From: Astropecten irregularis
Taxonomy: Eukaryota; Echinodermata; Asteroidea; Paxillosida; Astropectinidae
Assembly: GCA_963971285.1 (NCBI GenBank)
Contig: OZ020252.1
Coordinates: forward strand, 9,213,662 to 9,277,661
Reading direction: 5' to 3'
DNA length: 64,000 nucleotides
A program made the position numbers and the translations under genes. The notes below the pieces were generated by a model. That model was not told the DNA's origin. It ran no database searches and saw nothing but the letters and a program-made list of their open reading frames with translations. This document shows positions 1-64,000 of the stretch, piece after piece; the stretch's first letter is position 1; the number at the start of each line of letters is the position of its first letter.

Positions 1-204
1 GTTAAAATGTTTCTGCCTGAAATGCTGTATTTATACAGAAAAGAGTAAAACCAGTGACGAACATTATTCGAAAGCCATTCAAATGAAAACCAAAAGATAG
101 TTTGAAACCAAAATAAGACTTGTCCTTCATTATCTGTCAGTATATTCTCTGTATGAAGGCAATAAAATAACCTGACTGAAAAAGGTACTGCTTGAACCCT
201 TTAA
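1..204 (+). mobile_element. Family A MITE fragment (2-60) joined to right end of a family F element (about 66-204)
   Basis: The first 60 bases match the internal part of family A (TGTTTCTGCCTGAAATG, then TATTTATACAGAAAAGAG). From about 66 the sequence matches the right end of family F elements at 9.1 and 54.9 kb, including CTCTGTATGAAGGCAATAAA and the terminal CCCTTTAA. Confidence 0.6.
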
Positions 205-1109
205 AACTGGCTGTTCTTCCACGGCATATAGGCATATATATATGTTATATGCATCACATCCATCCTATGACGACTTTAGTGGGAGTGGCTGAATTTATAA
301 TCACCGTAATCTCAACAGGTGGGTTGAGCCACCGGTTCATTGAACTGCTTCTTTTTACCTATTGGAAAGTTCAGTTTCAGTAAACAGCATTGCATTGCAC
401 GGGGTCTTTAAAGGAATAGTCTGTAGTGTATAATAAGCGATTCATGACGTCATACTCTAGAAACCAGTGTCGACTGTTTTTTGGAAAGTTCCACGGCCCC
501 GTGAAACACGCAAACACGTCTGGATTAAACTGCAGAGCACTACGCGGTGAATGATAGAGAAACATAATTATACAGATGCATCAGATACGTGTGGTCCTTA
601 AAGTGTCTGTGCGATAGGACAAGTACTGCACTTTCGCAGACAGCCCACAGCTAAGCGGTACGTATACGTCCCAAGTACCATCTGTAAACACTGTAAACAC
701 TGCCTGTCATTTGTCGTTCGCTTCGCTAAACTGAACGTCTGTACGTAGCATTGCAACCCTTCAGGGACGTACATCTTGGGTAGGCCTATATCCCTATACG
801 GTCAATACCCTGTAGTGATTCATAGTTCGATCGGAATCCACATTTTAAGAAGTGATCAACTGGGATCCAGTAGTCTTAAAATGTCTGAATAATACGGAAC
901 TATTTATCAGGCTTGGATATCCGTACGTATAAACCATATAGACCCAGCTGATGGGCCATTATGTATGTATATACTGTAATGCGGATAATTATAGTTAGTG
1001 GGAGTTGGTGGGGTATTATTTTTTTCATGAGGTCTAAGTCAAATCATGTTTGCATTATACTTACCTTAGAACAATTTGTCTTTACCCCCCAGTTTCGATT
1101 AATATGAGT
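205..1109. other. No gene or recognised repeat
   Basis: Short open frames only. I see no coding signature and no repeat shared with the rest of the window. Confidence 0.5.
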
Positions 1110-1352
1110 CATTGGATTGCATAGGACATCTGAGTCACTAGAAAATAGTGAAATTCCTACTCATCTTTTCTTTTAAAACATAATTAATAGTTTTGATTTT
1201 ACCCCGAGATCAAAACTGTTTCGGTCTTTGTTTTACTAATTTCTGGATAAATGCAGCATTTTAGCCGTTATCTTTATATCCTGAAAGTTATACGTAAATC
1301 TGTGAGTATTTCTGTTTGGGTATGTTACCAACCCTGTACTGCATACCTTCAA
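1110..1352 (-). mobile_element. Family B MITE, truncated
   Basis: It matches the reverse of the B copies at 28.2 and 63.2 kb: ACTAGAAAATAGTGAAA, the TACCCCGAGATCAAAACTG centre, TTCTGGATAAATGCAGCAT and the end TGGGTATGTTACCAACCCTG. The TTAA ends are eroded. Confidence 0.65.
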
Positions 1353-1480
1353 GCAAAGTTTGGTGCTTACCCAGCTCTATGAAATTAGCCCAGGGCGGTA
1401 ATGGTTTAGTTTCACAGTAAGTATCCGTCCCCAGCTTGTACCCAAATGTCGTCTGGGCATGTCCAGGTGACTTAAATGTA

Positions 1481-1612
1481 ATGGGAGACTTTGGAGCACC
1501 AGTCTTCAAGTCATCAGCGCACGCGCACGCAATTGTGAGCATGCACGCTCATGCTCACATTTGCGTGCGCGTGCGCTGTTGACTTGAAGACCGGTTCTCC
1601 AAAGTCTCCCAT
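1481..1612. repeat. 132-bp hairpin-forming inverted repeat with GCGCACGCGCACGC core
   Basis: The left arm begins ATGGGAGACTTTGGAG and the right arm ends with its reverse complement CTCCAAAGTCTCCCAT. The arms run almost to the centre, where a second palindrome (GAGCATGCACGCTCATGCTC) forms the tip. Only a few mismatches separate the arms. Confidence 0.85.
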
Positions 1613-1797
1613 TGGTTGAAAGGGGCTTGGTATAAAGTAGTACCCAGTTATGACCGAATCGTCCATTTTCACCATTACATGTCTGCTACGGGAGTTCCCC
1701 ATGTCCATGTAAAATACAGGCAGAAATAAAGGAATTTCTACCTAATATAGGCCTGTGTTTAACTGTCATTGACTTTAATATTTGGGTTTGTCCTCAC

Positions 1798-2002
1798 CGA
1801 TCTGTCTGGTGTACGTGTTAGACCTCTTGTCGAAGCCAGCATAGCAGCTATCACACAGGGACTGCAGGGTAGTGTACACGTTTGAACAGTGCCAGCCTGC
1901 ATTGGCATAGACGAAGCAAATGAGAAAGACAAGGGACAGCACTGTTGCCTGGCGGGTCTGGGGGAGCGGTAGGCGTAGGGGACCTTTATGAGAGGACGTC
2001 AT
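1798..2002 (-). CDS. Possible exon of a small secreted three-Cys peptide precursor
   Basis: A good acceptor (TTTCTCATTTCTTTGCAG) directly precedes ATG at 2002, so the upstream exon may be untranslated. The 68 codons give an 18-residue polar start, a hydrophobic core (TVLSLVFLICFVYANAG) like a signal peptide, then WHCSNVYTTLQSLCDSCY and a possible dibasic site (DKR). A GTGAGG donor follows GATCG at 1798; without splicing the frame stops at 1775. The Cys pattern C-x10-C-x2-CY is loosely like the start of CHH/ion transport peptides, but I could not find a following exon with the remaining cysteines. Family unassigned. Confidence 0.4.
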
Positions 2003-2163
2003 CTGCAAAGAAATGAGAAAGAAGAATCATTCAAATTAACTCCATGTCTACATGGCTAACTATACATGTAGAATCAGTGTACAGTATACGTCCCTGTTTC
2101 GGAGTCGTCGTGCGGCTTGATAATATCAGATGTGATGGGGTCAAGCATTGGCACATGGCGTCC

Positions 2164-2263
2164 TAGTCTGGTTCCCAGACCCAAGAATCTCCCGACTATT
2201 GTCTGTCAGTTCTAAGATTTCAATAAGAGTCGTCAGGGAATCTTTGGGCAGGGAACCAGACTA
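2164..2263. mobile_element. 100-bp element with TAGTCTGGTTCCC ends
   Basis: Terminal inverted repeats TAGTCTGGTTCCC and GGGAACCAGACTA flank a short unique middle. The size and structure fit a miniature inverted-repeat element. Confidence 0.6.
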
Positions 2264-2269
2264 ATGACT

Positions 2270-3026
2270 TCAGGAGTGACATATAATGGTGGCGACATGT
2301 TCTAGATGTTCATCATCCTATCTGACCATACAATCTCCTTTGAAGATAACTGCAACCCTTAGCATTTCAGTGTAGTAAATGCAGCGTTTTACTCTCTTTA
2401 CGGATAAGAAAAGCTTCTATATTTACCCCAGCCCTGCTGCACTGTGAAATATCAAGGAAGAGAGTCTAGATTTTGTCAGAATTCGTTACAGATCGTCACA
2501 TCAAAAACACTTCGTATGGTAATAATTTGGGCAAATAGTTACTTTGTTACTTAGTTACTTGAAGCAAAAAGCAGCATTTAACGACATCTTCTTGATAGGG
2601 CTACGTGTCAGAAATCATAAGTAAGATCCAATACAATAAAATACAAACCTCAAATGTCAATTTTGATGTTAATGTATTCGTATTAGGTAAATTTCACCCT
2701 AAATCGTTTATTGTTATATATGTAGTGATATATTATAGAAACAATTGGATTTATGGCAAATCGTTGATTAACAGTAGGTAATTCGCTGTTTGTGTTCCAT
2801 TGTGCGGGCAGTGTTATCCAGGACCTTGCCTCGCGTCCAGAAACTCTATGAGCAGTAGGCATTATCATCTGAACTGTTATGGGTAAGAATGGCAGTAAGA
2901 GCACTTGGCCTTTAAGCGAGCTGCCCACTGTACTTCAGCAGCATGAGGGGGTGGACATAGTTGAGATGGAATGACATCTGTAGATGAGTTTTTGTCCATA
3001 TACGTCGCTGTAAGAATCCTGGGGTT
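2270..3026. other. No gene seen
   Basis: AT-rich sequence with only short open frames on both strands. Confidence 0.5.
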
Positions 3027-3162
3027 GATTTCACCAAACTCATCATAACTTACTATCAATCGTAGGACTTATGATGCATTGCAGTCCTACGTGGGATAGG
3101 CCCCTACGATGGGTTATCCGGCGTAACTCGAGTTACCATCGATCGCAGGGCTTCGTGAAATA
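3027..3162. mobile_element. Family C inverted-repeat element
   Basis: It starts GATTTCACCAAACTCATC and ends CATCGATCGCAGGGCTTCG, with the internal landmark TAACTCGAGTTAC. Seven copies of this roughly 135-bp element occur in the window. Confidence 0.75.
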
Positions 3163-6044
3163 CACCACTGATTCCTTAAACCTTGGGCATTGGATCAATG
3201 GTCCTTTTGCACCTTTTCGAATAACCTTGCTAGGATGGTGGTCATCATTTGCATTGACTCCAATTCCGGACAATGTTAATACTTTCCGCTATAAGTAAAA
3301 CAAAAAACACGTTTTGCGTCCTATCTTTTTGAAAAAAAAAAGGCTGGGCGCACAGGCTAGGAAATGGCTAAAAAGGTATTTAGCTTTTATTTTTATCGGG
3401 ACAGCTGTACAAATCATTTTTCCCTGAAAAAATTATGAAATTTACACCTTTTTCTAAAAAATAAACAACAACGGGCGGCTTCCCAAAAGGAAGCGGGCGG
3501 GGACCTTAAACATGTTTCTATATTTAGTTGGCCTAATATGAAGTGCCATCTCTGTGATTAAAGTTCTTATTACAATGTCACAGCCAAAATCAACTGTCTC
3601 TTTATAAGATCACCAGACAGCAGGTGACTATAATCCAAGTGGTCCTCCATGATTGGTCCAAGTGCCAGTGGTCCAAGCATGGTCCAAAGAATCTATGCCT
3701 TACGTTACAATCCCAGTGCCTTATGAAATAAGTTGGTTCAGCATTAACTGCTGGCATTTGTATCTACATGGTACCATGACGTCGGGCACCTGCGAAGCTA
3801 AGTTAATTGGTTAAGGGATTTTGTTTTATTCATCGTGCAGTGCATATTGGCGCGGTTTATGTTACACGTCTTATCCCGTCTGCTGGCGGGATGCTATGAA
3901 GTAGAATCCTGATCACGCATAAACGAGCGATCATCATCATCATCATCACGGCGGGTACCAAGCTATAGAGAGTGTGACTCTGGTAGCCGTGCTGTGGAGC
4001 GTCTGGACGGCCGACTCCCCAGGGATGACCTACACACACCAGGTGAAATTTCACAACACGCGGCGTGAATACCAATATCAATCAATACGTTCCGGCTCAT
4101 CTTTTTCCTCCGCTGATGGGTCTCTAATTGTCGCTCCCTTCGCGTGCTGCGTTACCGCCTACGTACACGACTTCTCTCCTTCTTGGACACGGGGCCTGGC
4201 CTGGCCAGGTCGATTAAACGCCCGAGTATTTTGATCGCTCGCGCCGGTCAGCTCCGAAGGAATCCCCGTGTGACTGTGATCTTTACGGGCAGACCGTAAT
4301 TCTCCCTCCGTATATAATGTCACGTATTGGTGTAACTATCAATTTTTTTGGTTTATGAGCGGAAAACTACACGGGGGCACGTGACAGAAATCTTGACAAG
4401 AAATTGATGTCAGTTTAATTGGTTCCCGAGTGATGGGAACAGGTGTTGGTTGTCGTAGATTCACAGAAACACGTTTGCTTGTTTTTTAGTATCCGTAGAG
4501 ACATAATTATATCGCCTATCTTTTTATAGCCTCGATGAATATGATGCCTAATAGCCTGCTTGTTCTGTGCACAGGGAGTTGGGGGCTGGAAACAGTGTCA
4601 GTGTTTGACGCAATACGATACAACAATAACATCTTATAGCCCGTTGATGTTTGTTTTTTCGATGCAATATCCAGTTGTGTTCAAGTTGTGATGAGATTCG
4701 ATCAACTTTTTTGAAAAGAAAAAGCAAAACGGTGACCGATTTCAGAAGAGACCAAACCAATCCAAATAAACAGTGTCAGCGAAACATAAAACGAGTTAGC
4801 CATTTCGGATTGGCGAAGTAATTTACACCATATGAGATTGAAATAGATTTCTCTACACAGCATAAATTGACCAATACTATGAATTATTCATACAGGATAA
4901 TGATCTTTAATCAATACAATTTCGGTCTCGCATCTATTTTCCTCATTTCCTTCCGGATGTTTCACGCATGAATAATCAAGCCAGTTAGTTAAAAGCATGG
5001 CTATTACGTCAGCGTGACGTCATCGAGTGATTTAAAGCAAAAACCAAAAAAAATATGATGTAAATGGCCCTCGATTCTTTGATCGATCGCGGCCCGTTGG
5101 ACCGGCTCCAATCACGGTAGGTCTTCACAGTGACTGCCATGATAACAGTATAAAGGGTGATCGGATATCCCCTACGGGGGAACTTGCATCCGAACGTGGA
5201 CGGAATTCCTAACCGGGGAACAACTCCACGGGCCAGCAGCCCTTATACGCTTTCAGCTTTTGGGCGTTTGTCGTAAGCGGATCGCATTGTTTGCCGAGAA
5301 AATGTTATGGATTTTTTCTTTTCATATACCAAATGTCGGCGTGAATTGAACTTTCTCGAGATACATGATCCCGGTAGCGAGACAGCGTAAAAAGCAAATA
5401 GAGTTCGGATTCACGATACCATGACGCCAACTATACTGATCTAATGTCGCCATCCGTTGGCATAGGGTTAGAACATGGAAGGGGGGTATTCATACGTAGA
5501 TCTGACTAATGATGATACGAGCATGGTCACTCAGGATCAATAATACACCAAAATGTCATACACACTAACCTCTACATTTACTTCTAAATTTACATAACAT
5601 GTTTAACTCTCTGCAAGGCTTATACTCGGCAACACTCCAGGTCACCCATGCATGTAGAACAAGAGTGAAATATTTCTTTGCCTCTAGGCTTTCCTTGATC
5701 ATTCTCGTGGATTTTTTTTAATCTCGACGAAGATATTTCAAGAAGTATTAAACATGACCTCTTAATGCAAATGTCAGAAGGATTCTTTTCCTCTTTCACC
5801 TTTTTGTTTAAAAACAGTAATCAGTAACAGACTAGGGCTAAACCCTCATATATTTCGCTCTTTGATCAACCAGGATGCCTGCCATTCAGTGTTTGAGTAC
5901 CATTCATGGTGATGTTGTATTGTGTGTATACTCTGTGATAACCACAATAATCTTAATTTAAGGCCTTATTTTATATTATACAGTGTAGTACCAATGATAC
6001 AAAATGAAGTTAGCAAATGGAAAGAAACATTTATTTTACTTAAT
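3163..6044. other. No gene; CpG-rich patch at about 3840-4320 and CRE-like sites at 5007-5021
   Basis: The 3840-4320 patch is richer in CG dinucleotides than its surroundings and could be a promoter for a transcript I cannot see. TTACGTCAGCGTGACGTCA near 5007 holds two CRE-like motifs. The open frames at 3974-4234 and 4548-4760 show no protein family signature. Confidence 0.35.
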
Positions 6045-6588
<544 letters not shown>

Positions 6589-6787
6589 AAACGTTCTTGG
6601 AGATAAACTGCCAATTGCACTATTGTGACTCAACTCTTGGGTTTAACTCTATAAGCCCTCCACCACGTGGGCATATCCGCCATGAGGTGGGAGTAATCTG
6701 ATGTTTGGCAGTCCCCGAAACCACGACAACAGATGCGGCTATGATTTGTTTATAAGTGCCTATAATAATCAGAAGATTTCTTCATAC

Positions 6788-7080
6788 TTAAATGTAGTAT
6801 CATACTTTGGTAAGAAAACAAAACAGAAATGTTCACAGATTTACTTATAACTTACAGGGTATAAAGAGGGTGATGGTAGAAACATACCGTTAAACTTTTT
6901 CAAAAATAAAAGATTAAAGATTTTTAAAAAATACTGTGGGTGTTTTTCACTGTTTTCTCAAAAAGTGGGCACCGTATAGGGTTGAAATTTTCATAGATGA
7001 CTGTTTTTGTATATTCCTTGATATTGTGCCCATGAATCTGCATTTCTTTTACAAAACCCAAAGTATGATATTACCTTTAA
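6788..7080 (+). mobile_element. Family A TTAA MITE, internally deleted
   Basis: Begins TTAAATGTAGTATCATACTTTGG and ends AAAGTATGATATTACCTTTAA. It is 293 bp and lacks the TCCAGAAATTAGT block found in full copies. Confidence 0.85.
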
Positions 7081-7346
7081 GTCACAAACCGTAACAACAA
7101 GCTTGAAACCTACGTACATAATATATACGTACGTCTTATTTGCCCACTTGCTGATACTGTTCAGTCATCATGCAGTTTAAACCTGCGAGTCTAGGCGATT
7201 AAGTTGTATTGTGTCCTTCGTGTTTCCGGCTTACCGTAATCGCTGCAAAATTCTATATAAATCAAATGTGAATGTCAATTTAAATATGGTATAATCATTA
7301 GGTTGATATGTACCTGCTTACATAACACGTATTTTCGCAGATCCCT

Positions 7347-7702
7347 ATAAAGGTACTATCATACTCGAAACAGAAATCTTCACAGATTTACCTTTGACGT
7401 ACATGGTATAAAGATGGTGATGGTAGAAACATGCCGTTTAAATGTTTCTGCCTGAAATGCTGTACGGTATTTATCCAGAAAACAGTAAAAAACAAAACAA
7501 TTGGGATCTTTTAAAGATACAAAAATAACGGTGAAAATATTTTAAAGAAAAAAAAAACTGTGGGCGTTTTTCACTGTTTTCCCCAAAAAGTGGGTCGTAA
7601 AAATTTCATTAACAATTTAACAGATGATTGTTACTGTATCTTCCTTGATATGTCTGCCCATGGATCTGCAATTTCTTTAAACAAAACTATATGACCTTTA
7701 AA
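7347..7702 (+). mobile_element. Family A TTAA MITE, divergent ends
   Basis: Starts TAAAGGTACTATCATACTCG, keeps the GGTATAAAGATGGTGATGG and TTTTTCACTGTTTTC blocks, and ends at CCTTTAA near 7702. Confidence 0.8.
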
Positions 7703-8111
7703 CAAACAGCTAAAACAAATATTCAAAGTCCTACTACGATTATATATAGCAAAACCACTGTGTACATTATGTCAAACAGTGGCAATAATGAATAATGGTT
7801 AACATGACGGCATCTGCATTAGCATAATGGGTTCATTACTATCCGAGTCTGCCATATACATTAAGTCCTTTTGTCAAATGGTATCGACCGGAGATTAGAC
7901 AAGCCGCAGGTGCATTCAACACATTGAGTCGAGCCTTCGCCACATAAAAAATACATATGAATAAAGTGCTAAGTGTTGTAATTTTTCACCATATGATGCC
8001 GTGGTGTTTGGCAATGACGAGCACAAAATCAGGATACTTCTGATTGCTATCGTTGCAAGACCTTATACCTCCCATGCAGTGGAATAGTGATGTTTTTTTT
8101 CGCGCATTTCA
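7703..8111. other. No gene seen
   Basis: No open frame of interest and no recognised repeat. Confidence 0.45.
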
Positions 8112-8226
8112 TTTAAAGGTAGTATTATACTTTGGTAAGAAACCAAAACAGACATGTTCACAGATTTACGTATAACTTACAGGGTATGAAGATGGTGATG
8201 GTAGAAACATACCGTTAAACTTTTCA
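8112..8226 (+). mobile_element. Family A MITE, left-end fragment
   Basis: TTAAAGGTAGTATTATACTTTG through ACATACCGTTAAAC, then the match stops abruptly. The right half is absent. Confidence 0.75.
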
Positions 8227-8623
8227 CGTAAGACAAGGCTCTTTAGTTCGAAGAATGAACGAAAATGGTTATAAACCAACACATTTGACGCGATACTCGC
8301 AAATCTCAATGGTCCAATTTGACTAATTCCCTGGACAGTATTTAAGCTGTGTCCACAACCCTCAACTATAACAGTAAGTAGCCTATAGGGTATAAACTGC
8401 CCCAATGTCCAAACATCGTGTGGTATACCTTGGGATACAAGTTGAGGACAAACCAATAAATCTGACTGATGAGGCGTGTTATCAAGCCCAAAGCATCATC
8501 AAGGTCATGCCCTAAGTTTCCCTGTCAGTTGATCACTAAAAGTAAATCAGCAACGAAATCCCGAATAAAGAAAACTTGCAGATGACGTTTCGGTTCTGAT
8601 CCCGTGTTCGTCTCGTGTTCATT

Positions 8624-9155
8624 TTAAAGGGTCTGTGCAATATGAATATTATGGCTTGAATTTGTGGAACAAAACCGCTGTTTTATAGGGCCTGTGATTT
8701 TACCCACTTCCTCACACTGTTTCTGGGTTTACAGCAAGTTTTTGGTTTGTATGCTAATTAGAATTACCATATTCATGAGCAAAACTGTGATGTCATCTAG
8801 GTAACTGAGAGCAGTAACCCAATTGAATTGTACACAAAAAGTTGGAATTGTTTTATAGGTTTTCTGACAGACTGTTTCCTCCTCAATAGGTTTTGTTTTG
8901 CCGAATATGTTCCTTTCACTCAACTGATGGTGTAATTTGTTTTGCCAAACCATTTCTGTGGGTCAAGTTTGCCTTTTCAAGTTTTATGTTTTTTCATTTT
9001 ATTTTTGCTGTTGGTTCTCTACATGAGTATGCATGAAAATTCCCCATCTTGTGCTGGTTTGAAACCAAAATAAGACTTTCCATTCATTATCTGTCAGTAT
9101 TCTCTGTATGAAGGCAATAAAATAACATGACTGAAAAAACATGGAACCCTTTAAT
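8624..9155 (+). mobile_element. Family F TTAA element, full length
   Basis: Ends TTAAAGGGTCTGTGCAA and GGAACCCTTTAA. Internal landmarks are CAACTGATGGTGTAATTTG and ATTATCTGTCAGTATTCTC. At 532 bp it shows no transposase and is nonautonomous. Confidence 0.8.
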
Positions 9156-9286
9156 TGAGATAAACCGCAGTTCCACCATCATTTAGTTTAGTTAGTCTGT
9201 ATAATTTCTTAGGCACAGTTTCGCCACTTCGCAAAAGGCCTATTATGATGTTATATACAAAGATTTTGACTGTCCAAACCAGGGGT

Positions 9287-9416
9287 GGATTTCACGAAGC
9301 CTTTACGACTCGATCGTAACTCGAGTTAAAAAGGATAACCCATCGTATCCTACGTAGGGCTTTTCAATACATCATGCGTACTACGATTGATAGCAAGTTA
9401 CGATGAGTTTGATGCA
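9287..9416. mobile_element. Family C inverted-repeat element
   Basis: GGATTTCACGAAGCC at the left, the ACTCGAGTTA block, and AGTTACGATGAGTTTG at the right. It is in the opposite orientation to the copy at 3.0 kb. Confidence 0.7.
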
Positions 9417-10146
9417 ATAATTAAAGGCGTTTGAATATCATACCTAATGAAGATGTACACGAAGAAATTTAATTGTTATGTACATTGAAACTCCGTTTGT
9501 ACCTTCCGTTGTATCTGCACTTGTCATTATCACCTTAATCTTGAGTATAAACAGGAAAATTGCTAGGCCCTTAATATATCCGATGCATTACATGTACCTG
9601 TTAGCTTTAATATGATATGATTCAGACCTTTTCTTATAAAAAGGGGTTGATTTGTTACTGTTGAATCAAGCAGGATGTGCCCTGAATCTGCATCAATCTG
9701 TTTGATATGATGCACGATGCTGGCCATAGGCTTCATGTTTACACACACTGAGTCTTTAATCCCAGCTCAATGGAAAGTGTACACACTTCCATGCTATATA
9801 CATAAGAACGGGAAGGGCAGATAAGTATTATATCATCAATCAGTCTGAACTACGCCAAGCTTCTGCTGCCCTAGAAGGGGCACGCGTCTGCCATGTGTGT
9901 TTTTATTTCAAATCCATTCCGTCTTACAAAGCATCTTAAGTGGATTTTGGTTATTTAATTCCGACATAAAATTAAATCCAACCTTTAAATATAAAAAAGT
10001 TTTTGTATGAAACTGCTTTGCGATGAATAAATTTTAATAATTCATTTTGACGTTATACTTTTCTTCACTAAGCGAGTTTTTCTATAAAGTATTGTGTGCC
10101 ACAACATAATATTTTGATTGGCCTCAATAATTTATCTAGATTGCAT
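9417..10146. other. No gene seen
   Basis: AT-rich single-copy-looking sequence with short open frames only. Confidence 0.45.
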
Positions 10147-10393
10147 ATTAGGGAGACACTTAAGCGTCTAAAAGTGAACATTTGGGAGACATCTGCAAAA
10201 TAGGGAGACTTTTCGGTGTCTCCCTGTTATACCAGCTACCTTTTAGAAACATATTTTCCTGATCCATAGTTTAATAAAAGACAGAGAATTAATGCGCTTA
10301 ATATCAACATATGTCAATTTCAAGTTCATTGGTTTTGAGGATGTTTAGAAATAGGTAAGTTTGTGCACGACCCAATGAGAAAGTCTCCCTAAT
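10147..10393. mobile_element. 247-bp element with ATTAGGGAGAC ends
   Basis: ATTAGGGAGACACTT at the left and AAGTCTCCCTAAT at the right are inverted. Two further GGGAGAC motifs and one inverted GTCTCCC occur inside (10190-10230). Confidence 0.6.
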
Positions 10394-10477
10394 GACCCAT
10401 TGCCGTTAATTTAAATTTTTGCTAGTCTTTTACACCAATTTATATGTAGTAGGCCTATATGTAATATAGGATTGAGA

Positions 10478-10835
10478 TTAAAGGTAGTATCATACTTTGG
10501 TAAGACACCAAAACAGAAACGTTCACAGATTTACGTATAACTTACAGGGTATGAAGATGGTGGTGGTAGAAACAAAAATTTCCGACTGAAATGGTGTATT
10601 TATCCAGAAATTAGTAAAACAACGACCGAAAATCTTTTTGATCTTTTAAAAGATCAAAAAATAAACGAGAAAAGACTTAAGAAATACTGTGGCTATTTTT
10701 TCACTGTTTTCTCAAAAAGAGGGCGCCGTATGGGACTCAAATTTTCACAGATGACTGTTACTCTATCTGTCTTGATATTTTTGTCCATGAATCTGTATTT
10801 CTTTGATACAAAGCAAAGTATGGTATTACCTTTAA
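10478..10835 (+). mobile_element. Family A TTAA MITE, near full length
   Basis: TTAAAGGTAGTATCATACTTTGG to GTATGGTATTACCTTTAA, with the palindromic centre GATCTTTTAAAAGATC. Confidence 0.88.
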
Positions 10836-11297
10836 ATAAACACAGTTTTCGATTGTTACCAAATGACAGTCATAAAACATCGCTTTTACTGCAAAATATC
10901 TTTTGCATGCATTGTTGTGTGATGAAAATCAATTTATCATTTAGTGTCTTTTACAATAACATTGCCAATTGCAGCGTTCTTCGTTCCAAAACGTGAGATT
11001 TTATATTTATATTTTAAATGCCTGAGGCATTTGAAATTCTAGATTCGTGGTCGCAAGCATAGAGTTTGGTGCTTTTTTCTAGGACCTTTCTAGATTTACA
11101 ATTATTTGATTTTCCATCATTATAATACGTATACCGTCATAGCTATCAATATTTTATTTCATCAATATTTCAGTTCTCATTTCCAAAAAACCTCTTTAGG
11201 GAGACGGAATATCATATAGACATTTGGTGGACGTTTCAGTATTTTTATTGATTGTTTTTCTTTCTTTTTAGATTTATAAATCATGAAGAGAGTTAGG
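10836..11297. other. No gene seen
   Basis: Spacer between two family A copies with no coding signal. Confidence 0.45.
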
Positions 11298-11650
11298 TTA
11301 AAGGTAGTATCATACTTTGGTAGGTTACCGAAACAGAAATGTTCACAGATTTAACTTACAGGGTATAAAGATGGTGATGGTAGGAACATACCGTTAAATT
11401 TCGTCTACCTGAAATGCTGTATTTATCCAGAAAAGAGTCAAACCAAGCACCAGAACTCTTTTTTATCTTTTAAAGATCAAAAATAAAAGAGAAAAGACTT
11501 AAGAAATACTGTGGCCGTTTTTCACTGTTTTCTCAAAACGTGGGCACCGTATGGGACTGGAATTTTCACAGATGACTGTTATTGTATCTTCCTTGATATT
11601 TTTGCCCATGAATCTGTATTTCTTTGACCAAAGTATGATATTACCTTTAA
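11298..11650 (+). mobile_element. Family A TTAA MITE
   Basis: TTAAAGGTAGTATCATACTTTGG to CCAAAGTATGATATTACC plus TTTAA. A short deletion removes the GTATAACT part of the left block. Confidence 0.87.
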
Positions 11651-12280
11651 TGATGTTCGTGTGGTTTCAAAACAGTCTAGAAAGTTTGATTCGGGGAAGT
11701 CTAGATGTACGTGGAATGTACGATTAATGTAGACATTTTAATGCGTAAGACATAGATGCTGCGTCAGATATACGCCATGTCTGCTAACCACACTAATGAC
11801 AATATCATTATCAGCAGTATTTGGTTTGACCGATTCCATGACACAGGATAGGTACTTGAGATATGCCTATAGATATAACAATCCTCATCCATTGTGCTGC
11901 TTCCTCCAATCTGCCGAGATGGCACCCAATATGACGTGCAAAGAATCTTGAACATTGATTCTGATCAAACAGGTATACTATAATGCGTGCAGCAGAATCA
12001 ACGGAATTCTCGAAGTTTAAAATATTTCGTGCATTTATCATTTAATTGGCGTGAGGGTTATCTGATGAGAAACTTGTCCTTTATTGTCAAATTGAAGTTT
12101 TTCCTTACACAATATAACTTGAAAGACGGAATTTGGCAGAAATTGCGGGGAAACCGAACAAGAACTGGCAAGAAAATTTTTTATTTTTTGGCCTAAATAT
12201 GTGAACAATTTTCTCTTCTTCTTTTTTTTAAATGATTGACATTACGAGGAGTCTTGCATAGCTCTTAGACCAGAAACTAG

Positions 12281-12711
12281 TATACAGCTTGTCCCACAAA
12301 AAAACCGAAACACATTGTCGTGACCCATTTTGTTAAAATTAAACGGTTTATCATTTCAAGATTCAGCTATATGATAAAACCATGTCTTGGCTATCACCAT
12401 GTTGAATTTAAGCAAAATCGGGTTGAAATTGGCGAAAATATTACCAATTGAAAGAGTACTCTTTAAAAACAAATTTGCAGTATTCCCGAATAAGTCGCCA
12501 AAACACACATAATGTGTATGAAAGAAAGATGAAAATTTGGTTTTGAGGTTGGGCGATTCAATCTTATTTTTTTCTCTAAATTTCAGTCCAATTTTGCTCA
12601 AATTCGACATGGTGATAGCCAAGACATGGTTGTATCACATATCTGAATCCTGGAGTGATAAACACAAAGTGTTACTTTTTTTTTTGGGGGGGGGACGCAT
12701 CCTGTATATTA
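12281..12711. mobile_element. Family G foldback element, eroded copy
   Basis: It has inverted ends (TATACAGCTTGTCCC and the complement around GGGACGCATCCTGTATA). Inside, CATGTCTTGGCTATCACCATG occurs on one arm and its inverse TGGTGATAGCCAAGACATGG on the other. It is related to the copy at 15.4 kb. Confidence 0.7.
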
Positions 12712-13210
12712 TGGACGTACTAGCGGCATTGAATTTTTAATGTAGTTATATAGCAGGCCGTGTTAAAACTGTTCTCTTATACGGACCGTAAAATTCAGTA
12801 GCACTTGTGCCATTCATCTTTGTTTTCGCTTCACTGAGAAAATATAATCACTACAACCGATCCATAGCCTGTTTTTGCTTTGTTTTCTGAGTGTTTTTTT
12901 TTATTAGCACGAACCGTATAGCCTTAGATTGAAGAGCTAGTAATTAATCACACTCATTTGAGGCTCCCATGGTATATTATATGCGAGGCCGTGTGGCCAG
13001 GAATAATTCGAGTGGGACCAAACAAAAGGTTATAAAGGGACCGTCTCAATGGTCATATTTTCACTGTGTGATATTCCTCGAAGACTGTGACATTTCTAAA
13101 TTAAATGAAAACTTCCCGTGAGTTTCAATTTAACGTTATTTTTTCAAGAGCAACCATTAAGCGTATGATAAACGTAATAGAATTATAGAAAAAGCCGTTT
13201 TAATACAGCA
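12712..13210. other. No gene seen
   Basis: No coding or repeat signal recognised. Confidence 0.45.
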
Positions 13211-13580
13211 TTAAAGGTACTATCACACTTTGGTAGCATACCGAAACAGAAATCTTCACAGCTTTTTTCTATTACTTTCAGGGTATAAAGATGGTGACGG
13301 TAGAAACCTACTGTTAACATGTTTCTGCCTGAAATGGTGTATTTAATCCAGAAATTAGTGAAACAACGACCGAAAATCTTTATGATCTTTTAAAAGATCA
13401 AAAATGAGAATAACGACTTAAGAAATACTGTGGCTGTTTTTCACTGTTTTCTCAAAAAGTGGGCACCGTATGGGACTGACATTTTTACAGATGACTGTTA
13501 CTGTATCTTCCTTGTATCTTCCTTTTGCCCATGAATCTGCATTTCTTTGCCAAAAAACCAAAGTATGATATAACCTTTAA
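13211..13580 (+). mobile_element. Family A TTAA MITE
   Basis: TTAAAGGTACTATCACACTTTGG to AGTATGATATAACCTTTAA, with the GATCTTTTAAAAGATC centre and a short duplication of TATCTTCCTTG near the right end. Confidence 0.87.
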
Positions 13581-15197
13581 TAATCACACAAAAATGGAAA
13601 GGCCTGATGCTGGTGAATTGAAGTTCATTTTTAAAGGCATTGCATACGTTTGGTAATGACTCTGAAAATTGATGGCAATAAAAACTTACTTGGTGAGAAG
13701 TACAGCTGCTTTGGATAGTATAATGCATATTGAGAAACGTTCAATTCGAAGTACCGTGGTTATGGAAAAATATGTCACTTTTTATCTCCAAAAAAATATG
13801 AATCTGGGAAGCGTTATGGCCGTAACGCTTCTCAGCCATTGACTAACTGTTCTCTGGCGAGAAATAACCGATCTAGTTTGTCGCCAAAATCTCAAAAACG
13901 CTACCACCCTTTGAATTGAAACTTTCACAGGTTAGTTTTATGGTATATATATACAATTATATTGGTTTGAAACAAACAGTAGGCTCAAATTACCAAACGT
14001 ATGCAATCCCTTTAATAAACATATAATTTGTCATAATGGTAGTTATATTGTTTATATTTTGGAATTAATCCGATTTAAAAACAAAAACGCTTGGCAGGCA
14101 TATGACTTAAAGATCCCTTCCCCGTCCTTTTGTCTTCATCAAGTTACAGCAGTTTGACTTACCTTGTACAGTCCTATCTCATAACGAAATTCAAGTCCAG
14201 TTTCAGGGATAGATTACTGGTTTGCCTTTTGGGCAAGTTATATACCGCTGGCGATATGGACGAAGTCTCCGTCTATTGAATTCACAATCCCGAGATCACA
14301 GGAACACACACACACACACTCGTCCCATCAGATCACTATATAGCTTCACTCTACGGACTCCACACTCGAAAGGGTGAAGTGGTACTGAATGTCAGAGCAC
14401 CGAGGAGGACGAGTACTTAGTTTACCGGGTTGTAGTACTGAGAATAGACGGTCAATTGGGGCGATATGACCGGGGGAACAAAGATGATATATCGCCAGCC
14501 GGCGAATGCTCTAAATGTATACGCACTTTATTTATATACAACCGTGGAAAAAAGGGGCCCTTATACGGTGGTGCGTGGGATCAGAAAAGTTTGTTATAAT
14601 GCATAACATGTAGGTGGTTTTGTGACAAAAGTACGACTAAAAGACACGTTTGAATACTAATGCAAAGGGGTTATATTTTTTTACCGCGGTACTAACTGGG
14701 ACCACGGCAATTCCAAACCTGTAGTCATCAGCATAGATTGTAAATACACGATGCATTATTGAATCAGCCTTGTTTGTTTTTACATTATGCAAACAGTGAT
14801 GTTCCTATTCGTTACTGCAATGTGCACCGCACAATCTGCATTGTCATTGGAATTGTAGCCATTTTCATGATGGAATTTCGACAAAATCTCCATTAAAATG
14901 TAAGAATCCACTCTTGGATAAAACGATAAAGTATTCAGAACGGTTTCAATGTGAAAACGATTCTTTTGCAAATGCTGTTGAATTACACTGGCAATGTGTG
15001 CATTTATACCTATTCTGTGGGCAGTTTGGTATACTATACCATGGTATACTATACTAGACTAGTAGTCTTCAGTTCATAATTATAGCATGTATAGGTTGGC
15101 ATATTAATGCTTATGTTTATAACTAGGGTGAAGCATAAACCTCACAGTGCCACAAAACATCACCAATTGAATTGATAAGTCATCAGACATCTAATAA
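13581..15197. other. No gene seen
   Basis: Contains a short (AC)n run at about 14307 and short open frames only. Confidence 0.45.
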
Positions 15198-15319
15198 CAT
15201 CGTAACTTATTATAAATCGTAGGACGCAAGATGCTTGCAAGCCCACGTAGAAGTCGGAGGATACGAGAGGTTATTTTTCGTATCTCGAGTTACGATCGAT
15301 CGTAGGGTTTCGTAAAATC
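15198..15319. mobile_element. Family C inverted-repeat element
   Basis: CATCGTAACTTATTATAAATC at the left and TCTCGAGTTACGATCGATCG at the right; the outer ends are eroded. Confidence 0.65.
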
Positions 15320-15400
15320 GCCCCACAGGTTGGATGCGAACCCCTTACTGAAATTGGCATTCGGGCGCTGCAGTATAAACACGGTGCGAATCCAGACGTA

Positions 15401-15854
15401 TAATACATGGTGTCCCAAAAATACACAACACTTTGTGTCGAGAGCTATTATATACATATTTAACTGTTTACCACTTAATTTTTCAAATATATGATACAGC
15501 CATGTCTTGGCTATCACCATGTAGAATTTAAGCAAAATTTGACTGAAATGGAGAGAAAGAACTAAGACTGAATCACCCAACCTCAAAATCCGACTTTCAT
15601 ATTTCTTTCAATACACATTATGTGTCCACTGACCACTTATTCTGGAATACATGTACTGCAAATTTGTTTTAAAAGAGTACTATTTCAATTGGTCATATTT
15701 TCGCCAAGATCAGCCCGATTTTGCTTAAATTCTACGTGGTGATAGCCAAGACATGGTTGTATCATATAGCTGAATCTTGAAGTGATAAACAGTTTGATTT
15801 TAACATAATGGTTCCCGACAAAGTGTTGCGTTTTGTCTGGGACACCATGTATTA
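15401..15854. mobile_element. Family G foldback element with perfect TAATACATGGTGTCCC ends
   Basis: The first 16 bases (TAATACATGGTGTCCC) are exactly inverted at the right end. The arms continue inward with inverse copies of the CATGTCTTGGCTATCACC block and of the AATTTAAGCAAAAT block. It is 454 bp with no coding capacity. Confidence 0.85.
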
Positions 15855-16205
15855 CAGGAACGAACCGAAATACACCATTTTAGTGACTCGATACATTAGA
15901 GGCCGTGTACTCTAATAGGAAACCACTCGTACTTTACTCGATACAAGACTTCTAGTTACTTCCGCTAATTGTACCTATAAGAGGACTGTATCAATGTCAT
16001 CCGGTAGGCCGATAGTGAAAACACGCTAAGGGGAAAAGTAACACCCGATGTTTGCGTGGGTGTCATGGTCAGCCCATGCTTAAATTGCTCTTTTACTCTC
16101 ATTCTTGCCGAGTTTGTTTTTCTGCCAGTAATCAGTTATTCTTGGTTGCAGAGCCTGATAAAGATGGCAGCTGGTGAATGATTTGAAAACTAGGGGTCTC
16201 TCTCA

Positions 16206-16455
16206 AAGCTCGGCTCGGGCTCAGGCTCCGGCTTCGTCTCTGTATTCCATTATGCGGCAAATATAAGTTGTGGCTTTTTCATTAAAGCTGAAGCTCTGTT
16301 TTCTTTTTTCAAACTAGAGTATCTACTTCCGAACCGAAGCCAAAAGCCTCTATTTTATTACTTGTAATTTTAAAATGGATTCTCGAAATGAAGGCGGAGC
16401 CGGAGCCTGAGCCGGAGCCTGAGCCGGAGCCTGAGCCGGAGCCGGAGCCGAGCTT
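16206..16455. mobile_element. Family E element with hexanucleotide ends
   Basis: GGCTCGGGCTCAGGCTCCGG at the left and repeated GAGCCGGAGCCT at the right surround the E core (ATCTACTTCCGAACCGAAGCC). This unexpanded copy shows the ancestral form. Confidence 0.8.
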
Positions 16456-17754
16456 TAAAGAAAGGACCTAAGTATGCATTTCATTGCAACAGCTTGGTAT
16501 AAAGCCAAAATAAAACATGTCATTCATCCGATTGTTTCATTCGATTTATCGCAATGAATGAATGAGTGTTACGATCCAACGATGTTGTTACTTGGGTGCG
16601 TGGAACTAATATTTAAAAGAAAATTGGATACGAAGAAGTAGTTGCAGGAAAAATGACTGAAAGAGTGTCTCGAGAACTGCGTAGACTCCCTTATGAATCT
16701 CCACTATTCAAGCATCTTAATGCTAATGACCAGATATAATCGCTTGGGGCATACAAGTCAATCATGATTATCACGCTTATTAACGTTCATCTGGATAATT
16801 CTATGGATATTACACATGCATTTGCATTCACGAAATGGTGTTGCATTGTGTACACATGTAGACACGACTACACAAGTTAAATTTAGGCTCACATCTTAAC
16901 ACTGGATGCATTATTTCACTGAAATACTTGTCATAGGACGGACCTATAGAGACAGATATTTGGCTACAATTGTGGTTTTGTTTTGTTTTTCAACTTGTTG
17001 TGGCTCTCCGAAAAAAGGTTCTTATAGTTTTGCAATTGGAACCGTGGACAGTCGGTGTAAATAGTATTTCTTGTCTGAGAGCGGTAAACTATTTTCTGTA
17101 GGAGATTATTTACGGAGCATTTCCGAAAAGAAAAACACAACCCAATTACACTCGTTTTTAAACTGAAATTCATTTAACATTGTGGACCAACTGACCAAGC
17201 CTGGACAACCAAATTGACCGATTCTACACAGCGATGATTCAGTTGCCGATTTGTGCTGGTCCAGCATTTGTGCTGGATACTATTATTTCAATTTGCCTAG
17301 CTTTTGCAGGTGTATACAGTCATGAATGCTCCTATGCGAATTTTCAATTTTGTGACGAAAAGTCAACTAACAGGACTGGTTTTGATTGTTGAAGCGGGGT
17401 TGATGTATGCACCGCAACGTTGCGAAGAACGACAGAGTTAAGGGCATTGGGAAGTCGCATCTCTTTGGTATCAGCAGCGCATGGCAATTCAAAACGTTTG
17501 AATGAATAGCAACATTGAATGAGGTATAGGTTTGCTGTGACACCATGTAAGCTCTTCTTTGAGTGTGTGTGACACTCGACGTTCCGAACAGTGTGTACAT
17601 CAGGAGGGTATCCTTAAGACGAACAGAGCACACCGTTCGGAAGTCGGAAAGTTCGACCATCGGTTCTTCTCAGAACCACACACACTTACAGAAGAGATTA
17701 CATGGTGTCACCGCAAACCTACCTTATTTGGTACTTCCACCGTAGCTTCAAGTC
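16456..17754. other. No gene seen
   Basis: Overlapping short open frames around 17370-17780 on both strands have no recognisable domain. TGACACCATGTAAG near 17539 and ACATGGTGTCACCG near 17700 form an inverted pair and may mark the ends of a further short element. Confidence 0.4.
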
Positions 17755-18098
17755 TTAAAGGTCGTGTACAACATTGGTAACGAATCAAAACAGAAATAAC
17801 CACAGATTTACGTATAACTTACGGGGTATGAAAACGATAATGGCAGAACCATACTGTGAAAATTGTTCTGCCCGAATTAAATGCTGTATTTATCCAGAAA
17901 AGATTCAAACCAAACACCAAAACAGCTATTCCCACACAATTTTGGCGTAACAATTGCAAGGGTTTTTCGCTGTTTTCTACTGTTTCCAATGATCAATTGA
18001 GCTGAAAATTTCACAGGTTTGTTTTTATTCCATGACAAATCACATTATGAGCAGCCTGCAGGTGCTCTGTCATCTTTACCAATGTTGTACTTGGATTA
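17755..18098 (+). mobile_element. MITE intermediate between families A and B
   Basis: The left half resembles A (CAGATTTACGTATAACTTACG), the right half resembles B (GCTGAAAATTTCACAGGTTTG and CTCTGTCATCTTTACCAATG). It ends GGATTAA. Confidence 0.7.
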
Positions 18099-19634
18099 AT
18101 TGAATACATGTACATAGCTTCCGCTGGTGTCTTTCATCAATGAACGATTGTTTGTTAATAACAAATAATTTGTTAAAGGCTGTTTAAAGCTGATACCGAT
18201 TGTATACCTTAAAGATAAACATAGGTTTTAACACCCGAAAGTTGTACTCACCTTTAAGAAGGAACTTTGCTGGCTTCCGACGATCTTTGATGAGACTGGA
18301 CCGATGCACTATTTAATCATGAATCGGTTGGGGATGAGACACACAGGCCAAGTGCCTGCTCCTATCATATGAGCTACTTCTCCTATACCTGGTTTTAAGT
18401 TTACTGGTGCCGACAGAGCAAGACTCTCTCAATTTATACTAATGACTTCCACCAAAACAAAGAAGGCCGATCAATTAATACTCGAACTCCTTAATGATGA
18501 CGCTACGTCACTGGTCTGTGCAGACGAACAAGGACGACTTTTTTTCTTCTTTCTTCTTCTTCTTCTGACTCTTCCTCCCCCCATGGCAGCTTCTGCATCG
18601 CCGCGGGACAGGGAAGCATCGAGACCTATACACGGCGCAGCTCACTTTTCCCCCCTCCCTTTTCCCTCTTTGCAGGCTGCGGATTGCAGTTCCTGGATCA
18701 CACGTCAACCAATCGTCTGCGCGGTCTACGTGCGTGGGTCTCAACGTCACGCAAATCACATTTTTGGCGCCCAGTATTATAATCATTTTCTTCGTCCGTC
18801 GTGCCTTCTCCCTCTGACCCCCCCCCCCCCCCCCCCCCCGCATTTATCTTTGATCCCCCCCCCCCCTCCTTTCTCTTCATCCCCTCTACAAACACATTTT
18901 CTATGGCAACTGATGGCCGGTGCGTTTATTAACAAACCATTCTTCTTCTTCTTCTTTTTTATTCTGCGATATTCTCGTGTTTTAGTTCCTGACTGATAAT
19001 CGGTATCCGTGTTTGGTCACATCCATCAAGAGTTGACATTTTGGGAGTGAGAAACCTGTCGCTTCATTTGAACATCATGCCCCCACAATGGCGCTGTGTG
19101 TGTTTGGAAATGAGAAAAATGCTTGATAGAAAGTCAACTCTCAACTCGTCCGGCCGGCCATGCTATCGCCAATGATGTAGATCTAGGTTAATCAGGAGAT
19201 GTTGGGCAGTTATCATTGAGGTCTGAAAAGTAACATGTCAGCAGTATTGCATTAGGCAAAGAAAAGGGAACACGTTATGTCACAAACCAGACTTGATGAC
19301 AATCAAAACACTTCCATCGCAATGCATCGAATCTAAACCATAAAGGTAAATCCTCATTCTATATCAGTCCATGGAATATACCAAAGTTATCAGTCACAAA
19401 ACAGTGTAAATATCAAGTTATGTATACGTATCAACATAACAAAAATATAACATGTTTTGGTAAGTCACTATATTTTATCGAATCGATATAGGACTGATTT
19501 TGTGTTTTGGTTTTTCTTTTACAGCAGCATTCAGTGTTGTATTCTCTGATGAGCGGTTGACATTTTAGGCTTGTCTGTCCTCTCTGTAACACGTCAACGA
19601 GTTTCATTCTATCAGACGCGATAGTTTACAATCA
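18099..19634. other. No supported gene; simple-sequence patches
   Basis: Poly-pyrimidine and poly-C runs at 18540-18590, about 18819-18867 and 18941-18960 create a long open frame (18442-18996) that I do not accept as coding. Confidence 0.45.
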
Positions 19635-19954
19635 GGGGCTAATTTCATGGAGCTGTTAAGCACAAAAAAAATGCTTAGCACAAAAATGTCTTCCTTAATA
19701 AATCAAACCACCATTAAAAATGATGCAGTTGGTATTCATGGTCAGCGAACAACAGCCAAAGAACAATCACAAGTGGTACACAACACATGGACATTTGGTT
19801 GTTAATCCTGTTTTTATTAAATTCATGAAATAACAACAAGGGAAACTAACTGAATTTAAAGTCATTGAAAAGTCCTGTTTTTATTAACTTAGACAGAAAT
19901 TCCATGCATGGTTAGCACATTTTTGTGCTAAGCAGGGCTGTGAAATTGGCCCCA
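19635..19954. mobile_element. Family D element with AATTTCATGGAGCTG ends
   Basis: GGGGCTAATTTCATGGAGCTG at the left and CAGGGCTGTGAAATTGGCCCC at the right, with inner TTAGCACAAAA motifs inverted as TTTTGTGCTAAG. It is the longest of five copies. Confidence 0.8.
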
Positions 19955-20499
19955 GGTGAAATCACGCGCAAAGTAATGTTCACGAGGACACCTCCATTTG
20001 TTTAAATTGGGCCCGCGAGTCCTATTAAACCATCACATTTACTCATGATGATATAATCACGACACTAATTGCTGAAGAGGTTTGTCAACAATCTCGTTGG
20101 GACCTCAACAGCAACCTTGTAATACAATGACTTAGTGGCCATTATTTCTCTGGTCAGCCGGAAATATATTGGAGTGTTATGTGGGGCGGTGGGTTGGACG
20201 GGATGTGAAAAGGTTCAGGATGGTTTATAGTTCGGTAAGTTAGTAAACGATCGCCCAGCAGACATAAAATATTGCAGACCAATAATGGATGGAGGGTTTA
20301 TTTCAACCATGATTTGGACCCATTTGGGTTGTTCGGTTTTTTTTTCGCATGGGTTCTCGAAATTGAGACTATAAATCGAAAATACCCATCATCTCCGCAT
20401 TCCACGCGTGGCGGAAAGTCGACCGGGTAATATTGGCAGTTCAGGGGGTTCTGGTCTGCCTCACGAACTCAGACCAGGCCAGTCGGCACGGTCGCCACC

Positions 20500-21410
20500 C
20501 TGCCGCACGCAGCCCGGTCCCCATCCTGCCACACCCGACCCGGTCCCCAACCTGCCGCACCCTGCCCAGTCCTTACTGGTCCCCAACCTGCCGCACCCGA
20601 TCCGGTCCCATCCTTCCGCACCCTACCTTGTCCCCAACCTGCCGCACCCTGCCCATTCCTCCACCTGCCGCACCCTGCCCATTCCTCACCGGTCCCCAAC
20701 CTGCCGCACTCAACCCACTCCCCAACCTGCAACACCCGACCCTGGGTCTCCAACCTATCGCACCATACCCGGTCTCAAACCTGCCGCACCCGACCCGGTC
20801 CCAACCTGACGAACCCTACCCGGTCCCCAACCTACCGCACCCTACCCGGTCTCCAACCTGCCGCACCCTACCCAGTCCCCAACCTACCGCACCCTACCTT
20901 GTCCCCAACCTGCCGCACCCTGCCCATTCCTCAACCTGCCGCACCCTGCCCATTCCTCACCGGTCCCCAACCTGCCGCACCCAGCCCACTCCCCAACCTG
21001 CCGCACCCTACCTTGTCCCCAACCTGCAACGCCCGACCCCGGGTCTCCAACCTATCGCACCCTACCCGGTCTCCAACCTGCCGCACCCGACCCGGTCCCA
21101 ACCTGACGAACCCTACCCAGTCCCCAACCTGCCGCACCCGACCCAGTCTCCAACCTACCGCACTCTACCCAGTCCCCAACCTACCGCACCCTGCCCAGTC
21201 TCCAACCTGCCGCACCCTGCCCGGTCCCCAACCTGCCGCACCCTACCCGGTCCCCAACCTACCGCACCCGACCCAGTCCCCAACCTACCGCACCCGACCC
21301 GGTCCCCAACCTACCGCACCCGACCCGGTCCCCAACCTACCGCACCCTGCCCAGTCTCCAACCTGCCGCACCCTGCCCGGTCCCCAACCTGCCGCACCTA
21401 ACCCGACCCG
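20500..21410. repeat. 25-bp minisatellite (CCGCACCCTACCCGGTCCCCAACCT type)
   Basis: More than 35 tandem units of about 25 bp, varying between ACCCGACCCGGT and ACCCTGCCCAGT, with some short units. Because the period is not a multiple of three, it yields open frames with LPHPTRSP-type residues in all three forward frames. Confidence 0.95.
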
Positions 21411-22618
21411 TCACTCATTTCCTCCCTCCATATCTTGCCGTAATAATCTCTCCAATCTAGAACTGTAAGACAGAGCGCTACATTAAACAAACAAACAATG
21501 CTTCACCTTGCAAATGGCAAACATGAAGTCCAGTAAATAATCATTTTGAGTGAAACTCCAAATAATTCTGGAGAACGCAACAAAAAGTGAAAAAGCACTT
21601 TTCAGTTTATTACGATAAAAGAGAACTTGTATTCATATTACACTCATCCAATAAGCAATCATTTTAAACGTGTCATCTCACGAACAGAAATCCATCAATT
21701 AAGGGCTTCAAGGGTCAATGATTCCAAAATTAATTGCTTATTAAGAAACCAGTAATATTTTATTATTGTCCAAGACCTCCTCATCATCATCATGTTTTCC
21801 CTTCTGGCCTGTATACGTGCTCTGTCTTTGGGCGTGACTCTCAACAGGATCGAACATCTAGAAGTCATTCCAGCTTCGTTCCATTCATCATTATTCTCCT
21901 CGCTTGCACCCGATCCACAAAGCAGTTCGAATCCGCTCAAATCATAATTTTGCCATGTAAGACCACTTTCACCTTAAATTCAGAGACCCGATGAAAGTAG
22001 ATGGATAACTTTCGCGAATAAATTAAGAGAAAAATAGGAATCCATAGTCCTACACTCAAAATTCAAATTATTAAAGAAAGACCTCATGTTTATATTGTGC
22101 ACAAATTCGGTTGCAGCTTTCCAGGAGAATAAGACTAAATATGTAAGCAGATCGCCGATTTGTTTTGTTCAAATCCTGGGCATGTTAATGAAAGACAATT
22201 AATTCTGTCCTCCTCAAAACCGTATACGTCTTAGGGCTTTTGGGGGCTTTCAGACTTTCATGAAAAACAGATTGCAGATCTTACATTTGATTGAAATGCG
22301 ATCCTTTACCTGTTTAAGCGCTATTTAAAAGGTCATTCACTTTAGTCTCGGGCCTGGGTCCTTCTCAATTACCCGTTAAATTTTCCAGATTGATTTCATC
22401 ACGGCATACCATTGGCATCAGGACTTGGAAATGATAGCTATCAGGCCTCGGCAGTCAGAGAAAAAAGTCTATATTTTGGTCCATATTTGAATTTCAACCA
22501 TTTTCCATTTTGCGTTAAAAAAAACGGGTTTTGTCTTTGCAATTCATTTGTTATTTTGTCTACAAGTTCCTAGTCAGATCAAGCGTTGTGTTTACGCTGA
22601 GTAATAATTATTTGAGTT
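21411..22618. other. No gene seen
   Basis: Short open frames at 21695-21994 on both strands have no family signature. Confidence 0.45.
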
Positions 22619-22984
22619 TTAAGGTATACATGTATAATATATGATTGGTAAAGGTCACAGAACAGCACTCATACTTTGCCTGATCCAGCATGTACATGAA
22701 ATAATAAACCTGTGAAAATTTGGGGTCAATCGGATATCTGAGTCACGAGAAAACAGCGAAAAACCAACTTAATTTTTCTTATAAATCATAAAGAATGGTT
22801 TTGATCTTATTGCGAGACTGTTTTCGGTCTATGTTTGACTCATTTCTGGATAAATACACCATTTCAGGCGGAAAGATTTGAACGGTATGTTTCTACCAGC
22901 ACCATCTTCAGATCCTGAAAGTTATACGTAGATCTGTGAACATTTCTGTTTGGGTATGTTACCAATCCTGTACTGTACCTTTAA
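22619..22984 (-). mobile_element. Family B TTAA MITE
   Basis: Starts TTAAGGTATACATG and TGATTGGTAAAGG, ends AATCCTGTACTGTACCTTTAA. The order of internal blocks shows minus orientation relative to the copy at 63.2 kb. Confidence 0.85.
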
Positions 22985-23268
22985 ATTCGATTGATTTACA
23001 TGTATATACAGATATGATATAATATACATTGTACTTTACTATCCTATAGCTATGCACGGGTCCAATACCACACCACACTCAAAAACACCACGCCGGGAAG
23101 AAATGTGATCAGAAGAAGTTAGTCTGGTGCCCGGTCCGTTGCGTGATGGAAAATCAACCAAGCCCCAGAAAGAAAGAGGCAAGTAACTTTTCGTTGTTGA
23201 AAGAATAGGAAGAATTAATTCACATACACCAGGATATAACAAGAGATACATAACCGTTACGATATAGC

Positions 23269-23403
23269 ACTAAACTCATCGTAATTTACTGTCAATCGTA
23301 GGAATTTTAATGCATTGAAGCCCTACGTGGGATAGGCTCCCTATGATGAGTTATTATCCTTCATAACTCGAGTTACGATCGATCGCAGGGCTTCGTGAAA
23401 TCG
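23269..23403. mobile_element. Family C element, first of an adjacent pair
   Basis: CTAAACTCATCGTAATTTAC to TCGCAGGGCTTCGTGAAATC; contains AACTCGAGTTACGATCGATC. Confidence 0.75.
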
Positions 23404-23412
23404 ACTCAGTGG

Positions 23413-23538
23413 TCGATTTCACCAAACTCATCGTAACTTACTATCAATCGTATGACTTATGATGCATTGCAGCCATACGAAGAAACGATGGGTCAACCTT
23501 CGTAACTCGAGTTACGATCAACCATAGAGCATCGTATG
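23413..23538. mobile_element. Family C element, second of an adjacent pair
   Basis: GATTTCACCAAACTCATCG to ACCATAGAGCATCGTATGAG. It lies in the same orientation only about 10 bp after the previous copy. Confidence 0.75.
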
Positions 23539-23683
23539 AGCGCGGACTCCAATGTGACATTTATTAACTGAGAATCTGTAATTTATTTGAATGCGCCAGC
23601 TCAGTATACGCTAATATTCAAATGGAGGTCATTCCATGTAGATGCATGAGTGAATCATTCAACTTCGTATATTGGACAGAAAG

Positions 23684-24048
23684 TTAAATGTATTATCATA
23701 CTTTGGTTAGAAACCAAAACAGAAATGTTCACAGATTTACCTATAACTTACAGGGTATGAAGATGGTGGTGATATAGAAACATACCGTTCAAATGTTTCC
23801 GCCTGAAATGGTGTATTTATCCAGAAATTAGTAAAACTACGACCGAAAATCTTTTTGATCTTTTAAAAGATCAAAAATAAAAGAGAAACAGACTTAAGAA
23901 ATACTGTGACAGTTTTTCACTGTTTTCTCAAAAAGTGGGCTCCGTGTGAGACTGAAATTTTCACAGATGACTGTTACTGTATCTTCCTTGATATTGCCCA
24001 TGAATCTCTATTTCTTTGATAAAAACCAAAGTATGATACTACCTTTAA
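23684..24048 (+). mobile_element. Family A TTAA MITE
   Basis: TTAAATGTATTATCATACTTTGG to AAGTATGATACTACCTTTAA with the GATCTTTTAAAAGATC centre. Confidence 0.88.
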
Positions 24049-24461
24049 ATGCCCGACGCTTCCATTGCAAAATGTAAGCGACGAGTTCACGTGATTAGGT
24101 CATTGAACCCAGTGTTGTTTTTACTGGTTGACGTTAATATAGCCACAGCTTGTATACCTTCCCGGAGGCAGATCCCCTTAACTCAGTACGTAGTTCAGTA
24201 ACACGCTACATGTTTGAATATAAGTACCGGGGGCTGTAGTACTGTTGTCATCACTTGTAAGGAAATGTCATTTTCTCTGAATGCAAGCTATTCTTCCGGA
24301 CATGTCGAGTGCAATCAAATGAACTCATTCGGAGAATCGAATGGCACCAGGTTTACAGCACGGACCCAGTCTATAGTCGAAGTTTTTTCGAGTAATGTGC
24401 TTTGTGTGGATGGATATTTACTTTAATTTGACTATCAGGGCCTTTTCGAATTGACGGATGC

Positions 24462-24685
24462 CCAGGCTCAGGCTCCGGCTCCTTCTCGTGAATCCATGCA
24501 AAAAAACAAAAACAATAACGGATATCAAAATAGAGGCTTTTGGCTGCGGTTCGGAAGTAGATTCTCTGGTTTGAAAAAAAAAAAAACCAGAGCTTCAGCT
24601 TAAACGAAAAAACAAAACCACAACCTATTTTTAGCATAAGGATGACGGAACCGGGGCATGAGCCTTAGCCTAAGCCTCCGTTTCG
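24462..24685. mobile_element. Family E element with hexanucleotide ends
   Basis: CCAGGCTCAGGCTCCGGCTCC at the left and GAGCCTTAGCCTAAGCCTCC at the right surround the core (AGGCTTTTGGCTGCGG, TTCGGAAGTAGATTCTC), inverted relative to 16.2 kb. Confidence 0.78.
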
Positions 24686-24724
24686 AACTAAGACCCATAC
24701 AGTTGTCTTAGTCATTGTATGATT

Positions 24725-26185
24725 TAGTCGAACCTCGTTAATACGAGGTCGCCGGGACTTACCGAAAATGCTCGTATTAAGCGGGGCCTCGTATTATGCG
24801 GGATCCATATTTTGTCAACCGAAATGCACGTGTGTGCGGTACACTGCACATACAGCATGCACTATCCCTCTGGTAATCCATAATTACGTGTCAAGTCCGT
24901 GTTTACATTTTAGAAGTAATTTGTACTTAATAAATTTGCTTGATAAATTTCATTTTGTTGAATTGTCACGGATGTAAAAGGGATTTCATTACAATATGTA
25001 AGAATAATAAAAACCAAGTAAATAAAAATAATGACGGCTCGAAAACGACATGAAAATTGCGAGTGGATGACAGCGACGAACGTTAGCACCGCACGTACGT
25101 TCAGACAAGTTGGTTGCCAAACAATGTGTGCAGTAAGAAGCAATGTGCACCGCAGGGAACCAGCGATATTTTGATGGACACGAGAGGGCGCCCTTTTTAA
25201 CTTAAATTAATAAGTGCGTTCGAGGTGGTTTTTTTTTTTTTGACACGGATTATTTTTTTAAGATGTCGGTTTTTTTAGCAGCCCAACATCTGTCTTTTTT
25301 CCCTCCCCTCCATGAAGCCAATCACAGAATTTGCGCTACGTCGGCACTTCGTAACGGTGACCAATCAGCGGAAGCATTACATGAACAAAACCCATGCTGC
25401 AGTTTAGCCACATATCCGATCACGTGCATGGTGACCACGTGTAGCTGTAACATCGGCCGATCGGTCGGGCCGCAGTCGGATCGTATCGGTCCGTTCATGG
25501 AATATTATTTTGTTCGGATACATGTTGGCTACACTTTGAAGAATTTGTTGTGACCAAAATCCTTTTTACACGTCATCAGCAAGGTAAAATTGTCTGGAAA
25601 TTAGCGTGGATTTTGGTTTGATTTAAAAAAAAAAATGAAGAAGTTTTTCTCCTTACGAAAACGAATCGACAAAATGGAAGACCTCGCCGTTTTCCTGGAG
25701 CGGGTTTTGACTTTCGTGACAGCCAAAAAAACCCAGGTGGATCACGCACAATAAAAAAAAATACGATGGGCCGTACATTGTCTGTTTTTTGTTTACACTT
25801 TCCACTGGGCAAGCCGCTGGTAAAACCGCAGGAGGGGATTAGTGGGCATTAGCGCTGCGGTGAATTTAGCTTTCGGTAACATGAAACAACGGCGACTTGA
25901 TGGTGGTGGGATTTTTCTTAATCTGTACAAAGAAATCCGAAAATCGATTCCAAAAGAAGCCAGATTAAAAAATCCTCGTATTAAATGGGTTGTTTACAAT
26001 GACTTTCACGCAACTGGGTCAGCCCAAAACGCTCGTATTAAAAGGTTTTTCGTATTATCAGAGCTCGTATTAAGCAAATATTTTCCCATAGAAACGTGCA
26101 CAACTCGGTCGGGACCGGCGTGATATGCTCGTCTTAACCGAGATCTCGTCTTAAGAGAGCTCGTATTAATGAGGTTCGACTGTAT
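24725..26185. mobile_element. Pogo/Tigger-like nonautonomous DNA element
   Basis: The left end TAGTCGAACCTCGTTAATACG is inverted at the right end as CGTATTAATGAGGTTCGACTG. Degenerate CTCGTATTAA motifs are repeated inside both ends (24767, 26030, 26065, 26145). Ends of this kind, with a likely TA target, are typical of pogo-type elements of the Tc1/mariner group. The interior (1.46 kb) has no transposase; the open frame at 25842-26123 shows no DDE motifs. Confidence 0.7.
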
Positions 26186-27116
26186 ACTGGAAGCCACATG
26201 TATAAGCTCGAATCTTTAGTCAGTTGACCCTAAACCGACGTCATGTGCATTTCATTTTTGAGGAGACATCTCTAGCAGCATTATTGCAGCATTGGCTCCG
26301 GCTAAGGCTCTGGCTTAGTCTGTCTCATCCCAAGGCTGATATTATATCGTTGAGTATACCGAGCTTCATGGTCACGGTGGTCTCATTCAAACAGGACTAT
26401 ACCATTCGAATCTTCTTTCCTATAAGCCGCTACTTCCATTCTCGAAACCTCTTATACTTTATCATATGACTTTAAAACTGATCATAAAGCAATTATTTTA
26501 AAAGGCCGTATTAGATTACGAAAACAACAAGAAGAAGAAGTATTTGGCAAAACGCATGTACGCGTAGTTCCACACCAAGTTCAAAGTTGGACCCAAACTT
26601 GATGTTTGGGAAATAACACATAAAGCCTGGTTGCAACCACGCGGGCAAGAAGTTAGAGTTTTCCATGAACAACCTCTGAATAAGGTAATACCTGTGCGTG
26701 TCCTGTTGTGCAATCTGAACGAATGTCTGATGGAGACCGGGGGAAAATGTAAAAGGCTTCCCATCTCTGAAATTAGACGGAAACGTTACACCGAGGGAAT
26801 TGCCTATATAACACCCGCACGTAGTACGTACATTACACCCAGGAGACTTTGTGTTTCTGAATCGTGAATTCGTGTGTGTATACGATCATATCGTGTTCAA
26901 TTTCGATTGCTGAGATATATTCAGGTGCAGTTTTCTTGATCGAAGAAAATATTTTTACAGCAAGATCGGTTTTGATATATCATCTTTTGAAATAGTGAGC
27001 TCTCCCGTAGAAACTGGAGAATCTGTTTGGGTATTTATTAGTAATGGATCGGTTTGCGGAAACACCATGTATTATTCGGTCGTACTTTCGCATTCCTTAT
27101 TTCGTGGCACTTCTGG

Positions 27117-27172
27117 TTAGGTATCAACGTTTCGACTATCCTGCTCTGGTCATCATCAGGATAACATATATC
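27117..27172 (-). mobile_element. Retroelement 3' tail fragment (Penelope-like, tentative)
   Basis: On the minus strand, TCCTGATGATGACCAGAGCAG followed by TAGTCGAAACGTTGATACC resembles the end of GIY-YIG-type Penelope-like retroelement frames and their 3' tails. The fragment is only about 56 bp, so the call is weak. Confidence 0.35.
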
Positions 27173-27492
27173 ATTGTTTGTGGTTCGTGCATGCCTAGTT
27201 TTATAGGGGTCTTCTTTTTCATTTCGAGTCTCTGAAGCTGGTTGGGTATAGTTATACCATGGATGTTCTTTCCTCCATGGTTATACGGACAGGTTTCCCA
27301 TTTCTTTGCCGCAAAGTCCTTTGCATGCTACTTTATTGAACACTTTATTTGAGCTACACTGGTTGGGAAGTAGGGGGCAGACTTGTAAGAGAGTGCTTCA
27401 TTGTATGGTCCGTTTCTCATGCCCACACTCACGGGTGGTTCGGCCAGTTTAGCCCCATCTGGCCATGATACCTTTTCATCGCCCTGTATGCG

Positions 27493-27632
27493 ATTTCACG
27501 AAATGTTGCGTAACTTACGCAACGTAGAAAATGTTGCGTAAGTTTCGTGAAACGGGCAGAACTTGTGCAACTAAAGACAGGAAAGTGTTGCGTAAGTTAC
27601 GCAACAAAATGTTGCGTATATACGCAATATTT
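27493..27632. repeat. Nested palindromes built on GTTGCGTAAGTTACGCAAC
   Basis: TTTCACGAAATGTTGCGTAA and TTACGCAACGT form one palindrome; TTGCGTAAGTTTCGTGAAA closes a larger one; a perfect GTTGCGTAAGTTACGCAAC follows near 27588. Confidence 0.75.
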
Positions 27633-28185
27633 GAATTGTCGTAAAATCGGCTGCTAGTCTTGTTCCTGTTCTTAGGCAGTTTGAAAAAACACATCTGGCA
27701 TACTATGAACTCAAAAACTGTACTCTTGCGAACTCCTAACCCTTGCTATAAGCAGTATGCACAGTATAGCAGTATACGATTCCAAGTAGGCCTATGTAAG
27801 GCCAGTTTCTTCATTACAGTAAAATACTACTATATTTAGAGCGCGTACGCGTCTACATGTTGAATTAAAGGATGCATTTTGTATAAGACTTGAGATTTGT
27901 TCTTTTTCATTTGGCTGTGGATAAAATGTTTGCTTAATATCTTTTTCCACTTTGGTATAATGATGCATTTTCTATAGTAATGGATAAAATGGAAATGTCA
28001 CCAGTCATTTTCATTAACGGCGCGTAAGTCATTTTACTTTTCATGTCTCGTTTGTCTGGGCTACTCAAAGCCATCTCGAGGGTGGGGACTAAGCAGGGGT
28101 GGGGTCATTATTCAGGGGTGTAGACGGGAGGACAGTTCGATGGAAAATTATGAGGATAGGAGTAGTGGGACGGTAATGGGGCATA

Positions 28186-28540
28186 TTAAAGGTACATGAT
28201 TGGTAACAGACTTCTTCACAGATTTACATATACCTTTTGAGTATGACGATGGTGCTGGTAGACACATACCGTTAAAAAATTCCACCTGAACTGCTGAATT
28301 TATTCAGAAATTAGTCACACATTAAAGACAGAAAACAGGTTTGATATCGGGGTAAGATCAAAACCATTCTTTATGTTTTATAAGAAAAATTGAGTCGCGT
28401 TTTCGCTATTTTCTCGTGACTCAGATGTCCGATTGAGCTCAAAGTTTCACAGGTTTATGACAAGTTCATGCAAATGATTGGACCAGACAAAGTGTGAGTG
28501 CTGCTCTGTAACCTTTACTAATCATGTACTATACCTTTAA
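28186..28540 (+). mobile_element. Family B TTAA MITE
   Basis: TTAAAGGTACATGATTGGTAAC to ATGTACTATACCTTTAA, with the ATCGGGGTAAGATCAAAACC centre. Confidence 0.85.
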
Positions 28541-29601
28541 AGATTCAATTTAAAGCGTCACAAAAAGAAGGTAATGCGCAAAGTCGTTTATAGTTGTCCA
28601 TTTTTGTATACAGGTAAATGGCGCAATTTTTGGGATAGAAACCAAAATATTAATTGGTATACCCGAACGTCATCACAACGAATTTCAATTTTCTCAGGAT
28701 TTATTCTTGCCGTGAATCGTTCGGGAGTAAGGGGTAAATGCCCTCGAAGCATTTTCTGTCAAATTTTCACAAATCACTTTTTTTTTTCTAAGGGCCCGAT
28801 TTCGCTCTGAATTTATTCATTTTCCACACTTCGATCTGATCTGAGTGTGTAGAATACGCACCGTGCAGCAATCGAAGGCAGAGTCACGGAGCTGGAAATC
28901 GGCTGCCTCCATGTTGTTTTGCCAGGTGTTAATGAGCCTGCATTATTCTGGACAAGAAACCTACAAAAATACATAAATGCCAAATGAGAGGGAGGAGGGG
29001 GGAGATTGTAAAATAAGACCGATCTGTCTCTTCACTAAAAAGTGCATCTTGGCAGGGCGTTCTGGTTTCTCTCTCTCTCTACCGTCCACACCACGCCGCT
29101 GATAAGGAATATTGTCCCCGTTTAACACGGCGCGGATCTAGTCCAACCGGCTTGTGTAACACCAATCGATAGTTCAGGCCGGGGTTTTCAACTCCATCGC
29201 AGTCAGTTCAGTTCACGTTCACTCTATTATCGTCATCATCTTTGTGGGTCTCAGTCCATGGTATAGCAGGGATTGTAGGGGACGAATCGGAGGGATAAAT
29301 AGCTTCTAATGCGCCTAAGAGTCACGTCATGGAAGCTGAAATCGAATCGGGGCAACTCGGGGTATTTTGTCGGCCTCTCAGATTCAGTGGCGCGCGCTGG
29401 AAGATCCTTTCCGGCTGTCCACGGTCGGTCGGACACACAATGTCCCAAACAAGGGGCAATGATCATTTTTTATCTCGGTGATAATAGGCCTCACTTCATA
29501 ATATTCCAAGAATATGAAGATATTTTTAAAAAGGGTGTGGCCTGCAAAATTGGAACGTTTGAAAACGGTTCGGCCTGGAGTTTCGGTCCATTCTGACTTT
29601 C
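28541..29601. other. No gene seen
   Basis: Open frames at 28574-28810 and 29309-29596 are not supported by splice sites, composition or domains. A (CT)n run is at 29071-29081. Confidence 0.4.
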
Positions 29602-30068
29602 ATGGGTGTCGATCCCGGAGGATGGGGGATATATCCTTCCCAATATTAGAGGTGAGGGGGATGGCGTGTATGTTCACCACCCCCCAATATTTAGAGGTCG
29701 AATGTTATTTAATACAGACAAAATATCTGAAATACCAACAACAAAATAATGAAAAAATTGCATGTTTGGAATGTAGAAAGACAGTAAATTTGACTTTTTG
29801 GCACTTCCCGTTCTTATTATACATTGATCGTCTCGATGTGGGTATTTTTTTTAGAAATATTCATATGATCCTTGTTGTTTTTTGTTTATTCACAGTGAAT
29901 TAATACTATGTTTAATTCTTCTGAATATTGTTTTTTAATGCTGTAAAATGCAACTTTGGGGGGGGGGGGGGTATATCCCCCTCCCACAGCTAGGTCGCTT
30001 CGCTCTCTCGCGTATGACACCAAATCACAAATCATTCCCCCAATCATGAAAAGAAATCGACACCTATG
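29602..30068. mobile_element. Element with TGGGTGTCGAT / ATCGACACCTATG ends and poly-G run
   Basis: The ends are inverted (ATGGGTGTCGATCCC at the left, GAAATCGACACCTATG at the right). The subterminal GGGGGATATATCC at 29626 is inverted as GGTATATCCCCC at 29970. A G-run of about 15 lies at 29957. Total length is about 467 bp, with no transposase. Confidence 0.6.
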
Positions 30069-31403
30069 TTTACTTTAAACAATATTATAGAGGGTTCAGA
30101 CTTCAAGTGTCAACAACATCAATGTCAAACCACACAGTATTGGTGTCGCCTTTAAGATAACTGAGTGCAGGCTTTATTTGCACGCACCGAATATTATACA
30201 CACAAAGCGGTGCCAATGGAATGATACTCTGACAAGTGAACCAACATCAGCGAATTGAAATGAATATAAATACAATTTTGACTGTCAGACAAACCCAATT
30301 TTGATGAAGTTTTGCTCGAGGAATGACGGTTTGGCTGTATGTGGGTTTGTGCAGCTGGCATAGAGAACACAGAGAGCCGGCCAGAAGCAAAAATGGCGTA
30401 GCTTCCGTGAAGACGGGTTAGATGTTTGAACGCTGGGGCTAAACAAACCGTTCGTTTGTTGCCAAACACACTGTAATGATTGGTATGGGCGGCCAAATGT
30501 TGCAAAACTCGTTGTGATCTATTTTGTTAGTTTCTAGCTTTTCTTATTTTGTTTTAACAAATATTGTTCGTTTCGTCTCATGTCCAACAAGTCGACATTT
30601 ATAGTTTTGGATATTAAACCATGAATATCCAACCATGAATAGATCTGTTTTTCTTTGCGTTCAGATGATGGTCAAACAAAAAGGTTGTTTGCAAAGAACC
30701 ATCAAGCTAGTTTGCATTCTTTGGCTGTGTTGGTAATGGCAATAATGACAGACATTCTCTCGCCTGCAAAACTGTTAATATCCACAAACTTTCAGTGTTT
30801 CTTTAACATGTATATACATACATACCGTAGTTATTAATGTTCAGTATTATCAACGTAAGTAGCCATCGGACTTAAAATTACTGAAATTAAATAACATGTA
30901 AAGGGTCTATATAGAACGTGCGCATTATATTCCAAAAATGAACAAACATATACAAGCATTTGCCAAAGTAAAACAAAAAATCAAAACTGTTTTAATTGTC
31001 ATATTATCCTTAAACATCTCTTTTTCATGCTAATCTTACTCTGTAATCTACCATTTATTTCGAATAAATGTTTTCCTTCCGTTTCAACGGTGGAAAACGA
31101 AATGTCATTCTACGCAAATAATGAGAAGACAATGCATGAAAAATCATCATAAACGCTGATACGAATTTTACATTAAGATTCACAACTTTTCAACTATTAA
31201 GTTCATCCAAACATTTTGTAAATTGGCCTGGGTTGGCATGCCTTTCGTATTGTTATTAGCATTATACTTATTGTTTATCATTGGTTACTAGCCAACTCAG
31301 CACAGTGTATCACTTTAAGTTACTAAACGATATTTAACTATGAATCTGCAAAGCTTGAATATACACTGATCCGACGGCGCGACCATGGAGGTAGGAAACA
31401 CCC
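30069..31403. other. No gene seen
   Basis: AT-rich, apparently single copy; the open frame at 30194-30505 has no recognisable domain. Confidence 0.4.
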
Positions 31404-31589
31404 GCCATTACTGCAGTGTCCCCGTCTGCCTTTTGTCCGACAACAAAATAATTTACGTCGGCCGCACTCTATATTGCAGGATGTATGTCCCCTAATGATG
31501 GGACGTACACCCTGCAATTATAGAGTGCGGCGGAGTGTAAATTTGTTTGTTGCCGGACAAAAGGCAGGCGGGGACACTGCTGTAATGGC
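31404..31589. repeat. 186-bp near-perfect foldback palindrome
   Basis: The left arm GCCATTACTGCAGTGTCCCC is matched by GGGGACACTGCTGTAATGGC. The arms continue through CCTTTTGTCC, AATTTAC and CACTCTATA to a centre at about 31496 (CCCCTAATGATGGG). Mismatches are few and scattered. Confidence 0.9.
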
Positions 31590-31691
31590 TGACTGTAGAT
31601 CGTGCCGACGGATCGATCTATACTTAAGGCCAAAATGAGGGAAAAACATGCTGGGCTACCTGTCATCATGTCAAGATTGAGTCTGAAATCA

Positions 31692-31925
31692 GGGTCCAAT
31701 TTCATAGAGCTGATTAGCACAAAAAATTGCTTAGCACAAAAATAGCTTGCCCAATAAAACAAACTGCCATTGAAAATTCCATTTATGGTCAGTGAACAAC
31801 AGCCACAGAACAATTGCAGAACAACACAACACACAGAAATTTGGTTGTTAATCCTGTATTTACTAAGACAGAAATGTCATGCTTAGCGGATTTCTGTGCT
31901 TAGCAGCTCTATGAAATTGGCCACA
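31692..31925. mobile_element. Family D element
   Basis: GGTCCAATTTCATAGAGCTG to AGCTCTATGAAATTGGCC; inner TTTGGTTGTTAATCCTGT block shared with the other D copies. Confidence 0.8.
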
Positions 31926-32365
31926 GGTTGAGGGGAGTAAATGGAAGGCACCAAGACCTTTTTTCAGTGGGAGGAAAAACCCAAAGTCACCGAGTCATTG
32001 TCAGATAAGATACTTTATTTTGTCAAGCGCGGTTCAGGCGAGAAGTTAACAAATGCGTCATCGGATTCACAACGTCACATATTTAGCTGGCTGAGAAAGA
32101 GCTTCCACGTGTCAAAAGCCCTCAATTAGGCACAGAGCGTGGAGCCAGTGCATGATGAATTGCAACATATGAACGTAACGTGAAATCTGTATTCTGATTA
32201 GATCTGATGTTAAAATATATGAAGCAATTAATTTCTGAAAAAACCTCATCAGAAGCTTCTCAATTGTTTTAAAAAATTTCATTCTAGGGTTGTGTTCAAA
32301 ATTTCAGACACGATTTTGTTGGACATAAAACGCCAGTCCACTAGATAGCAAGTGTGTGTTCAGAG

Positions 32366-32500
32366 GTCGATTTCACCAAACTCATCGTAACTTACTATCA
32401 ATCGTAGGACTTATGATGCCTTGCAGCCCTAGGTTGGATACGATGGGTTATCCTTCGTAACTCCCGTTTCAATCGATCGTATGGCTTTGTGAAATCGACC
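32366..32500. mobile_element. Family C inverted-repeat element
   Basis: GTCGATTTCACCAAACTCATC to CGTATGGCTTTGTGAAATCGAC. Confidence 0.78.
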
Positions 32501-33204
32501 CTAGATGTAACAGTGCAGAACGAAACTAATTGGCACATCCGGCCCGCGCTCTGTAATCAATCTCGTGTGACAACTTTCAAGGTAAACGGAAGAAGTGTAA
32601 AATATGACGTATATTAAGCTACTGTATATTATTGTACTGAATTCTGATCATACCAATTATGTCTACTAAATAGGCCCACGGAGAGTGAGAATACGATGCT
32701 AATGGGGTATTCTGGGGTAAGCTCATTCTAATTATGTCTAAGCTACGTAGGAGTGCAGTTGTAAGACTTGTTGAAAATTCACTGACGCACTCGTAATGAT
32801 TGACATGTTTCAAACTTCCGTTCCTTTGCCTGATTACCAAACCCAAAATTAAGACAATGCTGGTTGTAAACAACTCATACGAACCTTGGTGTGGACAGTT
32901 TTGTTTAGCCCACAGAAACGCGAGAAATTTAGAGAATTTCAAAACAAGATCATTAAAAACATTCCTTTAAATGTTCGATATTCAGAACGATATTGTTGGC
33001 AATTAAAACTCAACTGTTAACCCGTTTTTTCCGACTAGGACGTGGCGCGTAGTGAGGATGCAACCGTATATAAGCTGGGATTAATCTGTTGATTAAAATA
33101 AAACAAGAAAACAAAATAAACATTAATAGATTTGTGGTCGGAAGAATGGTGAATGAAAGAAGAGACAAATGTCAATCATCAAACAAATATTGTTTTTTGT
33201 TTGT
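32501..33204. other. No gene seen
   Basis: The minus-strand open frame at 32619-32942 has no splice context or domain signature. Confidence 0.4.
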
Positions 33205-33556
33205 TTAAAAGAATACATGTATCATACTTTGGTTTTTATCAAAGAAATACAGAGTCATGGGCAAGAATATCAAGGAAGATACAGTAACAGTCATCTGTGA
33301 AAATTTCAGTCCCATACGGTGCCCACTTTTTGAGAAAACAGTGAAAAACAGCCGCAGTATTTCTTAAGTTTTTTCTCTTTTATTTTTGATCTTTTAAAAG
33401 ATCAAAAAGATTTTAGGTCATTGTTTGACTAATTTCTGGATAAATACACCATTTCAGGCGGAAAAAGTTAACGGTAGGTTTCTACCACCACCATCTTCAT
33501 ACCCTGTAAAAAGTTATACGTAAATCTGTGAACATTTCTGTATGAAACTACCTTAA
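33205..33556 (-). mobile_element. Family A TTAA MITE
   Basis: Block order is reversed: ACAGTCATCTGTGAAAATTTC, the GATCTTTTAAAAGATC centre, then TACCACCACCATCTTCATACC. Flanked by TTAA at both ends. Confidence 0.86.
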
Positions 33557-34894
33557 AGCCAATATCGTGTAGTATCGTAATACGTGTGGGTTATTAGATA
33601 AGTGGGATTGTTTTATGAAATGGTTTTATTTTCTTATACGAATCCTATGCAATTCGAAACATTCCCAATTGTTTCCTCTGAACAGAAAATACGATTTTTA
33701 GTTCTCCTATATAATATTTCCAAGTTTCTAATAATAAAAGCATTTTATGGAACTGTTGACGCCACTGATCAATAATTCGCATCTGAATTTCCGATAGTAG
33801 TGGACTGAAAGCGAATACGCCATTTTATTTCTTTGACGTAGTCAAAGGAAAGACACTAAAATCTATGAGAAAGACGTCACATACACGACAATCGATGTCT
33901 TCTGATATGTCCCGCGATATATTCAAAGAAGAAGAAGAGAAAAAAATCTCAAGTGGCGGGAAAATTTCCCGCGCAGTTCCGCCAGTAACGAAATCTAGGA
34001 GCTATATACGGCGAAAGGGTACGGGGCACGGTGGTATCGGCGTCGTTCCCAGGGCGCCGATCCACATCTTTTTTTCGAGTCGGCATTCGATTCGATGGGG
34101 AAGTCTCGCGAGGTTGGCAACGGGCTGAGGACCATGTTTAATTGACCCTTTTGTTGGTTTCGGTTGTCGGATTTCTTCTCGGCCCTTTTGGAGGCCGGAA
34201 TGGTCAACTTTCCGAGCCATTTAGAAAAGTCTTGGCTTTCATGGTTTCTGTGTCTTTGTGAAAAAAAAAAAACGACCCGTGCAGTTAATTTCGAGAGGGC
34301 CTATAATTTCGGGTAAAAAGAAAGAGCGAAAGCTGTAACGAAAGCCTCGTTGGGGTGGGGTTGGGGTAAATAATATGACGAGTTTTTGTGGTGATTATTG
34401 TGCTATCCAACCCCAGTTTAACTTCAGTTCCCGCTATTAGACTTTGTTCTCACCTCTTTTCCAATTTAGTCCTGACAATATCCATGCAGGCCTTTATCTA
34501 AAATTTACATGTACTGTACGTGTTTATCATCAAATCGTTCATGCACGGTTTTTGGAATTTCAAATGTTTGTGAGATTCTTGTGAGATTCCACTACATTTT
34601 TTTTTAGATGAGATTTCTTAACAAAATAATGTTTCATTTCATTCAGCTATTATCGGCTTATGTGGGGTTTCTTTTTATTGGCTTTTATGTTGGCAATACA
34701 TGTTGTAAGTCTGCATCGAGAATTGCAGCTTTGCTGTTCTAAATGTTCATTTCTAAAAGTGTTGTTCGCGCGGCCTATGGTGGTAATATTTCGACGCAGG
34801 CTTCATTTTTGAATAGAAGGCTGTTTAATGTCTATGTAACTCTTGTTTATGGTGGGTTTAACACTGAAAACCTCGGCCAGAAAGACCAATCAAG
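33557..34894. other. No gene seen
   Basis: A patch at 33,950-34,220 is richer in CG dinucleotides and carries overlapping open frames on both strands, none with a recognisable domain. It could be a distant promoter or exon, but nothing supports this. Confidence 0.35.
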
Positions 34895-35014
34895 GGCCTG
34901 TTTGTTTCAGGCACAAGATCAGTGATCCTGATGATCCAGATCCCGTTTTAAACGTATCCTGCATGGGACGTGGATCTGCAGATCACTGATCGCGTGCCTG
35001 AAACAAACAGGCTC
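34895..35014. repeat. 120-bp foldback with CCTGTTTGTTTCAGGCAC ends
   Basis: GCCTGTTTGTTTCAGGCAC at the left is exactly inverted as GTGCCTGAAACAAACAGGC at the right, and GATCAGTGATC lies inside both arms. Confidence 0.85.
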
Positions 35015-35689
35015 AGTCGTTTGCGCCTCGGAAAAACAATGACCCATACGGAACGAAACTGTTTATGTTATTGCTAATTTCTGCACAACTCATACACGCG
35101 CTATTTTGTACCGTGGTCCAGCGGCGCTCGTTTCAACTTCGGACTGTGTGAAATGTCAGTATATTATTGCTAAATAACACCTACCTGATTATTATTATGA
35201 CAACCATTGACTGGGTAAAGTTTATGATGACAAATAGTGTATCAAGAATGTCTGATGACAAGTGTCGTGCTGACCTCACTTAGTGAGTGGGGAATGTTTA
35301 AGTCCATGGCATGTTTTGTATTAGGACAGTTCGTTTTTATTGCTGGCATTTGCATGGTTTTTTTTTATAACTTTGTGTATGAAATTATACAATGTGAGGA
35401 TTTAATGCGAATGAGTCAGCTTTAACGTGTTGATATCCACCATGACGTGCCATATTCCACAGCCAGTGTCAAATCACACGCCGAAGGCCAAGATACTGCT
35501 CGCTGGGCGTGTAGGCCATTATTGTGTGAAGAACCCGTAGGCAAATTTCCCGCCAAAATCTCAGCCTAAATCATGTCTATAGTTTGAATGCGTGAACATG
35601 TTGAGGTGTTCTCTTTAATTGTGAAGACATCATATATAGAACATGTTCTTTGGGTGCAAGTTAGGGGTCTGGCGTGTGAAACTCAAAGT

Positions 35690-35860
35690 CTTGTGGTCAA
35701 TTTACAGATTGTGGGTTCGAATCCAGCCATGGGCTAGTGGTGCTTGCGTCCTTGGGCAAGACGCTTTGTCACATATTGCTCCTTTTCACCCAGGTGTAAA
35801 TGGGTACCTGAGATGGCTTTGTGGTTTGATTAGTCCCCGTGCACCCTATACGGTAGCCGT
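35690..35860 (+). mobile_element. tRNA-derived SINE
   Basis: The GGGTTCGAATCC at 35713 is a consensus pol III B box. It is followed by CTTGGGCAAGACGCTTTG and a CACCCAGGTGTAAATGGGTA block, typical of tRNA-derived SINEs seen in marine invertebrates. The A-box side is degraded. Confidence 0.75.
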
Positions 35861-36129
35861 GCAGTATAGTGTATACTCTCCATGGAGTTGAATGGTTTCA
35901 GGAATGTAAATTATGGCCCGTTGACCAGGGATGATAATACAATTTGTTATGCGCAGCAGAGTATACATATATTCATATAGTAGCTTCACAATATAAAAAC
36001 ATGCATCCTATATTATTATTTATTCGTTTGAATCACCAAATGTAATCTCGTCAGACTGTGGTGGAGACCAATACGTATAGGCCCAATTATTTGTTTTCCA
36101 ATGCAATTAGACAATACTCTTATTTGAGT

Positions 36130-36215
36130 GGTCCCCCGTGTACCGTTCTGAGGTTGCAGCATTGCTACGTGTATCAATGAAATGATCCTTTGGATATGGT
36201 GGTGCGTGTGTGTGG
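36130..36215 (+). repeat. Repeat shared with 53.4 kb (family H)
   Basis: GTGTACCGTTCTGAGGTTGC, then GCAGCATTGCT and GAAATGATCCTTTGGATATGG, match the block at 53425-53500. It is probably the body of another SINE. Confidence 0.6.
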
Positions 36216-36399
36216 TTTTGACAGTCAATCAATGATGAAATCAGTGCATGAGCTCCTAACTCAATTGACATCAACGTTTAAATTCAACCGACAAAAATAC
36301 GGTCGATCCAAAATAGCGATTCACCAATGCGTTTGCAACACGTTAGCCAGTCACAATGCGTGCAATCTGTTGCATTGGGTAGACAAATTGCATGAGTTG

Positions 36400-36460
36400 T
36401 GATTGGCAAATACATTGCAAACTCTTGGTGGCGCACTATTTGCAATCGCTCTTATTTCAA
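36400..36460. repeat. Repeat shared with 44.65 kb (family I)
   Basis: TTGCAAACTCTTGGTGGCGC and the following ACTATT are repeated at 44651-44677. Upstream, CAACACGTTAGCCAGTCACAATG and its inverse-like TTGTGATTGGCAAATACATTG suggest a short inverted-repeat element. Confidence 0.45.
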
Positions 36461-36502
36461 ATGACATAAGATTCGACACAATTATGCAACGCACATTCAA
36501 TA

Positions 36503-36876
36503 TTCAAGGTATAAATACATGATTGGTAAAGATCACAGAACAACACTCACAATTTGTCTGATCGAACATGTACATAGAATAATAAACCTGTGAAGATTTG
36601 AACTGAAGCAGACATCTAATAAGTCACGTGAAAATAGCGAAAACCCGACTCAATTTTTCTTATGAAACATGAAGAGTGATTTTGATCTTACCCCGAGATC
36701 AAAACTGTTTTCTGTCTTTGTTTGACTAATTTCTGCACAAATACACAATTTCAGCTCAGGCGGAACCATTTTAACGGTTTGTTTCTACCAGCACCATCTT
36801 CATACCCTGAAAGTTATATGTAAATATGTGAACATGTCTGTTTGGGTATGTTACCAATTCTGTACTGTATATTTAA
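36503..36876 (-). mobile_element. Family B MITE just downstream of exon 10
   Basis: AAATACATGATTGGTAAAG to CAATTCTGTACTGTATATTTAA. Its outer end lies about 20 bp from the exon 10 donor, and the alternative stop codon at 36873 falls inside it. Confidence 0.82.
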
Positions 36877-36895
36877 ACATCGAGTATTGTCTTAC

Positions 36896-37076
36896 TGTAT
36901 TCATGATCGCGGCGTCCCGTGGCGCCCTCATTGTGAAGCCATGCTCGCAGCTTGGGATTTTGGAACTCCTCCAAACGGACAAAGTTGTGAAGAGGCCCGA
37001 CGACAGAGGGCGGTGTGCTGGCCGATGTTTCTTCGCTGCTCTCCCCGTTGTTGTCTGAACTTGGGCGGGAAGTCTT
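36896..37076 (-). CDS. Exon 10: Cys-free C-terminal region, possibly last or penultimate exon
   Basis: The acceptor CACAAAATACAG is in phase 0 with exon 9. It encodes 60 residues beginning KTSRPSSDNNGESSEETS and continuing to FVRLEEFQNPKLRAWL, with no Cys. The end is ambiguous: ATACA before GTAAGAC is a fair donor, but reading on gives SKTILDV and a TAA at 36873, just inside a B-family MITE. I see no clear AATAAA downstream or a convincing next exon. Confidence 0.62.
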
Positions 37077-40000
37077 CTGTATTTTGTGAATATTCAAAAC
37101 GAGAATGAGTTTAGAGAGCGGTTGAAAAATCTGTGTCATCTTTGGAAAGGTTTATCTCGAGCTAGTTTAAGAGAGAGGGTGCATTCGATTCCAGCAGAAT
37201 TCTAGGTGTCGATTACCATTAATTTTCTTGATCGGATAATACAATTTCCAATTTATAACACCATTATTTTTGTGCTTGGAGTTAGGAGGGCCTGACCCGA
37301 TTCAATCCTAGCAGGATCTTTCTGCTTGGAGTTAGGAGGGCCTGACCCGATTCGATCCTAGCAGTATCTTCTTGCTTGGAGTTAGGAGGGCCTGACCGGA
37401 TTCGATCCTAGTAGGATCTTTCTACTTGGAGTTAGGAGGGCCTGACCCGATTCGATCCTAGTAGGATCTTTCTGCTTGGAGTTAAGAGGGCCTGACCCGA
37501 TTCGATCCTAGCAGGATCTTTTTGCTTGGAGTTAGGAGGGCCTGACCCGTTTCGATCCTAGCAGGATCTTTCTACTTGGAGTTAGGAGGGCCTGACTCGA
37601 TTCGATCCTAGCAGTATCTTCTTGCTTGGAGTTAGGAGGGCCTGACCCGATTCGATCCTAGCAGGATCTTTCTGATTGGAGTTAGGAGGGCCTGACCCAA
37701 TTCGATCCTAGCATGATCTTTTTGCTTGGAGTTAGGAGGGCCTGGCCCGTTTCGATCCTAGCAGGAACTTTATCGAAGGCTAAAGATGATTTTGTTTTCA
37801 TTTCAGGTCGGCGATAATGCGTAAAACCGAACAACTATTTTAGAACTTACAAAATTCCAAACAATATATTTTTCCAAAATAATTTACGCAGTTTGTAACC
37901 TACCTCTTGAAAATCACGAGACGGTATGGGTGGCTCGTTATTCACGCATCTGTATCGTTCTTCGTCCGTGACGTCACAGCAGGTTGGAGGAAACGGAAGA
38001 CGGCGTCTTGCGATTCCACGGTTCCTAAACGTGGCAGATAAAACGTAATTCACGGATTAAGCAAAAAGAAACAATTTCATTTTCACGCATTCGTGTTGAC
38101 GTGATTTTTACCTCCTCGGTTGAAACCGTCACTGAATTTCACTTCGAGGCTTCCGTATTTACATAGCATTGCATTCAATAAAAATTCAACAGTCGTTAAG
38201 TTTTAGCCATTCAAAATCGGCATTCAATTTAGCACGCTGCCAAAAGTTGCTGCGAATTGGATTCTGTTCGAATTGAATTTTAAATTGAAAGGCAGATTCT
38301 TTGTATACGCTGGACGCTTGTGAACATTTGCTTGCAATTGCACATGAAGTGACATTGATTGGCTATTTTGAGGTGTCTTGCAGTTTCACGCGAAATGGAA
38401 TGACGCAGCGTTTAAATTGTTCGCTCATTTGCCGGAAATGACCGGGAAAACATGTAGTTGAATTCAGATTTCTGATTCTGTTGCATACGTTGAAAACTTT
38501 CCTTATCATAGGCCTAGAAAGGAACTTTGGTAGTACAGTGGTTCTTCTTCTCGGATCACAATTCACGTCCAATGAAGGGTACAAGATCTGGCTTCGGGTG
38601 TTGAAAGACTCCAGATCTTTGGCAGTGCATGGCTCTGGTAGGAGGGGCAGACCAAAAGGTGTTGCATCGTCTCCATCCCTATTGTATCCCCTATATTACA
38701 GTGGTGAACGGCACGGCATGAGTATCGTGTGGGGGCAGCCTAGTACATGTATTACCTTCCAAAACTTCTAGTCGCGTCACATCTTCGGTCGGCAAGACTG
38801 CCCCTTATTCTCCGTACACAGCGGCTGCGTTCCACCTCATCTACCATCACGCAACAGTCACGGAGCATCTCGGTCAGCGATTCGTGATCACGGTCAAGCT
38901 CCGGCATCCGTAATTCCCCATCGTGCTCTGCGAAGGGTGGTAAAATCAAATAAACATGCATTGAAACTTAAATACATAAATGGGTGAGAAATTAATGGAA
39001 TTGAAGTTGGGCTGACTCCATTTTCCTTCGAGGCTGAAATTTTAGATTTGATCGAGATTTTGATTAGGCCAGGGGCTAATTTTGTGGAGCTGCTTAGCAC
39101 AAATGAAATTGCTAAGCACAGAAATAGCTTGCCCAATTAAACAAACCTCCATTAAAAATTCCATATGATATTCATGGTCAGTGAACAACAGCCAAAGAAC
39201 AATCGCAAGTGATACACAACACACGGCCATTTGGTTGATAATCCTGTTTTTACTATTGACAGAAATGTCATGCTTAGCGATTTTTTGTGTTAAGCAGCTC
39301 TGATGAAATTGGCCCCAGGAGGCTACTGCAGCATCAAATCGCCCCGTTTAATACCGTTGTTAGCTAGGAGTACTTAGAGTTCACACACCAGCACTGTGAC
39401 CTCAAATGCCACATGCCGATTTGATTTCGCTGTTTCGGGATTTAGACCATGGATTTCTTTATAATCAGTGACAAGCCGGTTTTTTTTTCTTTTTCGAAGG
39501 TCGAATTTTGCTACACAGTCACATCTGCACACATAATGCCTCCGTGCCATCGTGCCTATAACGCGTATGGGTGCGTCTGTAAACATGTTTGGGAATAACA
39601 TGAACTGTGATACGTGGAACTGCAATGACTGTATGCGACGGTTTGACATCAACCTTACCTTCTTGCTCGGTGTCGTCCCTGTATGCACCGAATGCTCCCA
39701 CGGCTGCCCGGTCTAGGATCTTCAGACACATGCCGTTGACGTGGCCGTCTCTCCAAATGCCTCTGAATCGTCCACGCCCTCGTCCTCGTCCATTCCTTGC
39801 GGTGGCAGTATCTTCAGACGAATCCACCTGGTCTGAATCTGAATCACTGGATCCCGTGGACACCTTCGACGCCCACCAACCGGCGTTTCTCCTCTGGCGG
39901 TTCGCTCCGTCTTCGAGCTCTCCTTCCCCGTCTTCTTCCCCGTCCAACTGCTCCAGGTCCGTACCCTCCTGTGTCTCAGTTCCCTCTGCTATCTGGTCTT

Positions 40001-43000
40001 CCTCTTGAGATTCTTCTTCTAGTACCTCATCGTCCTCATCTTTGTAGAAGCAAACGGTCCTGTTCTTTCCCTCTAGCGGACAACAGGCGTCGAGCTTCTC
40101 GGCCACCAAAGTGAAGTTCCCCTGATCATATTCATCAGTGCCCATATCGCAGAGTCTCTCGAGTAAAGCAGTTTGCACGACCCACAGACACTTAGCAAAC
40201 TTCCACCCCTCATATTCACAACAAGTGGCTAGATTCTCAATCACAGCAGACGAATCATTGAAAGGTTTGAGATTCCAGGATGAAGCCTCGGAAGTGTCAT
40301 TCTTCGGTCCCTTCTTCCAATGTCCATGCTTTTTCCCTCCAGTTTCTCCTTGGGGTCTTCCGTCGGGGTCTTGACGCCCTGGATGTTTACCTTTCTTCAT
40401 TCCGCCAAGTCTACCTTGATGACCGGAGCCTTCCTGTCTCTTTTTTGGATGATGGGGACTGGCGTGGCTACCTTTTTCTGGCCTGTCCTCGTTATTACCG
40501 CCTCCCTGTCTTCTCGGCGGACGAGCCAAGCCTCCGTCTCCTTTGCGCTCTTTTCCGCCTCGTCCTTGCGGGTGTTTCTTTCCACCAGGACGGGCCGGTC
40601 TACTTTGCTGTTCTCCTCCTTCTGCATCTTCACGTTCGGCATCCTCCCTTCTCGTCTCTTCGCGTTCACTCTCTTCGTTCTCGCTGTTTTGAGATCTCTT
40701 GCCTGGTTGACCCTTTCTCGGACCTTGAACGTTAGGCCGTTTCATCCCCTTCTTATCCCCGTCTCGCTCTTGTGTTTTCCCCCGACCACCTTTGCCTTGC
40801 TTGCCCTGGCTTTTGTCTGGACCGTCTTCCGTTGCGGTCGTCTCCGTTGTGTTCTCCGTCGATTCTTGTGAATCCACCCGTCCCGTCTTCTTCTTCCCGT
40901 GCTTTCGCATACCGTGTTTTTCACCGTGCTCTTCTTCTTCTTCCGATTCTTTACTAGAATTGACCTTAGTGACAGATGATTTTGCAGCCCGCAAGATCCC
41001 CAACAACTCGATCATACTGCCTTCTTGGAATTCATCGATGCGGTCGCATGTCTTCTTTCTTGCGATGGTGATGTACTTTTTTGTCTTGCCTGGCATAGGA
41101 AGATGCTTTTGATGGTGCTTCTTCTTGCCAGGTTTTTCGCCGTCGTCTTCAGCCTCATCGACCTCTCTGTCCTCTGGATCCATCGCCAAGACGCATCTGT
41201 ATTTCTCTCGCCCTTCTAGCTGACAGCAGGCATGATCGGGTTCCAGGAAGTCACCTTCAAGATCGGTTGATACCTCTCCCAAATGTCCAATCTGATAGGC
41301 TACGTGGACATCCCGTCCAGAGCATACTTTGTCTGTGTAAGCCCGGAAGACCTGAAGCAAACACAGGTACCTTTCATCTCCCTCGCTCTGACAGCATTTG
41401 TGGACCGCGTGTCTTCCCTTGATATCTTTTTTTTTAAGCCCGTCGAAGCTGGTGCATAAAAGTTCCATCCTCCTCAGCTCCTGTTGTCCTCGGGTGTTAT
41501 TCTTGAGGTTCTCAAGCCGGGCGAGCAATGGTGGCCGATATTCGAGTAGCTTCTCACTGGTGCTCAGCATCTTCTTGAAACAGCACGATCTTTCCTCCAT
41601 GTCTTCCTCCCTGCAGCACGGGTTGTCAGCTCCAACAGTGCCACCAAGACGCTGCGCAAATGGAGTGGCTTCCCCTCTGCACACTGCCTCGTACTTCTCA
41701 TCTTTGACGGATTGCAGACACTTTCTTCGGCGAATCGGCCCCTTGAAGACGCAGCACTTCATCATGCGGCTTCGTTTGGTTTCTACCTCGCTGTCGATCC
41801 CGTTACCATTTTTGCACAGCCGATTGAGGATGCGTAACTCATGTCGGGTTCTTCTCTCGCTAGCTCTTTCGTCTGCGCGACGGCAGTAACCCCTCTGACC
41901 GTGCGCATTCTCCTCCTGCGCAGTGTATGCCGTTGACTCAAACAGCTCACGTCCACTCTGCTGTTCTGGTTCGCTGTCTCCTGATATTTCTAGAATAACC
42001 TGATCTGCCGGAGGCTGCATCCCTTCACTCGAACTGTCTTCTCCACCAAGTGTGGCGTGCAAAATCATCCGGAGATAGCTTCGTATCCGACGGGAATACA
42101 CTTTGGAAGTGCTACTGAGGAAGCACCGATAACGTTTTTCGTCAGTGTCCTCACAGCAATCGCCACTTCGTTTGAACGCAGTCTGCAGTCTGGAAGCGCG
42201 AGGTCTGCCCATTCCATCGCCACTTTGACAGAGTCCATCTAATCGGTCTCGCAAGACTGTACCCATGCACTCGAAACGATCGTACACTTCCAGTTCACAG
42301 CAACCCTTCAGACTCTTATCGTCACTGCCACCAGCCTCGCAAAGCCGGTCGGTCGTGCCCTCTCGTTCGACCAGTTTCAGTACCATGTTCACCTTCAATG
42401 TCTCCTGGCGATGCCGCTCGAAGCAGAAAAAGCGAGACTCTCCTTCTGACGAACAGCAGGAATGCGCCACAGATGGATCGTCTCGACGAACCCATTGAGG
42501 ACCAAGAGGCCGGACGAACACCGGAGCCGGTATCACACCATCGCAAAACTTATTCAGCGTCTGGAATTTGACAGCGTGGAAGCAGAAGGCTCTTCTGTTT
42601 GGGTTTTGGATGCTGCAACATCTGCCTGCTGCTGCTGTTGTTGTTGTTGTAGAAGATCCTGGTGTTGAGGGTCTTGTATCAAAAGCTCGGCACACGATGC
42701 CCATGCGCTTAACTAGCAGATCGCGTGGTGAGATTATCTTGGCCAAACACTTGCGGAGGTCCTTGATTGTTCCTGCATTTTGAAGAGATATTAAAGGTAT
42801 AATAATTGTTAACGGTCACAAAACAGCGCTCACACTTTGTCTGATCCAACTTGTACATGAATGGAATAATAAGCCTGTGAACATTTGAGCTCAATCGGAC
42901 ATCAGTTCTGAGTTCCGAGAAAATAACGAAATTGTTTCTTATAAAACAATTATGAATGATTTCTTTTCTTCCAAGATCAGAAATGTTTCGGGTGTTTAGT

Positions 43001-46000
43001 GACACTCTTTCTGGATAAATACAGCATTTCAGGCAGAATTATTTTAAAAGTATGTTTCTACCAGCACCACCTTCATACCTCACGTAAATCTGTGAACATT
43101 TCTGTTGGGGTATGTCACTGTTCCTTTAAACTTTGATTAAACAATTGAAGAAATGCATTGACTGTGGAGTTTTCCAAGGAACAAATTTATACTTCATGTA
43201 AACTTTCAGATTTAGGTGAAGATTTAGGTGTCTTTTCTAATTTTCAAAACTTCCTGGCAGAATCAGTTAATTCTGTCAAGTACCTAAATGCTTATTTTCA
43301 ATGACACTTATCAATCCCCGTCTTCTATTCTGAGACCATGGAACCATGGAAACGCCAGTGGGCGCCATAGCTATACTACTAGTGGAAGTGTCCCAACTTG
43401 CAAGAAACGCTTGCCGCATACTCAATAGAATGGAATCACCTTAAAGGTAATATCATACTTTGGTTTTTGTCAAAGAAATACAGATTCATGGACAAAATAT
43501 CAAAACAGAGCCAGTAACAGTCATCTGTGAAAATTTCAGACCCACACGGTTCCCACTTTTTGAGAAAACAGTGAAAACAGCCTCAGTATTTCTTAAGTCT
43601 TTTCAACCATCACCATCTTTATACCCTGTAAGTTATAGGTAAATCTGCGAAGATTTGTATTTCAGTATGCTACCAAAGTATGATACTAACCTTAATTATG
43701 ATATCGGGTTTAAGAAAAAGGAAAGTCATCTGCAGAAAGCTTTGCATCTTAAAGTATTTGCCGAATTTGTAACAGCGATCTAGCACCCGGATATGTTGAG
43801 AAACAGAATATTGAGGTATAATACTGTACAAAATGCTTTTCCCACTGATTTACCGCTTCCCAATTTAAACATTTTGGCATTTTGTCAAACTCAAAAACGA
43901 ATTTGCCTGCCAAGTGCCAACGAAATGAAAAATTCCGTTGTTGATGACTGGCAAGATAAACATTTTGTTAATTTGTTTTAAATTCTATTGAACATTTTGC
44001 TTACGACGTAAGTTTAATTGAGTATCATACATCGATTATCATTATGGGAAGGGGAGTTGAAAACTAAATACATGTAAGTCTGATTCGATGCCACAATTTG
44101 CAATTTAACCTGTGTAAAACAAAAAAAGAAGAAGTCATCTTCCATCGGTGTACATAGACACTATATTGTGAAATAGCACCGTTGAGGGCGCACTGCCAAA
44201 GCCTCGTAGAAATAAATCTTTACCGAAAAAAAAAACCCAGCGCGAATACTGTCAGGAAAATGACTTGTATTTACGACTCTGACTTGTCCTTAGTTATAGC
44301 CCCCTCTGTAGTTTGACCAACGGCTCTTAGAAAATACTCACTTTTCCTTGAGCAGCAGAAATTCCATCGGCGACGTAACAAGGGATCTGACTCGGTCTCG
44401 CGATTCGCGTAGAATTCACGGCATAATTTACTGGGATAGTCGACCTCGGGATTCATGTCTGAGAAATCCACATCTTCCTCTTCCTCAGTTTCGTCCTCTT
44501 CCTCAGATTCTTCCTCATCAGAATCGACATCTTCAATAAAAAACAAATGATATTCAAAAACATTTCACTATCATAACGCCAGAAATTAATTTTGTCGACA
44601 AACTGCGCATGCGGAAAGATGCGCAGTTTGTCAACAAATATTGGCCAACGCGTTGCAAACTCATGGTGGCGCACTATTGTGAATCGTCCGTTTTACAGTA
44701 ACACACTAAACCTAGATACGTGTATGAAGTTAGCGTTCATATTATTGCTTCGGAACTTAAAGAGTGAAATTCGACAAGGAGACGAAATTACGTTTGGTTT
44801 TGTTTCCCCAAATTTCCTTACGGTTAAATGATGCGCATAGCACACATCGACTGATTGACAGTATTAGTGTCCAACATGTTTCATCATAATGCTTATAATT
44901 TGTAATTTTCCCTTACAAGGAAATAGTGAACCATGTATATGCAGCGCTTAAGGATTTACCCCCTTCCAACCATATATTGCTGCAACATTCTGGATGGTAC
45001 AAGTCCCTTTTGTGGTCAGGCGATGCACGTGCCTTTAGTTTGCTAGCAAAGTGTTAAACCCCCAAAACTTACATGTGTAATTATCCTCCACACCAACTGC
45101 ATTACCATCACCGTCAATATGGTCCTCCGTGACGTCACTGGTCTCGGGTTCGAGTTCATTCACGAGAGCTGGGTTCATTTAACAAAGGGGATAGAAATAT
45201 GCACACAGGAAAGATAATTATATACTGTATCATTTTATGACGTTTAACGAGCCCTTGGGTACCAGGTGGTTTGGAGTGGTGTTGTATGTGAGTAATTTGC
45301 ACCATTAGATGTCAACATCTCATTAATCTGTAACTCCACCAGGGTCACCATGGCGACATTGATGTGTCATGTCCCGTGGTGTGACGTCATATTACGTCAT
45401 ACCACCCTAAGTTGACCTGCCACTGCACATGCGTGACTGAGGACACTAATAGCCTCAACAATTATTGGTAGATAAAAAGGTCGTCGTATGACTTTCCCGC
45501 CCAGCATCTTGTAGCGATCGATTCTCCAAATCAAGGCCTTTGACGCAAAATGGCGCGAAACCTGTGAGGTGTGTTGTTAAACCCCCTCCCCCTACCACCA
45601 ACCCTCCCCCGTTGTCATGCCACCTGTTCCGGCTTTCGCCCACGTCACGCCCCAGACGACCTATGATTGTGACCCCATACACACACTCACTGTTCAAGTA
45701 TCCATCCAGTGCCACTGTGTTGGGACACACCGTCAGTTGGAGGCTTGTTGAGGACTGCAAGGCGAAGATGTTGTCCGTGGACTCGAAGACTCTAGCTCTA
45801 GAAATGAACCAAAATTATAAGATTTGTTACCCTCGGGTTTGTGTTCTTCTTTAAACTATAAACCTTCTATCGTTCGATGAAAGGTACATGTGCTTTCATA
45901 CTTTGGTAGCGTACCAAAACAAAAATCTTCACAGATTTACCTATAACTTACAGGGTATAAAGACGGTGATGGTAGAAATATACCGTCAACAGTTTTATGC

Positions 46001-49000
46001 TTGGAAGAATGTATTTATCTAGACAAGAAAAGAGTAAAAACCATTGACCACAAAGTATTTTGATCTTCGGAAGATCAAAAGTAACAGTGAAATGGTTTGA
46101 GGAATACTGCGGACGTTTTTCACTTCATTTCTCAAAAAAGTGGGTACCGTATGTGACTCAGGGAATTTCACTGAAGACTAGTAATGTATCTTTCTTGGTA
46201 ATCATGTTTGCTCGTGAATCTGTATTTCTTTGACCAAAACTTAATTACGATCATGTTACCTTTAAACAATAATCTTTCAATCGTTCAATTAAATCTGCCC
46301 CAATATCGGACTAATAATAAGAGGAGAAAAAATGATTAGCATATGTAAGTTCCATATTCTGCTTCTTACTTAAATGCGATGCAGCCACACGATGGAGTCT
46401 GAAGCCTAAGAGGCACCTTCATCGTCCTCAATGACCCGTCTGACACCCAGACTCCCGGACAGTCCTCTAGGGCACTCACTCCCTCCAATTCAGGCACCAG
46501 GTTCACATCCTCGCAGGTCTCGTCGGAATTCTCGGCCGTTATGAGAAATCGCGAGATCGGACGAAACTGATCCCTCGCTTTGACCATCACTGTTGTTGTT
46601 ATTTTCAGAGAAAGGGAAAAAACACCACAAATATTATCGGGGGTAATAATTACGTATTAGGCAAGTGTGGAAATCGACAACATCGATCTTTGTACACAGC
46701 CACAAAAGAACCCCTCAAATAATAAGCTAAATATTTGATGACTGTAATTAGGTTTGGTAAACATAGTATATGTTGACGTTTCTTGTCACTAGCTGGCTGC
46801 CTTTCGAAGATGCAATGTGAATTATACATTCTGACGCACATGTTGTTTTCTTAAGAGTCGCAATGGGATCATCTCATATTCCTCTCCACAACATTGGGGA
46901 GAAATTAGGCATTAAAGATTCGAAGTTGTAAACTTCTTGTTGAAGAAAGCCCTTGTCCTCAATTCATAAAGATGGCAAAATGGGGCTGAATGGGACAGAA
47001 TAGACCTCAATATTCACGGTGCATCCATCCTACAATCGAAGCAGTGCATGCAATCAATGGGCATTTAGGAAACGGAGGCTCAGGCTCCGTCTCAGGCTCC
47101 TGCTCCATTTTGTGAATCCATTCTGAAATAACTGACTAGTATCTAAATACAGGCTTTTGGCTGCGGTTCTGAAGTATATTCTCTGGTTTGAAAAGGAAAA
47201 CAGAGTTTCAGCTTCAGTGAAAACCCATAACCTATATTTCCAGCATATGGATGTCAGAGCTGGAGCCTGAGCCCGAGCCTCCTTGAACGCCCAATTATTA
47301 AAGGGTTCATGCAGTGCTTTTTTCAGTGAGGTTATTGTATTGCCTTCATACAGAGAATATACTGACAGATAATGAATGGCAAGTCTTATTTTGGTTTCAA
47401 ACCAGCATTTGTTTTTCCTTGGAATGGCTTTGTAAAACGGGGGGTTTTCACGCATACTCATGTAGGGAACCAACAGCAACTTTATAATGACAAAAAAAAA
47501 CATAAAAAATGAAGAGGCAAACATGACCTACAGTAATGGTTTGGTAAAAAAATTACACCACCAGTTGAGTGAAAGGAACATATTTGGCAAAATAAAACCC
47601 ATTGAGGAGGAAAAGGTCTGTCAGAAAACCTATAAAACAACCGCAACTTTTTGTGCACAAATCAATACACGGGTTTACACCATTGCGGCCATCTTAGATT
47701 TTGATCGCAACTTCAAAACGAGGCACTTCCACGCATGCGCACTTTTCGAAGTGTAAACCCGTGTATTGGGTTACTGCTCTCAGTTCCCCAGATGACATCA
47801 CAGTTTTGCTCATGAATATGGAAAAAAACCTGTTCTTAACCCTGAATCAGTGTGAGGAAGTGAGTAAAATCACAGTCCCCATGTACAGCTTTTTTATTGG
47901 CACATGTTCAAGCCATAATATTCACATTGCAGAGACCATTTAAACCGAAGCTTGGGTTCAAAATAGTCTGGTACCCGTCTTCTTTTTATAATTGGTGTTA
48001 TCTTTTTCAACGGAAGACCAACTAGAATTCAAATGTTCCTTTGGACTAGCTCTCTGGTTTACTGTAATGGTGTTTGAGAGGGTTATAGTTCAACTTCATG
48101 CTACATTCGAAGGAGAGGTTCAATTTGACTGACCGGCAAAACCAATAATATGTCAACTTACAATCGTAATGCAGGTTTGGAAGGTAGCCATACTGCGTAT
48201 CACTGAGGACCAGACTGAATGGTGCCTCATTGGTGATGCCATTGCTCAAACCATTTGTCTCAATGTCACGGTCTTCGAACTTCGGGCAGCTTTCCAATGA
48301 CCCGCCTGAAACAGCAAACAGACAACTTTAAATCAGCCAATATGCAAAAATAGAAAGCGCAGACTATCAACTGGTGTAGTGAAATGACAGAACGAGTTGA
48401 AGAAATGAGTTGGTGTTAGTATACATGTATATAACTTTTACTCTCAGTGCAAGCGAAGCCATGACAAGTCAATTCAAATCCATTCCAGCCCAGCCCAGCC
48501 AAGGCCAACCCAGGCCAGCCCAGTACAGCCCAGTCCAGCCCAGGCCAAACCCAGGCCAGCCCAGTCCAGCCCAGCCCAGCCAAGTCCAGGCCAGGCCAGC
48601 CCAGTCCAGCCCAGACCAGCCAAGTCCAGTCCAGGCCAACCCAGGCCAGCCCAGGCCAGGCCAACCCAGGCCAGTCTAGGCCAGTCCAGGCCAGGCCAGC
48701 CCAGTCCAGTGCATGCCAACTCAGGCCAGCCCAGCCCAGCCCAGGCCAGGCCAGCCAAGTCCAGTCCAGGCCAACCCAGGCCAGGCCAGGCCAGGCCAGG
48801 CCAGGCCAGCCCAGTCCAGTCAAGCCCAGTCCAGCCCAGATCAGCCTAGCCAAGTCCAGGCCAGGCCAGGCCAGGCCAGCCCAGACCAGCCAAGTCCAGT
48901 CCAGGCCAACCCAGGCCAACCAAGGCCAGCCCAGGCCAGCCCAGGCCAGCCCAGGCCAACCCAGGCCAACCCAGACCAGCCAAGTCCAGTTCAGGCCAAC

Positions 49001-51648
49001 CCAGGCCAGCCCAGGCCAGGCCAACCCAGGCCAACCCAGTCCAGGCCAGGCCAGCGCAGTCCAGTGCATGCAAACTCAGGCCAGCCCAGCCCAGGCCAGC
49101 CTAGCCAAGTCCAACCCAGGCCAACCCAGGCCAACCCAGTCCAGGCCAGGCCAGCGCAGTCCAGTGCATGCAAACTCAGGCCAGCCCAGCCCAGGCCAGC
49201 CCAGCCAAGTCCAGTCCAACCCATGCCAACCCAGTCTATTTTCCGAATGGAATAAATCGCCCAGAAGCGTTTTATTCATTCGTTGGAATGTGTAAACGGG
49301 TTTTCACTATTTTCTCGTGCCCCAAACTTCTACAGGTTTGTCAGTTAAGGTATATGATGGATTACATAATGTGCTTTCACTGTCAGCAACGGTTTTGTCG
49401 CAAAAACCAGTTCTGTACCATCCCTTTAAGGCAACAAAACCAAGCAAACAGAACAGCAGTTATCAAGTGCGAATTACGTAAACTCTAAATAAAATAAGAT
49501 AACTCAATACACACAATGCGTTTAATCTCTAAATCGATCATAGATTTCTTTTCGACTTGTTTTTCTTACCAACTCTAACAGCACCCATTAATTCGATTGC
49601 TCGAGTAACTGCCCTTAGTAGTTACATTACATTGGTATCATTTGCGTCACGTGGACACATAGGTTACAAATTGATCAGTAATAATGCATTGTGACAAAAT
49701 GTCATCGCGATGGCAGACAAGGACTTTATTCTATGTGCTTTCACAATCACGTATGCTCAATCACGTATGCTACAATTGCATGATTTATAGGCTTGTTGTA
49801 TGGATGGCTAGCTTTAATAATTATAAGTCATCACTATCAGACTTAAGAAATACTGTGGTTGTTTGTCACTGTTTTCTCAAAAAGTGGGCACCGTATGGGA
49901 CTGACAGTTTCACAGATGACTGTCACTGTATCTGTTTTGATATTTTTTGGCCCATGAATCTGTATTTCTTTGACAAAAACCAAAGTATGATATTACAAAA
50001 AACTAGATTAAACAGGGACTCTGTCTTTTTGTCACACTACATTAGTGACTCATCATTACCTTTTGTCTAGACCACAGACTGAGCCCTCATATACCTTGCT
50101 TGATGATGCCACTTCGTTGCATCTGATAAGGTAGTCGTTGCTACGAAAGCTTATACACATTTTAATTCTAGTTAGTCAATAAAGTGCTATTTGTATTTTT
50201 CTATTTTATATTACCTTTAAGGTAATAAATGCATACTGTAAATCAAGTCTACTCATTCTCTGTAACATCATGATGTGCCGACCATTGTGTATACTGCAGG
50301 GAATGGTGTCATGTAGGATACCATTCCTTTAACCAATAGACGATATAATAAAATCGTTCAAACCTGGAGTTTTTGTGTCGGTAAGAATGTGTACGATTGG
50401 TAGAAAGTGATTGAACTGAACCTATTATTGCAAAGTATTGAATGAGCCCATAATACGATTGATAATGGTCCCTCTCCACATATTGTTCAGTTTTTGTTTG
50501 ACCTCTACTGTTTTGTATTTATATCAAACTTCTTATACCTTCTTTCTAACGCATCGGCCGATATCCATTTACATGAATCGCAAGTTTATAAAAACAGGAT
50601 TCGTTACACGCTGTTTTCTTATAGAAACGTGATGACTTATGTAATATGTTTGCTGAAATGTTCACCGCTTAGGAATAAAGATATGCTGTTGAAAACAGGT
50701 TGTTTGGAACGAGCGCGCGCCCTCCCCCAAAAAAGCAACATGGCTTATAATGTACCGTACCTTCTAGGATGTAAGTTAATATTTTTATTTTTTTTATATA
50801 GTAAAATTCCTCATTATTCAATTGATTCTTATACATGTACTTCGATTAATCTGACTGAAAGGTATTCATTTGGCAAAATACACAGAAACACGATCGTAAC
50901 TTCGCCTTCCGATCTTTGTGAAGACTATTAGTTCCCTATCGTAATGTGCATTATATCATAAAACAAGATATATTTGCATGTAAACACATAAAAAATATAC
51001 TTATGGCGTCTAGGTAGCCGTGTTTTTTAGTCAAAATAGTATTGAAAACGTAGGTATAGCACTTAAAGACTAATTGAGGATATTGTGGAAATTGATCCTT
51101 TCAGTTTAACCAATGTACTAGAGCTTTCATTATACATGCTGATGACGTTTCACTTCATTGCATCCTATATGAAGTAGATGTTAAAGGTAGTATCATACTT
51201 TGGTTTTTGTCAAAGAAATACAGATTCATGGGCGAAAATATCAAGGAAGATACAGTAACAGTAATCTGTGAACATTTCAGTCCCGTACGGTGCCCATGTT
51301 TTGAGAAAACAGTGAAAAACGGCCTTTTAAGTCTTTTCTCTTTTATGTTTGATCTTTTAAAAGATAAAAAAGATTTCCGGTCGTTGTTTTACCAATTTCT
51401 GGATAAATACAGCATTTCAGGCAGAAAAATTGTAACGGTATGTTTCTACCATCACCATCTTGACACCCTGTAAGTTATAGGTAAATCTGTGAAGATTTCT
51501 CTTTCGGTATGCTGCCAAAGTATGATATAACCTTTAAGTTATACCTATACATTTATTCATTAATTCATTAATTCATTGACTTACCACGGTATGACGACAC
51601 GGATTGGATGATCAACAGACTCAGGATGGTGACTCTGATTAGCGCCAT
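36896..51648 (-). CDS. Secreted Reeler-domain protein with thirteen ECM1-like CC-x9-11-C repeats (10 coding exons, 3' end unresolved)
   Basis: Joining 51648-51585, 48305-48162, 46589-46370, 45797-45691, 45168-45073, 44530-44342, 42772-39659, 38927-38756, 38024-37904 and 37076-36896 gives one uninterrupted frame of about 1,469 codons, each border GT-AG with compatible phase (intron phases 1,1,2,1,1,1,1,2,0,1). Residues 1-20 are a signal peptide. Residues 30-170 match the Reeler domain (FSL start, YxPxxxY, FRxxxRFLITA, DCPGVWVSD, SCGCIAFKA, closing LTVCP). Residues 179-245 are acidic. CC-x9-11-C motifs start at residues 269, 325, 379, 431, 479, 613, 659, 733, 789, 1124, 1170, 1336 and 1384, most preceded about 20-25 residues upstream by a lone Cys, as in ECM1 and albumin-fold proteins. 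Residues 811-1112 are a basic low-complexity linker; RQRR near 1232 is a possible furin site. Family knowledge suggests an extracellular matrix role; the exact function is unknown. It may extend beyond 36896. Confidence 0.85.
37274..37773. repeat. 50-bp satellite, ten tandem copies, in intron 9
   Basis: The units repeat every 50 bp exactly (GCTTGGAGTTAGGAGGGCCT, then GACCCGATTCGATCC, then TAGCAGGATCTTTCT). Differences are single bases. GATCCTAGCAGGATC is almost palindromic. Single diverged copies occur at 53.7 kb and, inverted, at 62.6 kb. Confidence 0.95.
37904..38024 (-). CDS. Exon 9: thirteenth CC motif
   Basis: Acceptor TTATCTGCCACGTTTAG, donor CAAGAG before GTAGGTT (phase 0). It encodes FPPTCCDVTDEERYRC. 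When spliced from exon 8 the spacing from DRRC to this CC pair is 22 residues, the same as in the LCQSGDG repeat of exon 7, which supports the junction. Confidence 0.85.
38363..38513 (-). other. In-frame open segment in intron 8, possible alternative terminal exon
   Basis: An acceptor-like TTCCTTTCTAG precedes a frame compatible with exon 8 (phase 2) that runs 50 codons to a TAG. It includes three Cys (FNVCNRI, TTCFPGH, FKRC) but lacks a CC pair, and no internal GT would restore the frame of exon 9. It could only be an alternative last exon or a chance open frame. Confidence 0.2.
38756..38927 (-). CDS. Exon 8: twelfth CC motif
   Basis: Acceptor TTTTACCACCCTTCGCAG, donor GGAAG before GTAATAC (phase 2). 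It encodes LTEMLRDCCVMVDEVERSRC followed by DRRCDATRS. The lone Cys of exon 7 (GMCLKILDR) and this CC pair form one repeat split by intron 7; the DRRC Cys opens the next repeat. Confidence 0.85.
39071..39317. mobile_element. Family D element in intron 7
   Basis: GGGGCTAATTTTGTGGAGCTG to GATGAAATTGGCCCC; the GTTGATAATCCTGTTTTTA block confirms the family. Confidence 0.78.
39659..42772 (-). CDS. Exon 7: 3,114-nt exon with ten complete CC-x9-10-C motifs and a basic linker
   Basis: The acceptor is TCTTCAAAATGCAG and the donor GAAG before GTAAGG. The exon encodes about 1,038 residues. CC motifs include CCSIQNPNRRAFC, CCSSEGESRFFC, CCELEVYDRFEC, CCEDTDEKRYRC, CCVFKGPIRRRKC, CCREEDMEERSC, CCQSEGDERYLC, CCQLEGREKYRC, CCEYEGWKFAKC and CCPLEGKNRTVC. 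Between the eighth and ninth of these lies a hydrophilic linker of about 300 residues rich in Lys, Gly, His, Arg, Glu, Gln and Pro. Possible N-glycosylation sites include NNT, NSS, NTT, NDT, NDS, NFT and NRT. An RQRR dibasic site sits near 39,890, followed by a Ser/Asp-rich run and an RGRGRGR stretch. The antisense strand shows long spurious open frames across this GC-richer exon. Confidence 0.93.
42791..43129 (-). mobile_element. Family B MITE ending 18 bp from the exon 7 acceptor
   Basis: TTAAAGGTATAATAATTG to GTTCCTTTAA, with B-type blocks (CTGATCCAACTTGTACATG, TTTCTGGATAAATACAGC, TACCAGCACCACCTTCATACC). On the gene strand its TTAA end lies directly before ATCTCTTCAAAATGCAG. Confidence 0.82.
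43441..43695 (-). mobile_element. Family A MITE in intron 6, internally deleted
   Basis: TTAAAGGTAATATCATACTTTGG to AAAGTATGATACTAACCTTAA. It jumps from TATTTCTTAAGTCTTTTC to ACCATCACCATC, losing the palindromic centre. Confidence 0.82.
44342..44530 (-). CDS. Exon 6: acidic stretch and first CC motif
   Basis: Acceptor TTTTTTATTGAAG, donor AAAA before GTGAGT. The first half is almost wholly acidic (runs of Glu and Asp), the second half starts the ECM1-like array: SKLCREFYAN, then RRWNFCCSRK at the exon end. The intron therefore splits the first CC-x11-C motif, and the partner Cys (LRKC) lies at the start of exon 7. Confidence 0.85.
44591..44639. repeat. 49-bp hairpin in intron 5
   Basis: TTTGTCGACAAACTGCGCAT and GATGCGCAGTTTGTCAACAAA form a stem with a short loop (GCGGAAA). 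It lies about 60 bp upstream of the exon 6 acceptor. Confidence 0.8.
45073..45168 (-). CDS. Exon 5: acidic linker
   Basis: Acceptor GAACCCAG, donor ACAT before GTAAGT. It encodes 32 residues without Cys that are rich in Glu and Asp (ELEPETSDVTEDHIDGDG). It joins the Reeler domain to the cysteine repeats and is probably unstructured. The pyrimidine tract upstream is weak, but both phases fit the neighbours. Confidence 0.72.
45384..45402. promoter_or_regulatory. Two adjacent CRE-like motifs in intron 4
   Basis: TGACGTCATATTACGTCA carries a full palindromic CRE and a half-matching second one. Such sites bind CREB/ATF-type factors in animals; use here is unproven. Confidence 0.25.
45691..45797 (-). 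CDS. Exon 4: end of Reeler domain
   Basis: The acceptor TTCATTTCTAG gives phase 2 to 2 joining, restoring Lys. It encodes KARVFESTDNIFALQ and ends in SLQLTVCPNT, matching the last strand and terminal Cys of Reeler domains. The exon stops at AACA before GTGAGTGT. Confidence 0.83.
45877..46265 (+). mobile_element. Family A MITE in intron 3, diverged
   Basis: AAAGGTACATGTGCTTTCATAC, GGGTATAAAGACGGTGATGG and GATCTTCGGAAGATCAAAAG (altered centre), ending TGTTACCTTTAA. Confidence 0.8.
46370..46589 (-). CDS. Exon 3: core of Reeler domain
   Basis: A pyrimidine tract (TTTTCCCTTTCTCT) and AACAACAG acceptor precede TGATGGTC; the joint restores a Leu codon. It encodes the Reeler core: QFRPISRFLITAENS (the FRGFLL-A strand), a Cys in DETCED, DCPGVWVSD (the CP-x-AVTH region) and SCGCIAF (the GCV-F-A strand). 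Cys spacing and strand order fit the spondin-1 Reeler domain. The donor is TTTAA before GTAAGAA, leaving phase 2. Confidence 0.87.
47071..47285. mobile_element. Family E element in intron 2
   Basis: AACGGAGGCTCAGGCTCCG at the left and GGAGCCTGAGCCCGAGCCTCC at the right around the E core; directly followed by a family F element. Confidence 0.8.
47298..47943 (-). mobile_element. Family F element in intron 2, with nested insertion
   Basis: TTAAAGGGTTCATGCAGTG to GCAGAGACCATTTAA, reverse to the copies at 8.6 and 54.5 kb. A 98-bp element splits it at 47667-47764. Confidence 0.82.
47667..47764. mobile_element. 98-bp MITE nested in family F
   Basis: Ends ACACGGGTTTACAC and GTGTAAACCCGTGT are perfect inverted repeats. 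The flanks CAAT and ATTG rejoin to CAATTG, the sequence present in the empty site near 8820, giving an AT target duplication. Confidence 0.8.
48162..48305 (-). CDS. Exon 2: start of Reeler domain
   Basis: The acceptor TTTGCTGTTTCAG precedes GCGGGTCATTGG. The phase-1 joint with exon 1 restores a Gly codon. It encodes about 48 residues with one Cys (LESCPKFED) and the Reeler opening APFSLVLSD followed by a YGYLPNLHY segment, which corresponds to the YxPGxxY signature of spondin and reelin N-terminal domains. The donor is GATT before GTAAGTT, leaving phase 1. Confidence 0.85.
48484..49240. repeat. CCAGCCCAGG-type minisatellite in intron 1
   Basis: About 757 bp of degenerate 5- and 10-bp units (CCAGCCCAGG, CCAGTCCAGG, CCAACCCAGG). 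A higher-order repeat contains GTGCATGCAAACTCAGGCC at 49064 and 49164, with a related GTGCATGCCAACTCAGG at 48709. Open frames on both strands follow from the repeat. Confidence 0.95.
49841..50222 (+). mobile_element. Family A MITE fragment in intron 1, split by a retroelement tail
   Basis: CTTAAGAAATACTGTGG to AAAGTATGATATTAC is the right half of family A. Its last bases, ATATTACCTTTAA, reappear at 50208-50220 after a 210-bp insertion. Confidence 0.8.
49997..50208 (+). mobile_element. Penelope-like or LINE-like 3' tail inserted in family A MITE
   Basis: GCTTGATGATGCCACTTCG, ACGAAAGCTTATACAC and AGTCAATAAAGTGCTATTTG resemble the 3' tail of GIY-YIG Penelope-like elements, in which AATAAAG-type ends are common. 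The repeated ATATTAC at both sides looks like a target duplication. Confidence 0.55.
51181..51537 (-). mobile_element. Family A TTAA MITE about 45 bp downstream of exon 1
   Basis: TTAAAGGTAGTATCATACTTTGG to AAAGTATGATATAACC plus TTTAA, with GATCTTTTAAAAGAT at the centre. It lies in intron 1, close to the first donor. Confidence 0.87.
51585..51648 (-). CDS. Exon 1: start codon and signal peptide
   Basis: The ATG at 51648 sits in a favourable context (ACAATGG, A at -3 and G at +4). It encodes MALIRVTILSLLIIQSVSSY, a typical secretory leader with a hydrophobic core and small residues (SVSS) at the likely cleavage point. The exon ends CGTG before GTAAGTC, a strong donor, leaving one base (phase 1). 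The sequence just upstream has no clear TATA box or CpG cluster that I would call a promoter. Confidence 0.82.
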
Positions 51649-52083
51649 TGTCCCTCCTGCACTCAGTGGAGTGGAGATTTATTACTTAAAAGTTTCAACA
51701 GACGTCGGGAGAAAAGTTGCAACCTCCTCAGCGACTTGAATGAAAATGAGAAGCAACGCTCTTCAACACAAGCTCAGAGCATTGACATTGTCTCAGCGAG
51801 GGGTGGGGGGAGGTGATGAGGGCTAGCGTTATTTACTGTGTGATAATTCTAGGTAATCTCAACTGTGATAACACCCTTCCATTATCGAAGAAATCTGTGT
51901 ACCCTAGGATTGGGGCATAGTGATATAAGATGATAAATACTTGTTGACCAACTGACCTAATAAAAGGTGTATGGCTTAGGAGAGAGATTAGCTGGGTGTA
52001 AGCAAGTTTTATGTTTAGGGATAAAGGTGCGAGAATAATTATAGCCATATATGGGCTATGTTACAGAGATATAAGCCTATAGC

Positions 52084-52470
52084 TAAAAGGTAGTATCATA
52101 CTTTGGTTAAAAAACCAAAACAGAAATATCCACAGATTTACGTATATTTTTCAGGGTATGAAGATGGTGGTGGTAGAACATACCGTTAACATTTTTCCGC
52201 CTGATATGGTGTATTTATCCAAAGAGTTCATACAACAACGACCGAAAATCTTAAGTAAGACAAGTGACCAAAATTGTGATCCTTTAAAGATCAAAAATAA
52301 AAGAGAAAAGACTTAAGAAATACTGTGGCTGTTTTTCACCGTTTTCTAAAAAAGTGAACAATGTATGGGTTTGAAATTTTCACAGATGACTGTTACTGTA
52401 TCTGTTTTGGTATTTTTGCCCATGAATCTGTATTTCTTTAATAAACACCAAAGTATGACATTACCTTTAA
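52084..52470 (+). mobile_element. Family A TTAA MITE
   Basis: TAAAAGGTAGTATCATACTTTGG to AAAGTATGACATTACCTTTAA; 23 extra bases in the middle (AGTAAGACAAGTGACC region). Confidence 0.85.
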
Positions 52471-52597
52471 AGGTAAGCCCCACTTCACCAAAATACCATA
52501 ATCCGTGGACATTTGCATTACTGACACTTGCATGGCATCAGTCTTATTCGTTGATAAACATGGACATTTCAACTAACTTCCAAACCAGATTTATAGC

Positions 52598-52913
52598 TTA
52601 AAGATACAGTAAAAGATTGGTAACATACCCAAACAGAAATGTTCACTGAATTACGCATAAACTTTCAGGATATGAAGATGGTGATGGTAGAAACATACCG
52701 TTAAAATTAAAATATTGCGGCCTGAAACGGTTTATATTTATCCAGAAATTAGTCAAACAGCGACAGAAAACTGTTATTGATCTCAGGGTGGGATCAAAAC
52801 TCCTGTGAATAGATTTGAAAACACAGGTTTTGTTTTTATTCCATGACAAATCAAATTATAGACAGTCTGCAGCTGTTCTGTCAGCTTTTACAAATCATGT
52901 GTTTTGCCTTTAA
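52598..52913 (+). mobile_element. Family B MITE, internally deleted
   Basis: TTAAAGATACAGTAAAAGATTGG to GTGTTTTGCCTTTAA. It has the B block GATCTCAGGGTGGGATCAAA but lacks the TTTATGTTTTATAAGAAA block. Confidence 0.78.
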
Positions 52914-53336
52914 AAAGATCGTGGATTTGAGTAAAAAATTAGTTGGGATTCACTGTATGGTTTCCGCCAAGGTTTTTATTATACAATGAATCGCCCTTTG
53001 TATATTAAGGACCGAGGATTATTGTTTCTGCCATTCAGGTCCAAGTACAAATCTGGCGCGATCATCATGTACTTCATGTTAGGTTCATCCATAGGTCAAT
53101 CATTCTGTCTCATTATTCCTCGATTTGTGCGTAGAGGTGTAGGAGTACTAATTGGTGTATGACATTGTACTCAGTTTGACTTATCTCAGGTGTGCTGTTG
53201 ATGATTAGACTAATCATCATCAATGGCATTGACTCCTCAACCCATGACCCTTCTTCCTGGAAACTCAGGACGATGTGTGAAATGATACAATTGATAACGA
53301 ATCCCTCCCCAGTAAATTTTTCTCTGTTCACTTTTC

Positions 53337-53697
53337 AATGACTTTAAATTCAGTCAGTTTCCCTTGTGGTTATTTGATAATTATATTCATTAAAAAGCCG
53401 TATCCTCTTTGAGTGATCTCCCATGTACCGTTCCAAGGTTGCAGCATTGCTGATGGGCGTATCGGTGAAATGATCCTTGGGATATGGCGGTGAGTGCGTG
53501 GTTTCCTGGCTTCTGACTGCCAAGCGAACAAAGATGATTGACTATTGGGGTCACCACCAACGTAAGGCCGGATGGCTCAGTCGGTAGCTATGTACGGTAT
53601 TCAGGAGGTCGCCGATTCGAGTCCCACTCCAGATTTTTCAATGACTTTAAATTCAGTCTGTTTCCCTTGTGGTTATTTGATGATTATATTGACAAAA
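53337..53697 (+). mobile_element. SINE-like insertion between 57-bp direct repeats
   Basis: TCAATGACTTTAAATTCAGTC, CCCTTGTGGTTATTTGAT and ATTATATT occur at 53337-53393 and again at 53638-53695. Between them are the family H block and a tRNA-like unit (53562-53634) with an A box (TGGCTCAGTCGG) and a B box (GATTCGAGTCC). Confidence 0.65.
53562..53634 (+). repeat. tRNA-like pol III head of a SINE (not a functional tRNA gene)
   Basis: GGATGGCTCAGTCGGTAGC and GCCGATTCGAGTCCCACTCC give A and B boxes at the right spacing. The acceptor ends do not pair, so I treat it as SINE-derived. Confidence 0.6.
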
Positions 53698-53750
53698 ATG
53701 ATGCTCAGAGTTAGGAGGACCTGACGCGTTTCGATCCTAGCAGGATCTTT
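53698..53750 (+). repeat. Single diverged copy of the 50-bp satellite unit
   Basis: CTCAGAGTTAGGAGGACCTG, then TTTCGATCCTAGCAGGATC, matches the units at 37.3-37.8 kb. Its position after a tRNA-like unit suggests that the satellite arose from a SINE tail. Confidence 0.7.
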
Positions 53751-54502
53751 CTCAAAGGGAAGAATGGGGCTTGGAGAATAGGGATTAACAAGGAAGGTAA
53801 TTAGAGGATTAGATGTCAAGATGGAGAAGTGGAATACAAAAAGCAGGAGGGATTAGAGAGCACCTGTAGATGAATGGAAAGGAGACAACCAAGCATTAAT
53901 ATTAGTCATTGCCTTCCTGGAGATTAAGTCCATGAGGCTGAATAGTTCGTAATTACTTAATCCAAACTTTCTCCCTGCTCAGCCGAACCAAGTCCCTGCG
54001 GTGCCCAAGGGATTCAATGCCCTACAAGATCATATCAGACAGTGTGTGGTTAGGGAGATTGAAGTAGAGACCCACTGGGTGTCGAGTTTCTGAGAAAAAT
54101 GATAGTAGCTTTCTCTAGGAAGAGATTATTAGGCTATACATGCATGATAACAATCTCAGATTTCTCAGAATCCTGCCAGGGAAGTAAGCGTTTGGATTTA
54201 AAGAGATTAGTCTGTGGTTTGTTTGGGGTGCTGGGTGTTTGTTTGTTAGTTTGTTTGCTTGCTTGCTTATATCGTTTTGCTTTTGAATTAACAACAACTA
54301 TGGATTTTCTCCTGCCGAGGTGTGAAATGAGACCAAGTCTGGATTTCACAAACCTGTAACTTCTTAAAGATGAATTGTCACTACTACCATGGTGATTTTC
54401 ATTGTGGCATCATACTTTGCTTAGCAATTAAGATTGGTTCATGGTTTTAAATTGAGTGCTTGGTGAAAACATGGAGAAAACGACCCCAGGGGCCTTTCCA
54501 AT
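53751..54502. other. No gene seen
   Basis: Open frames on both strands at 54099-54359 have no family signature. Confidence 0.4.
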
Positions 54503-54991
54503 TAAAGGGTCTGTGCAATAGGAATATTATGGCTTGAACGTGTGCAAAAGAGTTTTTGGTTTGTATGCAATTAGAATTTCCATATTCATGAGCAAAACTG
54601 TGATGTCATCTATAGGTAACTGAGAGCAGTAAACCAAATAAACTGTGCACAAAAAATGGGGCTGTTTTCTGACGGACCTTTTCCTCCTCAATAGGTTTTA
54701 TTTTGCCAAATATGTTCCTTTCACTCAACTGGTGGTGTAATTGTTTTGCCAAACCATTTTTGTGGGTCAAGTTTGCTTTTTCAAGTTTTTTTTCTTCATT
54801 ATATTTTGGCTGTTGGTTCCCTACATGTAGGCCTATGTATGAAAATCCCCCATTTTGCAAAGCCATTCAAAGGAAAACCAAATGCTGGCTTGAAACCAAA
54901 ATAAGACTTGCCATTCATTATTTGTCAGTATGTTCTCTGTATGAAGGCAATTAAACAACATGACTGAAAAAACACTGCAGGAACCCTTTAA
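54503..54991 (+). mobile_element. Family F TTAA element
   Basis: TTAAAGGGTCTGTGCAATAG to GGAACCCTTTAA; lacks the nested insertion seen at 47.7 kb. Confidence 0.82.
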
Positions 54992-54993
54992 AC

Positions 54994-55178
54994 TTCGGCT
55001 CCGGCTCCGTTTCGTGCATCCATTCTAAAATAACGGGTATCAAAATAGACACTTTTGGCTGCGATCCGGAAGTAGATTCTCTGGTTTGAAAAGGAAAACA
55101 GAGCTTCATCTTCAATGAAAATCCTCAACCTTATATGAATGACAGAGACGAAGCCGGAGCCTGAGCCGGAGCCGAGGT
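54994..55178. mobile_element. Family E element abutting family F
   Basis: TCGGCTCCGGCTCCG at the left and GAAGCCGGAGCCTGAGCCGG at the right around the E core. It begins within 5 bp of the F terminus. Confidence 0.8.
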
Positions 55179-55809
55179 TTGGGTGAAATGCCTCTTGTGT
55201 CTTTGCCTATCTAATAGTGTGAACCGTTTTACAATTTCAACCTATCTTCAACCATTAAATCGGCTTAAACTCCGGGGGATGAATCTGTAATTTTTGGGGC
55301 AGCGGTCGTTGAACCTTACCGGCCAGTCACCGTGGCTATGGTTTGGTTAGTCTCATACATGCTTCAATGCATCGACTATCCAATTAGGAAAGGTGTGACA
55401 CTGCTACGCACCAAAGTGACCTTAAGGCTTAAACCTTCCTGCCACAGACGTAAAATGAAAGCTATTATTATTAATAATATAATCTGCCTTACAATGCGTC
55501 ACTATATGCATTTTAATAATTCCGTGTGCCTCTATAATAACTGTTTTCCCAATTCCCTGCACTGAGTCGGCCATGTTGTTATTATGGAGATACCCTGCAA
55601 GAGTCTTGCACCTGAATCCCGTAGAGGGAACCAACAACGTGTATACCATACCAAGGGAACGCATAATTTATGGGAACCAGTTCAAAATACAGATTCTTGT
55701 TGCTGGTACCCCGAATGGCTGGTTCCCTGCTCATCCATGACCGTTTACGAACAATACAAAAAGAGTACGTCAGTCGCTTGAAATTAGTTCCACAGCTCAC
55801 AATTCCGAT
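55179..55809. other. No gene seen
   Basis: Short overlapping open frames only. Confidence 0.4.
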
Positions 55810-56102
55810 GCTGTATTAGGGACATGCTGATCCCGTACGATCTCGTACGTACGACTTATGATTCATATAAAGTCGTAGGTACAAGATATAACTCGTACGT
55901 ACGCGTTATATGTCTTACGTACGAGATATGATTCATATAAAGTCGTACGGACGAATTTTATATCGTACGTACGACTTATGAATCATATCTCGTACGTACG
56001 AGAATTTAGATAAGATTCATAAGTCGTAGGTACAACTTATATCTCGAACGTACGACATAACTCGTACAAACGTATTTTTTCAGCATGTCCCTAATATACA
56101 GC
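55810..56102. mobile_element. Foldback element rich in TCGTACGTACGA
   Basis: GCTGTATTAGGGACATGCTGA at the left is inverted as TCAGCATGTCCCTAATATACAGC at the right. The interior is a ladder of CGTACGTACG palindromes and AAGTCGTA/TACGACTT pairs. Confidence 0.88.
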
Positions 56103-56658
56103 TTCGTACAATGCTGATGTGCACCCGATACTGGCGAAATTATAAACGTGGACGTGCGTAGATTTCATATTTCCATATAACCATATAGTTTCCATATTTC
56201 CATATAAAAGTGACAGTTTCCCTATATTGTATTGTTTGGAATCTCCATGTTTGGCGTTTTATACCTACACATCGCTCAACCGTGAGTTGACAGTAAGTGA
56301 GGTAAACTAAGTCCCAGGCAGTGTATATCATGCCTGAGGCGACAATCTTGATTGCCGTCCATCCATCTTAAATTGATAAATTGTTAAATTCTTATAGAAT
56401 ATTACTTTGGCCGTCCCCATAAACGATCTGCCACTAGCGATAACGTAATAAGAGGTATATTATTCATTTACTGACGTTGGGATTTGGCGGGAAATTGATT
56501 GGCTACTGGAAATGGTTTATAGCAGTTTGGATGGTGAGGGATTATACTGCACATACTATCAGGCATGTGTGAGTCTTTGTGTCATGTTGGTCCTAAGTTA
56601 GGATAACCTCATGACTCTTATCGTAGAGTATGCAGGTGTTTTTCTTGACGACAGGTAC
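56103..56658. other. No gene seen
   Basis: A short run of CCATAT repeats lies at 56172-56206. Confidence 0.4.
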
Positions 56659-56999
56659 TTAAAGGTAATATCATACTTTGGGTTTTATCAAAGAAATACA
56701 GATTCATAGGCAAAAATGTCAAGACAGATACAGTCACAGTCATCTGTGAAAATTTCAGTCCCATACGGTGCCCGCTTTTTGAGAAAACGGTGAAAACGGC
56801 CACAGTATTTCTTAAGTTCTAAAGATCAAACATAATTTTGGTCACTGGTTTTACTCTTTTCTGGATAAATACATCATTTCAGGTGGAAATATTTTAACGG
56901 TATTTTTCTACCAGCACCATCTTCATATCCTCTAAGTTATAGGTAAATCTGTGAAAAGTTCTGTTTTGGTTTCCTACCAAAGTACGATACTACCTTTAA
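56659..56999 (-). mobile_element. Family A TTAA MITE
   Basis: TTAAAGGTAATATCATACTTTGG to AAAGTACGATACTACC plus TTTAA; most of the palindromic centre is deleted. Confidence 0.85.
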
Positions 57000-57172
57000 G
57001 ATAGAAAGATGCTCCAAGTCATCCCCACGTACGCTAACATTCGTTTGGTTTTGAGATTGCTTTATAGAAAGAGGCGTTATACTTCATCCATTCTCCGTTA
57101 GTATGGTTGCATGGAAGCGAATGTACCACATGAAGAATGACGCGCGCTGTCACTCTAGCAACGCCGTTGACC

Positions 57173-57422
57173 TGGGGCCAATTTCATGGAGCTGCTAAGC
57201 ACAAAAAAAAAATGCTTAGTACAAAAATGTCTTGCCTGATAGAAAAAACCTCCATTAAAAATTCAATTTGATATTTATGGCCAGCTAAAAACAGCCAAAG
57301 AACAATCACAATTAAGCGATACACAACACATGGACATTTGGTTGTTAATCCTGTTTTTATTAAGACAGAAATGTCATGGTTAGCAAATTTGTGTGCTAAG
57401 CAGGGCCGTGAAATTGACCCCT
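57173..57422. mobile_element. Family D element, first of an inverted pair
   Basis: TGGGGCCAATTTCATGGAGC to GGCCGTGAAATTGACCCC, in the same orientation as the 19.6 and 39.1 kb copies. Confidence 0.8.
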
Positions 57423-57424
57423 CT

Positions 57425-57663
57425 AAACCGATTTCATAGAGTTGGTTAGCACAAAAATTCGCGAAGCACGACATTTCTGGCTATCAAAAACAGGATTAAC
57501 AACCAAATGTCCGTGTGTTGTGTACCACTTGCGATTGTTCTTTGGTTGTTGTTCACTGACAATGAATATCAAATGGAATTTTCAATGGTGGTTTGTTTTA
57601 TTGGGCAAGCTATTTTTGTGCTAAGCAATTTTTTTGTGCTAAGCAGCTCTATGAAATTGGCCC
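57425..57663. mobile_element. Family D element, second of an inverted pair
   Basis: AAACCGATTTCATAGAGTTGG to CTCTATGAAATTGGCCC. The inner block reads AACAGGATTAACAACC, so it lies opposite to its neighbour. Confidence 0.8.
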
Positions 57664-57990
57664 ATGATGTTTAGCCGAAAACTACATACCGCTCTGCTTA
57701 CGAGGAGTTTTAGTTGCAGGGGAAAGGAAGGAAAGGGGGTCCGAGGGCAAACCTCATTATAGTGTCGTACAGACATGAATCTTTGGTCGTTGATGCGATC
57801 ATCTTTATTATCTACATTAGTTATCTACATTAATAAAGAGCAAACTGAGCATCACCATGTCTCATCGTGCACGTCACAAAAACAATGACTCGCCCCATTT
57901 CCATGACGTCATAATTTATGCACGTGCCGACTATTTACTACAGAGCGGAGTAATCTTTATGCAAACACTGATTTCGATTGTTCTCTGTTA
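57664..57990. other. No gene seen
   Basis: Short tandem ATTAGTTATCTACATTA repeat at about 57808. Confidence 0.4.
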
Positions 57991-58543
57991 TACGAAAGCC
58001 CATTAGTTCCACTTAAAAAAAATTTTTTTTTGACATACTCAAATCCGTAATCAGTAATATCGAATTAGTAATCCATAATAAAGAATTAGTAATCAGTAAT
58101 AACGAATTGGTTATCCGTAATAACGAAGTAGTCATCCATAGTTAAATGTAGTATAATGCAGAAATGTTCGCAGATTTACGTATAACTTACAGGGTATGAA
58201 GATGATGCTAGTAGAAACCTACCGTTAAAATGTTTCCGCCTGAAATGGTGTATTTATCCAGAAATAAGTAAGTAACGACCGAAAATCTTTTTGATCTTTT
58301 AAAAGATCAAAAATAAAAGAGAAAAGACTTCAGAAATACTGTGGCTGTTTTTCACTGATATCTCAAAAAGTGGGTATCGTGTGGGACTGAAATTGTCACA
58401 GATAAATGTTACTGTATCTGTCTTGATGTTTTTGCCCATGAATCTGTATTTCTTTGATAGAAACCAAAGTATGATATTACCTTTAATTACGGATAATTAT
58501 GTCAAGAAATATATATTTTAAATGGCACTAATGGGCTTTCGTA
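57991..58543. mobile_element. Element with ACGAAAGCCCATTAGT ends, carrying a nested family A MITE
   Basis: TACGAAAGCCCATTAGTTCCA at the left is inverted as TGGCACTAATGGGCTTTCGTA at the right. Subterminal repeats of TAATCCATAATAAAGAATTAG type precede the nested copy. Confidence 0.8.
58142..58486 (+). mobile_element. Family A TTAA MITE nested in another element
   Basis: TTAAATGTAGTATAATGC to AAAGTATGATATTACC plus TTTAA, with the GATCTTTTAAAAGATC centre. Confidence 0.86.
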
Positions 58544-59370
58544 CTGTATTATCTACTGAAGAACATATCGAATGTAGAGTGCACTAATGTATTAGTGGTT
58601 GGCCAATTGAAATGGATCTGTGACAGGGTCGATATTTTCAGGTTCCCCAGCGGGTATACACTTTGGTAGTACCATGGTTGTGTGTATAATAAGAGGAAGG
58701 ATCGGCAGAAACAGAAGATGAATCCCTTCAACGTTTCTCTTCTGGATAACAATGTTTCACGGAGGGGTAACCTAGCAGAAGGAACTAAGCTCCATTTTTG
58801 CACCCAAGTAAATAGTCCCAAAATCCGTCCGCCGAGCTCATTAATAAAAGTTAAGCACTCAATATTTTATAAATGAGAGAGTTATGAGGGCTATGAAACT
58901 GAGGGATTGAAGAAATATTGCACTGGACCTCCTGCCTGGACTGTGGGTTTCCATTTGTGACCTCTTTTGAATTGGGTGAGAAAGTGGGTCTATTTAAGCC
59001 GCTTTACAGAGGGATTTTTTTTGTTTAATGGCTTCTTTGACTGGAGTGAGGTTCGTGAGCCATACCTTGTTTTAGGGATGGGCAGCTGAGAATGAGTATA
59101 TCTCCAAAATTCATACTTTGTTTTAGGGGTTGTCAGCTGAGAATGAGTATAACTCAAAAATTCAATGGTCACCCTACCATAAAATGAAAAGAAAATGAAA
59201 GGTGACATGTTCATCAACATTCTTCTGTGGAACCTAAACACCTGTGAGAGTTCTGAGTATTTGTAAATGATTGTTGAAGTATTAAGAATTATCACTGTTG
59301 TCTATGGGAGTTTATTTACTTGGGTTCAACCCAAACCGTGATATAGTTCCCCGCGACCGTCTGTCCAGGG
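58544..59370. other. No gene seen
   Basis: A 50-60 bp duplication occurs at about 59069-59160 (TGTTTTAGGG, CAGCTGAGAATGAGTATA twice). Confidence 0.45.
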
Positions 59371-59512
59371 GTCGATTTCACGAAGTCCTACGATCGATCG
59401 TAACTCTAATTACGAAGGATAACCCATCGTTTCTCACGACTTCTACGCGGGGCTGCAATGCTCCAAAACTCCTACGATTGATAGTAAGTTACGATGAGTT
59501 TGGTGAAATCAA
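59371..59512. mobile_element. Family C inverted-repeat element
   Basis: GTCGATTTCACGAAGTCCTACG to AGTTACGATGAGTTTGGTG. Confidence 0.77.
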
Positions 59513-61268
59513 TGCCGGTTGGATCAGCTTCCGTGACGATGGATTGGGATTTAGGATAGCAAAACTGGTCCCGTGTCATACTCAGGGCAAAAAGGGTTCA
59601 TGGCAACATTGTGAGTGTTGACATTGTACATGGGATGGGATTTACTTGGTTTTTTTTATATCTCGATCTTTTTGCTCTTTATGCCTTTTGTTTTTATTTT
59701 GATTGTTCGTTGAGGTGTTTGTTTGTTTGTTTGTTTATGTAATGGTTCGTGGTCAACAACAGCCTGTAGCACCCCTTCCCTCCCGCGCCCCAGCAAACCA
59801 AAGTCGTTGTTTGTATTTAGCTTATTACATGTATAATCTCCATATCTCGGATCTATTTGCGAAGCTGTTGTAGATAGAGCATCTCAACCTCAGCGCACTA
59901 AACGCAAAATGACAGTCCCCACGTTGTCAATCAATCATTCTCAATGTTGGCTCCCACGTGGTAGCCTTTTCGTTGGCCAATTGTAGCTAGGAATATGCAG
60001 TACGTCTCCCACTACAGGCCAAAAATCACTTTCGCCTTGCTGTTGCTGTAATGTACTGCATCATTAAAGGCAGCGTACAGGATTTGCAAGGCTTCCCGAA
60101 AAACAATGAGTTTGAGACAGAAAATGGACTCAACAGTTCGTAAACAGTGCAAACAGTCACCATGGGAAATCTTGGTTCATCAGATGCAATTTTCAAGGAA
60201 ATCAAGTTTTAGCGTCTTTTAAAAAGATTGTTCGTTCGAACGATCTAGTGGCATTTCGAAAGCGTGGTGTAACCGTGAAGGATTCGGATGGGGGCAAGAT
60301 TATTGGCCGTATTTCTGCTACCTAGAAGAACAAAGCGTAAAAAGGTACATGAAACAACGTCTAGGAAGTTCAAGATCTTCACTTCTGTTGGAGTACCAAA
60401 TTCACCAAAACGCACATTTTTGAAAATCCATGCTCCCTTTAATGTATGATGGAACCGGCTAAACGCTGCGTATTGTAAGAAATCAATCCTTGGCACATAT
60501 TCATTTTGGTCCATTCCTTGCAAATGCTTGGCTTATTTATGGGCTTATTATACTATCAAGTTCGTCGGAATGAAACACTGAGCACGAGTCATGAAGCTCT
60601 AGTCTATCAACTGAAGATGGTACATGTGGCTCGCTGAGTCATTTCTCTCTGTACTACCGATCATTAAGCACCCTATTACGCAGCCATCAGTCCCGCCTGA
60701 TCTACACCCTAGTGCCGTACTTCGCGCCCAAGGGCAGGCAGCTGATCAGGTGTGGTGCGATTGTGCTGAGAGCGTAAAACGTAGATCTTTGGCTTCAACG
60801 TTCCACGAATCCGCCCTCCACTTGGCCGATATGGCCGCTCTTCTTTTGTATTGATCAACAAGCTGCGATTCAGTGACACAGCAAGTAATATTAGGGGGAT
60901 GAGGTTTCACATTGAGATCTGTGAGTAGGATCTAATTCAGGGTTTATGTCAAGGAGGAGGCTCCCTTAGTTTATCGAATTGGATTTCTGAGAGCTGAATT
61001 CCGATCACTAGGATAGTATGTCCTATTCTTGGGACGATGCGTTTTGGTAACAAGTGGCTCTTCATGTGTTATGGCTTCCGATTCTCCAGTATCTCCTTTC
61101 TCGCCTTCTCCCTTTTAAGAACGTGTAATTCATAAGAATGTTAATGTTCGTTTTAACGCAGTGACCAACCCTCTAATCCGTCTATGGGCTTGAAATGAGC
61201 ACTAAGCTAGCTAAGAATGATAATATTGGATATTCGGACAGGTATAGAGGTTGTCAAAACTGTCTTCC
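59513..61268. other. No gene seen
   Basis: Open frames at 60245-60523 and 60624-60854 have no splice or domain support. A (GTTT)n run lies at 59718. Confidence 0.4.
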
Positions 61269-61653
61269 TTAAAGGCAGTATCATACTTTGGTAGCATTCC
61301 GAAACAGAAATCTCCACAGATTTACTTATAACGTACCGTAAAATGGTATAGCGATGGCGATGGTAGAAGCATACCGTTAAAATTTGTCTGCCTGAAATGC
61401 TGCATTTTTTATGCGGAAAAGAGTAAAAACAAATGACGAAAAACAATTTGGATCTCCAGAAGATCAAACATCCTGTGAACATATATTTTTTAACACCGTG
61501 GGTGTTTTTCACTGTTTTCTCAAATTGTGGGCACCGTGTGGAACTGGAAATTTTCACAGATTTTCACACTGTTATTGTATCTTTCTTGATATTGTTGCCA
61601 ATAAATCTGCATTTCTTTGGCAAAATTAAACCAAAGTATGAAATTACCTTTAC
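61269..61653 (+). mobile_element. Family A TTAA MITE, diverged
   Basis: TTAAAGGCAGTATCATACTTTGG to AAAGTATGAAATTACC; the centre is GATCTCCAGAAGATC. Confidence 0.82.
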
Positions 61654-62118
61654 AATTAGTAGTTACAATGATAGCACACACTGCACAATCTACATGTATT
61701 AGCTTCCATGGGCAGCGGACCTGTCTGTTTATCATACAAATTGGGGCTTAAGTCAGGTACGTTATCGCATATGCCATTTTAGGCTTAACACTTACGTGAA
61801 TTCCAAAGTTCAGACCTTTGTTTTGGGGATGCTGTATATAGATTGATATAAATTCCTCACATTCTTAATGTGTTTGTTGAGGATTGAGTTCTTGGAGTGT
61901 CTTTCTTGGAACTGATAATACTGTAGTGGATAAGGGACATGTTGTTGGAAATCTGAAGCCAGATTAAGCCAAAAGCAATATTTTAAAACTGGCCGCCATA
62001 GAGGGCGTCTCTGTCCTTGTCACCAAGGCATAGCTGGTAACCAAGTTGTATAGGGCTAGGATTGTATTTGCAATGGTTGGTATGGAAGTTCGAATCTCCT
62101 TCCATGAGCAAACTTCTT
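61654..62118. other. No gene seen
   Basis: No open frame or repeat of note. Confidence 0.4.
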
Positions 62119-62460
62119 AATAGACCGATTGCGCGACCATGTTTAAAAATCACGTGACATACAACTCCTCTGAAAAATGTTATGCAACTCAAGTTTGAAG
62201 AATGGAATCTTTTTTGTTACTGATCTATGAAACTGGTATCATTGGAAAGCTTCATTATTCCTCTTTACAATTTATTGGGTATTTTTAGTTATTACATCTC
62301 ATTTTGTGCAGAACAGCAGTGAAAACAAGCAAAGACTATAATATCGTCAACATTCTCCTATGTGCATGTTTTCACCACTGCTATGTGCAAAATGAGTAAA
62401 CATATACCCACTGCTCACTTGGTGGTATATGTAAACATTGGTGGCGCAATCGGTCTATTA
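62119..62460. mobile_element. 342-bp foldback with AATAGACCGATTGCGC ends
   Basis: TTAATAGACCGATTGCGC at the left and GCGCAATCGGTCTATTA at the right. An inner palindrome (CATTTTGTGCAGAACAGCAG and CACTGCTATGTGCAAAATGAG) extends the fold. Confidence 0.82.
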
Positions 62461-62564
62461 TGTTAGAGGGCGCTATAACTTATACTGAGCATACGTCAGA
62501 AGAAGCCTATCTTTTACCTATCTGACCTATCTCCACTCTGATGGAGGAATTAAACGTGTCACGT

Positions 62565-62630
62565 GTAGACGTCGAGCAAGATCCTGCAAGGATACAAACT
62601 CCAGGCTCTCCTAACTCTGAGCATGGCATT
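62565..62630 (-). repeat. Inverted single copy of the 50-bp satellite unit
   Basis: On the minus strand: CTCAGAGTTAGGAGAGCCTG, then TATCCTTGCAGGATCTTGCTC, matching the unit at 53.7 kb. Confidence 0.6.
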
Positions 62631-62775
62631 ACGTATTCACGGGTTGCTTTTTTGGGTTTATGACCTTTGCAGGAATTGGTACAAGTTAGACTACATAATC
62701 AGTATTCATGCAACGTTGCATTTACTGAGTATTTCATTGTAATGGCGGCGGTGAACTTTCTATTGGTCGGAGCCA

Positions 62776-63140
62776 TTTAAAGGTAGTATCATACTTTGGT
62801 AAGAAACTAAAACAGAAATGTTCACAGATTTACGTATAACTTACAGGGCATGAAGATGGTGATGGTAGAAACATACCGTTAAAAATGTTCCGCCTGAAAT
62901 GGTGTATTTATCCAGAAATTAGTAAAACAACGACCGAAAATCTTTTCGATCTTTTAAAAGATCAAAAATAAAAGAGAAAAGACATAAGAAATACTGTGTC
63001 TGTTTTTCAATGTTTTCTCAAAAGTGGGCACCGTATGGGACTGAAATTTTCACAGATGATTGTTCCTGTATCTTCCTTGATATTTTTGCCCATTAGTCTG
63101 TATTTCTTTGACAAAACCCAAAGTATGATATTACCTTTAA
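62776..63140 (+). mobile_element. Family A TTAA MITE, close to consensus
   Basis: TTAAAGGTAGTATCATACTTTGG to AAAGTATGATATTACC plus TTTAA; GATCTTTTAAAAGATC centre intact. Confidence 0.9.
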
Positions 63141-63233
63141 GCAGCTTGTTTGATGTCATTATGCTGTATCATCCCTTTGTGAGCTTAACTGTCATCGGGT
63201 TTCTTTCCGGAACAGTTAATATTCTGATTGTGG

Positions 63234-63597
63234 TTAAAGGTACAGTACAGGATTGGTAACATACCCAAACATAAATGTCCACAGATTAACGTGTAACTTT
63301 CGGGGTATGAAGATGGTGCTGGTAGAAAGGCCCCTATCGTTGAAATATTTCCGCTTGAAATGGTGTATTTATCCAGAAATTAGTAAAAACAAAGACCGAA
63401 AACAGTTTGATCTCGGGGTAAGATCAAAACCATTCTTTATGTTTTATAAGAAATATTTAATCGGTTTGTCGCTATTTTCTCGTGACTCGGATATCCGATT
63501 GAGCTAAAAACTTCACGTTTATTTGTTCATGTACATGCTAGATAAATGGTGAGTGATGTTCTGTGACCTTTCCCAACCATGTATTAGATGCCTTTAA
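63234..63597 (+). mobile_element. Family B TTAA MITE, close to consensus
   Basis: TTAAAGGTACAGTACAGGATTGG to GTATTAGATGCCTTTAA, with GATCTCGGGGTAAGATCAAA at the centre. It follows a family A copy by less than 100 bp. Confidence 0.88.
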
Positions 63598-64000
63598 GGC
63601 AAGGAAATCAGGAAATCACAGGGCAAAATGAAAAGTGAAGAAATACATGTCGAGATTTCTTTGACAAACAAAAAGGATATGAAATACGCACGTGACACGT
63701 GCGCATGACATACTCAAGGCAGTTCAATAATGTGCCCACATCTCAAAAATACTTCCTTCCCAGCCACGTGCCACATCGCTTCCAACATCGGGGTGAAAAT
63801 TTGTTTCCAACTTAAGGCCTTAAATCCGTGACGTCAGCGGTCGTGACATCGAGTGACATGCCTTGATACGGTACATGACACATCCCGATCCTGTTTGGGG
63901 CCGCGAATCCCCCACAACATCCTTCCCTAAACACGCCCACGGCGTGATCTCCGAGGATAAGCTTCCCAGATTAAATGGTACAAATTTGCTTGGGGCGAAG
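63598..64000. other. No gene seen
   Basis: The right edge holds CG-richer sequence from about 63690 with no open frame of note. Confidence 0.4.

Follow-up and report, generated by a model that had tools for sequence, protein, structure and literature searches.

Gene structure

The question raised by this locus is whether one gene joins a Reeler-type domain to a long array of paired cysteines in a single secreted protein, and to which family each of these parts belongs. The window, i.e. the whole stretch of 64,000 nucleotides that we analysed, corresponds to C16:9213662-9277661 of an assembly of 475.7 Mb in 168 contigs. In our best reading, to which we assign a probability of roughly 0.6, it carries a gene, detected at one place in the genome, for a large, putatively secreted matrix protein of ~1470 residues with a signal peptide, a diverged Reeler domain, an acidic linker and an albumin-type array. 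The preliminary description had proposed a Reeler domain and an ECM1-like cysteine array in one secreted protein; the union of the two parts is retained as the best reading, while the family labels are revised to diverged Reeler and albumin-type.

The gene lies on the minus strand, from 51648 to 36896, and was resolved into ten exons whose AG/GT borders and phases all agreed without adjustment (Table 1), in line with the exon chain described earlier. Two 3' ends are possible for exon 10, either a TAA ending at 36873 or a phase-1 donor at 36896 that splices on; the protein has 1469 full codons up to this last donor and 1476 residues if exon 10 reaches the TAA. By codon usage, the predicted frame scored best in nine of the ten exons, each time exceeding 95% of 2000 random 150-mers, with exon 7 being scored against its own training set because codon usage was trained on it. 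Exon 1 was neither best in the predicted frame nor above that level. It was, however, the sole candidate for a signal-peptide exon on the minus strand between 55.0 and 42.8 kb (criteria: ATG, a Kyte-Doolittle mean over 9 residues > 2.2 and a phase-1 GT[AG]AG donor). Six-frame protein searches of the genome with the array returned two places, both in this gene. With exons 8-10 they returned five, of which four were again this gene and the fifth was a weak match on contig C8 (E 0.3). Overall, the gene model is well supported and the original observation is sound apart from its family labels.

Table 1 Exons of the predicted gene and albumin-type modules of its cysteine array (positions in the window; CC pairs in residues of the spliced protein).
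Feature	Position	Strand	Description
Exon 1	51585..51648	-	64 nt, ATG and predicted signal peptide (MALIRVTILSLLIIQSVSSYR); GT donor, phase 1
Exon 2	48162..48305	-	Diverged Reeler-type domain (best reading), first part
Exon 3	46370..46589	-	Diverged Reeler-type domain (best reading), core
Exon 4	45691..45797	-	Reeler-type domain (best reading), end
Exon 5	45073..45168	-	Acidic linker
Exon 6	44342..44530	-	Glu/Asp-rich linker and first half of CC motif 1
Exon 7	39659..42772	-	3114 nt; CC motif 1 (second half) and motifs 2-11 (modules M1-M5)
Exon 7, continued	39659..42772	-	295-residue Lys/Arg/Gly/His-containing insert and acidic stretch
Exon 8	38756..38927	-	First half of module M6 (motif 12)
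Exon 9	37904..38024	-	Second half of module M6 (motif 13)
Exon 10	36873..37076	-	Ser/Thr/Glu-containing tail
Module M1	42381..42731	-	CC pair 325/379; Serum_albumin E 0.031, ECM1 E 0.023
Module M2	42084..42380	-	CC pair 431/479; Serum_albumin E 0.00012
Module M3	41523..41864	-	CC pair 613/659; Serum_albumin E 0.0083
Module M4	41169..41510	-	CC pair 733/789; Serum_albumin E 0.0075
Module M5	40017..40286	-	CC pair 1124/1170; Serum_albumin E 0.0023
Module M6	exons 8 and 9	-	Motifs 12 and 13; Serum_albumin E 0.022

The cysteine array

The spliced protein has sixty cysteines, and all thirteen CC-x9-11-C motifs counted in the preliminary description were recovered in it (nine with x9, three with x10 and one with x11). 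The first straddles the border of exons 6 and 7; ten others are contained entirely in exon 7, and exons 8 and 9 hold one apiece. The array can be read as six two-motif albumin-type modules (M1-M6, cut by hand) plus one extra CC motif, broken by the 295-residue basic segment. Its repeat unit is CC-x9/10-C-x12-C, followed by 20-31 residues and then CC-x9-C; the first motif is x10 in three of the six modules, and the next cysteine after each of the six paired first motifs stands at exactly +13 (C-x12-C). Compared by cysteine positions with one stretch of serum albumin (CC-x9-C-x12-C-x14-CC-x9-C), the modules had the same C-x12-C spacing, and the array conformed to the albumin scheme CC-x9-C-x12-C-x(n)-CC-x9-C. 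In albumin, one cysteine of a CC pair bridges forward by about ten residues and the other backward to an upstream cysteine. By analogy with this upstream cysteine, a disulfide across the basic insert may link C849 to the CC of M5.

Profile searches pointed to albumin rather than ECM1. All six modules matched Serum_albumin (PF00273; E 0.00012-0.031), all of them below the curated cut-off of 34.4 bits (best score 22.3 bits), and ECM1 (PF05782) was matched by M1 only (14.1 bits, against a cut-off of 25 bits). The extra first motif (66 aa) gave no Pfam match. None of ten shuffles of five modules in which the cysteines were held in place matched Serum_albumin. A profile of the six modules retrieved 35 PDB sequences at E ≤ 10, of which 34 were serum albumins, although these are close kin of one another and thus not 34 independent matches; the best E value was 0.0026, the sole one below 0.01, and most were 0.1 to 1. 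Modules resembled one another beyond the cysteines in 13 of 15 pairs (score reached by <5% of cysteine-held shuffles), but only two of 12 pairwise comparisons with two albumin segments (those of M2 and M5) reached about 1% against such shuffles.

At the level of the whole genome, the PF00273 scan did not list this gene and gave a single chance-like place on contig C15 (E 0.63). The PF05782 scan found no match, which is a weak null result because control genomes were likewise silent. With an alignment of the five exon-7 modules as input, AlphaFold2 gave a middling, all-helical model of M4 (mean pLDDT 64, pTM 0.61) and a poor model of M5 (pLDDT 52). Our best reading of these comparisons is that the array is albumin-type, not specifically ECM1, with modules that each appear to resemble half an albumin domain.

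The N-terminal domain

As a check set beforehand, the claimed Reeler domain was searched with HMMER, and PF02014 gave no match at E ≤ 10 in the spliced residues 1-178 (hmmscan against Pfam; curated cut-off 21 bits), the very outcome that the preliminary description had named as speaking against its own claim. A phmmer search of the same residues against PDB returned two chance matches only (E about 1). The whole genome contains 14 places that match PF02014 at E ≤ 10, ten of them above the cut-off, and none falls in the gene at 36896-51648.

The Reeler genes of the same genome have a fixed exon layout, with intron borders here judged by eye. The first intron is of phase 1 and lies six codons past a conserved proline; its donor fitted in five of five first-part exons (L008, L011-L014; the latter four have PF02014 E values above 1 and were recognised by motif) and its acceptor in seven of seven cores (L001-L007). 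The second intron, of phase 2, follows a hydrophobic-x-F/I motif in all eight donors compared (L001-L006, L009, L010). Exons 2 and 3 of the gene keep both positions and phases (near profile positions 34 and 119): exon 2 ends in a phase-1 intron at the sixth codon after the proline or its equivalent, and exon 3 in a phase-2 intron that immediately follows the F/I. When scored with HMMs built from these Reeler exons, exon 2 had a score that was reached by 5 of 2000 shuffles (1786 scored), while exon 3 was weak (90 of 2000, 1674 scored).

The last 60 residues of the domain (end of exon 3 and exon 4) can be aligned, with 12 identities, to two exons of a gene on this contig that is probably reelin. 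This comparator was chosen because it looked closest; the score was reached by none of 5000 shuffles and by one of 5000 with the cysteines held. We take the comparator to be reelin from its motifs GTGCVNF and LCEE, and it matches PF02014 itself with E 3.2e-8. Given the conserved intron layout and the likeness of the C-terminal half to the probable reelin, the best reading of the N-terminal domain is a strongly diverged, reelin-like Reeler below Pfam detection. The Reeler label of the preliminary description was not confirmed in its original form; the intron layout and the reelin similarity indirectly favour a Reeler in this diverged form. The gene is like the reelin/spondin type in intron positions and phases and, less firmly, in its C-terminal half including cysteines. 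It differs from that type in escaping PF02014 and in its partner domains.

Alternative readings

The chain could combine two adjacent genes, one encoding a Reeler-only protein (exons 1-4) and the other a secreted CC-array protein (exons 5/6-10). An open frame of 119 aa (45458-45814) would indeed let exon 4 continue beyond its donor, with a stop after ~78 residues, but the phases fit across all exons, and within the limits of our criteria no second signal-peptide exon was found on the minus strand from 42.8 to 55 kb, so that a separate array protein would have none there. We consider such a false join distinctly unlikely. That the N-terminal part is some other secreted domain is unlikely too: the lack of a Pfam match and the weak score of exon 3 speak for it, yet two intron positions and phases are in common with the Reeler genes of this genome, and the C-terminal half is reelin-like.

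For the array, an alternative explanation is that the CC-x9-C spacing arose independently and reflects no common ancestry with albumin. Such convergence would agree with Serum_albumin scores that all stay below the cut-off, with the weak pairwise signal outside the cysteines and with a Foldseek search of the middling M4 model, which returned four chance-level matches and no albumin among them. We nevertheless find it rather doubtful, as shuffles with the same cysteines lost the Serum_albumin match found in every module and the module profile drew almost exclusively albumins from PDB. A true ECM1 orthologue, or a specifically ECM1-like array, seems very unlikely. M1 does match PF05782 slightly better than Serum_albumin (E 0.023 vs 0.031), and ECM1 is assigned to the albumin superfamily (PMC6478806), but a single module stands against six for Serum_albumin, and the genome scan with PF05782 was empty, a weak point given the silent controls. 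One protein with a diverged Reeler head and albumin-type modules remains our preferred reading.

Charged segments and proposed function

Between the domains lie strongly charged stretches. Residues 178-246 (the linker of exons 5 and 6) consist of 42% D+E, and the insert at residues 806-1100 is basic (pI 9.6) with 16% Gly and 5% His. The whole predicted protein contains eight N-glycosylation sequons and no RGD. A furin-like RQRR is located at residue 1232 (exon 7), between M5 and M6, and could free the C-terminal module.

The protein would be secreted, and homology suggests that it adopts Reeler and albumin folds with albumin-like disulfides. The Reeler, referred to as an ECM-binding domain in one paper (PMC9365450), might anchor it in the matrix or on cells, and helical modules locked by disulfides would form a stiff, protease-resistant rod. 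The acidic segments could bind calcium and the basic segment polyanions, or these segments could contact neighbouring molecules. We favour a secreted matrix scaffold over a soluble carrier because the modules are half-domain-like and charged spacers lie between them.

Relatives and evolutionary context

The sea-urchin protein Endo16 is secreted, calcium-binding and acidic. According to PMC9856734, which cites Baker 2002, it is of unknown function and was suggested to derive from an ancestral albumin gene. Albumin-related sequence in echinoderms is therefore not wholly new, and the present gene may be a sea-star relative of Endo16. If it is the sea-star Endo16, a known gene of the sea-urchin embryo would become tied to a domain architecture.

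Compared with serum albumin, the gene has the same cysteine scheme and matches the profile weakly, but its modules are tandem and half-domain-like, with five of six in a single 3.1-kb exon; it also has long charged inserts and another domain in front. With ECM1, itself a matrix protein, it has CC-x(n)-C arrays in common, while it differs in matching the ECM1 profile in one module only and below the cut-off. To our knowledge, no ECM1 carries a Reeler. Our literature search found no paper combining a Reeler domain with extracellular matrix protein 1, nor Endo16 with reeler, and a Reeler-type partner of albumin-type modules was not met in the literature searched. The molluscan shell-matrix protein CfSMP1 is similar in pairing a Reeler with a disordered region, but the portion of the paper available makes no mention of albumin-type modules (PMC9365450).

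A bearing of the gene on the origin of ECM1-like proteins is possible. The albumin superfamily is usually treated as a vertebrate family, and the title of the cited Li et al. 2017 study contains 'in vertebrates'. A modular array in an echinoderm would provide an outgroup for the order of events, with a matrix protein first and a plasma carrier later. In a speculative and probably incorrect scenario, the gene represents a founder type among invertebrate deuterostomes: albumin half-domains would have made their first appearance in tandem, within a matrix protein headed by a Reeler. The Reeler would then have been lost and the half-domains fused into full domains, with vertebrate ECM1 and the plasma albumins as descendants. 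PMC6478806 and PMC8835714 assign ECM1 to the albumin superfamily with reference to Li et al. 2017.

Genome setting and side observations

Several repeats were recorded in the window. The last intron of the gene contains a 50-bp minisatellite of about 10 copies (37269-37771), and intron 1 a GC-rich tandem array of 5/10-bp units (48485-49234; CCAGCCCAGG). An element with 'actttggtttttgtcaaagaaatacagattc' occurs in an intron at 43455-43490 and also in an intron of another Reeler gene (L014, just after 1614). A short-unit tandem array at 6043-6515 and a long proline-rich one at 20367-21465 each produce long open frames that look gene-like, yet are repeats.

One contig of the assembly (C168, 16,335 bases) is mitochondrial. 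Aligned to human COX1, its COX1 had AAA at Asn in four of four cases and TGA at Trp in nine of ten; AGA stood at Ser (3), Ala (2) and Gly (1), and ATA at Ile (4), Val (3) and Leu, Met and Thr (1 each). The mitochondrial code is of the echinoderm type, which flatworms also use. The large rRNA and frames read as ND2 and ND1 are on the minus strand of this contig and COX1 is on the plus strand, an inversion that we take to be the sea-star gene order; the genome is thus probably that of a sea star. Two further COX1 sequences were seen elsewhere in the assembly. The stretch at C25:9951047-9952018 contains seven TGA codons, lies deep in a long contig and probably represents mitochondrial DNA copied into the nuclear genome (L022), and the open frame of 552 aa at C131:32162-33484 (L020), which is without TGA, probably belongs to a bacterial contaminant contig.
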